Assembly (NCBI GenBank): GCA_945638575.1
Contig: CALZDP010000006.1
Coordinates: forward strand, 1-54,753
From: an uncultured Clostridia bacterium
Lineage (GTDB): Bacteria > Bacillota > Clostridia > Christensenellales > Borkfalkiaceae
Direction of reading: 5' to 3'
Length of the DNA stretch: 54,753 nt
In this document: piece after piece, positions 1 through 54,753 of the stretch
Numbering within the stretch: position 1 is the stretch's first letter
How the letters are laid out: the number at the start of each line of letters is the position of its first letter
Notes under the pieces: model-generated
The model's database searches: none
Told to the model about the DNA's origin: nothing
The model's input: the letters and a program-made list of their open reading frames with translations, nothing else
Made by a program: the position numbers and the translations under genes

Positions 1-564
1 AAAAAGATAGCAGACGCACTTGTGCTTGGTTTCGCACTGAAAATTGAGGGCGGCGAGTTTCAGCTTTGTAGCGGCAGTACAGACTTTTGCTATAAAAAAG
101 ACTGCATCAAACGGCAAATTCAAAAAGAATACAAAACAGAAAAAGGAGCAAATATTATGAGAATCGCAGTAACTTACGAAAACGGAAACATCTTTCAGCA
201 TTTCGGTCACACCGAGCAATTCAAATTGTACGATATTGAAGACGGCAAGGTCATTAAAACAGAGCTTATAGATACCAACGGCTCCGGCCACGGTGCATTG
301 GCCGGCGTACTCTCCGCTGTAAAAGCAGATGTACTTATTTGCGGCGGTATTGGCGGCGGTGCACAAATGGCGCTGGCAGAAAACGGAATAAAGCTCTACG
401 GCGGTGTCAGCGGTAATGCCGATGAAGCGGTAAATGCTTTTGTTGCCGGCAATCTTGCTTTCAATTCCGATGTGCATTGTGAACACCACGATCATGAACA
501 CGGCGGGGAAACCCATATCTGCGGCGACCACGGTTGCGGTCACGGACATTGCGGGAATCATTGA
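1..564 (+). CDS. DUF134 tail fused in frame to a NifX/NifB-type Fe-Mo cofactor-binding domain (5' partial)
   Basis: The frame is open from base 1. The first ~25 codons (KKIADALVLGFALKIEGG) resemble the C-terminus of DUF134 HTH proteins. From codon 53 (ATG at 157) the protein reads as a dinitrogenase iron-molybdenum cofactor domain (MRIAVTYENGNIFQHFGHTE, then a Gly-rich CGGIGGGAQ loop). This family binds metal-sulfur clusters outside nitrogen fixation as well. The last 29 residues hold 10 His and 4 Cys, a likely metal-binding tail. An AAGGAG at 143-148 lies just before the ATG at 157, so the NifX part (157-564, 135 aa) may also be made separately. No stop separates the two parts. It lies 67 bp upstream of the rubredoxin gene, which fits a redox/metal cluster. 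Domain identity is good; whether it is one protein or two is not resolved. Confidence 0.8.
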   Translation, partial: KKIADALVLGFALKIEGGEFQLCSGSTDFCYKKDCIKRQIQKEYKTEKGANIMRIAVTYENGNIFQHFGHTEQFKLYDIEDGKVIKTELIDTNGSGHGALAGVLSAVKADVLICGGIGGGAQMALAENGIKLYGGVSGNADEAVNAFVAGNLAFNSDVHCEHHDHEHGGETHICGDHGCGHGHCGNH

Positions 565-631
565 AAAATGTGATAACATCACAGAATTGTAATCTGAAAT
601 ATGCTATTATTTAATTAAAGGAGGCGGAAAT

Positions 632-1249
632 ATGAAACAATATATATGTACAGTCTGCGGATATATCCATGAAACCGAAGGCGAATTGCCCGATGATTTC
701 AAGTGTCCGCTTTGCGGTGCAGGTAAGGATGCTTTTGTGCTGAAAGAGGAAACTGTTAAAGCAGAAGAAATCCTTGAAAAGCCGCATACAGAAAAAGAAT
801 TATCCCCCATGGAGATGAGCATCATTTGCTCCAATCTTGCAAGAGGGTGCGAAAAGCAGTATATGCCCGAAGAATCCGAGAGCTTTAGAAAACTCGCAGA
901 ATTCTTCCATCAAAAAGCAGAGCCTGTCAGCAATGCCGGCACAGAGACACTGCTTGAATTGATTAATCATGATATTTCGGTAGGATTTCCTTACGGAAAA
1001 TCAGCTGCGGAAGAGCAGCACGACCGTGGCGGACTTCGCTGTCAGGTGTGGGCAGAAAAGGTAACGAGAATGTTGCAGTCACTTCTCACCCGATATGAGG
1101 TTGAGGGTAACAAGATGCTTGAAAACACAGGTGTGTATGTCTGCACAGTCTGCGGATTTGTATTCGTTGGCGATGAACCGCCTGCTCTTTGTCCGGTATG
1201 CAAAGTCCCTGCGTGGAAGTTTGAAAAAATAGAAGGAGGTGCAAGATAA
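632..1249 (+). CDS. Double-rubredoxin protein with a helical middle domain
   Basis: 205 aa. Residues 1-40 are a rubredoxin-like domain with paired CxxC knuckles (Cys6/Cys9 and Cys25/Cys28). Residues ~55-160 are a helical region with scattered His, Glu and Cys that I do not assign. Residues 167-205 hold a second short rubredoxin-like knuckle pair (Cys171/174, Cys187/190). Rubredoxin domains carry one Fe(Cys)4 for single-electron transfer, so the protein probably passes electrons to the rubrerythrin or superoxide reductase downstream in the cytoplasm. A strong AAAGGAGGCGG precedes the ATG. The stop overlaps the next start by one base (TAATG at 1247-1251), which implies translational coupling. 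Confidence 0.8.
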
Positions 1250-2394
1250 TGGCAGATAAATATGCAGTACGAAATTTAAGGCTTTGTACAAAAGACTGTC
1301 TTTGCCTTTATGTTTGCCCTACCGGCGCTACGGATACAGAAGACAGCATCATTGATCCAAATAAGTGTATCGGCTGCGGCGTATGTGCCGGGGCATGTCC
1401 TTCAGGTGCTATTTCAATGATGCCGAAGGAATTGCCACCGCAGCAGCCTAAAACGGATAAAGTGGTCGAGGCGCTGCGTGCTCTCGTTCAAAGTAAAGCG
1501 CAGGCTGAAAACATAGCTTCCCAGCTGCCCGATACACTTTCGGAGGCGGTAGCAAAATCGTCTCGACTTATGGCAGAAGACCTTTGCCGGGAAGCAGGCT
1601 TTATGCTTCCGCAAAGCGCCAACACAAAAGAATTTTTAGAGCAGATAAAATCCTATCCCGATATTCCGGCGGATGTGGTGGAAGCATTGCTTCATAACAT
1701 AAATTTCAATGAAAATATAGAAAAGAAAGAGGTAACGAAAATGGCAAAATGGAAATGCACCGTATGCGGTTATATTCACGAGGGAGATACTCCTCCCGAA
1801 ACCTGTCCTGTCTGCAAACAGCCGAAAGAAAAATTCGTAAAGCTTGAGGAAGAATCCAAGAATCCCTATGCCGGTACCAAGACCGAAAAGAACCTTTGGG
1901 AAGCATTTGCAGGCGAATCTCAGGCAAGAAACAAGTATACATACTTTGCTTCTGTTGCAAAGAAGGCAGGCTTCGAGCAAATTGCAGCACTTTTATTACA
2001 GACTGCCGAAAATGAAAAAGAACATGCGAAACTGTGGTTTAAGGCTCTCGGCGAGCTTGGTGATACTGCCGAAAACCTGCTCCATGCAGCGGAAGGCGAA
2101 AATGCTGAGTGGACTGATATGTATGATCGTATGGCAAGAGAAGCAGATGAAGAAGGCTTTCACGATTTGGCTGAGCAATTCCGTGGTGTTGCCGCTATTG
2201 AGAAAGCACATGAGGAAAGATACCGTGCTCTTCTTAAAAATGTTGAAACCAGAGCAGTATTTGAAAAGTCCGGTTTAACAGTTTGGGAATGCCGCAATTG
2301 CGGACATATCGTTGTTGGTACTACGGCTCCCGAAATATGTCCTGTATGTAAGCATCCGCAAGCTTATTTTGAAGTTCGTAAAGAAAATTATTAA
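1249..2394 (+). CDS. Ferredoxin-rubredoxin-rubrerythrin fusion protein
   Basis: 381 aa with several redox modules. Residues 1-60 are a 2[4Fe-4S] ferredoxin-like domain (Cys13/17/19/23, then [12 protein letters not shown] at 40-51). Residues 60-164 are a helical linker. Residue 165 starts a rubredoxin domain (Cys170/173 and 186/189), followed by a ferritin-like diiron domain ([33 protein letters not shown], with the ExxH ligands of rubrerythrin) and a C-terminal rubredoxin knuckle (CRNCG, CPVCKHP). Rubrerythrins reduce H2O2 to water. The attached ferredoxin suggests internal electron delivery. An AGAGG before ATG 1741 could allow separate translation of the rubrerythrin part. Its stop at 2392-2394 is in frame with the superoxide reductase sequence that follows. 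Confidence 0.85.
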
Positions 2395-2778
2395 AGAGAG
2401 AAAGAAAAGTTTTATATTTGTCGCCATTGCGGTAACTTAATTGGTCTTATTCACGATGCGGGCGTCCCGATGATGTGCTGCGGACAGAAGATGGAGGCGC
2501 TGGTTCTCAACACTACCGAAGCGGCGGGAGAAAAGCACTTGCCTTATGTTCATAAAGAAGACGGTTCTGTTTATGTAAGAGTCGGCGAAACAACCCATCC
2601 CATGACCGAGGAGCACTACATTCAATTGGTTTATGTTGAAACTAAGAATGGCGGTCAGCGCAGAGCCTTTAGGCCTGGCGACACACCGGAAGCTACCTTT
2701 TGCACCGGCGAAGATAAACCTGTTGCAGTTTATGCTTACTGCAACCTCCACGGACTTTGGAAAACTGAAATCAAGTAA
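2395..2778 (+). CDS. dfx: Desulfoferrodoxin (superoxide reductase), no recognisable start codon
   Basis: The sequence is a full class II superoxide reductase. A desulforedoxin-type N-terminus (CRHCGN ... MMCCGQKM) supplies the four Cys of centre I. The catalytic centre II ligands follow (EKHLPYVH, THPMTEEHYIQ, C-terminal CNLHG). The enzyme reduces superoxide to H2O2, which the upstream rubrerythrin can remove. Reading back from FYICRHCG, the frame reaches the rubrerythrin stop at 2392-2394 after RE KEK without any ATG, GTG or TTG. The first canonical start is ATG 2470, which would delete the N-terminal knuckle. Possibilities are a point change in the start codon, a sequence error, stop readthrough or a truncated product. 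Family assignment is firm; functionality is not. Confidence 0.75.
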   Translation, partial: REKEKFYICRHCGNLIGLIHDAGVPMMCCGQKMEALVLNTTEAAGEKHLPYVHKEDGSVYVRVGETTHPMTEEHYIQLVYVETKNGGQRRAFRPGDTPEATFCTGEDKPVAVYAYCNLHGLWKTEIK

Positions 2779-2783
2779 AAGTA

Positions 2784-2817
2784 AAATCGCCTGCCAAAAC
2801 ATCTTGGCAGGCGATTT
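2784..2817. terminator. Strong hairpin after dfx
   Basis: Perfect 14-bp inverted repeat (arms 2784-2797 and 2804-2817, loop of 6) directly after the dfx stop, GC-rich in its centre with A/T-rich ends. It probably ends the oxygen-defence operon. Confidence 0.8.
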
Positions 2818-2867
2818 GTCATATCTATTTAATTATATATAAGTTCAGTATTTACAAATTCTGTTGC

Positions 2868-3083
2868 TTGATTACCGCATACGAAGTATCCGCCGTTATT
2901 TATAACTGCGACAAAAAAGAAGTTCTCCCCAAGGAAGTGGCAGAACTCTTGATAGAGATTTATGAGGATGAACTCAAAGAAACGAATCTTAAAAAGCAAT
3001 ACGATCGCTCTATTGAAATGCAAGCGAAAGCTCGTGAAGAGATGAAAAAAGACCTTCCCGGATTTGCTTGGGTAAATAATTAA
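2868..3083 (+). CDS. Hypothetical 71-aa protein, possibly a gene remnant
   Basis: Charged, helical protein (LPKEVAELLIEIYEDELKET ... GFAWVNN) that I do not recognise. The only start is TTG at 2868, with no clear ribosome-binding site, and the coding signal seems to begin abruptly. It may be the 3' part of a larger gene whose 5' half has been lost. It sits between the dfx terminator and a short ORF with a good ribosome-binding site, in a stretch that looks like gene debris. Confidence 0.4.
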   Translation: MITAYEVSAVIYNCDKKEVLPKEVAELLIEIYEDELKETNLKKQYDRSIEMQAKAREEMKKDLPGFAWVNN

Positions 3084-3100
3084 TTTACGGAGGTGGAAAC

Positions 3101-3217
3101 ATGGCAGAACAGTATCCTATGACGACCTCGGTCAACAAAGATGACAGAGCGAGAAGCTTCCGGGTCTGCATGCGCGGCTGGGGCTTTAACGACCTCTGTC
3201 ATTTTCATTATAAATAG
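3101..3217 (+). CDS. Short ORF (38 aa) with a strong ribosome-binding site
   Basis: ACGGAGGTGG lies just upstream of ATG 3101, followed by 38 codons starting MAEQYPMTTSVNKDD. It is not recognised. It may be the 5' end of a gene cut off at a junction near 3180, since the preceding gene fragment and the good translation signal suggest a formerly longer operon. Confidence 0.3.
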   Translation: MAEQYPMTTSVNKDDRARSFRVCMRGWGFNDLCHFHYK

Positions 3218-3312
3218 AATTTCGACCTTTAATTGAAATTGAGACCGATTTCAAAAAACTCATCCGCTTTTTGACCTACCTCATCCGTGTATCCTATTAA
3301 CTCATTACTCAC

Positions 3313-3357
3313 AAATATATGTACGGTCGTGTTTAACGACCGTACATATATTTTTTT
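3313..3357. terminator. Perfect 18-bp hairpin followed by a T run
   Basis: Arms 3313-3330 and 3336-3353 pair perfectly around a 5-nt loop and are followed by T residues. It is a classic intrinsic terminator on the + strand and isolates the AraC gene from the preceding region. Confidence 0.85.
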
Positions 3358-3478
3358 AGTCTATTTGGGGACTCGAACGGGTGGTAATTTTCCGATTAAT
3401 GGTTATTTAGCAAAAAAAGTCGAGATTGTTTCGTACGATTATGCTATAATTTTAACACGAGATGAGGAAAGAATTGAA

Positions 3479-4351
3479 ATGAAAGAACATATCGAAGCAG
3501 TCCAACGTATGCAAGATTATATAACGTTACATTTATCGGAAGAAATAACGCTTTCGGATCTTGCAAAAGTAGCCATGTTTTCACCGTGGCACGCAAGACG
3601 AATATTTATAGCGTATACGGGTTTTTCGCCCTCGGACTATATTAGAAGATTACGTTTAAGGTATTCCGCATTGCGTTTGCGTGATGACAATGTTACCATA
3701 ACCGACGTTGCGTTCGATTTGGGATTCGGCAGCGTGGACGGTTACACACGTGCTTTTGCGCGAGAGTTTGGATGTAATCCTAAACAATATGCGCTGAATC
3801 CTGTTCCGCTAACGCTATTCAATCCTTACGGCGTAAAATACAATCATACAAAAAGGAGTAAGACAATGGAAACAAAAAACATATTTATTCACCTTATAAC
3901 AAAACCCGAAAGAAAAGTCATAATAAAAAGAGGAATAACCGCCGCTAATTATTGGGATTACTGCAACGAAGTCGGTTGCGACGTGTGGGGCATACTTACA
4001 AGCATTAAATCTATAAGCGGAGAACCTATTTGTTTGTGGCTTCCCAAAAAATATATTGCCAAAAACACAAGCGAGTACGTTCAGGGCGTAGAAGTACCGT
4101 GTGATTATAACGGCATTATACCCGAAGGATTCGACGTGATTACTTTGCCTGCAACAAACTATCTTATGTTTCAGGGCGAACCGTTTGAAGAGGAAAATTT
4201 CGGCGAGGCAATAGAGCAAGTACAAGCCGCAATTAAAAAATACGATCCGTCCTTACTCGGTTACAAGTGGGATAAAGAAAATCCGCGCATACAATTAGAA
4301 CCTATCGGCACGCGCGGATATATTGAAATGTTGGCGGTAATAAACAAATAA
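3479..4351 (+). CDS. AraC-family regulator with GyrI-like effector-binding domain
   Basis: 290 aa from ATG 3479, chosen because AGGAAAG lies 8 nt upstream and a TATAAT sits at 3445-3450; an earlier in-frame start at 3287 would run through a terminator. Residues ~1-105 hold two AraC HTH motifs (LSDLAKVAMFSPWHARRIF and ITDVAFDLGFGSVDGYTRAF, then FGCNPKQY). Residues ~130-290 match the GyrI-like/AraC effector-binding fold (YIEMLAVINK end), which binds small amphipathic ligands or drugs. It resembles Rob/BmrR-type sensors and probably controls stress or efflux genes. It is the first of two regulators here with this effector domain. Confidence 0.85.
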   Translation: MKEHIEAVQRMQDYITLHLSEEITLSDLAKVAMFSPWHARRIFIAYTGFSPSDYIRRLRLRYSALRLRDDNVTITDVAFDLGFGSVDGYTRAFAREFGCNPKQYALNPVPLTLFNPYGVKYNHTKRSKTMETKNIFIHLITKPERKVIIKRGITAANYWDYCNEVGCDVWGILTSIKSISGEPICLWLPKKYIAKNTSEYVQGVEVPCDYNGIIPEGFDVITLPATNYLMFQGEPFEEENFGEAIEQVQAAIKKYDPSLLGYKWDKENPRIQLEPIGTRGYIEMLAVINK

Positions 4352-4449
4352 CAAATTTCGGCAAAGTTTTTCGCCTATCGTTAAAATTGAAACTTCGGGG
4401 CGGTAAAATCATACGCTTTTATTTTATATACCTTTCATAAATTACTATC

Positions 4450-4493
4450 ACTGCACAGGCTGTCATTAAATATGAATGTCTGTGTAGTTTTTT
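4450..4493 (+). terminator. Terminator after the AraC gene
   Basis: ACTGCACA (4450-4457) pairs with TGTGTAGT (4481-4488), with further inner pairing and a T6 run. It is imperfect but well placed downstream of the AraC stop. Confidence 0.6.
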
Positions 4494-4630
4494 GTTGAAC
4501 GGCGCGTTGAACGAGCCCCAAAACTGCCCCCGAACGGTTGGGTATCGGCAAATATGCAAGTTGAATTCGGTTGCTAAAATAGTAAACTAATGATAAAATT
4601 AAATTGAAAATTATATTAAAGGGGAACGGC

Positions 4631-5395
4631 ATGAAAATTGAAATGATCGGTTACAACGACGAAAAGGCTATTGCAATTTACAGCGTCATTAAAACAATGC
4701 CGTTTTTTGTTATATCTTTAATTGTTGCTTGTTTTTCGTTGATTCCGACGCTTGTTTTCGGTATTTATGAATTGTTGTTTGTTTTTTTATTGCCTGCCAT
4801 AATTTTACTTTCTATGTTATTTAGGTTTGCGGTCAATATTAACAATAAAACATTTCTCGGCAGAGCAAAGAAAAAACATATTTTTTGTCTTGATAACGGC
4901 TGTTTGTACAAAGACGGAAAAGAAATTAAAAATATATCCGACATACGATTATACAAATTTAAAAAATTCATATTTTTGGAACTAAAACGTTCTTATTACA
5001 GAATAATGAACGAAGATTACTTAATCGGCTCGAGAGAGGAATTTTTATCTCAAATTAAGTTTTATCAGAAACATTACGCTGCATTTTTGTTACCGCCGAA
5101 AACCGATGAAGAAATAGTCGATATCCTGCTAAAAAAACTTCCTAAAAATAGCGAACGCTTATTTTATTGCCCTGCCGAAAGGAAAATTATTTATATATAC
5201 AAAAGGCCGGACGGCATCTATTCGATTGGTCGCGAAAAGATGTTCATAGCAGACAAAGACGAAAGATGTTATCCGGGAAAATACGGGTGGTGGGAGCCTG
5301 ATTATACCCCATTCGTCTTTTTGGGAACATTGGACGCGGCGCTTTGCGAAATAAAAGCGGAAACAAAAGATTATATCGAAATAAAATCAAAATAA
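4631..5395 (+). CDS. Unknown protein with two N-terminal membrane segments
   Basis: 254 aa from ATG 4631, preceded by AAAGGGG; the TTG at 4604 is a weaker start. Two hydrophobic stretches lie at residues ~18-36 and ~38-65. They are followed by a soluble region whose first part (CLDNGCLYKDGKEI ... FLELKRSYYRI) has the beta-strand pattern of YcxB/PH-like membrane proteins. The last part has many Tyr and Trp (PGKYGWWEPDYTPF). I do not recognise the family. It sits alone between the AraC terminator and a GNAT remnant. Confidence 0.65.
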   Translation: MKIEMIGYNDEKAIAIYSVIKTMPFFVISLIVACFSLIPTLVFGIYELLFVFLLPAIILLSMLFRFAVNINNKTFLGRAKKKHIFCLDNGCLYKDGKEIKNISDIRLYKFKKFIFLELKRSYYRIMNEDYLIGSREEFLSQIKFYQKHYAAFLLPPKTDEEIVDILLKKLPKNSERLFYCPAERKIIYIYKRPDGIYSIGREKMFIADKDERCYPGKYGWWEPDYTPFVFLGTLDAALCEIKAETKDYIEIKSK

Positions 5396-5525
5396 CGTAG
5401 CGGTTAAATTGCTTTTGATACCTTCAAACATCGACTTTGCAACAACAGGTTGCAAAATCTTAATAAAAAGCAACCATAGTGCGGTTGAATTTTACAAAAA
5501 AACAGGTTATATTCTTTATATCTGA
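5396..5525 (+). pseudogene. Remnant of a GNAT acetyltransferase C-terminus
   Basis: A frame with no start codon reads ...KILIKSNHSAVEFYKKTGYI and stops at 5523-5525. The N-x-S/A-V-x-F-Y-K-K-x-G-Y pattern is typical of the acetyl-CoA-binding C-terminal motif of GNAT enzymes. Only about 43 residues remain and the gene body is missing, so this is debris left by a deletion or replacement. Confidence 0.6.
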
Positions 5526-5559
5526 GTCGGCGCGCGCCGAAGATAAAGGAGAATTTATT

Positions 5560-6246
5560 ATGAGTTTAGGTAAAAATTTACAATTTTTGCGCAAGACCTA
5601 CTGCAAAATGACGCAGGAAGAACTTGCCGAAAGGTTGCAAGTTTCAAGACAAACTGTTTCACGCCGGGAACTTGACGAAGTTTATCCGGAAGTCGGAAAG
5701 TTATTGGAACTTTGCAAGTTGTTTTCGGTATCTTTAGACAATTTATTGCGTGAAGATTTGACCGCTTATGACGACTGCTATTTTGATTTACGCATAGAAA
5801 TAATCAACGGTTTTAAGTATATACCCTACACAGTTATTAGCCCGGAGCCCGAAAACGACGCTATTTTGCATATGCAAGCGGTTGCCGAAAAATACGGCGA
5901 TACCGAGCCGAATATTATAGGCTGGGATTTCCCGATGATTTCGCAAGAACAAATCAACGTTTATCATATGCACGGCTACACTTCGGCATGGGTTATACCC
6001 GACAGTGCGGAAATCAAAACCGATAACGAAGTCTTTAATCCAACCTGTAACTACGCAGGGATAACCATAAAAGACCCGATGAGCGCACCGTTTAACACCA
6101 TACCGAACGCTTACAAAACACTGATGGCGTATATGTCCGCCGTAGGTTGCGCACCGCCTGAGATAAAAGGCGTAATCGGGTGCTTTGAACGTTCATATAA
6201 AAAGAACGGCGTAGAGTATATGGACGTATATATGGCGGTAAAATAA
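5560..6246 (+). CDS. XRE-type regulator with GyrI-like effector-binding domain
   Basis: 228 aa from ATG 5560, with AAAGGAG 8 nt upstream. Residues ~7-62 are a Cro/C1-type HTH (MTQEELAERLQVSRQTVSRR, then LLELCKLFSVSLDNLLRED). Residues ~75-228 look like the GyrI/AraC effector-binding domain, ending in MDVYMAVK. An XRE head on this ligand-binding tail is a recognisable Firmicute combination. It is followed after 9 bp by the PPOX gene and then FlaR-like, so the three probably form one unit. It shares its effector fold with the AraC protein at 3479. Confidence 0.8.
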   Translation: MSLGKNLQFLRKTYCKMTQEELAERLQVSRQTVSRRELDEVYPEVGKLLELCKLFSVSLDNLLREDLTAYDDCYFDLRIEIINGFKYIPYTVISPEPENDAILHMQAVAEKYGDTEPNIIGWDFPMISQEQINVYHMHGYTSAWVIPDSAEIKTDNEVFNPTCNYAGITIKDPMSAPFNTIPNAYKTLMAYMSAVGCAPPEIKGVIGCFERSYKKNGVEYMDVYMAVK

Positions 6247-6255
6247 GGGGGCCTT

Positions 6256-6711
6256 ATGGAACTTAAAGCAAGCGAGATACAAAAACAAAGAATAGCGGAA
6301 ATCGAAGCGCAGGCCGATAAACTTGTCGGAGGGTGCGAAGTAATGTTTGTTGCTTCCGTAAACGAAAACGGCTATCCAAGGGTATGCTGTGTGAACAAAT
6401 TAAAAGACTGCGGTTTTAAAGATCTTTATTTTGTTACTTCCAAAAGAAGCGAAAAGCAGGGCAAAGCCAAACATTTTGAAAGCAACACAAAATCAAGCGT
6501 TTGCTTTCGGCGCGACGGCGACAGTCTTACGTTGGTGGGCAATATCGAAATTATTACAGATAAAAAGGTAATGCTTTCGCTTTGGCAAGACAGCGACAGA
6601 AAGTTTTTTAAAAACGGCACAGATGACCCTAAAATCAGGTTTATACACTTTCACACAACCGAAGCCACCTTTTGGATAGGCAATAAATTCAGAACGGTAC
6701 AATACAAATAA
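6256..6711 (+). CDS. Pyridoxamine 5'-phosphate oxidase-like flavoprotein
   Basis: 151 aa. The pattern (VMFVASVNENGYPRVCCVNKL ... DLYFVTSKRSEK ... SVCFR ... LVGNIEIITD) fits the split-barrel FMN-binding PPOX/general stress protein 26 family. Members bind FMN or F420 and reduce small molecules; the substrate here is unknown. It starts 9 bp after the XRE regulator (GGGGGCC as a weak ribosome-binding site) and is 9 bp from the next gene, so it is co-transcribed. Confidence 0.75.
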   Translation: MELKASEIQKQRIAEIEAQADKLVGGCEVMFVASVNENGYPRVCCVNKLKDCGFKDLYFVTSKRSEKQGKAKHFESNTKSSVCFRRDGDSLTLVGNIEIITDKKVMLSLWQDSDRKFFKNGTDDPKIRFIHFHTTEATFWIGNKFRTVQYK

Positions 6712-6720
6712 GGTTTTAAT

Positions 6721-7215
6721 ATGTTTAACAAGATTTTAATAATCGGCTGTCCCGGGGCGGGAAAAAGCACCTTTGCGCGCAAACTAAGCCAAATAACCGG
6801 ACTGCCTTTATACCACCTTGATATGGTTTGGCATAAACCGGACAAAACGACGTCGGATACGGAAACTTTTGATAAAAAGTTGAAAGAAATTCTTTTAACC
6901 GACAGTTGGATTATCGACGGCAATTACAAAAGGACTTTGGAAACCCGCCTTGAACTTTGCGACGCCGTTTTTTTGCTGGACTTTCCTACGGACGTTTGTT
7001 TACAAGGCGCCCTTTCGCGCATAGGAACAAAACGCGCGGATTTTCCGTGGCTTGAAAGTGAACTTGACGAAGAATTTAAGAAGTGGATAATTGATTTTCC
7101 TAAAAATTGTTTACCGCAAATTTACGAAACTTTGTCAAAGTTTAACAACAAAAAACAAATTTATATCTTCCGCACTTATAAAGAGATTGACGAATATTTA
7201 AACGATTTTAATTAA
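6721..7215 (+). CDS. FlaR/topology-modulation-type P-loop kinase
   Basis: 164 aa. The Walker A motif is IIGCPGAGKSTFARKLS at residues ~6-22. The following HLDMVWHKP and WIIDGNYKRTLETRLELCD motifs are diagnostic of the adenylate-kinase-like DNA topology modulation (FlaR) group. These are small NTPases of uncertain role and the name rests on weak experimental data. It is the last gene of the XRE-PPOX-FlaR unit and is followed by a strong terminator. Confidence 0.8.
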   Translation: MFNKILIIGCPGAGKSTFARKLSQITGLPLYHLDMVWHKPDKTTSDTETFDKKLKEILLTDSWIIDGNYKRTLETRLELCDAVFLLDFPTDVCLQGALSRIGTKRADFPWLESELDEEFKKWIIDFPKNCLPQIYETLSKFNNKKQIYIFRTYKEIDEYLNDFN

Positions 7216-7221
7216 CCTATT

Positions 7222-7260
7222 AAAACCCCCTTGCAAAAATTGTTTTGCAAGGGGGTTTTT
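7222..7260 (+). terminator. Intrinsic terminator after the FlaR-like gene
   Basis: A 17-bp perfect stem (7222-7238 with 7243-7259), 4-nt loop, CCCCC/GGGGG core and a T5 tail. Confidence 0.9.
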
Positions 7261-7490
7261 AAATCGCATAAAAATTATGTTAAATTTGTTAAAAAGTGAA
7301 AATAATATGAAACGTTTGTAAAATTGTTGAAAACTTACTTTAAAAGATGAAAAATACCATTGACAAAGATTTTTTTTGAATTACAATTAAGTTGCAATCT
7401 AAAATTAAAAAGGTATTTTGCACTTTAAACCATCTTTACGCCGTAAAATATAACAAATAAAATTTTAAGCAAAACGGCAGTAAAATCGAC
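7261..7490. other. AT-rich intergenic stretch
   Basis: There is no gene between the terminator and the first copy of the 27-bp dispersed element. The sequence is AT-rich with no convincing hairpin or promoter. Confidence 0.5.
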
Positions 7491-7519
7491 AAATAACCGA
7501 CCTATAGCCCTACTTTTAC
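7491..7519 (-). repeat. Dispersed 27-bp element, copy 1
   Basis: Minus-strand reading: AAAAGTAGGG, core CTATAGG, TCGGTTATTT. First copy in the window, 9 bp beyond the TetR stop. Confidence 0.75.
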
Positions 7520-7528
7520 AAGTTAAAT

Positions 7529-8101
7529 TTAACGGGAAGTACGGCGGACGTAAAAATCGTGCAGCCAACCCACGGTAAATCCCCTTAAATCTTCAATGGA
7601 AACGTTTGTCGAACGATGGCAGTATTTTACATACTGACTGAAAACGCCGTCTATAACAACGGAAATTTCCGTTTCCAAAAAACTTTTATCGGTTATTTTA
7701 GAATCGGCGTTACAGATTTCAACAAACTTTTCTTTGGCAAGGTTTGAAATTCTTGCCGCGGTATTGGCGATATCCAACGAATGACAAATCATAGCGTATT
7801 CGTTTTGATTTTCAATGATATACACAAAAAAATCGTCTATAAGTTTTTGATAATCTTGGATTTCCAAAAGCCTGTCAATGGTAAAAAACCGTTCTATAAG
7901 CCCGTTTTCGTAATCTTCCGCAACGGCATACACATCGTCGTAATGGGAATAAAAAGTTGTTCTGCTAATTCCTGCGCGCTGTGTAAGTTCGGTTACGGTA
8001 AGTTTGTTAAGGTCTCTTTTTTCGGCAAGAAGTTCGGCAAAAACCTTACGAATCAGTTTTTGAGTTTTAATTGAAGATTTATTAGCGTTTTTTACTTTCA
8101 T
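7529..8101 (-). CDS. TetR/AcrR-family transcriptional regulator
   Basis: 190 aa. Residues ~10-62 form the TetR HTH (LNKLTVTELTQRAGISRTTF, then YSHYDDVYAVAEDYENGL). The rest is the helical ligand-binding and dimerisation domain, with a C-terminus resembling the TetR_C_7 type common in Firmicutes. It is transcribed away from the TerB-like gene at 8245, with a 143-bp shared upstream region that may hold its operator. The ligand cannot be inferred. Confidence 0.85.
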   Translation of the reverse strand: MKVKNANKSSIKTQKLIRKVFAELLAEKRDLNKLTVTELTQRAGISRTTFYSHYDDVYAVAEDYENGLIERFFTIDRLLEIQDYQKLIDDFFVYIIENQNEYAMICHSLDIANTAARISNLAKEKFVEICNADSKITDKSFLETEISVVIDGVFSQYVKYCHRSTNVSIEDLRGFTVGWLHDFYVRRTSR

Positions 8102-8244
8102 ACTATCATCATTATACTATTAAAATATAAAATAGTCAACCCGAAATCTACTGTAATTGCAGTGATAAAAACAAAAATTAAACATGAAAAAATATTTTTA
8201 TGTAACCGCCTTATAACGGGAAAGGACATAAAAAAGGAGATAAT

Positions 8245-8697
8245 ATGTTAGATTTTACAAAAATTTGTAACCAAGTCGAAAAGATGAATCCGTTAGACCG
8301 CACAGCGCTTATCATTGAGGAGTCTGCTAAAATCGTAAAAAAGTTTTCCGCTTTAAGCATTACCGCTTATAAGCCGGTGGAAATACTTGCTACCTTTATA
8401 ATGGGCGCGGTAATGAGCGACGGCGTAATTAACGAAAAAGAATATCTGTTGATTTATCCTTCTTTGGTAAAGGCTTTCGGCGAAGATTTCGATTACGAAA
8501 CGGTAAAAAAACATCTTTGCAACGACAAGGAAGGTCAAAAACTTTTAACCGAGTACGTTAACGCGCTTATGAAGATTATTTCTGTTAGCGACGAGGATTT
8601 GCAGACGGATGTAGTTACCTTATGCTTGCTTATCGTTGCTATCGACGGTAAAGTTTCTTTAAAGGAACGCCGTTACATACGTCAACTTTGCAAATAA
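8245..8697 (+). CDS. TerB-like protein
   Basis: 150 aa. Residues ~45-148 have two copies of the TerB-like pattern (FIMGAVMSDGVINEKEYLLI and LLIVAIDGKVSLKERRYIRQL), with Asp-Gly followed by an acidic residue, as in tellurite-resistance TerB domains that bind metal ions. No other ter gene is nearby, so a tellurite role should not be assumed. AAAAGGAG precedes the ATG. A hairpin terminator follows. Confidence 0.65.
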   Translation: MLDFTKICNQVEKMNPLDRTALIIEESAKIVKKFSALSITAYKPVEILATFIMGAVMSDGVINEKEYLLIYPSLVKAFGEDFDYETVKKHLCNDKEGQKLLTEYVNALMKIISVSDEDLQTDVVTLCLLIVAIDGKVSLKERRYIRQLCK

Positions 8698-8714
8698 TTT
8701 TTTAGCCTAACTTT

Positions 8715-8743
8715 AAAGGCGGACTTTGATAAAGTCCGCCTTT
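8715..8743. terminator. Hairpin between the TerB-like and DMT genes
   Basis: Perfect 13-bp stem (8715-8727 with 8731-8743) and 3-nt loop. It lies between convergent genes and may serve both. Confidence 0.75.
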
Positions 8744-8756
8744 ATTATTTAGCATT

Positions 8757-8782
8757 AAAAGTGAGGCTATAAGCCCGTTACC
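8757..8782 (+). repeat. Dispersed 27-bp element, copy 2
   Basis: AAAAGTGAGG, core CTATAAG, CCCGTTACC. It ends 3 bp from the stop of the minus-strand DMT gene. Confidence 0.85.
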
Positions 8783-8785
8783 ATT

Positions 8786-9673
8786 CTAAAACAGCATACA
8801 AAAGGTTCCGCCGGTAAGCACCGCAAGCCCTACCATGGACTTTATATCGGGTTTTTCTTTAAGCACCGTCCAAGAGAAAACCACCGAAATCAAAATGCTC
8901 AATTTGTCTATCGAAACCACGGCGGAAGTTACGCCGTCCTTTAACGCCTTATAATAGCACAGCCACGATACACCTGTCGCCAAACCGGAAAGCACCACAA
9001 ACAAAAGGTCCTTTTTGGTAAGCCCTTTGACTTCGGAAGTGTTACCGGATATAAAAACCATCGCCCACGCCATAACCAAAACCACGCAAGTCCTTAAAGC
9101 CGTTGCAAGGTTAGACCCGACGTTTTTAATACCGACTTTGGCTAAAATTGCCGTCAAACTTGCGAACACCGCCGATAAAATGGCATAAACTATCCACGAT
9201 TTGGATTTTTTAGGGTGATTTATATCCTTTTTTAAACCATTTTCTTCGGGTTTACGTTTACCGCTAAAAACCATTAAAAAGGTCCCTATAGCGACAAGCG
9301 CTAATCCTACGCCTTTAAAAAGGGTTACCGTTTCCTTTAAAATAATAAAGGATAAAAGGACGGTAAGCACCGCGCTTGATTTGTCTATCGGGGCGACCTT
9401 GCTTACTTCGCCTTTTTCAAGGGCTTTGTAATAGCACAGCCACGATCCGCCCGTCGCCAAACCCGAAAGTATTAAAAAGATCAGCGATTTTAAATCGATT
9501 TGCGCAATTTGAACGAAACTTCCGTCAATAAAGGTCATCAGCCACGAAAACACCAGCACGACGCCCGTTCTTACGGCGGTAACGACTTCGGAATTGTTTT
9601 TTATGCCGATTTTTGCAAAAACAGAAGTTACCCCTGCAAAAAGCGCGGACATGACCGCATAAACTATCCACAT
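8786..9673 (-). CDS. EamA/DMT-family transporter
   Basis: 295 aa, about ten membrane segments made of two tandem EamA halves. Each half carries the same pattern: VYAVMSALFAGVTSVFAKIG and VYAILSAVFASLTAILAKVG, then ATGGSWLCYYKALEKGEVS and ATGVSWLCYYKALKDGVTS. This near-identity of halves is typical of DMT exporters. A charged loop (GKRKPEENGLKKD) joins the halves at ~residues 138-158. It probably exports a metabolite or amino acid; the substrate is unknown. It is encoded alone between two copies of the dispersed element. Confidence 0.85.
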   Translation of the reverse strand: MWIVYAVMSALFAGVTSVFAKIGIKNNSEVVTAVRTGVVLVFSWLMTFIDGSFVQIAQIDLKSLIFLILSGLATGGSWLCYYKALEKGEVSKVAPIDKSSAVLTVLLSFIILKETVTLFKGVGLALVAIGTFLMVFSGKRKPEENGLKKDINHPKKSKSWIVYAILSAVFASLTAILAKVGIKNVGSNLATALRTCVVLVMAWAMVFISGNTSEVKGLTKKDLLFVVLSGLATGVSWLCYYKALKDGVTSAVVSIDKLSILISVVFSWTVLKEKPDIKSMVGLAVLTGGTFCMLF

Positions 9674-9771
9674 TTTTTCATCCTGTAATAATACTAACTG
9701 AATCTTCGGTATCTTAGTTTTAAAAAACGCCGAAACATTGTTTTTGCCGTATAAGTTAGCAAAAAACGTCT

Positions 9772-9799
9772 AATAACGGGCTTATAGCCCTATTTTTAG
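9772..9799 (-). repeat. Dispersed 27-bp element, copy 3
   Basis: Minus-strand reading: AAAAATAGGG, core CTATAAG, CCCGTTATT. It begins 3 bp beyond the stop of the aldo/keto reductase. Confidence 0.85.
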
Positions 9800-9802
9800 T
9801 TG

Positions 9803-10804
9803 TTAACGGTAAAATTCTTCCGCAAGGGCGTCGATATCTTTAAGTTCACCTTCGGTAAAGCCGGAAGCGTTGATTAACCCGACGTTTTCCTTTATTTGCG
9901 AAGGCTTGGACGCCCCGATTAAAACGCCTGTTACCGCGGTGTCTTTTAAAACCCACGAAAGCGCCATTTGCGCCAAAGTTTGCCCACGTTCTTCAGCCAA
10001 ACTTTTAAGTTTACCCAAAACCCTTACGCGTGCAGAAGTTATTTCCGATGCCTTTAAAAATTCGTTTTTGGCGGCGCGGCTGTTTTCGGGGATTCTTTCC
10101 AAATAGCGGTCGCTTAAAATACCTTGATTTAAGGGGCTGAAAGCAATTATCCCCTTTTTAAGTTTTTTAGCGGAAGATATTACGCCGTTTTTTTCAATGG
10201 TTCTGTCCAAAATATTGTATCTGTTTTGATTTATTACAAAAGGACAATGAAGATCCTTTAAAATTTCCGCCGCCGCTTCCATGGTTTCGCCGTCGTAATT
10301 GGAAAGCCCCGCGTAAAGCGCCTTTCCGCTTTTAACCGCTTGATAAAGGGCGCCCATGGATTCTTCAAGCGGAGTGTCCTTGTCCATGCAGTGGTGGTAA
10401 AAGATATCCACGTACGGAAGGTTTAAACGTTTTAAACTTGCGTCCAAACTTGCCAAAAGGTATTTTCTGCTTCCGCCGTCGCCGTAAGGGCCGTTCCACA
10501 TACGGTAGCCTGCTTTGGTGGAAATTATAAGTTCGTCGCGGTGGGATAAAAAATCTTCCTTTAAAATTTTGCCGAAGTTTTCTTCCGCCGAACCGGGCAA
10601 GGGACCGTAATTATTAGCCAAATCGAAGTGGGTAATGCCTAAATCAAAGGCGGTACGGCACATTTCTTTCATATTTTTGTAATCGTCGTCGCTTCCGAAG
10701 TTATGCCAAAGCCCGAGTGATATCAGCGGAAGTTTAAGTCCGCTTTCGCCGACGCGTGAATAAGGCATATTAAGGTAACGGTTTTTGTTGGGACAGTAAT
10801 TCAT
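9803..10804 (-). CDS. Aldo/keto reductase, YghZ/glyceraldehyde-3-phosphate reductase type
   Basis: 333 aa. TIM-barrel AKR motifs are in order: FDLANNYGP (catalytic Asp/Tyr), IISTKAGYRMW (Lys), DIFYHHCMD (His), VLIGASKPSQIKENV (NADP-binding end). The N-terminus YCPNKNRYLNMPYSRVG and the GPLPGSAEENFGKIL segment are characteristic of the YghZ/AKR14 subgroup that reduces L-glyceraldehyde 3-phosphate or methylglyoxal. It uses NADPH in the cytosol. It is followed by a dispersed-element copy and preceded by its own spacer, so it is probably monocistronic. Confidence 0.85.
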   Translation of the reverse strand: MNYCPNKNRYLNMPYSRVGESGLKLPLISLGLWHNFGSDDDYKNMKEMCRTAFDLGITHFDLANNYGPLPGSAEENFGKILKEDFLSHRDELIISTKAGYRMWNGPYGDGGSRKYLLASLDASLKRLNLPYVDIFYHHCMDKDTPLEESMGALYQAVKSGKALYAGLSNYDGETMEAAAEILKDLHCPFVINQNRYNILDRTIEKNGVISSAKKLKKGIIAFSPLNQGILSDRYLERIPENSRAAKNEFLKASEITSARVRVLGKLKSLAEERGQTLAQMALSWVLKDTAVTGVLIGASKPSQIKENVGLINASGFTEGELKDIDALAEEFYR

Positions 10805-10845
10805 ATTTTGATTCCTTTATGTTATTTCAAATAAATTATACTACC

Positions 10846-10885
10846 AAAAATAAAAGGTTGCAACCCTTTTAAATGCAACCCTTTT
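10846..10885 (-). terminator. Probable terminator of the D-hydroxyacid dehydrogenase gene
   Basis: AAAAGGTTGCA (10852-10862) pairs with TGCAACCCTTTT (10874-10885) apart from one bulged C. Read on the minus strand it ends in a T-rich tail. Confidence 0.5.
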
Positions 10886-10912
10886 AATCTTTATTTATAA
10901 TACTTATTTTAA

Positions 10913-11944
10913 TCAAAAGCAATTTTCCCTCTTTTTTATCTTGCAGTCCTCAACCTTTTCACAGCGATAACAGACTTCGTTGTCCGAATTTTTACCATCG
11001 AAAAAGTCGGCTATGTTTTTATAGGTACACCTTGCTATCTCGTAAAGAGCTTCGTCGGTCAAAAAGGCTTGATGGGAAGTTATTATTACGTTAGGCATGC
11101 TAAGAAGTCTTGCCAAAACGTCATCGCCCAATATATGCCCCGATTTGTCCTCGAAAAACAAATCCGATTCTTCTTCGTATACGTCCAAACAAGCGGCGCC
11201 GACTATCCTTTTCTTTATGCCGTCAAGCAAATCTTCGGCGTCGATAAGCGCGCCGCGAGAGGTGTTAAGGATAATTACCCCCTTTTTCATTTGAGAAATA
11301 CCCTTTCTGTCTATCATATGAAAATTGTCGTCGGTCAGCGGACAGTGTAAAGAGATTATATCGCTTTTTTTAAACAGATCGTTTAGTTCGACGTATTCGC
11401 AGTCAACCTCTTTGGACGGAAACTTGTCATAAGCGATGACTTTACACTTAAAACCTTTCATTATATCTATAAAGGCTCGGCCTATTCTGCCCGTACCGAT
11501 AACGCCAACCGTTTTGCCGTTTAAATTAAAACCTTCCAGTCCGCTTAAACTGAAGTTGAAATCTCTTGTGCGATTATAGGCTTTATGAATTCTTCTTGCC
11601 GAAGTCAGTAAAAGCGCGGCGGTATGCTCGGCAACCGCTTCGGGCGAATAGGACGGCACGCGCATGACGTGAATTTTTTTATAGCACGCCTTTACGTCTA
11701 CGTTATTGAATCCTGCCGAGCGCATAGCGATAAGTTTTACGCCGAAGTTATAAAGTCCGTCTATTACAGTCTTGTTTAAGTCGTCGTTGACAAACGCCGC
11801 CACAACGTCGAAGCCGTTGCAAAGGGGATAAGTGGTTTCGTCAAGCTTGGGCGTAAAATACTTTATTGTTACATTTTCGGGCATTAAACGGTCAAAGTAT
11901 TTACGGTCGTAAGATTTTGTATCGAACATTGCAATTTTTATCAA
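10913..11944 (-). CDS. ldhA: D-lactate-type 2-hydroxyacid dehydrogenase
   Basis: 343 aa. The NAD-binding Rossmann motif GVIGTGRIGRAF lies at ~147-158. The D-2-hydroxyacid dehydrogenase signatures follow: MRSAGFNNVD (~74-83), SLHCPLTDDNFHMID, IILNTSRGALID, ACLDVYEEE and the catalytic SHQAFLTDEA. These fit fermentative D-lactate dehydrogenase, which reduces pyruvate with NADH. A Cys-rich tail (CYRCEKVEDCKIKKRENCF) extends past the usual end and may bind metal. This is a plausible NADH sink in a fermenter. A 4-phosphoerythronate or hydroxyisocaproate dehydrogenase cannot be excluded. Confidence 0.85.
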   Translation of the reverse strand: MIKIAMFDTKSYDRKYFDRLMPENVTIKYFTPKLDETTYPLCNGFDVVAAFVNDDLNKTVIDGLYNFGVKLIAMRSAGFNNVDVKACYKKIHVMRVPSYSPEAVAEHTAALLLTSARRIHKAYNRTRDFNFSLSGLEGFNLNGKTVGVIGTGRIGRAFIDIMKGFKCKVIAYDKFPSKEVDCEYVELNDLFKKSDIISLHCPLTDDNFHMIDRKGISQMKKGVIILNTSRGALIDAEDLLDGIKKRIVGAACLDVYEEESDLFFEDKSGHILGDDVLARLLSMPNVIITSHQAFLTDEALYEIARCTYKNIADFFDGKNSDNEVCYRCEKVEDCKIKKRENCF

Positions 11945-12123
11945 TTTTAACTTCCTTATTCCTAAATATATAATACGGCAATATGTAATACCATAGGCAA
12001 AGTTTTTGACTTTACCGACCGCAAAAACTTTAAGTAAAATTTTTACCGAAAACTATTGCGGTTTTGCATTTTTAATAATATAATTTTTATGTATGACTGA
12101 TAAAACAGGACGGCTTAAACATA

Positions 12124-12549
12124 ATGACCTATTTAGATAACTTTAACCGGTTAGTCGGCGAAACCATAATGTATTGCCAACGCATAGAACACGATATAAA
12201 AATAATTTACGCAGCCATGTTAAGCGGAGATATGCAGGAAAATTTGAATTTGGTAAGCCGTGAAACTTTAGGCAGCGTTTTGGTTGCATTAAAAGCCTTG
12301 GATAACAGCGATAACGACCCCGTTTTTACCGAAAACGACTACCGACTTTTAAAAGAAATAAAAAACATACGTAATTTTATCGCACACCAATGTTACGTGG
12401 ATTTTTTGTACTTACAAGATGAAAATTTTACTCAAAAATTATCCCAAAACCACCGAAAAATCGAGGTTTTTAATAATAATTTGCAAAATCTTTCCATTTT
12501 GGTCGAAAAAGCCAGATTTTCGGTACTTTCCAAGTTTCGCAGGATATAA
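12124..12549 (+). CDS. HEPN-like all-helical protein with an RxxxxH motif
   Basis: 141 aa, helical, unrecognised at family level. Residues ~80-86 carry IRNFIAHQ, matching the R-x4-H signature of HEPN RNases. The preceding helix (EIKNIRN) and the N-terminal QRIEHDIKIIYA helix fit a four-helix bundle. HEPN proteins include toxin RNases, Abi proteins and nucleotide-binding helper domains. No antitoxin-like MNT nucleotidyltransferase is adjacent, so a toxin-antitoxin role is not supported by context. The gene is monocistronic and is followed by 400 bp of AT-rich sequence. Confidence 0.6.
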   Translation: MTYLDNFNRLVGETIMYCQRIEHDIKIIYAAMLSGDMQENLNLVSRETLGSVLVALKALDNSDNDPVFTENDYRLLKEIKNIRNFIAHQCYVDFLYLQDENFTQKLSQNHRKIEVFNNNLQNLSILVEKARFSVLSKFRRI

Positions 12550-12720
12550 TCCGCTTGAAAATTTTTTTAAAATTACAGAATTTAATCACCGATATTGTCC
12601 GCATTATATCAAGGAATTTACGATTTTTGCTTTGAAAAACTCAAATTTTAAAAAAATTATTCGACAAAAAAAACAATTTAATTATTTTTTTAAAAAAAAT
12701 TAAAAAAACCGCTTTAAAAT
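12550..12720. other. AT-rich intergenic stretch
   Basis: Long A and T runs with no gene; it precedes the candidate small-RNA promoter at 12723. Confidence 0.5.
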
Positions 12721-12722
12721 CC

Positions 12723-12751
12723 TTTACAAACCAAAAAAAGTGGTGTATTAT
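12723..12751 (+). promoter_or_regulatory. Sigma-A-type promoter with no gene behind it
   Basis: TTTACA, exactly 17 nt spacer, TATTAT. Transcription would start near 12758, and the next hairpin is at 12841. Confidence 0.5.
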
Positions 12752-12757
12752 CAATGC

Positions 12758-12882
12758 GTAATCGAGAGCAAATAAAGTTTTGTTTGGTTACTTAATTTAG
12801 GTTTCATCATTTTCCCCCTTATCATATATTTTTCAGGTAGTTGGCAGTTTGCGATTAATGTGAACTGTCAATTGCTTTTTTT
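12758..12882 (+). ncRNA. Candidate small RNA or leader transcript
   Basis: The span lies between a consensus-like promoter (12723-12751) and a hairpin with T run (12841-12882) and has no credible ORF. The roughly 125-nt transcript is predicted only from these signals. It could instead be an attenuator for the serine dehydratase gene, although that gene has its own promoter downstream. Confidence 0.35.
12841..12882 (+). terminator. Terminator-like hairpin upstream of the serine dehydratase gene
   Basis: TTGGCAGTT (12841-12849) pairs with AACTGTCAA (12863-12871), one G-U pair, then TTGC and T7. Confidence 0.65.
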
Positions 12883-12904
12883 ACGCCCTTTTTTTTATAT
12901 TTTC

Positions 12905-12933
12905 TTGCGTAACGCGGAAAAATAGTTTACAAT
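12905..12933 (+). promoter_or_regulatory. Promoter of the serine dehydratase gene
   Basis: TTGCGT, 17-nt spacer, TACAAT, ending 32 bp before the ATG. Confidence 0.6.
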
Positions 12934-12965
12934 TAAGTATGACAAAAAACTTTTTCAGGTAACTT

Positions 12966-14183
12966 ATGAACAAAACATTCGACAACGGAATGGAAAGTCT
13001 TTGCGAACTTTACCGTATAGGCTTCGGGCCGTCAAGTTCCCACACCATGGGGCCGGAATTCGCACTATCTGAATTCCGTAAAAACTACCCACAAGCGAAT
13101 TTTATAAAAGTAACCTTATATGGCTCTCTTGCAAAAACAGGCAAGGGACACGGAACAGACGTGGTTATTAAAAAAACGCTGCAAGACATTAAATGCGAAG
13201 TGGTTTTCGACGTAAAAACAGAAGTTCCACACCCAAACACGTTAGACGCAGTCGCATATATCGACGGCGCGGAAATCGGCAAAAGCAGATATTTTAGCGT
13301 CGGCGGCGGAAAAATAGTAAAAGACTTTTCCGACAGTAACGTAAAATACCTTTACCCGCACTCTTCCTTTAAAGAGATAAAAGGGTACTGCGCCGAAAAC
13401 AACCTGAAACTTTTTGAATACGTTGACAGGTTTGAAGGCGATTATATAAACGATTACCTTTTAAAGGCTTGGGCGCAAATGAAAGAATGCATAGAATGCG
13501 GACTAAAAGGCGCAGGCGTATTGCCCGGCGGACTTAACGTCAGCCGAAGAGCCGGTTTTTTGTACAATTCCGCCGGCGAAAACGAAAGCGCCGAAGTGCG
13601 TGAAAACCGCCTTATTTGCGCTTACGCCTTTGCCGTCGGCGAACAAAACGCTTGCTATGAAAAAATAGTTACAGCCCCTACCTGCGGTGCGTCGGGCGTA
13701 GTGCCTGCGGTTTTGTATTACGAACAGCAAAAAAACGGATACGAAGATCAAAAAATTGCAGACGCTTTAAAAACGGGCGGTATTATAGGTAACCTTATTA
13801 AAAAGAACGCATCCATTTCCGGTGCGGAATGCGGATGTCAGGCGGAAATCGGCACTGCTTGCGCTATGGCGGCGGCGGCGCTTGCCGAACTTAACGGACT
13901 GAATTTGGATAAAATAGAGTATTCGGCGGAAATCGCCATAGAACATCACTTAGGCTTAACTTGCGACCCCATTTGCGGTTTGGTGCAAATACCTTGTATC
14001 GAAAGAAACGCAGTCGCCGCCGTAAGAGCGGTAAACGCAGTTCTGCTGTCTAACCTTTTGTGCGAAACAAGGAAGATTTCTTTCGACAGCGTAGTTTCGG
14101 CAATGCGCGAAACGGGTAAGGATATGTCGAAAGAATATAAAGAAACATCCGAAGGCGGTCTTGCAAAAATCAGATTATCTTAA
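12966..14183 (+). CDS. sdaA: L-serine ammonia-lyase, Fe-S dependent, single chain
   Basis: 405 aa. The N-terminal beta-type domain starts with GFGPSSSHTMGPEFA. The C-terminal alpha-type domain has APTCGASGVVPA, SGAECGCQAEIGTACAM and HHLGLTCDPICGLVQIPC, whose Cys residues hold the [4Fe-4S] cluster. The single-chain beta-alpha order is the E. coli-like arrangement; many Clostridia use two subunits. It converts L-serine to pyruvate and ammonia and is oxygen sensitive, which suits an anaerobe. TTCAGGT upstream of the ATG is a modest ribosome-binding site. The stop touches a copy of the dispersed element. Confidence 0.93.
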   Translation: MNKTFDNGMESLCELYRIGFGPSSSHTMGPEFALSEFRKNYPQANFIKVTLYGSLAKTGKGHGTDVVIKKTLQDIKCEVVFDVKTEVPHPNTLDAVAYIDGAEIGKSRYFSVGGGKIVKDFSDSNVKYLYPHSSFKEIKGYCAENNLKLFEYVDRFEGDYINDYLLKAWAQMKECIECGLKGAGVLPGGLNVSRRAGFLYNSAGENESAEVRENRLICAYAFAVGEQNACYEKIVTAPTCGASGVVPAVLYYEQQKNGYEDQKIADALKTGGIIGNLIKKNASISGAECGCQAEIGTACAMAAAALAELNGLNLDKIEYSAEIAIEHHLGLTCDPICGLVQIPCIERNAVAAVRAVNAVLLSNLLCETRKISFDSVVSAMRETGKDMSKEYKETSEGGLAKIRLS

Positions 14184-14207
14184 AAAGCGGGGCTATAAGC
14201 CGATTAT
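14182..14207 (+). repeat. Dispersed 27-bp element, copy 4
   Basis: AAAAAGCGGGG, core CTATAAG, CCGATTATA. It overlaps the last two bases of the sdaA stop codon. Confidence 0.85.
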
Positions 14208-14245
14208 ATGCTATTTTTATAAGATAATCATAGCCTTATATAATT

Positions 14246-14482
14246 TTATTCCGCTTTGATTTTTACGTTACCGCAAAGGATTTCCGAATAGGAAAAACTT
14301 GTTTTACCGTTATACGGTATTGTCGGTATAACGGTAAAAAGAGCGGGATAGACGCCCGTTATTACGCCGATATAGGAAACATATTTATTTCTTCCTAAAT
14401 TTTGCGTAACTTTTACCTTTTTATTTTGCAGTTTTTCAACGGCAGTCTTGATGCTTCCCATATTTTTTGTGGTTTTAATCAT
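14246..14482 (-). CDS. veg: Veg family protein
   Basis: 78 aa. LGRNKYVSYIGVITGVYPALFTV and SFSYSEILCGNVKI match the small SH3-like Veg protein of Bacillus and Clostridia ([30 protein letters not shown]). Veg is highly expressed and near the origin in B. subtilis, where it stimulates biofilm matrix gene expression; its biochemical role is unsettled. Its presence supports a Firmicute host. It is downstream of the zinc-ribbon gene on the same strand but separated from it by a terminator. Confidence 0.85.
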   Translation of the reverse strand: MIKTTKNMGSIKTAVEKLQNKKVKVTQNLGRNKYVSYIGVITGVYPALFTVIPTIPYNGKTSFSYSEILCGNVKIKAE

Positions 14483-14539
14483 ATTTTTATTTTAGTCAAC
14501 TTTTCTGTTTTTTAAACGGTAAAAGTTTAAAAATCAAAC

Positions 14540-14566
14540 GTTAATCGACCTATAAGCCAACTTTTA
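14540..14566 (-). repeat. Dispersed 27-bp element, copy 5 (core inverted relative to arms)
   Basis: Minus-strand reading: AAAAGTTGG, core CTTATAG, GTCGATTAAC. The arms run in the usual sense but the core is inverted, which suggests the core is recognised as a near-palindrome. Confidence 0.75.
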
Positions 14567-14567
14567 C

Positions 14568-14602
14568 AAAAAAGGCCCCGTCAAATTGACAGATCCTTTT
14601 TT
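14568..14602 (-). terminator. Terminator of the zinc-ribbon gene
   Basis: AAAAAAGG (14568-14575) pairs with CCTTTTTT (14595-14602), with an inner GTCAA/TTGAC pairing. Read on the minus strand it ends in T6. Confidence 0.65.
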
Positions 14603-14616
14603 ATTAAAAATCCGTT

Positions 14617-15156
14617 TTAGATATCTTCGTCGTCGTAGTCGTCATCGTCGTCTTTAAGGTCGTCCTCATCGTCCTCTTCTTCAAAGTCCTTTTCATCGAT
14701 GGGCCCGTAATTAAAGTCGTCATCGTCGTTGGTTTCCATGGATTCGTCATCGTCGTCAAGGAAATCTTCTTCGTCGTCGAAAAGTTCGTTGACTTCTTCC
14801 TGTTCGAGTTGAGAAAGAGATATCATCTCTTCGCTTTCGTCTTTACCGAGGTCTTCCTTTTCGTCGTCGTCGAGGTACTTCTTCCATTCTTCGTCGGTAT
14901 CGATATCGACGTCGGCTTCCTTTTCCTCTTCGTAACGCTGTTTTTCCATACAACTTTCGCACATATCCTCGGTTATGGGAATATAATTTTGTTTACAAAT
15001 AGGACAGATTTTTTCGGTTGCATCTTCCTCTTCGTCTAAAGTAGCAAACATAAGTTGCGGACCTATTTTGAGTTCCGCCTTGCATACGTCGCAATATTCT
15101 TCATCAACAGGGATATAATTTAATTCGCATCTGGGACAAAGTTTATATTTTGCCAT
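14617..15156 (-). CDS. Two-zinc-ribbon protein with a long acidic tail
   Basis: 179 aa, unrecognised as a named family. Two tandem Cys4 knuckles (CPRCELNYIPVDEEYCDVC at ~7-25 and CPICKQNYIPITEDMCESC at ~49-67) look like duplicated zinc ribbons. From residue ~78 the chain is strongly acidic, ending in about 50 residues that are mostly Asp and Glu. The tail recalls the RNA polymerase delta subunit RpoE or other nucleic-acid mimics, but no RpoE winged helix is present. A good promoter (15199-15227) drives it. It probably contacts basic proteins, polymerase or ribosomes; this is inference. Confidence 0.7.
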   Translation of the reverse strand: MAKYKLCPRCELNYIPVDEEYCDVCKAELKIGPQLMFATLDEEEDATEKICPICKQNYIPITEDMCESCMEKQRYEEEKEADVDIDTDEEWKKYLDDDEKEDLGKDESEEMISLSQLEQEEVNELFDDEEDFLDDDDESMETNDDDDFNYGPIDEKDFEEEDDEDDLKDDDDDYDDEDI

Positions 15157-15198
15157 AATCTGCCTCCAAAGTTAAGCCGTTTTTTATTGAGTGGAATT

Positions 15199-15227
15199 AT
15201 TATATTAGTATTGTTTTGATTTGTAAA
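15199..15227 (-). promoter_or_regulatory. Promoter of the zinc-ribbon gene
   Basis: Minus-strand TTTACA, 17-nt spacer, TATAAT; 43 bp before the start codon. Confidence 0.7.
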
Positions 15228-15332
15228 CTGTTTTTATGCAGTTTTTTGCTTTTTTTCTTATTTTCCGCTTCTTCACTAATAACTTATGTTAATTTACCCC
15301 GTTTTGTAATCTTTATTCTTTTTTTATCCTAA

Positions 15333-15400
15333 AAAAAATCGACAAAATCCGATCGCGCCTTCCCCGTTTTTTTTGACGCGCCTTGTTTTGTCGATTTTTT
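15333..15400. terminator. Long hairpin downstream of spo0A
   Basis: A 15-bp stem (15333-15347 with 15386-15400) has A/T runs on both flanks and inner GCGC pairs in its loop region. It is a likely terminator of spo0A on the minus strand and works as bidirectional insulation before the zinc-ribbon gene. The rest of the 15157-15461 gap holds only the zinc-ribbon promoter. Confidence 0.7.
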
Positions 15401-15461
15401 TAACCCGATTTAATATTTAGAAATAATTCTTTTGCCCGATAAACTTTGTTACTTTTTAAAT

Positions 15462-16217
15462 TTACGCCCCTTCAAGAAGCATTTTATCGGCAACTAAAGC
15501 GATAAACTCTCCGTTTGTAGGCTTTTCACTGCCAATGTACGCGCGCACGCCGAAAACGGAATTTATGCTGTCTATCCTGTTACGGTTCCAAGCGACTTCG
15601 ATAGCGTGCCGAATAGCCCTTTCCACCTTTGAGGCGGAAGTTTCGTATTTTACACCTATCATAGGATAAAGTTGTTTGGTGATGCTGTTAATTATTTTGG
15701 GATTGTCGACCGCCATTTTAACCCCTTCGCGGAGATAAGCGTAACCCTTTATGTGCGGAGGAATCCCTACCGAAATAAATATTTTGCTTATCTTTTCGTC
15801 CAAACTAACCGCAGGCTTTTCCGCGCTTACGGACAAGGAAACCCCTTTATCCTTTTCTTTAAGTTGAATAAGCCTTTCTTTTACCATCGAAAGCGGTACG
15901 GGTTTAGTCATGTAATACGCCGCGCCGTAATCCATCGCCCTTTTTATTATGCGCTCGTTATTAAGTACGCTTATCACTAAAACAATTGATTTCAGTTTGC
16001 TTGCTAAAACGTGCTTTAAAACCTCGAAACCGTCCACACCGGACACTACCAATCCCGTAACGATAAAATCAGGTTTAAATTTGTCGATAAGTTCTATTCC
16101 TTCCTTTCCGTCCGTGGTTGCGCCGACTACCGTAAAACCGCTTTCCTTATAAAACCGACGCAATTTTGCCAAATCTACGCCGTCTTCCTCGATAAACAAT
16201 ACTTTATTTTCTTCCAT
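15462..16217 (-). CDS. spo0A: Sporulation master regulator Spo0A with a degenerate receiver
   Basis: 251 aa from the ATG at 16217, chosen because AAGAGGCG precedes it; a longer frame to 16292 lacks support. Residues 5-125 are a CheY-like receiver: acidic patch FIEED, KPD, switch Ser, and YYMTKP with the conserved Lys. The C-terminal Spo0A DNA-binding domain (~145-251) is well kept (IGIPPHIKGYAYLREGVKM-like start, SKVERAIRHAIEVAWNRN, KPTNGEFIALVADK). The phosphoacceptor aspartate expected after KPDFIVT is Gly55. Spo0A binds 0A boxes and starts sporulation after phosphorelay. A TATAAT lies at 16249-16254 on the minus strand. Confidence 0.92.
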   Translation of the reverse strand: MEENKVLFIEEDGVDLAKLRRFYKESGFTVVGATTDGKEGIELIDKFKPDFIVTGLVVSGVDGFEVLKHVLASKLKSIVLVISVLNNERIIKRAMDYGAAYYMTKPVPLSMVKERLIQLKEKDKGVSLSVSAEKPAVSLDEKISKIFISVGIPPHIKGYAYLREGVKMAVDNPKIINSITKQLYPMIGVKYETSASKVERAIRHAIEVAWNRNRIDSINSVFGVRAYIGSEKPTNGEFIALVADKMLLEGA

Positions 16218-16350
16218 ATCTTCGCCTCTTTTATAATTTTGTAAATTTATTATATCACATAAGACGAAAAGAAAAAAATAATTTTTGAACATAATTCTAA
16301 ATATTTTTATTTATTTTTGTTCAAAATTGTCGAAATAACTGTTTTTCGGT

Positions 16351-16378
16351 CGATAATCGTCTTATAGCCCGATTATTG
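16351..16378 (-). repeat. Dispersed 27-bp element, copy 6
   Basis: Minus-strand reading: CAATAATCGGG, core CTATAAG, ACGATTATCG. The left arm is diverged. Confidence 0.65.
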
Positions 16379-16528
16379 ACTATAAAATATTTGTTAAAAA
16401 AACCGATTTTTCGTGTTTTTAATTGTCATAATTAATTTTGAATAGGACAATTATTTACTTAAAAAAGGCTCTGCTTTATCAAAAAAAGCGAAGCGCTTAA
16501 TATTATCGAATGATTTTTAATGAATATA

Positions 16529-17086
16529 TTATCTTTTTCGGAACTCGGTTAACGCAAAACCTTCGATAACAATTTTGTCGTAATTATCGGCTTTACCGCT
16601 AAATACGAAAATTGATTTGCCCCTTTTAAAGGTGTAACTTTGCAAAGCACATTCAACGCTGTCCTCGCCGCTGACAAGACAAACTTTTGTCATTGCGCCG
16701 GTTTTTTCCGCAGGGTACTTTGTATCCCCCGTTTCTTCCAAAAACATTCCGGAAAAAATTCCGCCGCCGTCCAAACCGTATTTGTTTACAAAGGTCAAAG
16801 TAACGTTATAGCCGTCTGCGGTTTTTTGAACAGAAACTTTAAGTTTTCCGCTCAATTCCTTTTTGTCATAGGGGGAAACGGTGGATAAGGCAACTTCGGT
16901 TTCGTTTGGCAAAACTTCGTAATCGCTATTTACAAACATCTGACGTTTGGAATAATTGTCGAGATTGAAAAATCCGTCGTAACCTTTAAAAATAAAGGTA
17001 AATAGTCCCGTGGAAATCCCCAACACTACAAGCGCGCCCAATAGGGCAACCGAACATAAAATAATTCTTATTTTAAACTTTTTCAT
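16529..17086 (-). CDS. Hypothetical membrane-anchored extracellular protein
   Basis: 185 aa. A basic start (MKKFKIR) followed by one hydrophobic segment (ILCSVALLGALVVLGIS, ~8-26) suggests an uncleaved signal anchor. The remaining ~150 residues are beta-rich (KLKVSVQKTADGYNVTLTFV ... TFKRGKSIFVFSGKADNYD). I do not recognise the family. It stands alone between spo0A and rpsI, with no sporulation-specific feature visible. Confidence 0.6.
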   Translation of the reverse strand: MKKFKIRIILCSVALLGALVVLGISTGLFTFIFKGYDGFFNLDNYSKRQMFVNSDYEVLPNETEVALSTVSPYDKKELSGKLKVSVQKTADGYNVTLTFVNKYGLDGGGIFSGMFLEETGDTKYPAEKTGAMTKVCLVSGEDSVECALQSYTFKRGKSIFVFSGKADNYDKIVIEGFALTEFRKR

Positions 17087-17333
17087 ATTGTGATTATACT
17101 ATAATCATTTGTTTTAGTCAAAGATTTTCGGCGTTTTGGAGTAACGAAAACGCTTAGCGGTGTAAAACAGGTAATTTGCGCTTAAGTATTTAACCGTAAA
17201 CTTACCGCAGTTTTACATCGCCTTTTTTAAATATGGATTACGACCGTGAATTTTTTAACAAAAAAACTTTATACAATCTTGCGGTATGTCTTATAGGAAT
17301 TATAAGCATAAAAAAACCGCAATTTATAAGCAC
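17087..17333. other. Intergenic stretch
   Basis: No gene. It contains two short direct repeats of TTATAAGCA-type sequence near 17300 and the upstream region of the membrane-anchored gene, nothing stronger. Confidence 0.4.
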
Positions 17334-17360
17334 AAAAAAAGCCACCGTTGCAGGTGGCTT
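17334..17360 (-). terminator. Terminator of rplM-rpsI
   Basis: AAGCCACC/GGTGGCTT stem (17339-17346 with 17353-17360); on the minus strand it is followed by T7. Confidence 0.85.
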
Positions 17361-17384
17361 GTAAGCGATAAAATATTTGAAAAA

Positions 17385-17795
17385 TTATCTCTTTGAGAAT
17401 TGAGGAGCACGACGGGCTTTCTTTAAGCCGTATTTCTTTCTTTCCTTCATTCTCGGGTCTCTTGTTAAGTAACCTTCTTTCTTAACGGCGATACGAAGTT
17501 CGGGTTCGGCAACGACCAAAGCCCTTGCGATACCGTGACGGATAGCGCCGGCTTGACCGGTGAAACCGCCGCCGTTAACGTTAGCAAAAACGTCGTAATC
17601 GGCTTCCTTACCGGTAAGGGTAAGAGGTTGACGGATAACAAGTTTAACGGTATCCAAAGCGCAGTATTCGTCAATGGATCTTCCGTTTATGATATAAGTG
17701 CCGTTTCCGCCGGGAATAAGGCGTACTCTTGCGACTGCTTTCTTTCTTCTGCCGGTTCCCCAGAACTGGACTTTCTTTTTAGTAGTTTTAGCCAT
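17385..17795 (-). CDS. rpsI: 30S ribosomal protein S9
   Basis: 136 aa. The family pattern runs from [20 protein letters not shown] through [20 protein letters not shown] to the basic C-terminus [17 protein letters not shown], whose last Arg reaches the P-site tRNA. The length fits (usually 128-135). It lies 18 bp downstream of rplM in the standard rplM-rpsI operon and ends in a terminator. Confidence 0.98.
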
Positions 17796-17813
17796 AATAG
17801 ATTACCCCCTTAA

Positions 17814-18248
17814 TTAGTAGTCAATCTTAAGCTCTACAGGTTGTTGAGCCTGTTGTTTGTGTTCTGCGCCCTTATAAACGCGAAGTTTTTTGAGCATCTT
17901 TTTGCCTAAAGTGTTTTTAGGAAGCATACCTTTAACGGCTTCGTAAACAGCAACGTCGGACTTTTTAGCCATCATTTCGCTGTACGGAATCTGCTTTAAA
18001 CCACCGATATAACCGGTATGATAGGTGTAAAATTTCTTTTCCAATTTTCTACCCGTTAAAACAACCTTGTCGGTGTTTACGATGATAACGAAGTCACCGC
18101 AGTCAACGTTCGGTGTAAAGGTGGGTTTGTGTTTGCCTCTTAAAACCGCGGCAACTTGAGAAGCCAATCTACCGAGGGGGATACCCTGAGCGTCAACTAC
18201 GTACCACTTTCTCTCAACGTTGGCGGGATTTGCCATATATGATTTCAT
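17814..18248 (-). CDS. rplM: 50S ribosomal protein L13
   Basis: 144 aa from the ATG at 18248 (GGAG ten bases upstream). The frame is open to 18341, but that would add 31 non-family residues. Motifs: [66 protein letters not shown]13 is an early assembly protein of the large subunit. In Bacillus this pair follows ecfA1-ecfA2-ecfT-truA; here that cluster lies about 17 kb away on the same strand. Confidence 0.97.
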
Positions 18249-18346
18249 GATAAATAATCTCCGAATATTTTTTACCCGACTTAGCGATGAATTCTTAAGG
18301 CGAGGGGCTAATTCGCACAGTAAAACCTTCGCATAAATCAAGCGAC
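18249..18346 (-). promoter_or_regulatory. 5' leader of rplM, possible L13 leader
   Basis: About 97 nt separate the predicted transcription start from the rplM ATG, with GCGAAGG and CCTCGC-type segments that could pair. L13 leaders are known autoregulatory RNA elements in Firmicutes. I cannot verify the fold here. Confidence 0.35.
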
Positions 18347-18352
18347 TATCAC

Positions 18353-18381
18353 ATTTTAACTTATAATTATATTTTAGTCAA
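18353..18381 (-). promoter_or_regulatory. Promoter of rplM-rpsI
   Basis: Minus-strand TTGACT, 17-nt spacer, TAAAAT. Confidence 0.7.
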
Positions 18382-18516
18382 GCAATTTTGCGGATTTTTT
18401 CGGCGTTTTAGACACCTTTTTATTCATAATTTGATAACTTTCCTTAAAAATTGCCTGCAACACAATATATTGTATTTTTTTAAAGGAATTTAACACAAGT
18501 GATTTTTAAAAAACTT

Positions 18517-19386
18517 TTAATCCTTTTTTACGTTAAAGCAAACGCCTACCACTTTAGGTCCTGCGTTCGCCGCAACTGCCGCGCCTATCCTGAAAGCGCC
18601 TGTGGGCGGATAACCTAAAAGTTCGCTCATCTTCCGTTCGATTTCCTCTTTGCAAACAGCGTCGCTTCCGTAAATCACCTGATACGGACTTCCCTTTTCC
18701 ATATTTTCAATACCCAAACTTGCAACCTTTTCGAGAAGTTTTCTTTCCCCGATACATTTTGCCGCCGTAATAATTTTATGATCGTGTATCTTCATAACGG
18801 GCTTTATGTTCAAGGTCGAGCCTATAAACGCCGCCGCAGAAGGGATTCTGCCGGACTTTGCGGCGTATTTTAAGTCGTAAATGCCGAAGTAAATTTGTCT
18901 TTGGGGCAAAATATCGCTAAGATAATCGGTAATTTTTGTAACCGAAGCGCCTTCTTGCGCCATTTTTGCCGCTTCTTTTACGGGTTCGCCGTACATTGCG
19001 TTGTAACCCTGTCCGTCAAAAGCGTACACTTTAAAAGTGTCCTTATATTCCGGATAGTCGTCGTAAAACATATCTATCGCAAGTAAGGAATTTGCATACG
19101 TTGCGGAACCTTCGGAATTTATCAACACCAAAACAAGGTCGGTTATGCCTTCTTCGGCGTTTTCAAGGTAGATTTCTTCAAACCTATAGGGGGTGATTTG
19201 CGAAGTTTTGGGGATTTCGTTACAAGTATTCATCAGGTTGTAAAAACCTTCTTCGTCGAAATCCACGCGACTTAGGTAGTTTTTATCGCCAAGCATTACT
19301 TCAAACGGAAGTACGGCGATAGAAAACCGCTTCTCGTCGGCAGCGGAAATATCCGATGCGGAATCGGTCATAATTTTAATTTTCAT
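18517..19386 (-). CDS. DegV family fatty-acid-binding protein
   Basis: 289 aa. The N-terminus IKIMTDSASDISA has the family Ser-Ala-x-Asp loop. TSQITPYRFEEIY, YAFDGQGYNAMYGEPV-like and AAKSGRIPSAAAFIGSTLNIKP follow the DegV order. DegV/FakB proteins bind a fatty acid and present it to FakA kinase for phosphorylation. No fakA is in the window, and a second DegV paralogue lies at 43657. The ATG has AGGAGAG upstream. Confidence 0.9.
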   Translation of the reverse strand: MKIKIMTDSASDISAADEKRFSIAVLPFEVMLGDKNYLSRVDFDEEGFYNLMNTCNEIPKTSQITPYRFEEIYLENAEEGITDLVLVLINSEGSATYANSLLAIDMFYDDYPEYKDTFKVYAFDGQGYNAMYGEPVKEAAKMAQEGASVTKITDYLSDILPQRQIYFGIYDLKYAAKSGRIPSAAAFIGSTLNIKPVMKIHDHKIITAAKCIGERKLLEKVASLGIENMEKGSPYQVIYGSDAVCKEEIERKMSELLGYPPTGAFRIGAAVAANAGPKVVGVCFNVKKD

Positions 19387-19578
19387 TTGTCAACTCTCCT
19401 GAATCCGCCGGCTAACGGCTTTACCATACTTTGCGCCAAAAACTTTTAAAAGGCTTACCGCCCTGCGGAAAATACTGTCAAATTTTACAACAAGTTATTT
19501 TTATTGTCAAGGAATTTTATATGGTAACTTAATAATGTTTACCGCGCCTTGTTTTTATTAAAGCACGTTTATTCTTGC
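19387..19578. other. Intergenic stretch upstream of degV
   Basis: No gene. This is the promoter-proximal region of the DegV gene, ending at a dispersed-element copy. Confidence 0.4.
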
Positions 19579-19606
19579 AAAAGTCCGCCTATAAGCCGAT
19601 TATCAG
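19579..19606 (+). repeat. Dispersed 27-bp element, copy 7
   Basis: AAAAGTCCGC, core CTATAAG, CCGATTATCAG. Lies in the degV upstream region. Confidence 0.85.
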
Positions 19607-19642
19607 CACTATAGATATATAACGTTCCCACAAGCGTTTTAT

Positions 19643-19689
19643 AAAAAAGAATCCGACGAAGCAAAAAAACCTCGGCGGACTCTTTTTTT
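19643..19689. terminator. Bidirectional terminator after the 297-aa gene
   Basis: The stem 19649-19661 with 19670-19682 has three mismatches, an A6 run before it and a T7 run after it, so it has a T tail on either strand. Confidence 0.65.
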
Positions 19690-19764
19690 GTAAATCGATT
19701 AAAGGAGTTAATGATTTACAAAATAAAAATGCGAAACAAATAAATTTGCGGATAAACAAAACAG

Positions 19765-20658
19765 TTAAAGGGGTGAAAGTTCCTCGCATTTTTGGAACAA
19801 ACAATAGTAACCCTTATCTTTAATAAAATAATCTTGCGGTATAAAATAAGCCTTTTCAAACCCTTTGGGGGCTTTTCCCCTTTCAGAAGGTACGGCATAT
19901 ACATAATATGACAGGTTTTCGCTTTCCCAAATACCGATAAAGTAAAACTTTTTATTACCCATTTTGTAAAATTCGGTATTCGGGATGACGGCGTCTAAAC
20001 AGTACGCCCTCGGATTATCCTTTATCAGCCTTCCAAAATCGAAACGTCGGCCTTTTTTAAATTTTCCCTTTTGAAGTATCGTATCGCTTTCGACTGTGAA
20101 AAATCCCCCGTTTTCGGGCTTATAGACCGACTTTTCGCCATTGCACGCGTCCGCTTCATCAGACTCAATTTGAGCCTTATATCCTTCGCCTTGTCGCTTC
20201 TTGCAATCTTCTTTTTCAAGGTCATCATAGTTAACAGGTTGCCTTTCATTTATTGCCCGTTCCTTTTCGTAATAGTTTTCTTCCGCAACCTTAAAGTCAT
20301 CGTAAAATACCTCGTTTTCTGCGAGTTTATCATACGCTTCTTTCTTTTCATAATTCTTCTCAAAGCCAATAAAACCTTCTTTGGAAAACTCTGCGTAACC
20401 GTAACGGGCTTCGGCTGTAATTTCGCCGTTGCTTACCGCCGCCATACAAAAACCGTTTATTAAGTTGGTGCCGCTTAGTATAATTCCGTCATGAACAAAA
20501 TAATAATTTTTTCCGTCAAAAATAATGAACTTGCAGGGCGGTAACTTTTCTATCAAAGATATATTCAGCGTTGCGCCGTTACAGTCGCCTTTTACCCGTA
20601 AAAAACCGACGGTGTCGCCCTCTCGATTTATTTTGACAAGCCGTTTAAAATTTTCCAT
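19765..20658 (-). CDS. Hypothetical 297-aa cytoplasmic protein containing a dispersed-element copy
   Basis: I do not recognise it. Residues ~1-85 form a compact beta-rich domain (VKINREGDTVGFLRVKGD ... FIIFDGKNYYFVHDG). Residues ~100-185 are low-complexity and charged (Glu, Lys, Tyr, Asn). Residues ~190-297 are a second globular part (GRRFDFGRLIKDNPRAYCLD ... NKKFYFIGIWES). No signal or membrane segment is visible. The element copy at 20108-20136 is translated as EKSVYKPENG at the border between linker and second domain. The layout, with small domains around a variable linker, suggests a scaffold or regulatory protein. Confidence 0.65.
   Translation of the reverse strand: MENFKRLVKINREGDTVGFLRVKGDCNGATLNISLIEKLPPCKFIIFDGKNYYFVHDGIILSGTNLINGFCMAAVSNGEITAEARYGYAEFSKEGFIGFEKNYEKKEAYDKLAENEVFYDDFKVAEENYYEKERAINERQPVNYDDLEKEDCKKRQGEGYKAQIESDEADACNGEKSVYKPENGGFFTVESDTILQKGKFKKGRRFDFGRLIKDNPRAYCLDAVIPNTEFYKMGNKKFYFIGIWESENLSYYVYAVPSERGKAPKGFEKAYFIPQDYFIKDKGYYCLFQKCEELSPL
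20108..20136 (-). repeat. Dispersed 27-bp element, copy 8 (inside a gene)
   Basis: Minus-strand reading: GAAAAGTCGGT, core CTATAAG, CCCGAAAACGG. Translated in frame as KSVYKPEN in the 297-aa protein. Confidence 0.75.
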
Positions 20659-20943
20659 AAAAAATCCCTCGTTCTAATATATGCGAAGTTATGAAATTTT
20701 AAGCAGCCGCGGCGTAAAAACGGCGTCTTGTTGTAACGAAATTACAAATCAACCGAAACTATATTTATACTATCACCGCGTCTTTATAAAATTTTAAACG
20801 TTACCGTCGAATTTTTTGTTTTTACAGCGATTTTGGTTAGGTTGCGATTACTTAACGAAACTTAAAAGTTCATTTAAAAAAAAGGATTTTACGCAATTTT
20901 CATCAATAGCGGAAAAAGTTAACACAAATAAATTGTTAATTGA
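20659..20943. other. Divergent intergenic region
   Basis: No gene between the divergent 297-aa gene and pckG. It contains the upstream regions of both; no operator is recognised. Confidence 0.4.
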
Positions 20944-20972
20944 TTTACAACTTGAAAAATATCTGTTAAAAT
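20944..20972 (+). promoter_or_regulatory. Promoter of pckG
   Basis: TTTACA, 17-nt spacer, TAAAAT, leaving a leader of roughly 130 nt before the ATG. Confidence 0.6.
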
Positions 20973-21111
20973 ATAGTTGGTGAAGGTTAGGTTTTTTGAT
21001 AATTTTACTAAAAAGAAACCAAGACGGAAATTTGCCGATTACAAATAAAAGCGTCTAAACTTTCACAAAATAAGATTAGCAAAAAATAATATACTGTTAC
21101 GGAGGCAAAAA

Positions 21112-22887
21112 ATGACAAACAACAAGGCAGTTTTAAAATTTGTCGAGGAATCAAGGCAACTTTGCAAACCCGAAAAAGTAGTCTGGGTTACCGGCGAAGA
21201 ATCCCTTTACGAACAACTTCGTGAAGAAGGTTGCGCTACCGGTGAAATGATTAAACTTAATCAGGAACTTTTACCCGGCTGTTATCTGCATCGCAGTGCC
21301 GTTAACGACGTTGCCCGTGTTGAAGGCAGAACTTTTATTTGCTGCAAAAACAAGGAAGACGCAGGTCCTATCAATAACTGGATGGCACCCGACGAAGCCT
21401 ACACCAAACTCGGTCAAATTTTTGACGGCTGCATGAAAGGCAGAACCATGTACGTTATCCCTTATTCAATGGGTGCGGTCGGTTCCAAATTTTCAAAAAT
21501 AGGTATTGAAATTACTGACTCCATTTACGTCGTACTTTCCATGCACATCATGACGAGAGACGGCGATAAGGTTTTGGAAGCATTAGGCGACAACGAAGAT
21601 TTCGTTCGCGGTTTACACTCCAAAGCAGAACTCGACGAAGAAAAGAGATATATCGTTCACTTCCCCGAAGACAACACTATTTGGTCTGTTAACTCCGGTT
21701 ACGGCGGAAACGTACTTCTCGGTAAAAAGTGTTTTGCGCTTCGTATCGCGTCTTACCTTGGTAAGAACGAAGGTTGGATGGCTGAACACATGCTTATCGT
21801 CGGTATTGAAAATCCTCAGCACGAAATCCGTTACGTAGCGGCGGCATTCCCCTCTGCTTGCGGTAAGACTAACCTTGCCATGCTTATCCCCCCCGAACTT
21901 TACAGAAAGAAAGGTTATAAGGTTTGGACGGTTGGCGACGATATCGCTTGGATAAGAATCGGCGAAGACGGCAGACTTTGGGCTATTAACCCCGAAAACG
22001 GTTTCTTCGGCGTTGCACCCGGCACCAATATGAAGTCTAACCCCAACGCGCTTTTGTCCACCAAAAAGAATTCCATCTTCACCAACGTCGTTCAGGATTT
22101 GGACACCAATACCGTTTGGTGGGAAGGTATGGATACACCGGCGCCTACCAATGCGCTCAACTGGCGCGGTGAAAAGTGGGACGCTTCCAAATACGATAAA
22201 CAAGATAAGTCCACCTACGGCGCACATCCCAACTCAAGATTTACTGCGCCTACCGTTAACTGCCCCTGCTTATCCGACCAATTTGAAGCGCCTAACGGCG
22301 TTCCTCTGTCCGCAATTATCTTCGGCGGAAGACGCGCTAAAACCGCACCCTTGGTATACGAATCGAGAGATTGGAATAACGGCGTTTTCGTAGGATCTTC
22401 AATGGCTTCCGAAACTACCGCAGCCGCTACCGGCGCAGTAGGCGTTGTAAGGCGCGATCCTATGGCTATGAGGCCTTTCGTAGGTTACAATATGGCAGAT
22501 TACTTTGCACATTGGATCGAAATGGGCAAAAAGATTACCAATAAACCTAAGATTTTCAACGTTAACTGGTTCAGAACGGACGAAAACGGCAAGTTCATTT
22601 GGCCGGGCTTCGGCGATAACCTGCGTGTGCTTGAATGGATTTTGGCTCGTTGCGAAAACAAAGTCGACGCTAAAGAAGTTCCTATCGGTTACGTTCCTTA
22701 CGCTAAAGATATCAATATCGAAGGCTTGGATATTACCGAAGAAACGGTTGAAAACTTACTCAGCGTAGATAAGGAAACTTGGAAAGAAGAAGCCAAAGGC
22801 ATCGAAGAATTCTATGCTCAGTTCGGCGACAGACTTCCTAAAGAACTTACCGAAGAACTTAACACGCTTAAAGCAAAACTCAACTAA
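21112..22887 (+). CDS. pckG: Phosphoenolpyruvate carboxykinase (GTP)
   Basis: 591 aa. The GTP-class kinase loop FPSACGKTNLAML lies at ~246-258. TVGDDIAWIRIGEDGRLWAINPENGFFGVAPGT and FGGRRAKTAPLVYES are hallmarks of the GTP enzyme, as is the metal and substrate region FVGSSMASETTAAATG. It interconverts oxaloacetate plus GTP with PEP, CO2 and GDP. In anaerobes it often works in the CO2-fixing direction during fermentation. ACGGAGGC precedes the ATG. It is monocistronic, with its own promoter and a strong terminator. Confidence 0.97.
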   Translation: MTNNKAVLKFVEESRQLCKPEKVVWVTGEESLYEQLREEGCATGEMIKLNQELLPGCYLHRSAVNDVARVEGRTFICCKNKEDAGPINNWMAPDEAYTKLGQIFDGCMKGRTMYVIPYSMGAVGSKFSKIGIEITDSIYVVLSMHIMTRDGDKVLEALGDNEDFVRGLHSKAELDEEKRYIVHFPEDNTIWSVNSGYGGNVLLGKKCFALRIASYLGKNEGWMAEHMLIVGIENPQHEIRYVAAAFPSACGKTNLAMLIPPELYRKKGYKVWTVGDDIAWIRIGEDGRLWAINPENGFFGVAPGTNMKSNPNALLSTKKNSIFTNVVQDLDTNTVWWEGMDTPAPTNALNWRGEKWDASKYDKQDKSTYGAHPNSRFTAPTVNCPCLSDQFEAPNGVPLSAIIFGGRRAKTAPLVYESRDWNNGVFVGSSMASETTAAATGAVGVVRRDPMAMRPFVGYNMADYFAHWIEMGKKITNKPKIFNVNWFRTDENGKFIWPGFGDNLRVLEWILARCENKVDAKEVPIGYVPYAKDINIEGLDITEETVENLLSVDKETWKEEAKGIEEFYAQFGDRLPKELTEELNTLKAKLN

Positions 22888-22901
22888 CAGTTTTACTTAG
22901 C

Positions 22902-22935
22902 AAAAAGGATTTGGGCTTCCCAAATCCTTTTTTTT
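22902..22935 (+). terminator. Intrinsic terminator of pckG
   Basis: A 14-bp perfect stem (22902-22915 with 22919-22932), 3-nt loop and T8 tail. Confidence 0.92.
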
Positions 22936-22947
22936 GCCGTTTTTAAT

Positions 22948-22976
22948 AAAAAGTCCGCCTATAAGCCCGTTAACGG
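22948..22976 (+). repeat. Dispersed 27-bp element, copy 9
   Basis: AAAAAGTCCGC, core CTATAAG, CCCGTTAACGG: one of the best matches to consensus. It lies just past the pckG terminator. Confidence 0.9.
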
Positions 22977-23066
22977 AGTAAAATGCTGTCCGGTAAAGTT
23001 TGTAGCCGAGATTTTATTTTAAAAGATATGCCGAAAACCGTAAAACAATGACGCCGTTTAATTGGG

Positions 23067-23312
23067 CTAAACCTTTTTTTGGGCGTCGTCTATACGCTTA
23101 GATAACTTTTCGTGATTCCTAAGCATTTCCACAACGCTTTGTTTTGGTGAAATCACCGTTTGCGATTTAGCAGAAAAGTCGCCGTAATACGATGGCTTTG
23201 CGTTGTTATTTTTGTCGGTTTCGGGCTTATAGGCTGACTTTTGCGGTTCTTTTTTTGAATTCAAAAGTGCTTCGGACAGTTTTGTTATAAGGTTTAAAAA
23301 ATTATTAGCCAT
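23067..23312 (-). CDS. Small hypothetical protein with a dispersed-element copy
   Basis: 81 aa. An amphipathic start (MANNFLNLITKLSEALLNSK) leads to a polar middle (KPETDKNNNAKPSYYGD) and a helical C-terminus (SVVEMLRNHEKLSKRIDDAQ). It is unrecognised. AAAGG lies 7-8 nt before the ATG. The element copy is read as KSAYKPET. No neighbours on the same strand are close. Because part of the frame comes from the repeat, it could be a recent or non-essential gene. Confidence 0.55.
   Translation of the reverse strand: MANNFLNLITKLSEALLNSKKEPQKSAYKPETDKNNNAKPSYYGDFSAKSQTVISPKQSVVEMLRNHEKLSKRIDDAQKKV
23215..23242 (-). repeat. Dispersed 27-bp element, copy 10 (inside a gene)
   Basis: Minus-strand reading: AAAAGTCAGC, core CTATAAG, CCCGAAACCG. 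Read in the same frame as copy 8 (KSAYKPET). Confidence 0.75.
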
Positions 23313-23720
23313 ATTAAAAATCCTTTAAAAAATTTCAGCGGAATAAGTTTAATTTAAAATACAAATTTGCGGAATTTGAAACCGCTATGTATCGTAGCGT
23401 TTAAAATCAATCGCTTAAGGCGTTTTGCAAACATATCGCCTATTTATTGCGTTTAACTGTCAATCTTTCAGTTATAAATCCTTTGTTTTGCAAGAAAGGA
23501 GCGCACAATTTTTGAAATAGCCATTATTTTAATTAATTAAAGCGAAAAATCGCTTTTATTTTATTGATTATTTTAGTTTTTTAGTATATAATTAACAATA
23601 CCGACTGTAAACGGGCGATAATACGCCGTATTTTAGGCGATTACCGTACCGTTTGGTATAATTATATTACCGCTGTCGACAAAAAATTACCTTGTCGGCG
23701 GTTATGAAAAGGAGTAATAG
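23313..23720. promoter_or_regulatory. Intergenic region upstream of the lipoprotein gene
   Basis: No gene. It contains a short AAAGCG/CGCTTT hairpin at 23539-23556 with weak T-rich tail and a TATAAT at 23657-23662 that probably starts the lipoprotein transcript. AAAAGGAG precedes the ATG. Confidence 0.45.
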
Positions 23721-25217
23721 ATGAAAAAGTTTTTGTGTTTAGTTCTTGCCCTGGGTATGGCGCTTTCTTTAGTTGCTTGTACCGGAAGTTTTTCCGGCGT
23801 AAAAGACTTTGGCGGCAATGTTTCCTCCAACGGCGGTTTTGCCGTAATTAAGGGCGATTACGTATATTTTATCAACGGCGTAGAATCCAACACCGCAGAT
23901 AACGCTTTCGGCACACCCGTTAAAGGGGCGCTTGTCCGTTGCAAAAAGGCAGATCTCGGCAACTCCGCCGCTTGCGAAGTGGTTATCCCCAAACTTGTAT
24001 TCACCAACGCTGCGGAAGGCAGTAACGGTTTTTACATTTACGGCGACTACGTTTATTATACTTCCCCCAGCACCGACAAAGACAAAACCGGTGCCGTTCA
24101 AAACACTTCGTTAGAGTTTTTAAGAACCAAACTTGACGGAACAGATACCACCGAAATTACTACCGTAAACAATTTAACGGCGGCATTCAGATACGTTGAA
24201 GACCGCGATAATATCTACCTTGTAGTAAACACCACCGACAAAGACGGCAACAACGTACTTAAAAGTTACGACGCCACTAAGGCAAACACCGAACTTGCTA
24301 CAAGCGGAACGGTTATTAACTATGCGTTTTCCGATGATTTGGCTAAATCTTACTGCTACTATGTAGAAACCGCGCACGACGACACTCTTGACGAAGACGA
24401 ATCCTTCCAAAACATCGTTAAGTTCAACTTTAACGGCGATGAAAAGACCACCGTTTTAGAAGGCAACGACGGAACGCAAGGCGCAACCTTTGCTTTAATC
24501 AAGGATACCGGCAGTGAATTATACTATTCCAAAACCTACGTTGACACTACCGTTGCTACGACCGTAAGATATTACGTCTCCCAAAACGGCGAGTTCACCG
24601 GTGAAAACAACATCCTTTTAAGCGAATCCACAACAAATGCTTCCACGGTTTTTGCAAGCACTTCTTTCTATAAAGATATCAACCACATCATTTATTTCGA
24701 TTCCACAAAAGGTTTCTTGTCATATAACTATCAAGAAAGAAACAACGATGCAACCTACGGCGTTACCTATCTTGTAAAAGACAAAAAGGTTTTAAACGAC
24801 CTTGCTTCGCTTACCGTCAGCAGTTACACCGACAAATACGTATACTTGACCGATTCTTCAAACTACTATTACAGAGTTAGCGTTGAAAAATTACTTGAAG
24901 GAACGGCTAATGTTGAACAGATTACCTACGTTACTTTAAAAACCGGTTCTACCTTCTATAAACCGGAATTCATCGACGACGAATACATTTTAGCGGTTTG
25001 CGATACCACTCCCCTTTACGACTACGTTTACGCAGTTAAGATGGAAGCAGGACTCGAAGGCGACGCTAAGGACGCTAAGATTAAAACTTACGACTTCACC
25101 GTAAAAGAAAATCTTGAAAACTTTGTAAAAACAAGAGTCGGCATCCTTACCGAAACCGATAAAACCAATTATGAAAACTACCTTAAAGATACCTTTAAGG
25201 AAGAAGAAGACAAATAA
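23721..25217 (+). CDS. Large secreted lipoprotein, DUF5050-like
   Basis: 498 aa. The signal peptide MKKFLCLVLALGMALSLVAC ends in the lipobox LVAC, so Cys20 is the lipidated residue. The rest is beta-rich with recurrent DYVYFINGVE, YGDYVYYTSPSTDKD, LYYSKTYV and KYVYLTDSSNYYYR segments, the repeated YVYY pattern of DUF5050/propeller-like surface proteins. The function is unknown; it would be anchored to the outer face of the membrane. Lgt at 33252 would lipidate it. Acidic tail KDTFKEEEDK. Monocistronic with a terminator. Confidence 0.8.
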   Translation: MKKFLCLVLALGMALSLVACTGSFSGVKDFGGNVSSNGGFAVIKGDYVYFINGVESNTADNAFGTPVKGALVRCKKADLGNSAACEVVIPKLVFTNAAEGSNGFYIYGDYVYYTSPSTDKDKTGAVQNTSLEFLRTKLDGTDTTEITTVNNLTAAFRYVEDRDNIYLVVNTTDKDGNNVLKSYDATKANTELATSGTVINYAFSDDLAKSYCYYVETAHDDTLDEDESFQNIVKFNFNGDEKTTVLEGNDGTQGATFALIKDTGSELYYSKTYVDTTVATTVRYYVSQNGEFTGENNILLSESTTNASTVFASTSFYKDINHIIYFDSTKGFLSYNYQERNNDATYGVTYLVKDKKVLNDLASLTVSSYTDKYVYLTDSSNYYYRVSVEKLLEGTANVEQITYVTLKTGSTFYKPEFIDDEYILAVCDTTPLYDYVYAVKMEAGLEGDAKDAKIKTYDFTVKENLENFVKTRVGILTETDKTNYENYLKDTFKEEEDK

Positions 25218-25227
25218 AAATTTATTA

Positions 25228-25258
25228 GTAAAAGCCGCCGATTGAATCGGTGGTTTTT
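25228..25258 (+). terminator. Terminator of the lipoprotein gene
   Basis: The GCCGCCGATT arm pairs with AATCGGTGG (one wobble), followed by T7. Confidence 0.8.
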
Positions 25259-25334
25259 TTATACCCTCGGTGAATTAGCGGCGGCAGTATTATAATGCCG
25301 TCGAATAAATTTTTTAACCGTACCTTGTTTTTCA

Positions 25335-25363
25335 CAAACTTAAACCGCCGGCACAGAATACGG
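25335..25363 (+). repeat. 29-bp direct repeat, left copy
   Basis: Identical over 29 bp to 27050-27078 (starts CAAACTTAAACC, ends CAGAATACGG). It brackets the DUF4143 ATPase segment. Confidence 0.9.
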
Positions 25364-25448
25364 GTTACTATACAATTAAATATTACCAAACCTGACATAT
25401 TTAGTATGATACAGTATGAAAAATGACAAAAAGTTCGGTCGTTTCAAC

Positions 25449-25477
25449 TTGACAAAATTGATTATTTTAAGTATAAT
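25449..25477 (+). promoter_or_regulatory. Perfect consensus promoter of the ATPase gene
   Basis: TTGACA, 17-nt spacer, TATAAT: full sigma-A consensus. Confidence 0.8.
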
Positions 25478-25529
25478 AATCGAAAGTAAGTCGCTATTTA
25501 GACAAACTTTCAAATAGAAGGGGCGTTTT

Positions 25530-26822
25530 ATGAACATAATTGCAAGAGAAAGATATTTACAAAAGTTAATAGACCGCAAAGAAAACGGTATGATAAAAGT
25601 AATTACAGGCATAAGAAGATGCGGTAAAAGTTTTCTTTTACTTTGTTTATATTACGATTATTTGCTTTCTTGCGGCGTAAAGAAAGAAAATATTATAACA
25701 ATCGCTTTGGACGAAGAAGAAAACGATAAGTTCCGTGAACCGAAAGAACTTTCCGCTTATATCCGTTCAAAAATCGTTAATGAAAAGGAAGAATACTATG
25801 TATTTATTGACGAAGTTCAATATGCTATTAGGAAAGAAGATCTTAAAAGCGATAAGCCGTTGCCGTTATATAACGTGCTAAACGGTTTACTTCGTATGCA
25901 AAACGTTGACGTTTACGTTACGGGCAGTAACTCAAAACTTCTTTCAAAGGACGTTATGACCGAGTTTCGCGGGCGTGGCGATGAGGTTAGAGTATATCCC
26001 CTTACTTTCAAAGAATACTACGGCTATTTGGGCGGCGATAAATTAGAACGATTTGAAGAATACGCTCAATTTGGCGGACTTCCGCTCACGTTGTCCAAAA
26101 AAACTGCGGAAGATAAAGCCAAGTATTTGTCCGACCTTTTCAAAGAAGTGTATTTTAAAGACGTTGAGGAACGTTATAGCATCGATTTACCGGAAGTTTT
26201 ACACCTTTTGACAGATGATTTATGTTCGGCGATAGGTTCGCTTACCAATTCGTATAAAATAGCGAATGCTTTGAAATCGGCTAAAGGCGTCAAAGTGGAT
26301 TCTCAAACGATAGCAACCTATTTGGAATATTTAGAAGAATCCTTTTTATTCAATCAAGCAAAGCGTTACGACGTTAAAGGTAAAAAATACTTTCTTTATC
26401 CGTCTAAATACTACTGTACGGATATGGGCTTGCGTAATGCTCGCTTGAATTTCAGACAACAGGAAGAAACGCACGCAATGGAAAATATTATTTACAACGA
26501 ATTGGTTGCTCGTGGTTTTTCCGTTGATGTTGGAGTTGTTGAAATCGTAAGCGTAGGCGAAGACGGAAAACGCCATCAAAAACAATGTGAAATTGACTTT
26601 GTTATCAATAAAGGAATGAGAAGATATTACATTCAATCGGCATTGACGTTGAATACAGACGATAAAAATAAATCCGAACTTCGTCCATTCCTTGAAACAA
26701 AAGATTTTTTCAAAAAAATAATCGTAACAAAATCTTTTATGAAACCTTGGTTTGACGATAACGGTATTTATCACGTGGGATTATATGATTTTTTGCTTGA
26801 CGAAAGCATATTGGAAAGTTAG
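25530..26822 (+). CDS. AAA_14/DUF4143 ATPase
   Basis: 430 aa. Walker A is ITGIRRCGKSFLL at ~24-36. The AAA_14 Walker B region reads EYYVFIDEVQYA at ~88-99. VTGSNSKLLSKDVMTEFRGRG is the sensor and arginine-rich segment, and the C-terminal DUF4143 nuclease-like domain has CEIDFVINKG (a restriction-endonuclease-fold D-x-x-x-x-K pattern). These proteins are widespread, often multicopy and strain-variable in gut Firmicutes and Bacteroidetes; their role is unknown. Consensus promoter, GAAGGGGCG ribosome-binding site and flanking direct repeats mark it as an independent insertion. Confidence 0.88.
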   Translation: MNIIARERYLQKLIDRKENGMIKVITGIRRCGKSFLLLCLYYDYLLSCGVKKENIITIALDEEENDKFREPKELSAYIRSKIVNEKEEYYVFIDEVQYAIRKEDLKSDKPLPLYNVLNGLLRMQNVDVYVTGSNSKLLSKDVMTEFRGRGDEVRVYPLTFKEYYGYLGGDKLERFEEYAQFGGLPLTLSKKTAEDKAKYLSDLFKEVYFKDVEERYSIDLPEVLHLLTDDLCSAIGSLTNSYKIANALKSAKGVKVDSQTIATYLEYLEESFLFNQAKRYDVKGKKYFLYPSKYYCTDMGLRNARLNFRQQEETHAMENIIYNELVARGFSVDVGVVEIVSVGEDGKRHQKQCEIDFVINKGMRRYYIQSALTLNTDDKNKSELRPFLETKDFFKKIIVTKSFMKPWFDDNGIYHVGLYDFLLDESILES

Positions 26823-27049
26823 TCGTAATTATTACCAAAAATCAAATGATAGTCGGCAAATCGAATAACGTAGTTATCTCCGCACGAAATTTCGGTTTAA
26901 TAAGAGTCCCTATTCAATACGTAATTATTTGGGTTTCAATTCTATTGCTTTTTTGTCTTAATTTGTGTACGGTTACGAGCCTTAAATTGGGTCTAACGCA
27001 AATGAGTTTATAAATACTTACGGTTTTTGCCGATAAAGCCCGATTTTCC
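26823..27049. other. Intergenic stretch right of the ATPase gene
   Basis: No gene or strong hairpin; AT-rich spacer up to the right direct repeat. Confidence 0.4.
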
Positions 27050-27078
27050 CAAACTTAAACCGCCGGCACAGAATACGG
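27050..27078 (+). repeat. 29-bp direct repeat, right copy
   Basis: Identical to 25335-25363. It lies next to the jag operon terminator. Confidence 0.9.
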
Positions 27079-27087
27079 CTTTGCAAT

Positions 27088-27127
27088 AAATAAACGCTGT
27101 GATGTTTTTGCATCACAGCGTTTATTT
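27088..27127. terminator. Terminator at the end of the rpmH-jag gene line
   Basis: 17-bp perfect stem (27088-27104 with 27111-27127), 6-nt loop, T-rich on both sides; ends the minus-strand jag transcript. Confidence 0.88.
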
Positions 27128-27141
27128 TGTAAATATAAAAA

Positions 27142-27960
27142 TTAGTTATTTTCATTATTTTCGGTTTTGTAACTGTTACCTAAAAATACTGCTCCGCCAA
27201 AGCCGGAAGAAGATTTTGCACGAGGGGCTGAATTGGAATTTCTTCTGTTTCCGCCTTTTCTGTCAAAGTTTCTGCCGCCCTTACCGCCGCGACGGTCGTC
27301 GCCGCGTTTGGCGTTGAATCTGTCGTTGCGTCTTGAAGGATCGTAACCGTCGGGAATAATTGCGATATATCTGTTTGGTTCTTTACCTTCGGAAGCGGTT
27401 TTTACACCTTCAAAGTCAACCAAAGTAGAATGGATTATTCTTCTTTCAAACGGCGTCATAGGTTCCAAAACAACCTTTCTGCCCGTTTTAACGGCTTTTG
27501 CCGCCAGTTTAAGAGCGAGGTTCTTTAAAGTATCTTCCCTCTTTTCGCGATAGCCTTCGCAGTTAACTACAAGGCGGGTATAATTTTCCTTACCGCTGTT
27601 GTAAACGGCGCCGGCAAGACACTGAATGGAATCTAAAACTTCACCGCGGTAACCGATAACCTGAGAGGAATCGGTGGTAATAAGATTGATTACCGCTTTG
27701 CCTTCTTCGCCGCAGGTAACTTCCGTAGTAGCGGTAATATTTAAAACGTTAAATAAACCTTCTAAAAATTCAACTGTTTTGTCTATGTCGGTTTTCTTTT
27801 TTGTGATACTGACTTTAGCGTGCTTTGTCAAAAAGCCCAAAAAACCTTTTTGAGGTTCTTCCAAAACCGTGATTTCGGCATTTTCTTCTGTTAAGCCAAG
27901 TGTTTTTAAGCCTTCATTTACGGCTTCTTCTATAGTTTTGCCGGTAAACTCGTTATTCAT
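27142..27960 (-). CDS. jag: RNA-binding protein KhpB (Jag)
   Basis: 272 aa. The Jag_N domain is at ~1-50 (KTIEEAVNEGLKTLGLTEEN ... EPQKGFLGFL). A KH domain is at ~80-150 (VIGYRGEVLDSIQCLAG is the GxxG loop). An R3H domain follows at ~150-215 (EPMTPFERRIIHSTL). The last ~55 residues are an Arg/Gly/Asn-rich basic tail (RGGKGGRNFDRKGGNRRNS) beyond the usual end. KhpB with KhpA binds many RNAs and affects cell division and sporulation. Standard place 30 bp downstream of yidC. Confidence 0.93.
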   Translation of the reverse strand: MNNEFTGKTIEEAVNEGLKTLGLTEENAEITVLEEPQKGFLGFLTKHAKVSITKKKTDIDKTVEFLEGLFNVLNITATTEVTCGEEGKAVINLITTDSSQVIGYRGEVLDSIQCLAGAVYNSGKENYTRLVVNCEGYREKREDTLKNLALKLAAKAVKTGRKVVLEPMTPFERRIIHSTLVDFEGVKTASEGKEPNRYIAIIPDGYDPSRRNDRFNAKRGDDRRGGKGGRNFDRKGGNRRNSNSAPRAKSSSGFGGAVFLGNSYKTENNENN

Positions 27961-27990
27961 GTATATATCTCCTGATATTGATTTTTAACC

Positions 27991-29370
27991 TTATTTGTTT
28001 TTACGGAAGCGTTTATCACGAGATTCCGCTTCCAATTTTTTGGCGAATTGCTTTTCTACTATAGCGTTTATTAAAATTGTGCTTACCATGGACACGACCG
28101 AACTTATAACCATATAAATGGAGAAAGATGCGGTATAAATGAAAGCGAAAATACCGAACATTACCGGCATCATCCACATCATCATTTTAGAGGTCTGCGC
28201 GGCGGTGCCGTCAGCCGTTTGCAATTCCATTTGAGCCTTTTGCGTTTTGTTTGTGATAATGGTTGAAAGTATCATTACGCCGATGGAAAGGATTACCAAA
28301 ATAAGATAACCGTTGGGCATTTCCTTTTCGGCAGTCAAATTTTTGGTAAGTTCGGCATAACTTGAATCTTCCATGTTGATGCCTGCGTCAACCGCTTTAC
28401 AGCCTTCGCGTACGGTGAATCTGTATTCTGAAAATGAATTTTTAACGGGGTGTTTCCAGAATAAATCTTCTACCCAGATATTTTTTACCCACAAAAACGA
28501 CGGAACGTTTTCCCTGTAAGATTGCGCTGCGGCTTCCCTTGCCGATTGCTTTACGGTTTCGATAATCGCACTGCAACCATCATCAAAAACCTTATTGGTT
28601 ATAACCGAATTGACGTATTCGTCGGTGGCTTCTTCGGAAAAGTTTTCACGGCTGAAAACATAATTTTCTCCATCGGAAACAATATCCGTACCGACCTTAA
28701 CGCCCTCATAACCGTTGTCGTTAAGTGATTTTACGTAGGCTGCGAATTTGTTGATATCTTCCGTTATATAAACAGCATGTCCGTTTTCGTCTTGGGTTTT
28801 ACTGACGCCTGCGGCGGTAAGTTGCTCGTCCGAATAAACGGAAGATTGATTGATGTAATACTCGTTACCGATTTTTACCACAACGTCGGTGGAATTAACT
28901 TCGTCATATGTTTCCACGGCATTGTTATAACTATCCGCCATGCCCTGTATAAGTTGAAGGTTGGCATAGTTAGAGTAATTTGAAAACTGGTTGATAACGA
29001 TAATAAAAACGAATAAAGTTACAAGCGTAGGTAAGCATGACGAAAGCGCGGAATACCCTTCCTTTTTGTATAGCGCCTGTATCTTCATGTTATACATTTC
29101 TTTGTTGTTTGCGTACTGACGTTGAAGTTTTTCAAGTTGAGGACGCATTCTTTCCATTTTGATGTTATTCTTCTTCATGGAAACCCTCGAATATATATCA
29201 AGGGGCAACGTTATCAGTTTTAACACTATGGTAAAAACTATGATACCCAAACCCATATTCGGCAAACTTTCCAAAAGCCACTGAATAAACTTGCCTATAA
29301 AGTTAAGGGTATAAGGATTGTCGAACACCGGCATCGTTTCGATTACGGTGGATGATAAAAGATTGAACAT
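27991..29370 (-). CDS. yidC: Membrane protein insertase YidC, with a large insertion
   Basis: 459 aa, against ~260-290 for most Gram-positive YidC. The core is clear: GLGIIVFTIVLKLITLPLDIYSRVSMKKNNIKM (with the functional Arg), LEKLQRQYANNKEMYNMKIQALYKKEGYSALSSCLPTLVT loops, and the C-terminal membrane segments with a basic tail (FAKKLEAESRDKRFRKNK). A ~190-residue hydrophilic segment (~135-325, Asn/Tyr/Glu/Ser-rich) interrupts the membrane core between the second and third segments and should lie outside the cell. No lipobox is visible. Between yidD and jag as usual. Confidence 0.93.
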   Translation of the reverse strand: MFNLLSSTVIETMPVFDNPYTLNFIGKFIQWLLESLPNMGLGIIVFTIVLKLITLPLDIYSRVSMKKNNIKMERMRPQLEKLQRQYANNKEMYNMKIQALYKKEGYSALSSCLPTLVTLFVFIIVINQFSNYSNYANLQLIQGMADSYNNAVETYDEVNSTDVVVKIGNEYYINQSSVYSDEQLTAAGVSKTQDENGHAVYITEDINKFAAYVKSLNDNGYEGVKVGTDIVSDGENYVFSRENFSEEATDEYVNSVITNKVFDDGCSAIIETVKQSAREAAAQSYRENVPSFLWVKNIWVEDLFWKHPVKNSFSEYRFTVREGCKAVDAGINMEDSSYAELTKNLTAEKEMPNGYLILVILSIGVMILSTIITNKTQKAQMELQTADGTAAQTSKMMMWMMPVMFGIFAFIYTASFSIYMVISSVVSMVSTILINAIVEKQFAKKLEAESRDKRFRKNK

Positions 29371-29512
29371 ATTGAAATCCTTATATTTTAAATAATAGAA
29401 AAAATGACGGAATAAACAATAAGTAAAAACTTACCGTTTCCGCCGTAAAAAAGGGCAAACTACGCCTAAAATAAAGAAAATTTATATCGATACCTCTTGA
29501 AAGAGAGTTGTT

Positions 29513-29752
29513 TTATATAAGCCACTTCACGACGTTTTTACTGTCGGGAACAGGATCTAAACCGCCTTTTGATAAGGGGTTGCACCTTAAAAGCCTTCTT
29601 ATAATCAAAAAAATTGCCACGAAAAGGGAACGTTTTTTTAACGCCTCCACAGCGTATTCACTGCAGGTGGGGGTGAAAATACAACTTGTGTGTAAACTTG
29701 GGGAAATATGCTTTTTATAAAAACCAAGCAATTTTATTAAAAGATTTTTCAC
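29513..29752 (-). CDS. yidD: Membrane protein insertion efficiency factor YidD
   Basis: 79 aa. The diagnostic CIFTPTCSEYAVEALKK and RRLLRCNPLSKGGLDPVP segments are present, with a positively charged amphipathic N-terminus (IKLLGFYKKHISPSL). YidD aids insertion of membrane proteins by YidC. The gene lies between rnpA (13 bp) and yidC. Confidence 0.95.
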   Translation of the reverse strand: MKNLLIKLLGFYKKHISPSLHTSCIFTPTCSEYAVEALKKRSLFVAIFLIIRRLLRCNPLSKGGLDPVPDSKNVVKWLI

Positions 29753-29764
29753 TTTTTATAAAGA

Positions 29765-30082
29765 TTATAAGAGATTTTCTTTTTTTAACAAAAACACGAC
29801 GGACTTTTCTATTTCCGAAAACTCATAAGTTTCCTTAACGCGCGGAACGAATACTATCAATGCATTTTTAGCGATATTTTTGTACAAAGGAATGTACGAT
29901 GCGCGTAGCAATCTTTTGATACGGTTTCTTTTAACCGCGTTTCCGTGTTTTTTACTGACTGACACACCTATCCGCGTCTGCCCTTTTATTTCAAAGTAGT
30001 ACATCGCAACGGACTTGGTGTACGCCCTTTTTCCCTTGCCGAAAACAAGGTCGAAGTCGTGCTGAGATTTTAATCTTTTCAA
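29765..30082 (-). CDS. rnpA: Ribonuclease P protein component
   Basis: 105 aa. The signature RIGVSVSKKHGNAVKRNRIKRLLR (~35-58) and the C-terminal IVFVPRVKET segment identify the basic protein that binds RNase P RNA for tRNA 5' maturation. The start is a TTG at 30082, four bases after the rpmH stop, without a clear ribosome-binding site, so translation may be coupled to rpmH. The RNA partner rnpB is not in the window. Confidence 0.95.
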   Translation of the reverse strand: MKRLKSQHDFDLVFGKGKRAYTKSVAMYYFEIKGQTRIGVSVSKKHGNAVKRNRIKRLLRASYIPLYKNIAKNALIVFVPRVKETYEFSEIEKSVVFLLKKENLL

Positions 30083-30086
30083 ACGA

Positions 30087-30221
30087 TTATGCGGAAAGTT
30101 TATGACGACCTTTCGCTCTCCTTCTCTTTAAAACGTTTCTTCCGGATTTAGTAGCCATTCTTTTTCTGAAGCCGTGTACTTTTGATCTCTGTCTTTTTTT
30201 GGGTTGATAGGTTCTTTTCAT
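30087..30221 (-). CDS. rpmH: 50S ribosomal protein L34
   Basis: 44 aa, a near-perfect L34: [20 protein letters not shown] and [20 protein letters not shown]. It is too short for most ORF filters but fully conserved in length and sequence. It heads the rpmH-rnpA-yidD-yidC-jag line, driven by a promoter at 30355-30383. In most bacteria dnaA lies upstream of rpmH; here dnaN is the next gene. Confidence 0.97.
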
Positions 30222-30354
30222 TATAATTTCTCCGTTTTCGCAAAATATTTGCGTTATTTTTTTAGTTTTTTTTGAGTAATTTTACTACCTGTTTTTGCCT
30301 TTTTTAACTGTTTTTTAACCTTAAAAAAGGGGCAAGCAACAGGAACGCTTAAAC

Positions 30355-30383
30355 ATTTTATTGTATTTTTTATTTTTTGTCAA
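30355..30383 (-). promoter_or_regulatory. Promoter of the rpmH operon
   Basis: Minus-strand TTGACA, 17-nt spacer, TAAAAT, with ~130-nt leader before rpmH. Confidence 0.75.
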
Positions 30384-30469
30384 CTTTTTTTGTCGGTTTC
30401 GGTAAGAATAATCTATTATATAAAGATATTCTCGCGCAACTTTACCGAAAAAACCTGCCTTTAACCGCT

Positions 30470-31573
30470 TTATACGGACATTCTTACGGGCAAGATAAGA
30501 TAAAGATATTCGTCGTCCGAATAAGGTTTGATTACACAGGGCGCGATTGAAGAATTAAGATTAAAGTTTACAAATTCATCGTCGATAACCCTTAAAGCGT
30601 CGATAAGGTATTTCGAGTTAAACGCGATAACCAAATCTTTACCTTCCAAATTGATGATAAGATTTTCTTTAACGTTACCCATTTCGGAATCGGAAGATAC
30701 GTCGACGTAATTTTCTTTTATGTCGAACTTAACGATATTCTTCATGCCCTTAGCAACGATTGAAGCCCTTTCGATAGAGGAATACAAAAGCCCTTTATTT
30801 ACTCTGAACAAGGTAACGAAGTCGTTCGGGATAATACGTTTGTAATCTATATATTCGCCTTCTAAAAGCCTTGTTAAAAATACCGTTCCGTCAACGCTTA
30901 TCATAAGGGAATTATCCTGTATTATAACGGTAACGTATTCTTCGTCTTTATCCAAAAGCCTTGTGATTTCAACTAACGCGCGCGAAGGCACGATGGCGCG
31001 GATGTTTCCGGAAGCCTCTCTTACGTTCTTTTTGCAAACCGCAAGCCTAAACCCGTCAAGAGCAACGCAGGTTAAAACATCGCCCGAAACTTCTATAAGA
31101 CAGCCCTTTAAAATCGGACGGGAATCGTCTTGCGAGCAAGCGAAACTCGTTTTGTTTATAACGTCTTTAAAGTTCTTTTGGTTGATTACGAAAGAGTTTT
31201 TGTTTATATCCTTTTTTATAACGGGATAACTTTCGGCGGAAAGACACTGGATAAAACCTTCCGAAGCGGAATAGGTTATTTTCAGTCTGGCGTCATCGCC
31301 TGCGTATAATTCGATATCGTCCTCGTTTTCTAATTTTTTAACAAAATCCGCAAAGAGTCTGCCCGGAACGACTATATCGCCTTCTTGATAGGTTTCTGCC
31401 GTAATTGTCTTTTCGATGGCGATTTCCATATCGGTAGCGGTAAGAACCAAACTGTCGCCTTTAACGGATAGTTTTATACCTTCTAAAAGTTGGTTAGGCG
31501 ATTTTGAACTTATTGCCTTTGAAACTTTATTGACTGCACCCGAAAGTTCGCAACCTTTGACGATCGTTTTCAT
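30470..31573 (-). CDS. dnaN: DNA polymerase III beta sliding clamp
   Basis: 367 aa in the three-domain beta-clamp order: N-terminal SKAISSKSPNQLLEGIKLSVKGD, central FACSQDDSRPILKGCLIEVSGD and VALDGFRLAVCKK, C-terminal VNFNLNSSIAPCVIKPY and YLILPVRMSV. The LPVRM end is the family's C-terminal motif. The clamp tethers polymerase during replication. Its usual partner dnaA is not upstream; instead the divergent 450-bp region with DnaA boxes lies there. AGAGG precedes the ATG. Confidence 0.97.
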   Translation of the reverse strand: MKTIVKGCELSGAVNKVSKAISSKSPNQLLEGIKLSVKGDSLVLTATDMEIAIEKTITAETYQEGDIVVPGRLFADFVKKLENEDDIELYAGDDARLKITYSASEGFIQCLSAESYPVIKKDINKNSFVINQKNFKDVINKTSFACSQDDSRPILKGCLIEVSGDVLTCVALDGFRLAVCKKNVREASGNIRAIVPSRALVEITRLLDKDEEYVTVIIQDNSLMISVDGTVFLTRLLEGEYIDYKRIIPNDFVTLFRVNKGLLYSSIERASIVAKGMKNIVKFDIKENYVDVSSDSEMGNVKENLIINLEGKDLVIAFNSKYLIDALRVIDDEFVNFNLNSSIAPCVIKPYSDDEYLYLILPVRMSV

Positions 31574-32010
31574 TGTAACCTCTTTTCTGATATTATTTCT
31601 TACATTAATTTAGTAGTATAATCAGTAGGCTTGTGTGGAAATGTTTACAAAATTTTTAACGTTGAAAAATTCCGTTTGTCATCGTAAAAAATGATTCTAT
31701 AAATTCCCGAAAATCCTGTTTATAACCTGTTGAATTTTTTGTGTAATGGTTCTTGATAACTTCCTGTTTGTGGATAAACGGTTATTTTGAACGCAGAAAA
31801 ATTTTACAGCCGCTTTCTTATACACATATATTATAAATAAAATTATTATAAAAGGCAAACGATTATAATGATTTTTACCTATTTTTTTATCGGTCGTTAC
31901 CTATCGGTCGATTTTTTAAAACCAACGCCCGTGTAAATTTATGGAAACAACGGTAAAAATTCACCGCGATATCAACTTTGTGGAAAAGTTTATACCCAAA
32001 ATTGTTGAAA
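31574..32010. other. Candidate replication origin (oriC)
   Basis: Divergent region between dnaN and rsmG with no gene. DnaA boxes: TGTGGATAA at 31769-31777 (perfect, reverse sense), TTATACACA at 31818-31826 (perfect TTATNCACA), TGTGGAAAA at 31979-31987 (one mismatch), TGTGGAAAT at 31634-31642 (weak). An AT-only stretch at about 31827-31851 next to the second box would serve as unwinding element. Genes diverge from it on both sides. This is sequence-based inference. Confidence 0.6.
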
Positions 32011-32023
32011 AGAGGATAATTTT

Positions 32024-32761
32024 ATGATACAATTAAAATGCTTTGTAAATAAGGGATTTTTATCGCTCGTTTTAGAAATGGAAGATATTTTTAAGTTACT
32101 TGATAATTGTAAAAATGTGGATAACTTTGTTAAATTTTTTGCCTTTTTTAAGGAAAGCGCAGGAAAATTTAACCTTACTTCTTTGTCAGACGATAAAGAA
32201 ATAATCGTTAAACATTTTTTAGACAGTCTTTACGGGCGTGATTTTTTGTCGGAAAACGCCAAAGTAGTGGAAATCGGTTCGGGCGGCGGGTTTCCTTCGG
32301 TACCCTTAAAAATAGAAAGACCGGACTTAGACTTTACTTTGATAGAAGCCACGGGCAAAAAATGCGATTACCTGAATAAGGTTAAAGAATTGCTTTCTTT
32401 CGATAAATTTCAGGTTGTAAACGGCAGGTGCGAAGAACTTGCCCAAAAGGAAAATTATCGCGGTGTTTACGATTACGCCGTGGCAAGGGCGGTTGCTCCG
32501 CTTAATATTTTGGCAGAATATTTGATCCCCTTTTTAAAGGTGGGCGGCATGGCTATTTGCTATAAGGGCAGTAACTATGAAGAAGAGATTTTAAAATCAC
32601 AAAACGCTTTATCAAAACTTAACGCAACGGTGGAAGAAGTTTACAAATACAGTCTTTGCGATAATTTGGGCGACCACGTTTTGATTATTTTAAAAAAGAC
32701 GGATAAAACCAAAGACCTCTATCCGCGCACGCAATCTAAAATAAAGAAGGCGCCGTTATGA
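32024..32761 (+). CDS. rsmG: 16S rRNA (guanine-527-N7)-methyltransferase RsmG
   Basis: 245 aa. SAM-binding motif VVEIGSGGGFPSVPLKI (~84-100), then TLIEATGKKCDYL and the RsmG-specific DYAVARAVAPLNILAEYLIPFLKVGG. It methylates G527 of 16S rRNA; loss causes low-level streptomycin resistance in other bacteria. Start with AGAGGAT upstream. An extra 15-20 N-terminal residues (IQLKCFVNKGFLSLV) precede the usual family start, so ATG at ~32078 is an alternative. Stop overlaps the next start by 4 bp (ATGA). Confidence 0.95.
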   Translation: MIQLKCFVNKGFLSLVLEMEDIFKLLDNCKNVDNFVKFFAFFKESAGKFNLTSLSDDKEIIVKHFLDSLYGRDFLSENAKVVEIGSGGGFPSVPLKIERPDLDFTLIEATGKKCDYLNKVKELLSFDKFQVVNGRCEELAQKENYRGVYDYAVARAVAPLNILAEYLIPFLKVGGMAICYKGSNYEEEILKSQNALSKLNATVEEVYKYSLCDNLGDHVLIILKKTDKTKDLYPRTQSKIKKAPL

Positions 32762-33225
32762 TAGATAAAAAAAAGACCTGTTGTTTTTCCGGACACAGAA
32801 TACTTCCGAGTAATTTTGACCGTGAAGAACTTAAAAAGTTGGTCTATAAGTCGATTAACGATGGTTTTGATACCTTTTTATGCGGTATGGCTTTGGGCTT
32901 TGACAGCGAGTGTTTTAAGGTTTTGCAGGAACTTAAAAAGGACTTTACATTAAAAGTTATTGCTTGCATACCGTGTGAAAGTCAAAGTAAATTTTTCAAC
33001 AAAAAGCAAAAAGCGGAATATGAAAAGATGATAAACAGCGCCGATGAAGTTATTTACGTTTCCAAGGAATACTTCGACGGGTGTATGCAAAAAAGAAACC
33101 GCTTTATGGTGGATAATTCTTCCAGAATAATTTGCTATTTGAATTACGGACACGGCGGAACTTATTCCACGGTTAAATACGCTGCCGAAAGCGACTGCAA
33201 AGTCATATATTTGGGCAAAAATTAA
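32758..33225 (+). CDS. SLOG-family (YspA/DUF1273-like) nucleotide-binding protein
   Basis: 155 aa. CCFSGHRILP (~8-17), FLCGMALGFDSECFKVLQEL (~40-59) and the PCESQSKFF ... DEVIYVSKEYFDGCMQKRNRFMVDNSS run are the SLOG Rossmann pattern found in YspA and DUF1273 proteins. SLOG domains bind nucleotides or ADP-ribose-type ligands, and cousins work in defence signalling. It overlaps rsmG by 4 bp and is 26 bp from lgt, so it is co-expressed with housekeeping genes rather than a defence locus. An element-like copy encodes KKLVYKSIND at ~25-35. Confidence 0.75.
   Translation: MIDKKKTCCFSGHRILPSNFDREELKKLVYKSINDGFDTFLCGMALGFDSECFKVLQELKKDFTLKVIACIPCESQSKFFNKKQKAEYEKMINSADEVIYVSKEYFDGCMQKRNRFMVDNSSRIICYLNYGHGGTYSTVKYAAESDCKVIYLGKN
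32833..32861 (+). repeat. Dispersed 27-bp element, copy 11 (inside a gene)
   Basis: AAAAAGTTGGT, core CTATAAG, TCGATTAACG. Coding for KKLVYKSIN in the SLOG protein; conserved coding may have constrained it. Confidence 0.6.
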
Positions 33226-33251
33226 ATTTTACGGTTTAAAGGAGGAACTTT

Positions 33252-34088
33252 ATGTATCCCGATTATTTATTTAAATTTACTGTGGGCGGTCATACTTACG
33301 GACCAACCCTTTACGGCATTATGATAGCGATAGGGCTTTTGGCTTGCTTTTTTGTGCTGTTTAAGTACGGCAAAATATTGCACTATAACCCCGATTTTGT
33401 AGATTTTATCTTTTACGACGGAATTGCTTCCATAATAGTCGGCTTTGGGTTTGCCGCGCTATTCCAAGCCTTTTATAACTTTATAGAAACCGGCGTGTTC
33501 GAGTTTGGCGGAATCACCTTTTTGGGCGGACTTATCGGCGGTGCAGGTTGTTTTTTGCTTCTTTATTTTATATTCAGAAAGAAATACAACACAAGACTTT
33601 GCGAAGTTATAACCTATCTTCCTTGCGGAATTTTAATCGCACACGCCTTCGGCAGAATAGGCTGTCTTTGTGCAGGCTGCTGCCACGGAACTTACCTCGG
33701 AACGGAATACGTCGTCGGCGGAATAAGAATGAAGGGTGATTTCGGTTGGGGGTACTATGTACCGACTCAACTTTACGAAGCGCTTTTCCTATTTATTATG
33801 TTCGGCGTTATTTCCTATTTGGTTTTGAAACGCAATTTTAAACACGGGTTAAGTTTATATCTTTTAACTTACGGCATTTTTAGATTTGTTATAGAGTTTT
33901 TACGCGCAGATCACAGGGGCGAATTCGTCGGTGCCCTTTCACCGTCGCAATTTTGGTCGCTTATTATGATTCCTTTAGCGGTCGGCGTTTACTTTTTACA
34001 CAATTATTTTCTTAAAAAACGCGCGGAAGAATTACAAAAAGATCCGACAGGTTTTAACGGCGCCAAAAAGTCCGAAAAAAGTAAATAA
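33252..34088 (+). CDS. lgt: Prolipoprotein diacylglyceryl transferase (Lgt family)
   Basis: 278 aa, about seven membrane segments. The family order is kept: YGIMIAIGLLACFFVLFKYG, FLGGLIGG, the signature region AHAFGRIGCLCAGCCHG, VPTQLYEALFLF and FLRADHRGEFVGALSPSQFWSL. Lgt transfers diacylglycerol from phosphatidylglycerol to the lipobox Cys. The HGR-x-G-N-F core of classic Lgt is replaced here by GRIGCLCAGCC, as in a divergent clostridial/Bacteroidetes subgroup, so catalytic identity is slightly less certain. AAAGGAGG before the ATG. Confidence 0.85.
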   Translation: MYPDYLFKFTVGGHTYGPTLYGIMIAIGLLACFFVLFKYGKILHYNPDFVDFIFYDGIASIIVGFGFAALFQAFYNFIETGVFEFGGITFLGGLIGGAGCFLLLYFIFRKKYNTRLCEVITYLPCGILIAHAFGRIGCLCAGCCHGTYLGTEYVVGGIRMKGDFGWGYYVPTQLYEALFLFIMFGVISYLVLKRNFKHGLSLYLLTYGIFRFVIEFLRADHRGEFVGALSPSQFWSLIMIPLAVGVYFLHNYFLKKRAEELQKDPTGFNGAKKSEKSK

Positions 34089-34093
34089 TCTGT

Positions 34094-34122
34094 AAAAAGC
34101 GGACCTATAAGCCCGTTAACGG
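34094..34122 (+). repeat. Dispersed 27-bp element, copy 12
   Basis: AAAAAGCGGAC, core CTATAAG, CCCGTTAACGG; 5 bp after the lgt stop. Near-consensus. Confidence 0.9.
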
Positions 34123-34169
34123 GGGGCATTTTATAACGTTGCAAAACAAATTTAATATTAAATTATAAG

Positions 34170-34190
34170 AAAAAACAGGCTTTAGCCTGT
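34170..34190 (-). terminator. Terminator for the 34300-34839 gene
   Basis: ACAGGCT/AGCCTGT stem with a 2-nt loop, followed on the minus strand by T6. Confidence 0.65.
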
Positions 34191-34220
34191 CTTTCATAGG
34201 GATTTTATTGTGGTAAAGAA

Positions 34221-34259
34221 ATGGCGCACTATCTTCGCTTGCGAAGTATAGTGCGCCAT
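34221..34259. other. Long GC-centred hairpin
   Basis: ATGGCGCACTAT pairs with ATAGTGCGCCAT and CTTCGC with GCGAAG (one bulged T, 2-nt loop), giving 18 bp in 39 nt. No T tail. Lies between the lgt region and the kinase gene; may stabilise an mRNA 3' end. Confidence 0.6.
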
Positions 34260-34299
34260 ACTTTATTAAAGATAATAAAGATAAACTGAAATTTACTTA

Positions 34300-34839
34300 T
34301 TAAAGCATAAATGTTTCTTTTATAGTTTTTGCAACAACTTCAGTCGGAATATTTTCGTTATTTATTCTTAAGTAATTCTTAAAAGGTATTTCGCCTTCTA
34401 AACTTACAAGCCTGTATGTAGAATCTTCCTTTATCAATCGTTTGTTTGACACTTCGACATCTCGTTTTGTAGGTTTTTGGTTTAGTCTGTTTTCCGTCTT
34501 GTTTCTTTCCAAGCGGATTTCTTGTGATGCTATCAATTCAACGCAATAGACCTCGTCAAATTTTTTAGTTAAATTCTCAACGTATTCCCAATCTTCTTTC
34601 CTATCAAATGCCCACATTAAAGTATGAATCATTCCATATGAGTTGCTTTTAACGAAGTCCTCAAATATAATATCACGCAATTTAAGAATTGTATCACCTT
34701 TAAAATATCCAAAGACATCAACAACAGGTTCTATCATCATATGATTATGAAACAGTCTTAAATCTGTTATTTTTGAAAGTTCTTGTCCTACAGTCATTTT
34801 TCCCACAGCACCTGCCCCTATAATTAGTACAAGTTTCAT
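34300..34839 (-). CDS. P-loop (AAA/shikimate-kinase-like) small kinase
   Basis: 179 aa. Walker A GAGAVGKMTVGQELSKIT at ~8-25, then FHNHMMIEPVVDVFGYF, the layout of small unassigned kinases annotated as AAA-family ATPase. LIASQEIRLERNKTENR looks like the lid arginine region. Its substrate is unknown. Strong AGGAGG 8 nt before the start. Codon use (more AAT, TCA, CTT and TTT than neighbours) and flanking hairpins suggest recent arrival; this is impression, not computed. Confidence 0.7.
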   Translation of the reverse strand: MKLVLIIGAGAVGKMTVGQELSKITDLRLFHNHMMIEPVVDVFGYFKGDTILKLRDIIFEDFVKSNSYGMIHTLMWAFDRKEDWEYVENLTKKFDEVYCVELIASQEIRLERNKTENRLNQKPTKRDVEVSNKRLIKEDSTYRLVSLEGEIPFKNYLRINNENIPTEVVAKTIKETFML

Positions 34840-34992
34840 TAATGACGCCTCCTGCTCGTTAAATTACTGTTTATCGCCATTTCATTATATAAAAATTTAA
34901 ATAAAAAATCAAGGATTTGCAATTTCCTTGATTTTATCCCTACGGAATACACCGTAAAGCCCGTCTTTTTGCGTATTGATTATAATAACCTA

Positions 34993-35724
34993 TTAAATAT
35001 ATTCCACCGATTTAAGGCATAAACCTTTAGCAGGGGCGGTTTTGCCGACTGCGTTTCTGTCGCCGGATATAAGTGCCGATTCAACGTCGAAAGACGTAAT
35101 TTTGTTTTCGCACACCGCTAATACTGTACCTGCGATGATTCTTACCATATTATATAAAAAGCCGTTTCCGGTTACTTCCAAAGTAACGTCGTCCCCTTGC
35201 CTTTTTACGGTTGCGGAATATATAGTCCTTACCGTGGTTTTGACTTCGGAACCGCTTGACAGAAAACATTTAAAATCGTGCGTGCCGACTATTTTGTCTA
35301 AAACCGACTGCGCGGATTTTTCATCGAAAGTTTCAATTCTGGTGGCGTACCTGTCTTTTAACGGAAGAACTACCGTTGAAAGATAAAATTTATAAACATA
35401 GCTTTTGCGTTTTGCCGAGTACCTTGCGTGAAAGTTATCGTCTGCAATAGCCGAGGAAAGTATGCGAATATCGTTAGGCAAAAAGGAGTTAATTGCAAGA
35501 TAAAACTTTTCCGGCGGAACTTTTGAAAAAGTGTCGAAATGAGCGACCTGTCCTTCGGCGTGTACGCCTGCGTCCGTTCTTCCGCTGGCGATAAGGCTGA
35601 CCTTTTCGCCCGTCAGTTTTGTAATGGCGTTTTCAATGACTTCTTGTACGGAAACACCGTTTTTTTGCCGTTGCCAACCGACATAGGAAGTGCCGTCATA
35701 GGAAACTGTTAAAAGGATTCTCAT
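34993..35724 (-). CDS. truA: tRNA pseudouridine(38-40) synthase
   Basis: 243 aa. VSYDGTSYVGWQRQ at the start, catalytic Asp in SGRTDAGVHAEGQVAHF (~47-63), then DDNFHARYSAKRKSYVYKF and GNGFLYNMVRIIAGTVL define TruA. It modifies U38-40 in many tRNAs. The start overlaps ecfT's stop by 4 bp (ATGA), the conserved ecfA1-ecfA2-ecfT-truA order of Firmicutes. Confidence 0.97.
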   Translation of the reverse strand: MRILLTVSYDGTSYVGWQRQKNGVSVQEVIENAITKLTGEKVSLIASGRTDAGVHAEGQVAHFDTFSKVPPEKFYLAINSFLPNDIRILSSAIADDNFHARYSAKRKSYVYKFYLSTVVLPLKDRYATRIETFDEKSAQSVLDKIVGTHDFKCFLSSGSEVKTTVRTIYSATVKRQGDDVTLEVTGNGFLYNMVRIIAGTVLAVCENKITSFDVESALISGDRNAVGKTAPAKGLCLKSVEYI

Positions 35725-36545
35725 ATAGTCGCCCCCAAATAAAGGTTACAAAGTATTACCCCTGCCAAAACTGTCAGAGATAAGACTGTTCCGAATAAAT
35801 CGACAAGGGAAAATTTAAGTTTTTTGTACTTAGTGCGGTTTTTACTGCCGTTATAACACCTTGCGTCCATGGCGTCGCCTAATTCTTCTGCACGTCTGAA
35901 AGCGCTTGTGATTAGAGGAATAAGAACGGGAAGCAAGGCTTTGGCGCGTTTAAAAAGATTTCCGCTTTCAAAATCAGCCCCCCTTGCTTTTTGAGCGGCG
36001 ATTATCCTTTCGGTTTCTTCCATTAAAGTGGGGATAAACCTTAAAGCGATGCTCATAATAAGCGCAAGTTCGTGTACGGGGAATTTAATGTAACTTAAAG
36101 GTTTAAGCAAACTTTCTATACCGTCCGTCAATGAAACTGGCGTAGTTGTAAGGGTAAGTATACTTGAACCTAAAACAAGCAGTAAAAGTCTTAACGCCAT
36201 AAAAATTGCGTAGTACAGCGATTTATCGGTAACGTTGCGGATAAGCCATACGTCCCAAAGTATTTTTGCTCCGTCTTCCTTATGGAAAAATATATTGATA
36301 ATAAAAGTGAAAAGAATGATGAAGATGATGGCTTTGACGCTTCTGAGCATGGATTTTAAAGGAACTTTGGATAGAAAAACCGTCGCAAGCAAAAGTCCCC
36401 CCGTAAGCAAAAAGCCCCAGAAGTTTTTTACGATAAATATCATTACGATATATAAAATTAGCAGGACAATTTTTGACCGCGGATCCATTCTGTGAACGGG
36501 TGATTTTGCGGGATAATATTGCCCGAAAACGACGTCTTTTAACAT
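35721..36545 (-). CDS. ecfT: ECF transporter transmembrane component EcfT
   Basis: 274 aa. Start VFGQYYPAKSPVHRMDPRSKI is the family N-terminus; TM segments follow. Two Ala-Arg-Gly-type coupling motifs are present (IIAAQKARGADFE and LGDAMDARCYNG), which contact the two EcfA ATPases. It links ATP hydrolysis to exchangeable vitamin-binding S components; none lie in the window. Second to last gene of the ecf-truA unit. Confidence 0.95.
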   Translation of the reverse strand: MLKDVVFGQYYPAKSPVHRMDPRSKIVLLILYIVMIFIVKNFWGFLLTGGLLLATVFLSKVPLKSMLRSVKAIIFIILFTFIINIFFHKEDGAKILWDVWLIRNVTDKSLYYAIFMALRLLLLVLGSSILTLTTTPVSLTDGIESLLKPLSYIKFPVHELALIMSIALRFIPTLMEETERIIAAQKARGADFESGNLFKRAKALLPVLIPLITSAFRRAEELGDAMDARCYNGSKNRTKYKKLKFSLVDLFGTVLSLTVLAGVILCNLYLGATI

Positions 36546-36570
36546 ATCTATACAGTTCTATTTTTTTAAA

Positions 36571-36595
36571 TATCGGCTTATAGGTCGGCTTTTTC
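36571..36595 (-). repeat. Dispersed 27-bp element, copy 13 (supplies the ecfA2 stop)
   Basis: Minus-strand reading: AAAAAGCCGAC, core CTATAAG, CCGATATTTA. The TAA in the core is the ecfA2 stop codon. Confidence 0.8.
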
Positions 36596-37486
36596 AGTAT
36601 TTTTCAAATAATTAGCAAAACTTTCCGCAAAGCGATTTATAGTATAATCGCTGTCGATTTTTATTCCGACATTTTTTAAGTTTTCCGTTAAATAAGCGGT
36701 CACGGGGACTTCGAGTCCGCAATCCGAAATAAAAGCCGAGTCTGAAAAAAGTTCTTTCGGCGTACCTGTTTTTATTACCTTGCCGCGGTTGAATACGGCA
36801 ACGGAAGTGCAGTTGGACGCAACGTCGTTCATATCGTGCGAAACAACTATTATGGTTTTAATAACCCTTTCGTGCAGACTGTGAAGGAGATTCCACAGCG
36901 CCGTTTTGCCGGTCGGGTCAAGTCCTGCGCAAGGCTCGTCCAAAATAAGAATCGAAGGTCTGCTTGCGATAACCCCTGCAATAGCCACCCTTCTTTTTTG
37001 TCCGCCGGAAAGTTCAAACGGGGATTTATCTTTTATTTTTTCGTAATCAAGACCTACCGTTTCAATGGCGTTTTTTGTTAAAATTCGCACTTCTTCGGGG
37101 GAAAGGTTGGGCATAAAGTTTTTAATACCGAAACTTACGTCGTCGAAAACCGTTTCCGCAAACAGTTGGTATTCGGGGTACTGAAAAACCATTCCCACGC
37201 TGCGCCTTAAATTTTTAAGGTTATCTTTAAGTTGCTTCTTTTCCTTTTTGCTCTTTTTGACGTCGGTCTTACTTAAATCGTAATCGCCTACGGTAAGGAT
37301 GCCTTGCTCTACAGGGATAAGTCCGTTAAGGTGTTGAATAAATGTGGATTTTCCGCTTCCGGTATGTCCGATTATACCAAAAAACTCCCCTTCCTTAATG
37401 GTAAGGGAAACACCGTTTAGCGCGTAACTAACAAACTCCGTATTTTTATTGTATTGATAGTATAAATCTTTGCAGAAAATGTCCAT
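36578..37486 (-). CDS. ecfA2: ECF transporter ATPase EcfA2
   Basis: 302 aa. Walker A GIIGHTGSGKSTF (~37-49), Q-loop VFQYPEYQLFAETVFDDVSFG, signature LSGGQKRRVAIAG, Walker B ILILDEPCAGLDP and the switch VVSHDMNDVA. The GHTGSGKST loop and PEYQLF are typical of EcfA2. The C-terminal extension (YTINRFAESFANYLKN) is usual. The stop codon lies inside a copy of the dispersed element, so the last residues EKADL come from it. Confidence 0.95.
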   Translation of the reverse strand: MDIFCKDLYYQYNKNTEFVSYALNGVSLTIKEGEFFGIIGHTGSGKSTFIQHLNGLIPVEQGILTVGDYDLSKTDVKKSKKEKKQLKDNLKNLRRSVGMVFQYPEYQLFAETVFDDVSFGIKNFMPNLSPEEVRILTKNAIETVGLDYEKIKDKSPFELSGGQKRRVAIAGVIASRPSILILDEPCAGLDPTGKTALWNLLHSLHERVIKTIIVVSHDMNDVASNCTSVAVFNRGKVIKTGTPKELFSDSAFISDCGLEVPVTAYLTENLKNVGIKIDSDYTINRFAESFANYLKNTEKADL

Positions 37487-37492
37487 ATTTAC

Positions 37493-37519
37493 AAAAAGTC
37501 GGTCTATAAGCCGATTATT
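37493..37519 (+). repeat. Dispersed 27-bp element, copy 14
   Basis: AAAAAGTCGGT, core CTATAAG, CCGATTATTC. It fills the gap between ecfA2 and ecfA1 and overlaps the ecfA1 stop (37515-37517). Confidence 0.85.
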
Positions 37520-38348
37520 CAGGTTTTTTTGTTAACTTTAAAAGTTCGTTTAAAAGTGTTTGCTTATCGAGGGTAAGCGGTGTGTTTACGCCGAGTTTAT
37601 TTAGCGCCAAAGAAATTTTCATCGAAACCGGCGGTTCCATTCCTGTGGCTTCCAAAAGTTTTTCGTCTGAAAAAATTTCTTTCGGCGTGCCTGTTTTTAC
37701 TATAACGCCGTCGTTAAGTACGGCTACGCGGTCGCAATCAACCACTTCGTCCATATAATGGGTTATGGTTATAACCGTCATTTTTTCTTTGCGATTGAGT
37801 TTTTTGACTACGCTCATAACCTCCTCACGACCGCGCGGGTCAAGCATGGAAGTAGATTCGTCCAAAATAAGGATTTTGGGTTTTATAGCAAGAATTCCCG
37901 CAATGGCAACACGCTGTTTTTGTCCGCCGGATAGTTTTGAAGCCATAGACTCACGAAATTCCGCCGTACCTGTTTCCTTTAAAGAAAACTCTAACCTTTC
38001 GCCGATTTCTTCACGGGGGATGCCTAAATTTTCAGGACCGAAAACCACGTCGTCCTCAACTATGGAAGCGACCATTTGATTGTCGGGATTTTGAAAAACA
38101 ATACCGACGTTTTTTCTGATCTCGTAAAGGTTTTCCTTTTTTCGCGCGTCGATATTAAGCACTGTGATTTCGCCCGAAAGTGGGGATATAAGCCCGTTAA
38201 TGAGCCTTGCCAGGGTTGATTTACCGCTTGCGTTTCTACCGATGACAGCCAAAAATTCCCCTTCTTTAACGGTTAAAGAAAGTCCTTTTAGTACGGGCTG
38301 ATGTTCGTCATATGAAAATTGTAAATCTTTGATTTCGATAACGTTCAT
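37515..38348 (-). CDS. ecfA1: ECF transporter ATPase EcfA1
   Basis: 277 aa. Walker A AVIGRNASGKSTLARLING (~34-52), Q-loop VFQNPDNQMVASIVEDDVVFG, signature LSGGQKQRVAIAG, Walker B ILILDESTSMLDP, switch ITITHYMDEVV. The RNASGKST and PDNQ forms fit EcfA1. The DNA for INGLISPLSGEI matches the dispersed-element consensus, though the protein sequence itself is normal for the family. First gene of the ecf-truA operon. Confidence 0.95.
   Translation of the reverse strand: MNVIEIKDLQFSYDEHQPVLKGLSLTVKEGEFLAVIGRNASGKSTLARLINGLISPLSGEITVLNIDARKKENLYEIRKNVGIVFQNPDNQMVASIVEDDVVFGPENLGIPREEIGERLEFSLKETGTAEFRESMASKLSGGQKQRVAIAGILAIKPKILILDESTSMLDPRGREEVMSVVKKLNRKEKMTVITITHYMDEVVDCDRVAVLNDGVIVKTGTPKEIFSDEKLLEATGMEPPVSMKISLALNKLGVNTPLTLDKQTLLNELLKLTKKPE
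38176..38201 (+). repeat. Element-like sequence, copy 15 (inside ecfA1)
   Basis: GAAAGTGGGGA, TATAAG, CCCGTTAATG. It codes for a conserved protein stretch, so it may be convergence rather than insertion. Confidence 0.4.
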
Positions 38349-38493
38349 AATATTACAAACTAAATATAAATTTCGGCTTACGGTAATTATTTTACCAACG
38401 GCGCTATCTGTAATTATATCACACTACGCCGTTTTTTTACAACTGTTTTTATTGTTAATGGAGATCCTTTGTAAAGGCTTAGTTAAGAACAGG

Positions 38494-38892
38494 TTAAAAT
38501 TCGCCCTTATTTTTAAGTAAATCCAAAATAACGCCGTCGGCAGGACAAAAATCGTAACTGTCTATGTCTTTGACAGTAATCCATTTCATTTCTTTATGTT
38601 CTATAAGTTTGGGATTTCCGCTTACTATTACGCAGTTAAAAAGGGTTAAATGAATTGTTATATCGGGATAAGCGTGGGTAACTTCGGTAAAAACCGTTTG
38701 AGGTTCAACCGTTATATCAAGTTCTTCTTTGCACTCACGGATAAGCGCTTGCGCTTTGGTTTCTCCCCTTTCCCTCTTACCGCCGACGAACTCCCATAAA
38801 AGCCCGCGCGCCTTGTTTTCGGGGCGACGGCATATTAAAAATTTGTCTTTATCCCATATCAATGCGGCAACTACTTCGGTGATGTTTTTCAT
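38494..38892 (-). CDS. Nudix hydrolase, MutT/8-oxo-dGTP diphosphatase type
   Basis: 132 aa. Nudix box GGKRERGETKAQALIRECKE-EL at ~37-59 with the full GX5EX7REUXEEXGU pattern. The N-terminus VVAALIWDKDKFLICRRPEN and the LLWEFVGGK match MutT-like enzymes that clear oxidised nucleotides. It lies 66 bp downstream of gltX, on the same strand, separated by a terminator. The precise substrate is not certain. Confidence 0.85.
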   Translation of the reverse strand: MKNITEVVAALIWDKDKFLICRRPENKARGLLWEFVGGKRERGETKAQALIRECKEELDITVEPQTVFTEVTHAYPDITIHLTLFNCVIVSGNPKLIEHKEMKWITVKDIDSYDFCPADGVILDLLKNKGEF

Positions 38893-38920
38893 AATACTGT
38901 ATTTTGATTTGTTTAAAGTT

Positions 38921-38951
38921 AAAAAAGCGGAAAATCACGGGGATTTTCCGC
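38921..38951 (-). terminator. Terminator of gltX
   Basis: GCGGAAAAT/ATTTTCCGC stem (38927-38935 with 38943-38951), T6 on the minus strand. Confidence 0.88.
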
Positions 38952-38957
38952 AAGTTT

Positions 38958-40394
38958 TTATTTATTTAATAAGTCGAGCGAGAAATTCAACCTTTTTAAA
39001 GATTCTTCTTTACCTAAAATCTCGGCAAGTTCCACAGATCCGCCCGGTGTAACCGCGGTACCGGAAAGGGCAACCCTTGCAATGCCTAATACCTGTCCGG
39101 ATTTTAGTCCGTTTTCTTCCGCAGCGCGGCAAAGAGCATTGTAAATACCGTCATGGTTAAAGGTTTCCACATTCTTAATCGCCGTAATAATCATGGGAAG
39201 AACGGTTTTTGCAAGTTCCGCATCAGTTTTCATTTTTTTGTGGAAGAATAGTTCTTTTGAGTATTCTCCGAATTCTTCAAGGAAGTTGATTTTATCGGGG
39301 ATTTCGCTTAAAATCTCTACACGAGTCCTTAAAAGTGGGGCTATAAGCTTGTTATCGTACTTAGTGCCGACCTTTGAACTTTCGATATAGGGTTTAGCGA
39401 CGGCGTAAAATTCTTCGTCCGTCATGGCTTTTAAATATTCGCCGTTAAGCCATCTAAGTTTAACGTCGTCGAAAATCGCCGGTGATTTGGAAACGCCGTC
39501 AAGCGAGAATTTTTCAATCATCTCTTCCATGGTCATCTTTTCGGAATTGTCTTTCGGGCACCAACCGAGTAGCGCAATATAGTTTACTATTGCCTGCGGA
39601 AGATATCCTTTTGACACAAAGTCGTCAAAGTTGGCGTCGCCGTAGCGTTTGGAAAGTTTGCGCGTGGCGTCCTTCATAATGGGCGGAAGGTGGATATATA
39701 CGGGACGTTCCCAACCGAAAGCGTCGTACATAAGGTTGTACTTAGGCGTAGAAGAAAGGTACTCCGTTCCCCTTATAACGTGGGTTATCCCCATAAGATG
39801 GTCATCGATTACGTTTGCAAAGTTATAAGTGGGCATTCCGTCGGACTTAATTAAAATATTGTCCTCGAGTTCGGAATAGTCAACCGTAATCTGTCCGTAA
39901 ACGGCGTCCTCATAAGTGCCGGAACCAACGGTGGGGATATTTTGACGAATAACGTAAGGTTCGCCGTTTTTGATTCTTTCTTCAACTTCTTCTTTGCTTA
40001 AACTAAGGCAATGTTTGTCGTAACGCACGTTGCCCATATCGTCTTTTAAGGATTCCAACCTTTCTTTAGTGCAGAAACAGTAATACGCACCGCCCTTTTC
40101 GATAAGTTCCTTAGCGTATTTTTGATAAATTTCACGACGTTCCGATTGAACGTAAGGTCCGTAATTTCCGCCTACGTCGGGACCTTCGTCATAAGTCATA
40201 CCGCCTTCTTTTAAGGAAGAATAAATAACTTCGGTTGCGCCTTCGACGAAACGTTCTTGGTCGGTGTCTTCTATACGAAGAATAAAATCACCCTTATGTT
40301 GACGGGCAAATAAATAAGCGTAAAGCGCGGTCCTCATACCGCCTAAGTGCATGAACCCCGTAGGACTTGGGGCAAAACGAGTTCTGACTTTCAT
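38958..40394 (-). CDS. gltX: Glutamate-tRNA ligase
   Basis: 478 aa. Class I signatures: FAPSPTGFMHLGGMRTALY (HIGH-type motif), ILRIEDTDQERFVEGA, and KLSKRYGDANFDDF (KMSKS equivalent). The C-terminal anticodon domain ends in LKRLNFSLDLLNK. It charges tRNA-Glu. In lineages without GlnRS it also charges tRNA-Gln for GatCAB; which applies cannot be told here. An element-like copy lies at 39331-39356, in the TKYDNKLIAPLLRTR region of the anticodon part. Confidence 0.97.
   Translation of the reverse strand: MKVRTRFAPSPTGFMHLGGMRTALYAYLFARQHKGDFILRIEDTDQERFVEGATEVIYSSLKEGGMTYDEGPDVGGNYGPYVQSERREIYQKYAKELIEKGGAYYCFCTKERLESLKDDMGNVRYDKHCLSLSKEEVEERIKNGEPYVIRQNIPTVGSGTYEDAVYGQITVDYSELEDNILIKSDGMPTYNFANVIDDHLMGITHVIRGTEYLSSTPKYNLMYDAFGWERPVYIHLPPIMKDATRKLSKRYGDANFDDFVSKGYLPQAIVNYIALLGWCPKDNSEKMTMEEMIEKFSLDGVSKSPAIFDDVKLRWLNGEYLKAMTDEEFYAVAKPYIESSKVGTKYDNKLIAPLLRTRVEILSEIPDKINFLEEFGEYSKELFFHKKMKTDAELAKTVLPMIITAIKNVETFNHDGIYNALCRAAEENGLKSGQVLGIARVALSGTAVTPGGSVELAEILGKEESLKRLNFSLDLLNK
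39331..39356 (+). repeat. Dispersed 27-bp element, copy 16 (inside gltX)
   Basis: AAAAGTGGGG, core CTATAAG, CTTGTTATCG. Read from the gltX strand as YDNKLIAPLL, a variable part of the anticodon domain. Confidence 0.6.
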
Positions 40395-40483
40395 AATCTA
40401 TCTCCTAAAAGGTAATCTTGTTTTTAAATAAAAATTCGCCTGTTTTATGGTTGACGGACGAGCAGTAAAATCTGCGGTTAATT

Positions 40484-41188
40484 TTAGCAAGGTTTAAGCG
40501 CGCGTTCGATTTTTTCGGTAATGCCTTGCAAAATATGTTCGTGGAAGAAACTGAAAATTTTATTGCCGGAAACTATTACATGGTCTAAAAGTTTTACGTT
40601 GTTTACCGCTAAAATGTAACAAAGTTTTTCGGTTGTCGCTATATCGTTTTTGCTTGGACGGGAATCCCCCGACAGATGATTGTGGGCGATTACCACAAAA
40701 GAAGGATTGTTGTAAACGACATCTTTACAAAAGGCTTGTAAATCGACGTTCACACTATCTGACAAATGGTCGCCGACTAAACTTTTGCCGATAACCTGTT
40801 GGTTTTTGTTAAGGTAATATATCAAAAGCACTTCGCTGTCGTATTTTTTAAAGGTTTCTATTAAAGAAGTCCTAATAGTTTCCAACGAAAATATTTTTAG
40901 CGGAGGAGTATCCGGTTGGCAATTACAACGTTTCATTACCGCGCCCATGGTAACCAAAAAAGCCGCGGTTGCCTTACCTACCCCTTCAACTTTTTCCAAA
41001 GAAGTTGCCGAGGCTGAAAACACTCCGCCCAAACTGCCGAAAGTTTCCAAAAGCAAATGCGCCGTATTGTTGGTGTTCACTCTGGGTTTGGCGGAAAACA
41101 AAATAAGTTCCAAAAGTTCATGGTCGTTAAGGGTATCGACGTTTGTAAGCACTTTATCCCGTAATCTGTCTCTATGCCTTTCGTGCAT
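40484..41188 (-). CDS. radC: RadC/JAB-domain protein
   Basis: 234 aa. HhH-like N-terminal part (LEKVEGVGKATAAFLVTMG at ~60-78). C-terminal MPN+/JAB domain with VVIAHNHLSGDSRPSKNDI, the zinc-binding HxH-x7-8-S/D motif. Despite the name, a DNA-repair role is doubtful and the enzyme activity is unknown. GGGGAAG upstream of ATG 41188. The gene faces pepV across a 236-bp divergent region. Confidence 0.9.
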   Translation of the reverse strand: MHERHRDRLRDKVLTNVDTLNDHELLELILFSAKPRVNTNNTAHLLLETFGSLGGVFSASATSLEKVEGVGKATAAFLVTMGAVMKRCNCQPDTPPLKIFSLETIRTSLIETFKKYDSEVLLIYYLNKNQQVIGKSLVGDHLSDSVNVDLQAFCKDVVYNNPSFVVIAHNHLSGDSRPSKNDIATTEKLCYILAVNNVKLLDHVIVSGNKIFSFFHEHILQGITEKIERALKPC

Positions 41189-41332
41189 AACTTCCCCATA
41201 GGCGACCTTGTCATCGATAATTTAAAAGGTAGCCTAATGTGTGTTTCACACAAAATTTCGGCCGACTTTTTAAAATAATGTTGGTTGTAACGAAGGTTTT
41301 CGCCTAAAATAAAAAATACTGTTAAAAACATT

Positions 41333-41360
41333 TTAACATATTTTGCAAAAAGTGTATAAT
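41333..41360 (+). promoter_or_regulatory. Promoter of the PepV-like gene
   Basis: TTAACA, 16-nt spacer, TATAAT. Confidence 0.6.
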
Positions 41361-41424
41361 ATATTTGTTAAAAAATTTAATTAACTTGATATTTTAACTT
41401 GATTTTTCTTGAAAGGAGTGCTTT

Positions 41425-42720
41425 ATGTTTAAAAATAATAATGTTTCGGCGGAAGTTTCCGTCGACAGACAAGGTATGCTTGACAGACTTTACGAACTTT
41501 TAAAAATAAGAAGCGTTAAAGAACCTGCCACCGTTGACGCGCCCTTTGGTTTAGGCGTTAAAAACGCACTTTTATACACCCTTTCTTTGGCGGAAAGTTT
41601 TGGGTTTGAAACCAAAAATTACGATAACTATATCGGTGAAGTTGTTTGGGGGCAAGGTAAGCCTTTCGGCGTACTTTGCCATTTAGACGTTGTTCCAGAA
41701 GGCGATTTGAAGGAATGGAATACCGACCCGTACACGCCGACCGTTATAGACGGTAAACTTTATGCCCGCGGCGCGCTTGACGATAAAAGCGGTGCGATTT
41801 CGGTACTCTATGCAATGAAAGCCCTTTTGGACGGCGGATATGTTCCCAAGCGTGAAATTCATTTGATTTTAGGTTGCGACGAGGAAAGCGGTTGGGGATG
41901 TATAGACCACTATAATGAAGTTGCTACGCTTCCCGAAGAAGGTATTTCACCCGATGCGGACTTTCCTGTTATCTATGCCGAAAAGGGTATCGTCCATATC
42001 AAATATAAGTTTAAAAAATCACCCGATCTTGTTTGGATAAAGGGCGGTACTCGTGCCAACGTAGTATGCGATAAAGTGGTGGCAAAAGTTAAAAAAGCGA
42101 GGCTATATGACGGTTATCACGGTATTTTGGTGGACGGCGATACTTTAACGGCCTTAGGTGTTGCGGCTCACGGGTCTACCCCCGAAAAGGGTAAAAACGC
42201 TATGGATGAAATGGTTTTTGCTCTTGAAAATCAAGGACTTTTGGAAACCGGTATGCACGCAAAATTGTTTGAAGACCTTTTCGGTTTAAAAAGTTTACAG
42301 GACGAAACGGGTTATTTAACCTTTTCACCTGACCTTATCGAGTCCGACGGCGATTACGTTTACGTTACCGTTGACGTAAGGTATCCTTCCACTTTAAAAA
42401 AGGATTTTATAATGGAAAAACTATCCTTAATATCCGATTTTGAGATTACAAACTTCCAAGAACCTTTATTTTCTGCAAAAGACAGCGGGCTTGTAGCGAC
42501 TTTGTGCGATATTTATTCGGAAATCACCGGTGAAAAATGCCTTCCCATAGCCATCGGCGGAGGAACTTATGCGCGCGCCCTTAAAAACGGCGTGGCTTTC
42601 GGGCCGAGTAACGGTGAAGAAGGCGACAGTATTCATAAACCCAACGAATACGTTACCTTAAAAACCATCGACCTTATGAATGCGGTTTATCTTGAAACCT
42701 TAAAAAGAATTTGTTTCTAA
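41425..42720 (+). CDS. pepV: M20 family dipeptidase, PepV-like
   Basis: 431 aa. Metal ligands and bridging residues are visible: GVLCHLDVVPEGD (~90-102), GALDDKSGAIS (~134-144), GCDEESGWGCIDHY (~165-178), PDADFPVIYAEKG, and C-terminal AIGGGTYARAL with IHKPNEYV. The insertion of the PepV type (~190-350) is present. It cleaves dipeptides in the cytosol. GAAAGGAGTG before the ATG. Own promoter and terminator. Confidence 0.92.
   Translation: MFKNNNVSAEVSVDRQGMLDRLYELLKIRSVKEPATVDAPFGLGVKNALLYTLSLAESFGFETKNYDNYIGEVVWGQGKPFGVLCHLDVVPEGDLKEWNTDPYTPTVIDGKLYARGALDDKSGAISVLYAMKALLDGGYVPKREIHLILGCDEESGWGCIDHYNEVATLPEEGISPDADFPVIYAEKGIVHIKYKFKKSPDLVWIKGGTRANVVCDKVVAKVKKARLYDGYHGILVDGDTLTALGVAAHGSTPEKGKNAMDEMVFALENQGLLETGMHAKLFEDLFGLKSLQDETGYLTFSPDLIESDGDYVYVTVDVRYPSTLKKDFIMEKLSLISDFEITNFQEPLFSAKDSGLVATLCDIYSEITGEKCLPIAIGGGTYARALKNGVAFGPSNGEEGDSIHKPNEYVTLKTIDLMNAVYLETLKRICF
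42091..42118 (+). repeat. Element-like sequence, copy 17 (inside pepV)
   Basis: AAAAAAGCGAGG, CTATATG, ACGGTTATCA. A weak match that may be chance. Confidence 0.4.
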
Positions 42721-42742
42721 AACCAAAACGAAATTTAATTTT

Positions 42743-42775
42743 AAAGCCAAACCCGAAAAAAGGTTTGGCTTTTAT
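42743..42775 (+). terminator. Terminator of the PepV-like gene
   Basis: AAAGCCAAACC/GGTTTGGCTTT stem (42743-42753 with 42762-42772), T tail. Confidence 0.85.
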
Positions 42776-42789
42776 AGTATTATTTTATT

Positions 42790-42817
42790 AAAAAACGTGG
42801 CTATAAGACGGTTATCG
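42790..42817 (+). repeat. Dispersed 27-bp element, copy 18
   Basis: AAAAAACGTGG, core CTATAAG, ACGGTTATCG. Abuts the stop of the XRE membrane regulator. Confidence 0.8.
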
Positions 42818-43462
42818 CTACTTTTTGGTAAGTTTGTTTTTGATTCTTCTTATAATGTTAAAGTTGATTATAAGCATTATGCAGACTATTAGCAGTTGAA
42901 TTGCCGCCATTAGCAAAAATACAAGTTGAATGTTTTTTGCGCTGTGAAAGGTTACGTAAAAACAAAGGCACAAAATCCAACCGAACAGCGACAGACTTAT
43001 TATATCCACGCGTTTTTTAACGCATATGATAAAAATGAATACCGCTAAACACATTGCAGGCAGTACGTAAAGCAAAATAAGCCATTTATTAAATGCAGTT
43101 ATATCTAAAAAGCCAAGAACCATAACCGCTATCAAAGCCATTACTAAAAGTATGGCTTCCGTCATAAGCAGGTACAAAACTTTTATGGATATGGGTAGCC
43201 CCAAAACCATTTTAACTTGCGATTTTTTCTGTTCAATATCGCCGGTTTCTTCCAAAAGCGAAGAAACAAGTTCATCAACCGTGATGTTAAAGATTTCGGC
43301 AATGCGTTTCAGCGTAAATACGCTGGGTGTTGTTTCGGCGTTTTCCCATTTGGAAATATTTTTATTGGAATATTGAAGTTTTTCTGCAAGTTCTAATTGA
43401 CTTAATCCGTGTTTTTTTCGCAGATATGTAATATTGCGTGCAATAATCTCTCTTTCTTCCAT
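42818..43462 (-). CDS. XRE-family regulator with membrane tail
   Basis: 214 aa. HTH at ~8-62 (LRKKHGLSQLELAEKLQYSNKNISKWENAETTP, then VFTLKRIAEIFNITVDELVS). From residue ~90 there are four hydrophobic segments (e.g. VLYLLMTEAILLVMALIAVMV, WLILLYVLPAMCLAVFIFIIC), ending with IIRRIKNKLTKK. Membrane-tethered XRE proteins are common in Firmicutes and may sense envelope state; the targets are unknown. Divergent from degV, sharing ~190 bp upstream. Confidence 0.85.
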   Translation of the reverse strand: MEEREIIARNITYLRKKHGLSQLELAEKLQYSNKNISKWENAETTPSVFTLKRIAEIFNITVDELVSSLLEETGDIEQKKSQVKMVLGLPISIKVLYLLMTEAILLVMALIAVMVLGFLDITAFNKWLILLYVLPAMCLAVFIFIICVKKRVDIISLSLFGWILCLCFYVTFHSAKNIQLVFLLMAAIQLLIVCIMLIINFNIIRRIKNKLTKK

Positions 43463-43500
43463 ATTAAAATAATACTATAAAAATGTGATAAAAACAAGAA

Positions 43501-43528
43501 AAAACGGGCTTATAAGCAAACTTATTTT
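43501..43528 (-). repeat. Dispersed 27-bp element, copy 19 (diverged)
   Basis: Minus-strand reading: AAAATAAGTTTG, CTTATAAG, CCCGTTTT. It lies between the XRE and degV promoters. Confidence 0.55.
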
Positions 43529-43656
43529 AAATTCGCTTTAAAAGCGAACGGTATTCTGCTGTTTTGAGATTGTTTTTTAAGGAAATTCGCTTGTAAAAAT
43601 CGCCGTTCGGTAATATATTAGGTTAGCAACACCGATTCGTTTTTAAAGGAGAAGAT

Positions 43657-44544
43657 ATGGATTATATTATCAGTTGTTGTTCACCGGCGGATCTTCCTAT
43701 GGAAAGATTTAAAGAAAGGAATGTGTCGGTAAAATGTTATAAATTTATGCTGGCGGATAAGTCTTTTATAGACGACGGCGGTCAAAGTATTTCGTTAAAA
43801 GATTTTTATCAAGCCATGCGCGACGGCGCTTCCACGAAAACCAGTCAGGTTAACATCGAGGAATTTACAGAGTATTTCAGAAACCTTTTGCAGGTCGAAA
43901 ACAAAGATATTTTACACCTTTCACTGTCGAGCGGGATTTCCGGAACCTATAACTGCGCGCGCCTTGCCGCAGAACAGGTTATGGAAGAATTCCCCAAACG
44001 TAAAATTTACGTTGTAGACAGCCTCGGCGCGTCCGGCGGCTACGGCTTTTTTGTGGAATGGCTTTGCGATTTGCGTGATGAAGGTTACGATATCAAAAAA
44101 CTTTACGACTTTGCCGAAGCAAATAAGTTAAGAATTCACCATTGGTTTTATTCAACCGATCTTACTTTTTACGTAAGGGGTGGAAGAATTTCCAAAGTTT
44201 CCGGTTTTGTAGGTTCGATTTTGAAGATTTGCCCTGTTATGAACGTTAGTTCTGAGGGTAAATTGATACCGCGTATTAAAACGCTCGGTAAGAAAAAGGC
44301 TATGCAAGCGGCGTTAGACCGCATGATAAACCTTGCGGACAACGGTACTAATTATGACGGAAGGTGCATTATAAACCATTCCGATTGTTTAGATGACGCA
44401 CTGCTGTTAAAATCTGCCGTTGAAGAAACCTTCCCGAATCTTCAAGGAAAGGTTTATATGACAAATATCGGACCGACTATCGGTTGTCACTCCGGTCCGG
44501 GAACGGTTGCGATTTACTTTATCGGTCAAAAACGCGAGGACTGA
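43657..44544 (+). CDS. DegV family fatty-acid-binding protein (second copy)
   Basis: 295 aa. Family order: DYIISCCSPADLPMERFKER, TSQVNIEEFTEYFRNLL (TSQ motif), LHLSLSSGISGTYNCARLA, VVDSLGASGGYGFFVEWL, RGGRISKVSGFVGSILKICPVMNV, IGPTIGCHSGPGTVAIYFIG. This is closer to classic FakB than the gene at 18517, suggesting different acyl specificity. GGAGAAG precedes the ATG. Ends in a hairpin terminator. Confidence 0.92.
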   Translation: MDYIISCCSPADLPMERFKERNVSVKCYKFMLADKSFIDDGGQSISLKDFYQAMRDGASTKTSQVNIEEFTEYFRNLLQVENKDILHLSLSSGISGTYNCARLAAEQVMEEFPKRKIYVVDSLGASGGYGFFVEWLCDLRDEGYDIKKLYDFAEANKLRIHHWFYSTDLTFYVRGGRISKVSGFVGSILKICPVMNVSSEGKLIPRIKTLGKKKAMQAALDRMINLADNGTNYDGRCIINHSDCLDDALLLKSAVEETFPNLQGKVYMTNIGPTIGCHSGPGTVAIYFIGQKRED

Positions 44545-44635
44545 AAAGATAACTAAAGCATTCAAAAGGAATACTTAAATATTCTTTTACTGCTTAATAA
44601 AATAAACTATTCAAACAACTCTCTTGAATATAAAA

Positions 44636-44677
44636 GGCGGCATCGAGTCGGTAAAACGGTTCGGTGTCGTCTTTTTT
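44636..44677 (+). terminator. Terminator of degV
   Basis: GGCGGCATCGA pairs with TCGGTGTCGTC (with G-U pairs), 14-nt loop, T6. Confidence 0.75.
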
Positions 44678-44725
44678 GCGTAAATTTTGTTCGAGTCTAT
44701 TTAAAAATTTCCGTCGGTTTTGCCG

Positions 44726-45292
44726 TCAAATTTTACTAAAAATGCCGTTAACCGACTTATAGGCGGCTTTTTGTTCGCAAACGGTAAAATATTGCCGTAT
44801 GCCTTCCGATATTGTTTCAGCCATTTTGTATATGGGTGAAAACCTTGTCAGGTTCATAAATACATGGTTGTTTTGCGAGCGTTCGGAAACAATGCCTATA
44901 ATAGAGCCGTCGCCCAGTTTGGGCAGTTTTTTTTCTGCGCCGAGCCCCGGAAAGATTCCGTCGTCTGAAACTTTAATTTTTCCTACGTCCTCTTTAAAGC
45001 CGACGGCTGCGTCGATTACAATGGTTTTTGCCAGCGGATGAACGGAAGATAAAAAACTTTTAATGGTAGGAATCTCTTTTGCCGTAACCGTTTTATTTAA
45101 ACTGCCGTATACGTAAGCGCTTAAACCCATTTCTTTTAATTTTGTTCCGACCAAAGGCCCTAAGGTGTCCCCTATTGCGGCGTCGGTGCCGACGCATATA
45201 ACTACGGGGATGTAATAGTCGTAAAATTCCGCAAGGGCGTCGGCGATTTTTGATGATGTCGAAGGATTATGATTGAAAAAACTGTATTCCAT
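44726..45292 (-). CDS. yyaC: Spore protease YyaC (DUF1256)
   Basis: 188 aa. PVVICVGTDAAIGDTLGPLVGTKLKE (~30-55) and IVIDAAVGFKEDVGKIKV, IFPGLGAEKKLPKLGDGSIIGIV match DUF1256/YyaC, a HybD-like fold related to the GPR germination protease. It is confined to spore formers and in Bacillus lies close to parAB, as here. Its presence supports a sporulation past. The C-terminal QKAAYKSVNGI is coded by a dispersed-element copy, beyond the conserved domain. Confidence 0.9.
   Translation of the reverse strand: MEYSFFNHNPSTSSKIADALAEFYDYYIPVVICVGTDAAIGDTLGPLVGTKLKEMGLSAYVYGSLNKTVTAKEIPTIKSFLSSVHPLAKTIVIDAAVGFKEDVGKIKVSDDGIFPGLGAEKKLPKLGDGSIIGIVSERSQNNHVFMNLTRFSPIYKMAETISEGIRQYFTVCEQKAAYKSVNGIFSKI
44745..44772 (-). 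repeat. Dispersed 27-bp element, copy 20 (3' end of yyaC)
   Basis: Minus-strand reading: AAAAAGCCGC, core CTATAAG, TCGGTTAACGG. Coding for KAAYKSVNG at the yyaC C-terminus. Confidence 0.8.
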
Positions 45293-45358
45293 AGCCTTTA
45301 TATTATAGACGGTAAAATTTGTCTTTAAACAATATTTTTATTTTTGCAGTGCAATTTG

Positions 45359-45387
45359 TTGAATAATTCGCCGAATAATGTTAAAAT
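45359..45387 (+). promoter_or_regulatory. Promoter of cvpA
   Basis: TTGAAT, 17-nt spacer, TAAAAT. Confidence 0.65.
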
Positions 45388-45419
45388 ATTAAAAAGATAT
45401 CGCTAAAGGAGAATGACTT

Positions 45420-46118
45420 ATGCAGTTTTTAGCGGCGCAATCTTTAAACGCGGCGGATATCGTTATCCTCGTTTTTATATTGGTTTTTGTCGTTTACGGG
45501 CTTATACGCGGTTTTTTGAAACAGATAATGGGTTTTATAAGCAGTATTGCCGCACTTGTAATCGCTTACATTTTTTGCGCTAAGGTCGCCGATTATATCA
45601 TTCAAAATACTTCGATAGGAACGACTTTGTCATTATGGATACGCAGTCTTATCGGTGAAGCCTGGGACGTCGACGCTTCCGTGTCGGAACTTTCAGCCTT
45701 TATTCAAGCGCAAAATTGGCCCTCGTTTTTATCTCAAGCAGTTATTGATGCGGTTGAAAATTTAGGTTCGTCTACCGTTAACTTTGCGGAAGTCGCAAGT
45801 TTTACGTTATCGAGATATATCCTTATTGCTCTAAGTTTTTTGGTTATCAGCGCGGCGGCAAAATTAGTTTTGTTTATCATTGAAAAGATACTTGCTTTCA
45901 TCATTAAACGCACCCCCATTGTTATCGTCGATAGAATTTTAGGTGCTGTCTTAGCAGTTGTTAAATGCGCAATATTGATAAATCTTATATTATTTTTGAT
46001 AGGTATATTTGCAATAGAACCGCTTAAGGAAGTGCAAGCCGCTATCGAACAGTCCCCTATTGCTAACTTCTTTATGACTCACAATTTGTTTGCATGGCTT
46101 TTAGGACTTATAGCATAA
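45420..46118 (+). CDS. CvpA family membrane protein
   Basis: 232 aa with about four membrane segments. N-terminal AADIVILVFILVFVVYGLIRGFLKQIMGFISSIAALVIAY is the CvpA motif. The C-terminal part has ILIALSFLVISAAAKLVLF and ILGAVLAVVKCAILINLILFL. CvpA is linked to colicin V production in E. coli and to envelope homeostasis in general; no function is set in Firmicutes. Own promoter and terminator. Confidence 0.88.
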   Translation: MQFLAAQSLNAADIVILVFILVFVVYGLIRGFLKQIMGFISSIAALVIAYIFCAKVADYIIQNTSIGTTLSLWIRSLIGEAWDVDASVSELSAFIQAQNWPSFLSQAVIDAVENLGSSTVNFAEVASFTLSRYILIALSFLVISAAAKLVLFIIEKILAFIIKRTPIVIVDRILGAVLAVVKCAILINLILFLIGIFAIEPLKEVQAAIEQSPIANFFMTHNLFAWLLGLIA

Positions 46119-46141
46119 TAGATATTTTTTGGTCCGAACAA

Positions 46142-46178
46142 AAATCCGCACGCTTTTTTATGTAGGCGTGCGGTTTTT
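46142..46178 (+). terminator. Terminator of cvpA
   Basis: CCGCACGC/GCGTGCGG stem (46146-46153 with 46166-46173), followed by T5. Confidence 0.88.
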
Positions 46179-46211
46179 ATATGTGATAGAAATATTGTAG
46201 AAATTTTAATT

Positions 46212-46685
46212 TTAGTATTGACTTTTTGAAAGATCAAAAAAATCTGCGTCAATCAAATTTTTAAGGTCGTTTGCATTTACGGAAACTTGTAATCCGCGCT
46301 TACCTGCGCTGAAAGTAATTTTATCAAACAATATGGCAGTTTCGTCAATAAAGGTACGAAACTGCTTTTTCATACCTATCGGAGAACAACCGCCGTGAAC
46401 ATATCCTGTCAACGGCAGCAAATCTTTTTGCTTTAACATTTCAACCGACTTAACCCCTGCCGCTTTTGCCGCCTTTTTTAAATCAAGGGTTGTATTTACC
46501 GGAACAACAAAAACAAGATGTTCCAATGTGTTTGCTAAGGTTACTAAAGTTTTAAAAGTTTCATCACAAGATTTACCGACAAGTTTTGCAACCTGTTCTC
46601 CGTCGGTAACGGTTTGGTCGTACTCCGAAAAAGAATAGTCGATTTTTGCAGTGTCTAAAATTCTCATTACGTTTGTTTTGTCCAT
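46212..46685 (-). CDS. ybaK: Cys-tRNA(Pro)/aminoacyl-tRNA deacylase YbaK
   Basis: 157 aa. YbaK/EbsC fold signs: DETFKTLVTLANTLEHLVFVVPVNTTLDLKKAAKAAG, then LTGYVHGGCSPIGMKKQFRTFIDE and GKRGLQVSVNANDL. It hydrolyses Cys-tRNA(Pro) made by mistaken ProRS; a tRNA-Pro gene lies at 54578. It is oriented toward cvpA and its upstream side opens onto the long AT-rich region. Confidence 0.92.
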   Translation of the reverse strand: MDKTNVMRILDTAKIDYSFSEYDQTVTDGEQVAKLVGKSCDETFKTLVTLANTLEHLVFVVPVNTTLDLKKAAKAAGVKSVEMLKQKDLLPLTGYVHGGCSPIGMKKQFRTFIDETAILFDKITFSAGKRGLQVSVNANDLKNLIDADFFDLSKSQY

Positions 46686-47117
46686 ATAACACCTAATTAA
46701 GTTAAGCGCATAAACATATTACTTGCGCTAAAATATAACGCAAAATAACTTAATCCTTTTAATAGGAAAATAATAACACCAAACAAAATGAAAATCAAGT
46801 AAATTAACTTTTACGTTAAAAAATATAGTAAAATTTTGAACAGTAAGTAAAATGTCTTACGGTGAGTTTTCAATGTATAAAACGGTAATAGAATATTCAC
46901 AAATTTAGTTTTATCGGGTAAAAAACTTTAAAAACAATTTGTGAAACATTAAGTTTGTCCCACTATAAATTTAAAAATTATTTTTGACCCCAATTTTGGC
47001 ACATTTTACCTAAATTTTAGCAAATCATAGGCAAATTTAGGCGGTTTTTAACCGCGACTATTGCCTAAAATTAGGCGGGAATTCTGTAAAAATTTATTCT
47101 ATTTTTCCCTATTTTAC

Positions 47118-47131
47118 TGTTTCGTGAAACA
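47118..47131. promoter_or_regulatory. Degenerate parS (central AC deleted)
   Basis: TGTTTCGTGAAACA: a perfect 14-bp palindrome equal to parS without its central AC dinucleotide. 30 bp from the next parS-like site. Confidence 0.45.
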
Positions 47132-47160
47132 TTTCGCACCAAATTACCTTTAAAAATCGA

Positions 47161-47176
47161 TGTTTCACGTGAAATA
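47161..47176. promoter_or_regulatory. parS: parS-like site, one mismatch
   Basis: TGTTTCACGTGAAATA differs from the palindromic parS TGTTTCACGTGAAACA at one position. Confidence 0.8.
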
Positions 47177-47670
47177 TTTGCGTATATATATAAATTGAAA
47201 GTGCATATACCAAACAAAAAATTAAATTAAAAAGAAATAAGTTACCGTACGAGTATCGACTAAATTAAATATCAACTGTTTTTTGGCTTTCCCTTCCTTA
47301 TATCCCGAATTTGGACATAAATATATGGCTCTTATACCAATTACTGTAATCCGGATCGATATATTATACCCACAAATTCAAGTCGGTTTATATAGTAGAG
47401 ATTATAAAGCCAGATTGAAAATTTGTAACTAATCAGATATAGCGCTGCATTTTATTTGGCGCAAAATATTAATGCGCTTATGTATATTATATGCGCTTAC
47501 TATTAAATTATTTGCTATTTAGTATTGCAAAATATATTTTAGTCAATAGTTATTTTAAAAATTTGCTCTGTATGAAGAAGTGAAATTTAGTTTGTATCGA
47601 TATTTGCCTTGTAAAAGCAGTGGTTTATATTGCAGAATGAATCTATTTTTAGTCGACAAATTTATAATCG

Positions 47671-47691
47671 ATTCTGTTAGAATTCATTTTA
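47671..47691 (+). repeat. Inverted repeat, left arm
   Basis: 21 bp with core ATTCTGTTAGAAT, exact reverse complement of 47959-47979; together they frame the perfect parS. Confidence 0.85.
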
Positions 47692-47857
47692 AAACAAGCC
47701 AAACATTCGATCTTTTTGTTAAAAATTATAACATCGTTGAGTTAATACCCTAATTTATATCTAAATCCGGTAAAATTGACGAGTTGTTTAAGTATCTTAC
47801 ATTTGATCTATATAAATAATTAGTAAATTCAAGAACAATTATATTTTGGCGCTAAAT

Positions 47858-47873
47858 TGTTTCACGTGAAACA
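47858..47873. promoter_or_regulatory. parS: Perfect parS site
   Basis: TGTTTCACGTGAAACA, the palindromic ParB/Spo0J target; palindrome extends one more base each side. About 5 kb from parB at 52984. Confidence 0.93.
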
Positions 47874-47958
47874 AAAGGATTGCGATCCTTGCGTCTCAAA
47901 AACTAATTATTAAGTTAATAAATAGGTCGGATAATTTACTAAATTATGAAGTGAAATC

Positions 47959-47979
47959 TAAAATGAATTCTAACAGAAT
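47959..47979 (-). repeat. Inverted repeat, right arm
   Basis: 21 bp, exact reverse complement of 47671-47691. Confidence 0.85.
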
Positions 47980-48088
47980 AGAATCAAATGTTGCCGACAA
48001 AAATACGAAGGCATTATTCTGTAATAAATCCGAATTTTGGTTGATAAAATAATAATTTTAACTTAAAAAACATTATCAAATATAGAAT

Positions 48089-48104
48089 AACGTGATTTAA
48101 TTTG
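48089..48104 (+). repeat. 16-bp direct repeat, first copy
   Basis: AACGTGATTTAATTTG, repeated exactly at 48542-48557. Confidence 0.6.
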
Positions 48105-48305
48105 TTTAATAATATAATTAATTATGTTTGCCGGCATTCATTAGAGTGTCGTTCACGTTTTGAATTATGTTATTTTTGTTAAAGATACCTTGCAGAATGT
48201 TAAAAATCTTAATGAAATTCGATAGCGCAAAAAGGGAAAACATTATGATTATGGGCTAAATATATGAAATTATCATAAAATAATGGCATTTACGTTAACT
48301 TTTCT

Positions 48306-48325
48306 AAAATGCATTCTAACAGAAT
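48306..48325 (-). repeat. Third copy of the inverted-repeat motif
   Basis: Matches the right-arm sequence over 20 bp with one change (core ATTCTAACAGAAT); a diverged opposite-sense copy (ATTCTGTAAGAA) follows at about 48359. Confidence 0.65.
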
Positions 48326-48541
48326 GGCTTTTTGTTTTGTCGGATAGAATAACGAATGATTCTGTAAGAAAAATGACGTAAAATGGTCGTTATTGACTAA
48401 AAATTTTACAAAAACCGCTTTTTGGTGCTAATATAATTATTTCGCGTATAATTTGAAAATTTAATAAAACATTATAGTCAATCTGCCAATATTTTTCTAT
48501 AATCGATACAAAAAACGTTAAAGTTATTTGTTAAAATATTA

Positions 48542-48557
48542 AACGTGATTTAATTTG
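48542..48557 (+). repeat. 16-bp direct repeat, second copy
   Basis: AACGTGATTTAATTTG, as at 48089-48104. Confidence 0.6.
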
Positions 48558-49557
48558 ATTAAATTAGAACATAATATTTATAATCACTAAATCTTTGCTA
48601 AGGTTATATAATCTGCGCTATAACTATAGCTTTGCGCTTATTATCATAATTTTATCGAAAAAGTTATATTTAAAATCAAGGTACAGATAATCGGATGCCG
48701 AGTATTTTATCGTAAATTTTGCTGTGAAAATGTTAAATACATTGATATTTAGAATAAAAATGCCGATTAGTATTGCCGGAACTGAAATAATTGACCAAAT
48801 AATGCGATATTATAAAGATAATAAATAATTATAGTAGAATTTACCGTTTGTTTTAAGAAATAATATTTTTTCTTAATAAATGTAGGATTTTACTGTAAAT
48901 TTAGTAATTAGATACAATATCCGCAGTCTTAGTAAATAAATGGGCTGAATCAAATATTTTATAGAAAAATAAAGGATATTATAGTAAATTACCGGTAAAT
49001 TTATGTTTTTAGGCGAATTATCGTTTGCATCCGTATATTAGATAGTTTTTTATTAAAAATCTTAGGATTTACAATGACTTTTGAAGATTTGCATTGATTA
49101 TTATATCGATATTCGATATACAGATGAAAAAATAATGATTTTTTAGGTGTTTGGTTGATTTTATCTGAATTTTTGGTGTTATCGTTATTTTTTTGGTTAA
49201 AATCATAGTAAATGACGTCATATTAGATGTTAAACTTGAAAAATGCCTGTCTTGATATAAAATTGCTTGAATTTTTGTTATAATTCCTATTATTTCAGAC
49301 ATATTCCGTAGTTTTTGTAAGATGAATGTTCCGGTAATAAAGTTTTTCTTTTGCATGACCTGTTTCTTATTTTCCGATATCAACTATGTGAATATATATA
49401 CATACATAAATTTTAATTTGATTAAACAGGTATTGAAAACGTAAAATATATATAAATATATATACAAATATTTGTATATAGTCGCATTTGACGGGCTAAT
49501 ATTGTCATTATTTGTTAACCATAATTTGTTTTACGGTTAAAAACTTAAAAAACCTTA

Positions 49558-49580
49558 ATAACTGGCTTATAGACGGGTTT
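49558..49580 (-). repeat. Dispersed 27-bp element, copy 21 (diverged)
   Basis: Minus-strand reading: AAACCCGT, core CTATAAG, CCAGTTATT. The only copy in the AT-rich region, 20 bp from a parS-like site. Confidence 0.6.
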
Positions 49581-49599
49581 ATATGTAAAAATTTCGTAA

Positions 49600-49615
49600 A
49601 ATTTCACGTGAAACA
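49600..49615. promoter_or_regulatory. parS: parS-like site, two mismatches
   Basis: AATTTCACGTGAAACA matches parS except for the first two bases. Confidence 0.7.
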
Positions 49616-49755
49616 ATTTATTTTAGTAAAAATGATAAGATAAAAGTTAACAAATTTGTAATTCTATCAATATTTTGAAAAGAAGTAGTTATTGTGAAAA
49701 CTTTTTGCTGTTTTTATGAATTTCTAAAAAGCGCCATAAAATACCAAAATTAAGA

Positions 49756-49784
49756 TTGCTAAATTTTTGCCAATATGATAAAAT
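49756..49784 (+). promoter_or_regulatory. Promoter of ftsH
   Basis: TTGCTA, 17-nt spacer, TAAAAT. Confidence 0.6.
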
Positions 49785-49877
49785 GTTAATAACAAAAGTT
49801 TTAATTACTTATAATAATTATTGATTACTAATAATCGGCAAATTTGGGTAAAGTTGGCGGTTATTTTGGAGGATTTA

Positions 49878-51926
49878 ATGAAAAACACAGGTAAAGTGCT
49901 AATAACCCTTGTCGTGGTTGTACTTTTAGCGCTTTTATTGGCTAATTACTTTTATGACGACACGTCTAATCTTTCCGTCTTTTGGGAAAAGTCAGGCGTG
50001 GTTTTTACGCAAGGCGATTATAACGTTGGGGACGAATATCCCGATGCGAAAGACTCAACCAAGACCTATAAAGTTTTATATGTCGGCGATGATTTTATCG
50101 TAATCGACAATATTCAGATAGATCGCTATTACGTTAACGGCTATGGTCTGCAAGGTTATAAGGGAAAAAGAGCGGTTGTAAAATCTTATTTTAACCGTGA
50201 AAGTCACGAATGGGACATCTTGCAGGCGCTAAGAATTTGCGGTGTAAAAGATTCGGCGTCTAATCCGAACGCAGGCAATATTTGGTCGGATTTGCTTTTC
50301 CCGATTTTTACGATAGGTATCGGATTCGTTATTATAATATTGTTCGTCCGTCAAGCAAAAGGTACTAACAGCGGTGCGTTTGACTTCGGAAAAACCAAAG
50401 CGCAGGTTATTGCCAACGTAAAGGTAAGATTTTCCGACGTAGCGGGCGCGGAAGAAGAAAAGGAAGAATTAAAAGAGGTCGTTGACTTTTTAAAGAGTCC
50501 GCAAAAATTTACCGCACTCGGCGCAAGGACGCCAAAAGGGGTTCTTCTTGTAGGTAACCCCGGTACCGGCAAAACTTTATTTGCCAAGGCGGTCGCCGGC
50601 GAAGCGAACGTACCTTTCTTTTCAATAAGCGGTTCCGACTTCGTAGAAATGTTCGTCGGCGTAGGCGCGTCGAGGGTAAGGGATCTTTTCAATACGGCTA
50701 AAAAGAATCAACCGTGTATTATCTTTATCGATGAAATCGACGCGGTCGGCCGTCAGCGCGGCGCCGGCTTAGGCGGTGGAAACGACGAAAGAGAGCAAAC
50801 CCTTAACCAACTTCTCGTTCAAATGGACGGTTTTGAAAGCAATGAAGGCATAGTGGTTATTGCCGCAACCAACCGTTCGGACGTGCTCGATCCTGCCCTA
50901 TTAAGACCGGGAAGATTCGACAGAACCATTTACGTGGGTATGCCGGACGTCAAAGGCCGTGAAGCCATTTTAAAGGTACACGCAAGGAATAAACCACTTG
51001 CACCCGATATAAACTTCAAAGTTTTGTCAAGAATGACAGGCGGTTTCAGCGGTGCGGACCTTGCCAATCTTTTGAACGAAGCGGCTATTTTGGCAGCGCG
51101 CGAAAACAGAAAATATATAACAAATCAAGACTTGTACGAAGGCATTAACAAAGTGCTTTTAGGCCCGCAAAAGAAGTCGAGAATAATCACCGAAACCGAC
51201 AAGCGCATGACCGCTTATCACGAATCCGGACACGCCATTTTGGCTTCTTTGCTGCCGGGGTGCGATCCCGTTCACGAAGTTTCCATAATTCCGCGCGGAA
51301 TGGCAGGCGGTTATACCATGACAAGACCTGATAACGACGACCAATACCTTGTCAAAACCAAACTTTTGGACGATATGGTAATGACCATGGGCGGAAGGGC
51401 TGCGGAGGAACTTATCGTTCACGCGGTAACTTCCGGACCGAGTGCGGATATTACGCAGGTTACGAAGATTGCTAAACGCATGGTTACCGAGTGGGGTATG
51501 AGCGAAAAATTAGGCCCCGTTTGTTACGGCGCAAATACGGAAATTTTCCTTGGAAGAGATTATCAAACAAAGGCGGATTTCAGTGAAGAAACGGCAAGGA
51601 CCATAGACGAAGAAGTAAGACGTATCGTTAACGAAAGTTATAAAAAAGCCTTAGATTTACTGACCGAAAACAAAAATCTTTTGGAAACCATGGCGAGGGT
51701 TTTGTTGGAAAAGGAAACCATATATTCCGATGAAGTTGAACTTATCATGCAAGGAAAATCCGCGCAGGAAATCATCGCATACATGGAAGAAAGAGATTCC
51801 AAGTCCGGCGGAAACCCCTTCACCCGCATGGAAAGCGCCAACGCTAAAAAGTCCGAAACTTTTGACGATTCGTCTATACCGCAAGATAACAATACAAACG
51901 AAAACAGCGACAGAAAGTTTCATTAA
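49878..51926 (+). CDS. ftsH: ATP-dependent zinc metalloprotease FtsH
   Basis: 682 aa from ATG 49878, chosen because TTGGAGG sits 5-6 nt upstream; the frame extends 19 codons further without support. TM1 at ~8-25, an extracytoplasmic part to ~138, TM2 at ~139-157. AAA domain with Walker A GNPGTGKT (~225-232), Walker [36 protein letters not shown]. Zinc site HESGH at ~448-452 with the distal Asp region. It degrades membrane and regulatory proteins; in Bacillus it influences Spo0A activity. Acidic C-terminus as usual. Confidence 0.97.
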
Positions 51927-51937
51927 CAAAAACGGGC

Positions 51938-51964
51938 AAAAACCGACCTATAGGAGGGTTTTTT
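51938..51964 (+). repeat. Dispersed 27-bp element, copy 22 (diverged)
   Basis: AAAAACCGAC, core CTATAGG, AGGGTTTTTT; just after ftsH. It also provides GGAGGG, a possible ribosome-binding site for the short ORF that follows. Confidence 0.55.
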
Positions 51965-52133
51965 GCGCGTAGTCGGCAAATATCAAAGCAGGAATATATA
52001 CCTCAATTTAGCCGAAATAGCGGCATATAAAGGCGAATTTATAGACTTTATAAAGCGGACTTTACAAATGGAAATTAAGATAATAACGCAAAGAAAACAC
52101 CACAAAAGAAGTAAAATACAAGGAGTTATATAA
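51963..52133 (+). CDS. Possible 56-aa ORF overlapping the parA start
   Basis: TTG start at 51963, four bases after GGAGGG (51953-51958). It encodes 56 residues (RVVGKYQSRNIYLNLAEIAA ... KRSKIQGVI) with a basic C-terminus, ending in TAA whose last A is the A of the parA ATG. The exact TAATG overlap hints at translational coupling. Unrecognised; chance is possible. Confidence 0.3.
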   Translation: MRVVGKYQSRNIYLNLAEIAAYKGEFIDFIKRTLQMEIKIITQRKHHKRSKIQGVI

Positions 52134-52900
52134 TGGGAAGAATAATTGCTGTTTCCAACCAAAAAGGCGGGGTCGGTAAGACCTCTACTTGCATAAACTT
52201 TGCGGCAGGTCTTGCCTTAAAGGGCAGAAAAGTGCTTGTTGCGGACATGGATGCGCAGGGCAACGCTACGACGGGTTTGGGAATTTCCAAAAGCGAACTC
52301 GAAAACAGTATTTACGACGTTTTGATAAACGAAGTGCCGGTTAAGTCGGTCGTTGTAAAAACCGACGTCGAAAACCTTTACGTTTTACCGTCAAGTATCG
52401 ATTTGGCTGGTGCGGAAGTTGAACTTGTCGGTATGAAGGGGCGTGAAAAACGCCTTGCGTTTGCTCTTTCTAAAATTAAAGACGATTACGATTATATAAT
52501 TATCGACTGTCCGCCTGCAATAGGACTTCTTACCATAAACGCGCTTGCCGCCGCAGACGGCGTTTTAATACCTATTCAAAGCGAATATTACGCTTTGGAA
52601 GGGTTAAGTCAACTTGTAAATACCGTCAAATTGGTGGTTAAATCGCTTAATCCTAAACTTACGATAGAAGGCGTATTGATAACCATGTATGACGGAAGGG
52701 CGCTTATTTCGCGCCAAATTGCGGACGAAATAAGAAAATACTTCGGCAATAAGGTTTTTGAAACGCTTATTCCTCGTAATATCCGCGTGTCCGAAGCGCC
52801 GAGTTACGGTAAGCCTGTAATGTTGCACGACAAACGTTGCCGCGGTTCGGTTGCGTACGTCAATTTTGTGGAAGAATACCTTACCAAAAACGGAAACTAA
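52133..52900 (+). CDS. parA: Chromosome partitioning ATPase ParA (Soj)
   Basis: 255 aa. Deviant Walker A NQKGGVGKTSTCINFA at ~8-23 with the signature Lys, VADMDAQGNATTGLG at ~38-52, DYIIIDCPPAIGLLTINAL, and LIPRNIRVSEAPSYGKPV near the end. ParA/Soj moves origin regions by ATP-dependent nonspecific DNA binding. In Bacillus it also affects DnaA and sporulation. AAGGAG 8 nt before the ATG. 83 bp upstream of parB; the cognate parS cluster lies 3-5 kb upstream. Confidence 0.97.
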   Translation: MGRIIAVSNQKGGVGKTSTCINFAAGLALKGRKVLVADMDAQGNATTGLGISKSELENSIYDVLINEVPVKSVVVKTDVENLYVLPSSIDLAGAEVELVGMKGREKRLAFALSKIKDDYDYIIIDCPPAIGLLTINALAAADGVLIPIQSEYYALEGLSQLVNTVKLVVKSLNPKLTIEGVLITMYDGRALISRQIADEIRKYFGNKVFETLIPRNIRVSEAPSYGKPVMLHDKRCRGSVAYVNFVEEYLTKNGN

Positions 52901-52983
52901 AATTTACAAGCAGAAAAAATATTTCTACGAACAGCAAAAAATAAACTTTAAGAAAAATTCCTTACTAAGGAGGGCAAAATAAG

Positions 52984-53889
52984 ATGGCAAAAGGTCTTGG
53001 CAAAGGATTCGCTGCGCTTTTACAGGACACGCAGGAAGATTACAGCAAATTTTCATTTGATAATTTGGGCGCTGAAGGGGAAGAAATTAAAAACAGCGTG
53101 GTCGAAATCGATATCGACCTTATCGAGGCAAATCCCAATCAGCCGAGAAAGATTTTTGAACCGACAAGTTTGCGTGAACTTGCGGATTCCATCGCCATGC
53201 ATGGCGTAATTATGCCTATCGTCGTCAACAAAAAGGGCGGTAAGTATATGATAATTGCCGGCGAAAGAAGGTGGCGCGCAAGCAGGCTTGCCGGCATGAA
53301 GACAGTGCCTTCCATCGTTAAGGAATACAACGAAAGACAGGTTAAAGAGATTTCTTTAATCGAAAACTTGCAGCGTGAGGATCTTAACCCCATAGAAGCG
53401 GCAAACGCAATGAAACTGCTTATGGAAGAATATTCCATTACGCAGGAAGAGTTAGCCGAAAGAATCGGCAAAAGTCGTTCGGCAATAGCCAATACGTTAA
53501 GGCTTTTGACGTTAGACCAAGGGGTTATTGACCTTGTTGCTACAAATCAACTTTCGCAAGGTCATGCGCGCGCCCTTATAACCTTACCTAAAAACGAACA
53601 GTTAAATATCGCAAAACGCGCGGTTTCCGAACGTTTGTCGGTAAGAGAAGTCGAGCAAGCGGTTAAAAACTATTACAATCCGCCCGAAGAAGAAAAGAGA
53701 AGAAAACGCGCCGAAATGGAAGCCAATATGAGCGTCGAACTTAAAGATTTGATAGTTAGAATGCAAAGGGTTTTCGGTACTAAAGTAAGCGCAATCGGCA
53801 ATGACAAAAAGGGAAGGATTTATCTTGACTATTACACAAGAGACGATTTAGACAGAATTTCAGATATGCTTGAAAGACTTAAAAATTAG
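52984..53889 (+). CDS. parB: Chromosome partitioning protein ParB (Spo0J)
   Basis: 301 aa. N-terminal CTPase boxes: IEANPNQPRKIFE (~40-52), GVIMPIVVNK, IAGERRWRASRLAGM (~96-110), and EISLIENLQREDLNPIEAA (~122-140). HTH at ~150-185 (ITQEELAERIGKSRSAIANTLRLL). The C-terminal dimer domain is basic (EEKRRKRAEMEANMS). ParB loads at parS, slides with CTP and recruits SMC. AAGGAGGG upstream. Its stop runs straight into a dispersed-element copy. Confidence 0.97.
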   Translation: MAKGLGKGFAALLQDTQEDYSKFSFDNLGAEGEEIKNSVVEIDIDLIEANPNQPRKIFEPTSLRELADSIAMHGVIMPIVVNKKGGKYMIIAGERRWRASRLAGMKTVPSIVKEYNERQVKEISLIENLQREDLNPIEAANAMKLLMEEYSITQEELAERIGKSRSAIANTLRLLTLDQGVIDLVATNQLSQGHARALITLPKNEQLNIAKRAVSERLSVREVEQAVKNYYNPPEEEKRRKRAEMEANMSVELKDLIVRMQRVFGTKVSAIGNDKKGRIYLDYYTRDDLDRISDMLERLKN

Positions 53890-53890
53890 T

Positions 53891-53917
53891 CGATAACGGG
53901 CTTATAGCCTCACTTTT
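53891..53917 (-). repeat. Dispersed 27-bp element, copy 23
   Basis: Minus-strand reading: AAAAGTGAGG, core CTATAAG, CCCGTTATCG. It starts 1 bp after the parB stop and is almost identical to copy 2. Confidence 0.88.
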
Positions 53918-53977
53918 GGTGTTTTATCTCGTTAAATTATATCTAAATATCAGCGAAAAACTTACGGAGGTAAGAAA

Positions 53978-54430
53978 ATGAAAGTAATTTTGCTTCAGGA
54001 CGTAAAAGGCACCGGCAAAAAAGGCGACGTTTGCGAAGTCAGCGACGGCTACGCAAGGAATATGCTTTTTAAAAAGAATCTTGCAAAAGAAGCGACTGCC
54101 GTCGAAGTAAACAGTCTTAAAATAAAAAAAGAGGCGGAAGAATTCCACCGCCGTGAAGAGGAAAAGCGTTTAACGGCGCTTGCCAAAGAGATTCACGGTA
54201 AACAAGTTACCTGTACCGCATTTGCCGGCGCAAACGGAAAGATATTCGGTGCGATAACCAGCGCGGAAATCTCTGTAGCCTTAGCAAAAATCGGTTATGA
54301 AATCGATAAAAAAAAGATTGTTTTGCAGGAACCTATCAAAAAAACGGGCGTTTACGACGTAGAAATCAAACTTATATCGGGGATTCCTTGTAAGATAAAA
54401 GTGGAAGTTTTAGGCTCGGATAGAAAGTAA
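53978..54430 (+). CDS. rplI: 50S ribosomal protein L9
   Basis: 150 aa. [36 protein letters not shown] is the conserved N-terminal domain binding 23S rRNA. The central helix is charged ([18 protein letters not shown]), and the C-terminal domain [25 protein letters not shown] completes it. ACGGAGGT upstream of the ATG. Follows parB by 88 bp, across a dispersed-element copy; no terminator between them is obvious. Confidence 0.97.
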
Positions 54431-54577
54431 CGGTATAAAAATTACCCTAATATTTTTCAAAAGTGATAAAATTTTTAAAAAATATTTAAATTTTCGTCGA
54501 AAACGTTATGCAAAAGTTTTAAAACTTGCTATAATATATAAGCAAAAAGCGGGTGGGCCTTGCTTGCCCGTAAAAAT

Positions 54578-54654
54578 CGGGGTGTGGCGCAGTTTGGTAG
54601 CGCGCTTGAATGGGGTTCAAGAGGCCGCAAGTTCGATTCTTGTCACTCCGACCA
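54578..54654 (+). tRNA. tRNA-Pro (anticodon GGG)
   Basis: A 77-nt cloverleaf. The acceptor CGGGGTG pairs with CACTCCG (one G-U). D arm GGCGCAGTTTGGTAGCGC, anticodon stem CTTGA/TCAAG with 7-nt loop ATGGGGT giving anticodon GGG (54612-54614), variable region, T arm with GTTCGATTC, discriminator A and encoded CCA (54652-54654). It reads CCC and CCU proline codons. Single gene with its own terminator. Confidence 0.95.
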
Positions 54655-54659
54655 AGAAT

Positions 54660-54686
54660 AAGGAAGCACGTTAGGGCTTCCTTTTT
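54660..54686 (+). terminator. Terminator of the tRNA gene
   Basis: AAGGAAGC/GCTTCCTT stem (54660-54667 with 54676-54683) followed by T residues. Confidence 0.85.
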
Positions 54687-54753
54687 CTTATGAACGAAGG
54701 TGAATTATACTATTAAGTGCAACACATAGAGAATAAAAAAAAGAAGTTCATAT

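Follow-up and report, generated by a model that had tools for sequence, protein, structure and literature searches.

A gene-free block of 3.19 kb beside ftsH-parA-parB in an uncultured Clostridia bacterium is almost certainly the chromosomal centromere, and it carries, besides parS, a second conserved dyad element that we are highly confident is real and linked to parS. As a tentative model, to which we give somewhat less than an even chance, this ParABS centromere would be complemented by the dyad element acting as a membrane dock for a PadR-type transmembrane protein (PadR-TM). The block lies in a window of 54,753 nucleotides (the whole stretch of DNA that was analysed; its genome is G000 below), in which the following features were located.

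31574–32124, no strand: probable oriC, dnaN-gidB (DnaA boxes, cumulative GC-skew minimum)
46212–46685, minus strand: ybaK-like aminoacyl-tRNA editing gene, left border of the block (Pfam)
46686–49877, no strand: gene-free AT-rich block, very probable centromere (ORF gaps, GC, no decayed gene, no Rfam family)
47118–47131, plus strand: 14-nt parS variant TGTTTCGTGAAACA, without the central AC (kept in G002)
47161–47176, plus strand: parS, one mismatch (motif scan)
47858–47873, plus strand: parS, perfect (motif scan)
49600–49615, plus strand: parS, two mismatches, approximately 260 nt before ftsH (motif scan; counterparts in G002 and G006)
49878–51926, plus strand: ftsH (GGAGG, then ATG at 49878; TIGR01241)
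52133–52900, plus strand: parA (soj) (AAA_31)
52984–53889, plus strand: parB (spo0J) (GERRWRA motif, HTH_ParB)

The block (3192 bp) fills all the DNA that separates the start of ybaK (46685) from the ATG of ftsH (49878), running past the end given in the first-pass annotation (49755), and is flanked by yyaC/cvpA/ybaK on one side and by ftsH-parA-parB on the other. Its GC content was 25%, compared with approximately 40% for the genes around it. The four sites listed by the first-pass annotation are all at the stated positions: three match the 16-bp parS consensus TGTTTCACGTGAAACA (perfect at 47858, one mismatch at 47161, two mismatches at 49600), and one lacks the central AC (47118). A scan of all 1.67 Mb of the genome found no parS with at most one mismatch outside the block (by our own estimate, approximately 0.03 such sites are expected genome-wide), and a single further match with two mismatches was found on contig C20; the genome holds no rival parS cluster. 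Three sites with at most three mismatches were seen against 0.48 expected from shuffles of the window (2 of 100 shuffles reached three). The annotation's dedicated, non-coding, centromere-like block next to parAB is borne out: 46686–49877 is free of genes and contains all of the genome's parS sites with no more than one mismatch. Neither of the two findings that the annotation had named as refuting evidence (many equal parS clusters elsewhere, homology to a decayed gene array) was made. The Noc-binding sequence TATTTCCCGGGAAATA gave only a match with three mismatches, which is the parS at 47161 and is at about chance level.

The 14-nt site TGTTTCGTGAAACA at 47118 retains one half-parS (GTGAAAC) and precedes the parS at 47161 by 43 nt. 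An identical 14-mer occurs in G002, the nearest species, again 43 nt ahead of its parS, in flanks that are only about 61% identical, and the counterpart in G006 is a 16-nt site with two mismatches, 45 nt before parS. In P. aeruginosa, binding of ParB to half-parS sites has been reported (PMC7022226).

The encoded ParB is canonical: it has ParB_N and HTH_ParB domains, and agerrwras was conserved in the alignment to a solved ParB. In the window, dnaN, rnpA, yidC, and jag share a strand, and gidB is encoded on the other; the dnaN-gidB gap and the gidB start contain two perfect DnaA boxes and two with one mismatch at the cumulative GC-skew minimum. Therefore, oriC is probably at 31574–32124; this predicted origin is 15 kb from parS. 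The block itself was rejected as oriC, since the DnaA boxes and the skew minimum fall at dnaN-gidB. The dnaA gene was found apart from dnaN and the probable oriC (30470–32124 in the window), on another contig (G000:C4:65186-66484). The features of a ParABS centromere were found together here, namely parS above chance, a canonical ParB, and a position near the predicted oriC.

The relatives that bear names are 'Christensenella sp. UBA1259' and uncultured gut Clostridia. Between yyaC(DUF1256)/cvpA and ftsH-parA-parB, most of the family members examined have one to six parS, and the gap at this syntenic position varied from approximately 0.1 to 4.3 kb. Judged from this synteny, the location of parS is ancestral and the length of the block is a lineage-specific expansion rather than a requirement. 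Clustered parS near oriC are common, and P. aeruginosa has a cluster of four (PMC4368675; review PMC7022226). The first-pass annotation had called a dedicated block of this size unusual, and this claim was upheld in part: the block contains the longest gap without ORFs of at least 110 aa (3135 bp; in the rest of the 134 kb of this genome inspected, such gaps reach 1.1 kb at most), but parS clustering is common and the length is only lineage-specific. The block is unusual because of the second conserved element, which that annotation missed. Among 112 close pairs of neighbouring parS in relatives (parS loci L041–L136 and others), 54 had a spacing of 40–44 nt, which was the most common, and another group was seen at 26–29 nt. 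Helical phasing of the parS-parS spacing was rejected, as phase coherence was weak (R 0.17) despite the common 40–44 nt.

The second element consists of a box ACAGAAT and an inverted box ATTCTGT, separated by 32–36 bp whose centre is CCGAC-like. The first-pass annotation had also reported other inverted and direct repeats, and repeats were indeed above chance: eight non-trivial 10-mers were present at least three times in the block, compared with a mean of 0.1 after Markov shuffling. The most telling repeat, at which the annotation only hinted, was ATTCTAACAGAAT, of which the block holds three exact copies and the rest of the genome a fourth; this exact box was seen in 0 of 3000 shuffles of the block. 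Most copies of the box are followed by the CCGAC-like centre and then the inverted ATTCTGT. The copies are as follows.

47081–47093, minus strand: degenerate box copy ATTTTTACAGAAT, in register with an exact G002 box
47628–47693, minus strand: second element copy 1, box 47671–47683 (profile E 3.7e-13; training sequence)
47957–48027, plus strand: second element copy 2, box 47967–47979 (profile E 1.1e-12; training sequence)
48303–48370, plus strand: second element copy 3, box 48313–48325 (profile E 2.2e-15; training sequence)

The E-values that the profiles R1 and R2 give to the sequences from which they were built are not independent evidence. G002, G004, and G006 have the same box in their parS blocks. 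A strict scan for box pairs in 110 related loci, allowing any gap up to 69 bp, yielded 24 pairs in the 322 kb lying no more than 1.5 kb from a parS and 6 in the remaining 1592 kb, a 20 times higher density near parS (binomial p approximately 5e-14, which is optimistic because the genus supplies several copies, not all independent). The gaps of the pairs near parS were 32/33 bp (n = 18), 43 bp (n = 2), 52 bp (n = 1), and others (n = 3). Gaps that step by about 10 bp would be expected if both boxes must share one face of the helix, a suggestion for which few independent changes are available.

Model R2, a profile made from ten elements of other genera, matched 40 loci at E < 0.01; a parS lay no more than 1.5 kb away in 38 of them and no more than 500 nt away in 35, and most of these loci were outside the training set (e.g., E 5e-17 and 1.7e-16). 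The element was found in all seven genus members examined, with one copy each in G001, G003, and G005, which have shorter gaps, and three to five copies each in G000, G002, G004, and G006, which have long blocks. Furthermore, R1 detected it near parS in a second family, f19; approximately 18 genomes carry it there, and the gaps are 40–43 or 52 bp. On these profile matches, conservation of the element extends over two families of the order. We also observed elements downstream of parB, about 4 kb from parS, in two loci (L047:6552-6621, where L047 is G007, and L063:10177-10251), and matches with no parS of at most two mismatches within 1.5 kb in G010 (C15:3339 in L264 and C24:3737 in L284), a genome in which no parS with at most one mismatch was found. 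In alignment A5, the f19 elements are preceded by a strongly conserved flank, AATTATGTTATAAAAGCTGGTT, which resembles an extended -10 promoter or another binding site. A limited and partial search of the literature returned no account of such an element or of a PadR membrane tether.

The only recurrent second place of the element was the promoter of PadR-TM, in five genomes of two genera (g1 and g6). It lies approximately 30–160 nt upstream of the gene in G028 (3.7e-9), G011 (1.3e-6), G006 (1.2e-6), and G000 (5e-4), and the G002 promoter has an exact box with a weak model match. PadR-TM has an N-terminal PadR winged helix (PF03551, 57.6 bits against a Pfam cut-off of 27; PadR structures matched to 4e-16) and a long linker of low complexity in which the motif YKxVLxxLF is conserved; the C-terminus usually carries four hydrophobic (TM) segments. 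The gene was present in most searched genomes of the family and of f19. The copy of this genome is as follows.

G000:C2:69482-71245: PadR-TM gene; homologues are often divergent from an xer-like recombinase

In G006, the part of padR-TM that encodes the linker also contains an exact box, GAATGCATTCTAACAGAATGG (near 8038 of L159; G006:C18:70037). PadR regulators often control their own genes, and together with the element in its promoter this suggests PadR-TM as the binder. We consider it possible, at rather less than even odds, that PadR-TM binds the element and tethers the origin region. On the other side, most PadR-TM promoters outside g1 and g6, those of f19 included, had no detectable element, and many genomes with PadR-TM showed none near parS (g8, g10; families f3 and f18). 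In G012, which has a strong element, PadR-TM was not found; the neighbouring xer was not found there either, in a search that had no positive control.

In our model, the parS sites would load ParB clamps, which would spread over the gene-free DNA and engage ParA; this canonical ParABS action at the block is predicted from the sites and the par genes. The second dyad element would be bound by the PadR-type winged-helix protein with four C-terminal TM helices, and the membrane-anchored PadR-TM would in turn hold the ParB-loaded origin region at the membrane. Direct support exists for the parS block, for the element with its parS linkage and gap preference, and for the presence of the element at padR promoters of two genera; from them we infer the identity of the binder and the tethering function.

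Other readings of the block and the element were weighed against this model. A decayed gene array or mobile-element remnant with an incidental parS cluster, for which the unusual length and low GC of the block could speak, is very improbable. The 2841 ORFs collected from relatives matched only the block's own ORF and 28 aa over parS, and on this basis a decayed gene array was ruled out; the sole ORF of more than 80 aa in the block (49069–49383, minus strand) had no Pfam match, phage and plasmid searches of the block returned no match, and the position of parS is syntenic throughout the family. An RNA reading, in which the element would encode a small non-coding RNA or a structured leader beside parS with the outer boxes as its closing stem, also seems unlikely to us. 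Its arms paired in 85% of cells and covaried modestly (above shuffles and slides), and the conserved AATTATGTTATAAAA flank in f19 resembles an extended -10. Against this, a search of the block at E up to 1 identified no Rfam family, no pair showed a two-sided change in a set built mainly from the genus, copies of the element occur on both strands of the block, and gap classes at steps of about 10 bp better fit the helical phasing of protein on DNA.

An ordinary ParABS centromere in an overlong spacer, with the element bound by another protein and PadR-TM being merely another target gene, is a serious contender, though we would put it a little short of an even chance. The binder would then be, with the same degree of belief, a nucleoid-associated protein, a DNA bender, the divergent Xer recombinase, or a sporulation factor. 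The linkage of the element to parS is strong whoever binds it, the element was not detected in most PadR-TM promoters, and among the 19 padR loci with a visible xer, 15 have this conserved gene in divergent orientation to padR-TM. The dif site is 28 bp, unlike the present arms, which are 32–52 bp apart, and in g6 the element is within about 100 nt of padR-TM but approximately 0.8 kb from xer; both points count against this rival. Furthermore, an unsystematic look noticed no further DNA-binding gene recurring with the element.

If the PadR-TM model is correct, this order of gut Clostridia would have a two-part centromere, in which parS and ParB are joined by an element gripped by a membrane PadR unrelated to RacA, RocS, and Noc; we hold this broader statement as a possibility, with roughly one chance in three. 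The means by which the origin region is kept at a membrane or pole are known in only a few bacteria, each with an unrelated protein. A parS-linked element in two families, together with a candidate membrane DNA-binder, makes centromere anchoring directly testable in a large uncultured gut group, and suggests that bacterial centromeres may carry more than one kind of conserved site.

Compared with known chromosomal ParABS systems, the present one shares the parS consensus, parS beside parAB and near oriC, a ParB with GERR and HTH, and the ParA ATPase. It differs in that all high-scoring sites are in one gene-free 3.2-kb block and in the second conserved dyad element, which is outside the standard description. 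RacA of Bacillus subtilis is a DNA-membrane tether (PMC6593407), and RocS of Streptococcus pneumoniae is a DNA-membrane link interacting with ParB (PMC13042908, PMC7022226). The candidate PadR-TM resembles RocS in function only: both have an N-terminal HTH, a linker, and a C-terminal membrane anchor, and would link a ParB-bound origin. RocS combines a MarR-like HTH with a membrane-targeting helix, whereas PadR-TM has a PadR domain and four TM segments; the helix of RocS is short and kinked, unlike four TM helices, and RocS binds DNA non-specifically, whereas PadR-TM is proposed for a specific element. With RacA, our proposal shares the attachment of the origin region to the membrane via DNA sites. 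RacA belongs to another protein family than PadR-TM and is not an integral membrane protein. In the parS of plasmid P1, ParB boxes lie on either side of an IHF bend. The likeness is that inverted boxes flank a distinct centre, with gaps stepping by about one helical turn; the boxes are unrelated, and here the element stands beside a standard chromosomal parS, with no bending protein shown. Finally, HAAS-PadR regulators also couple a PadR winged helix to a membrane protein, but as a standalone PadR with a separate membrane partner (PMC11237479), whereas PadR-TM has both in one polypeptide and its proposed DNA target is a centromere.
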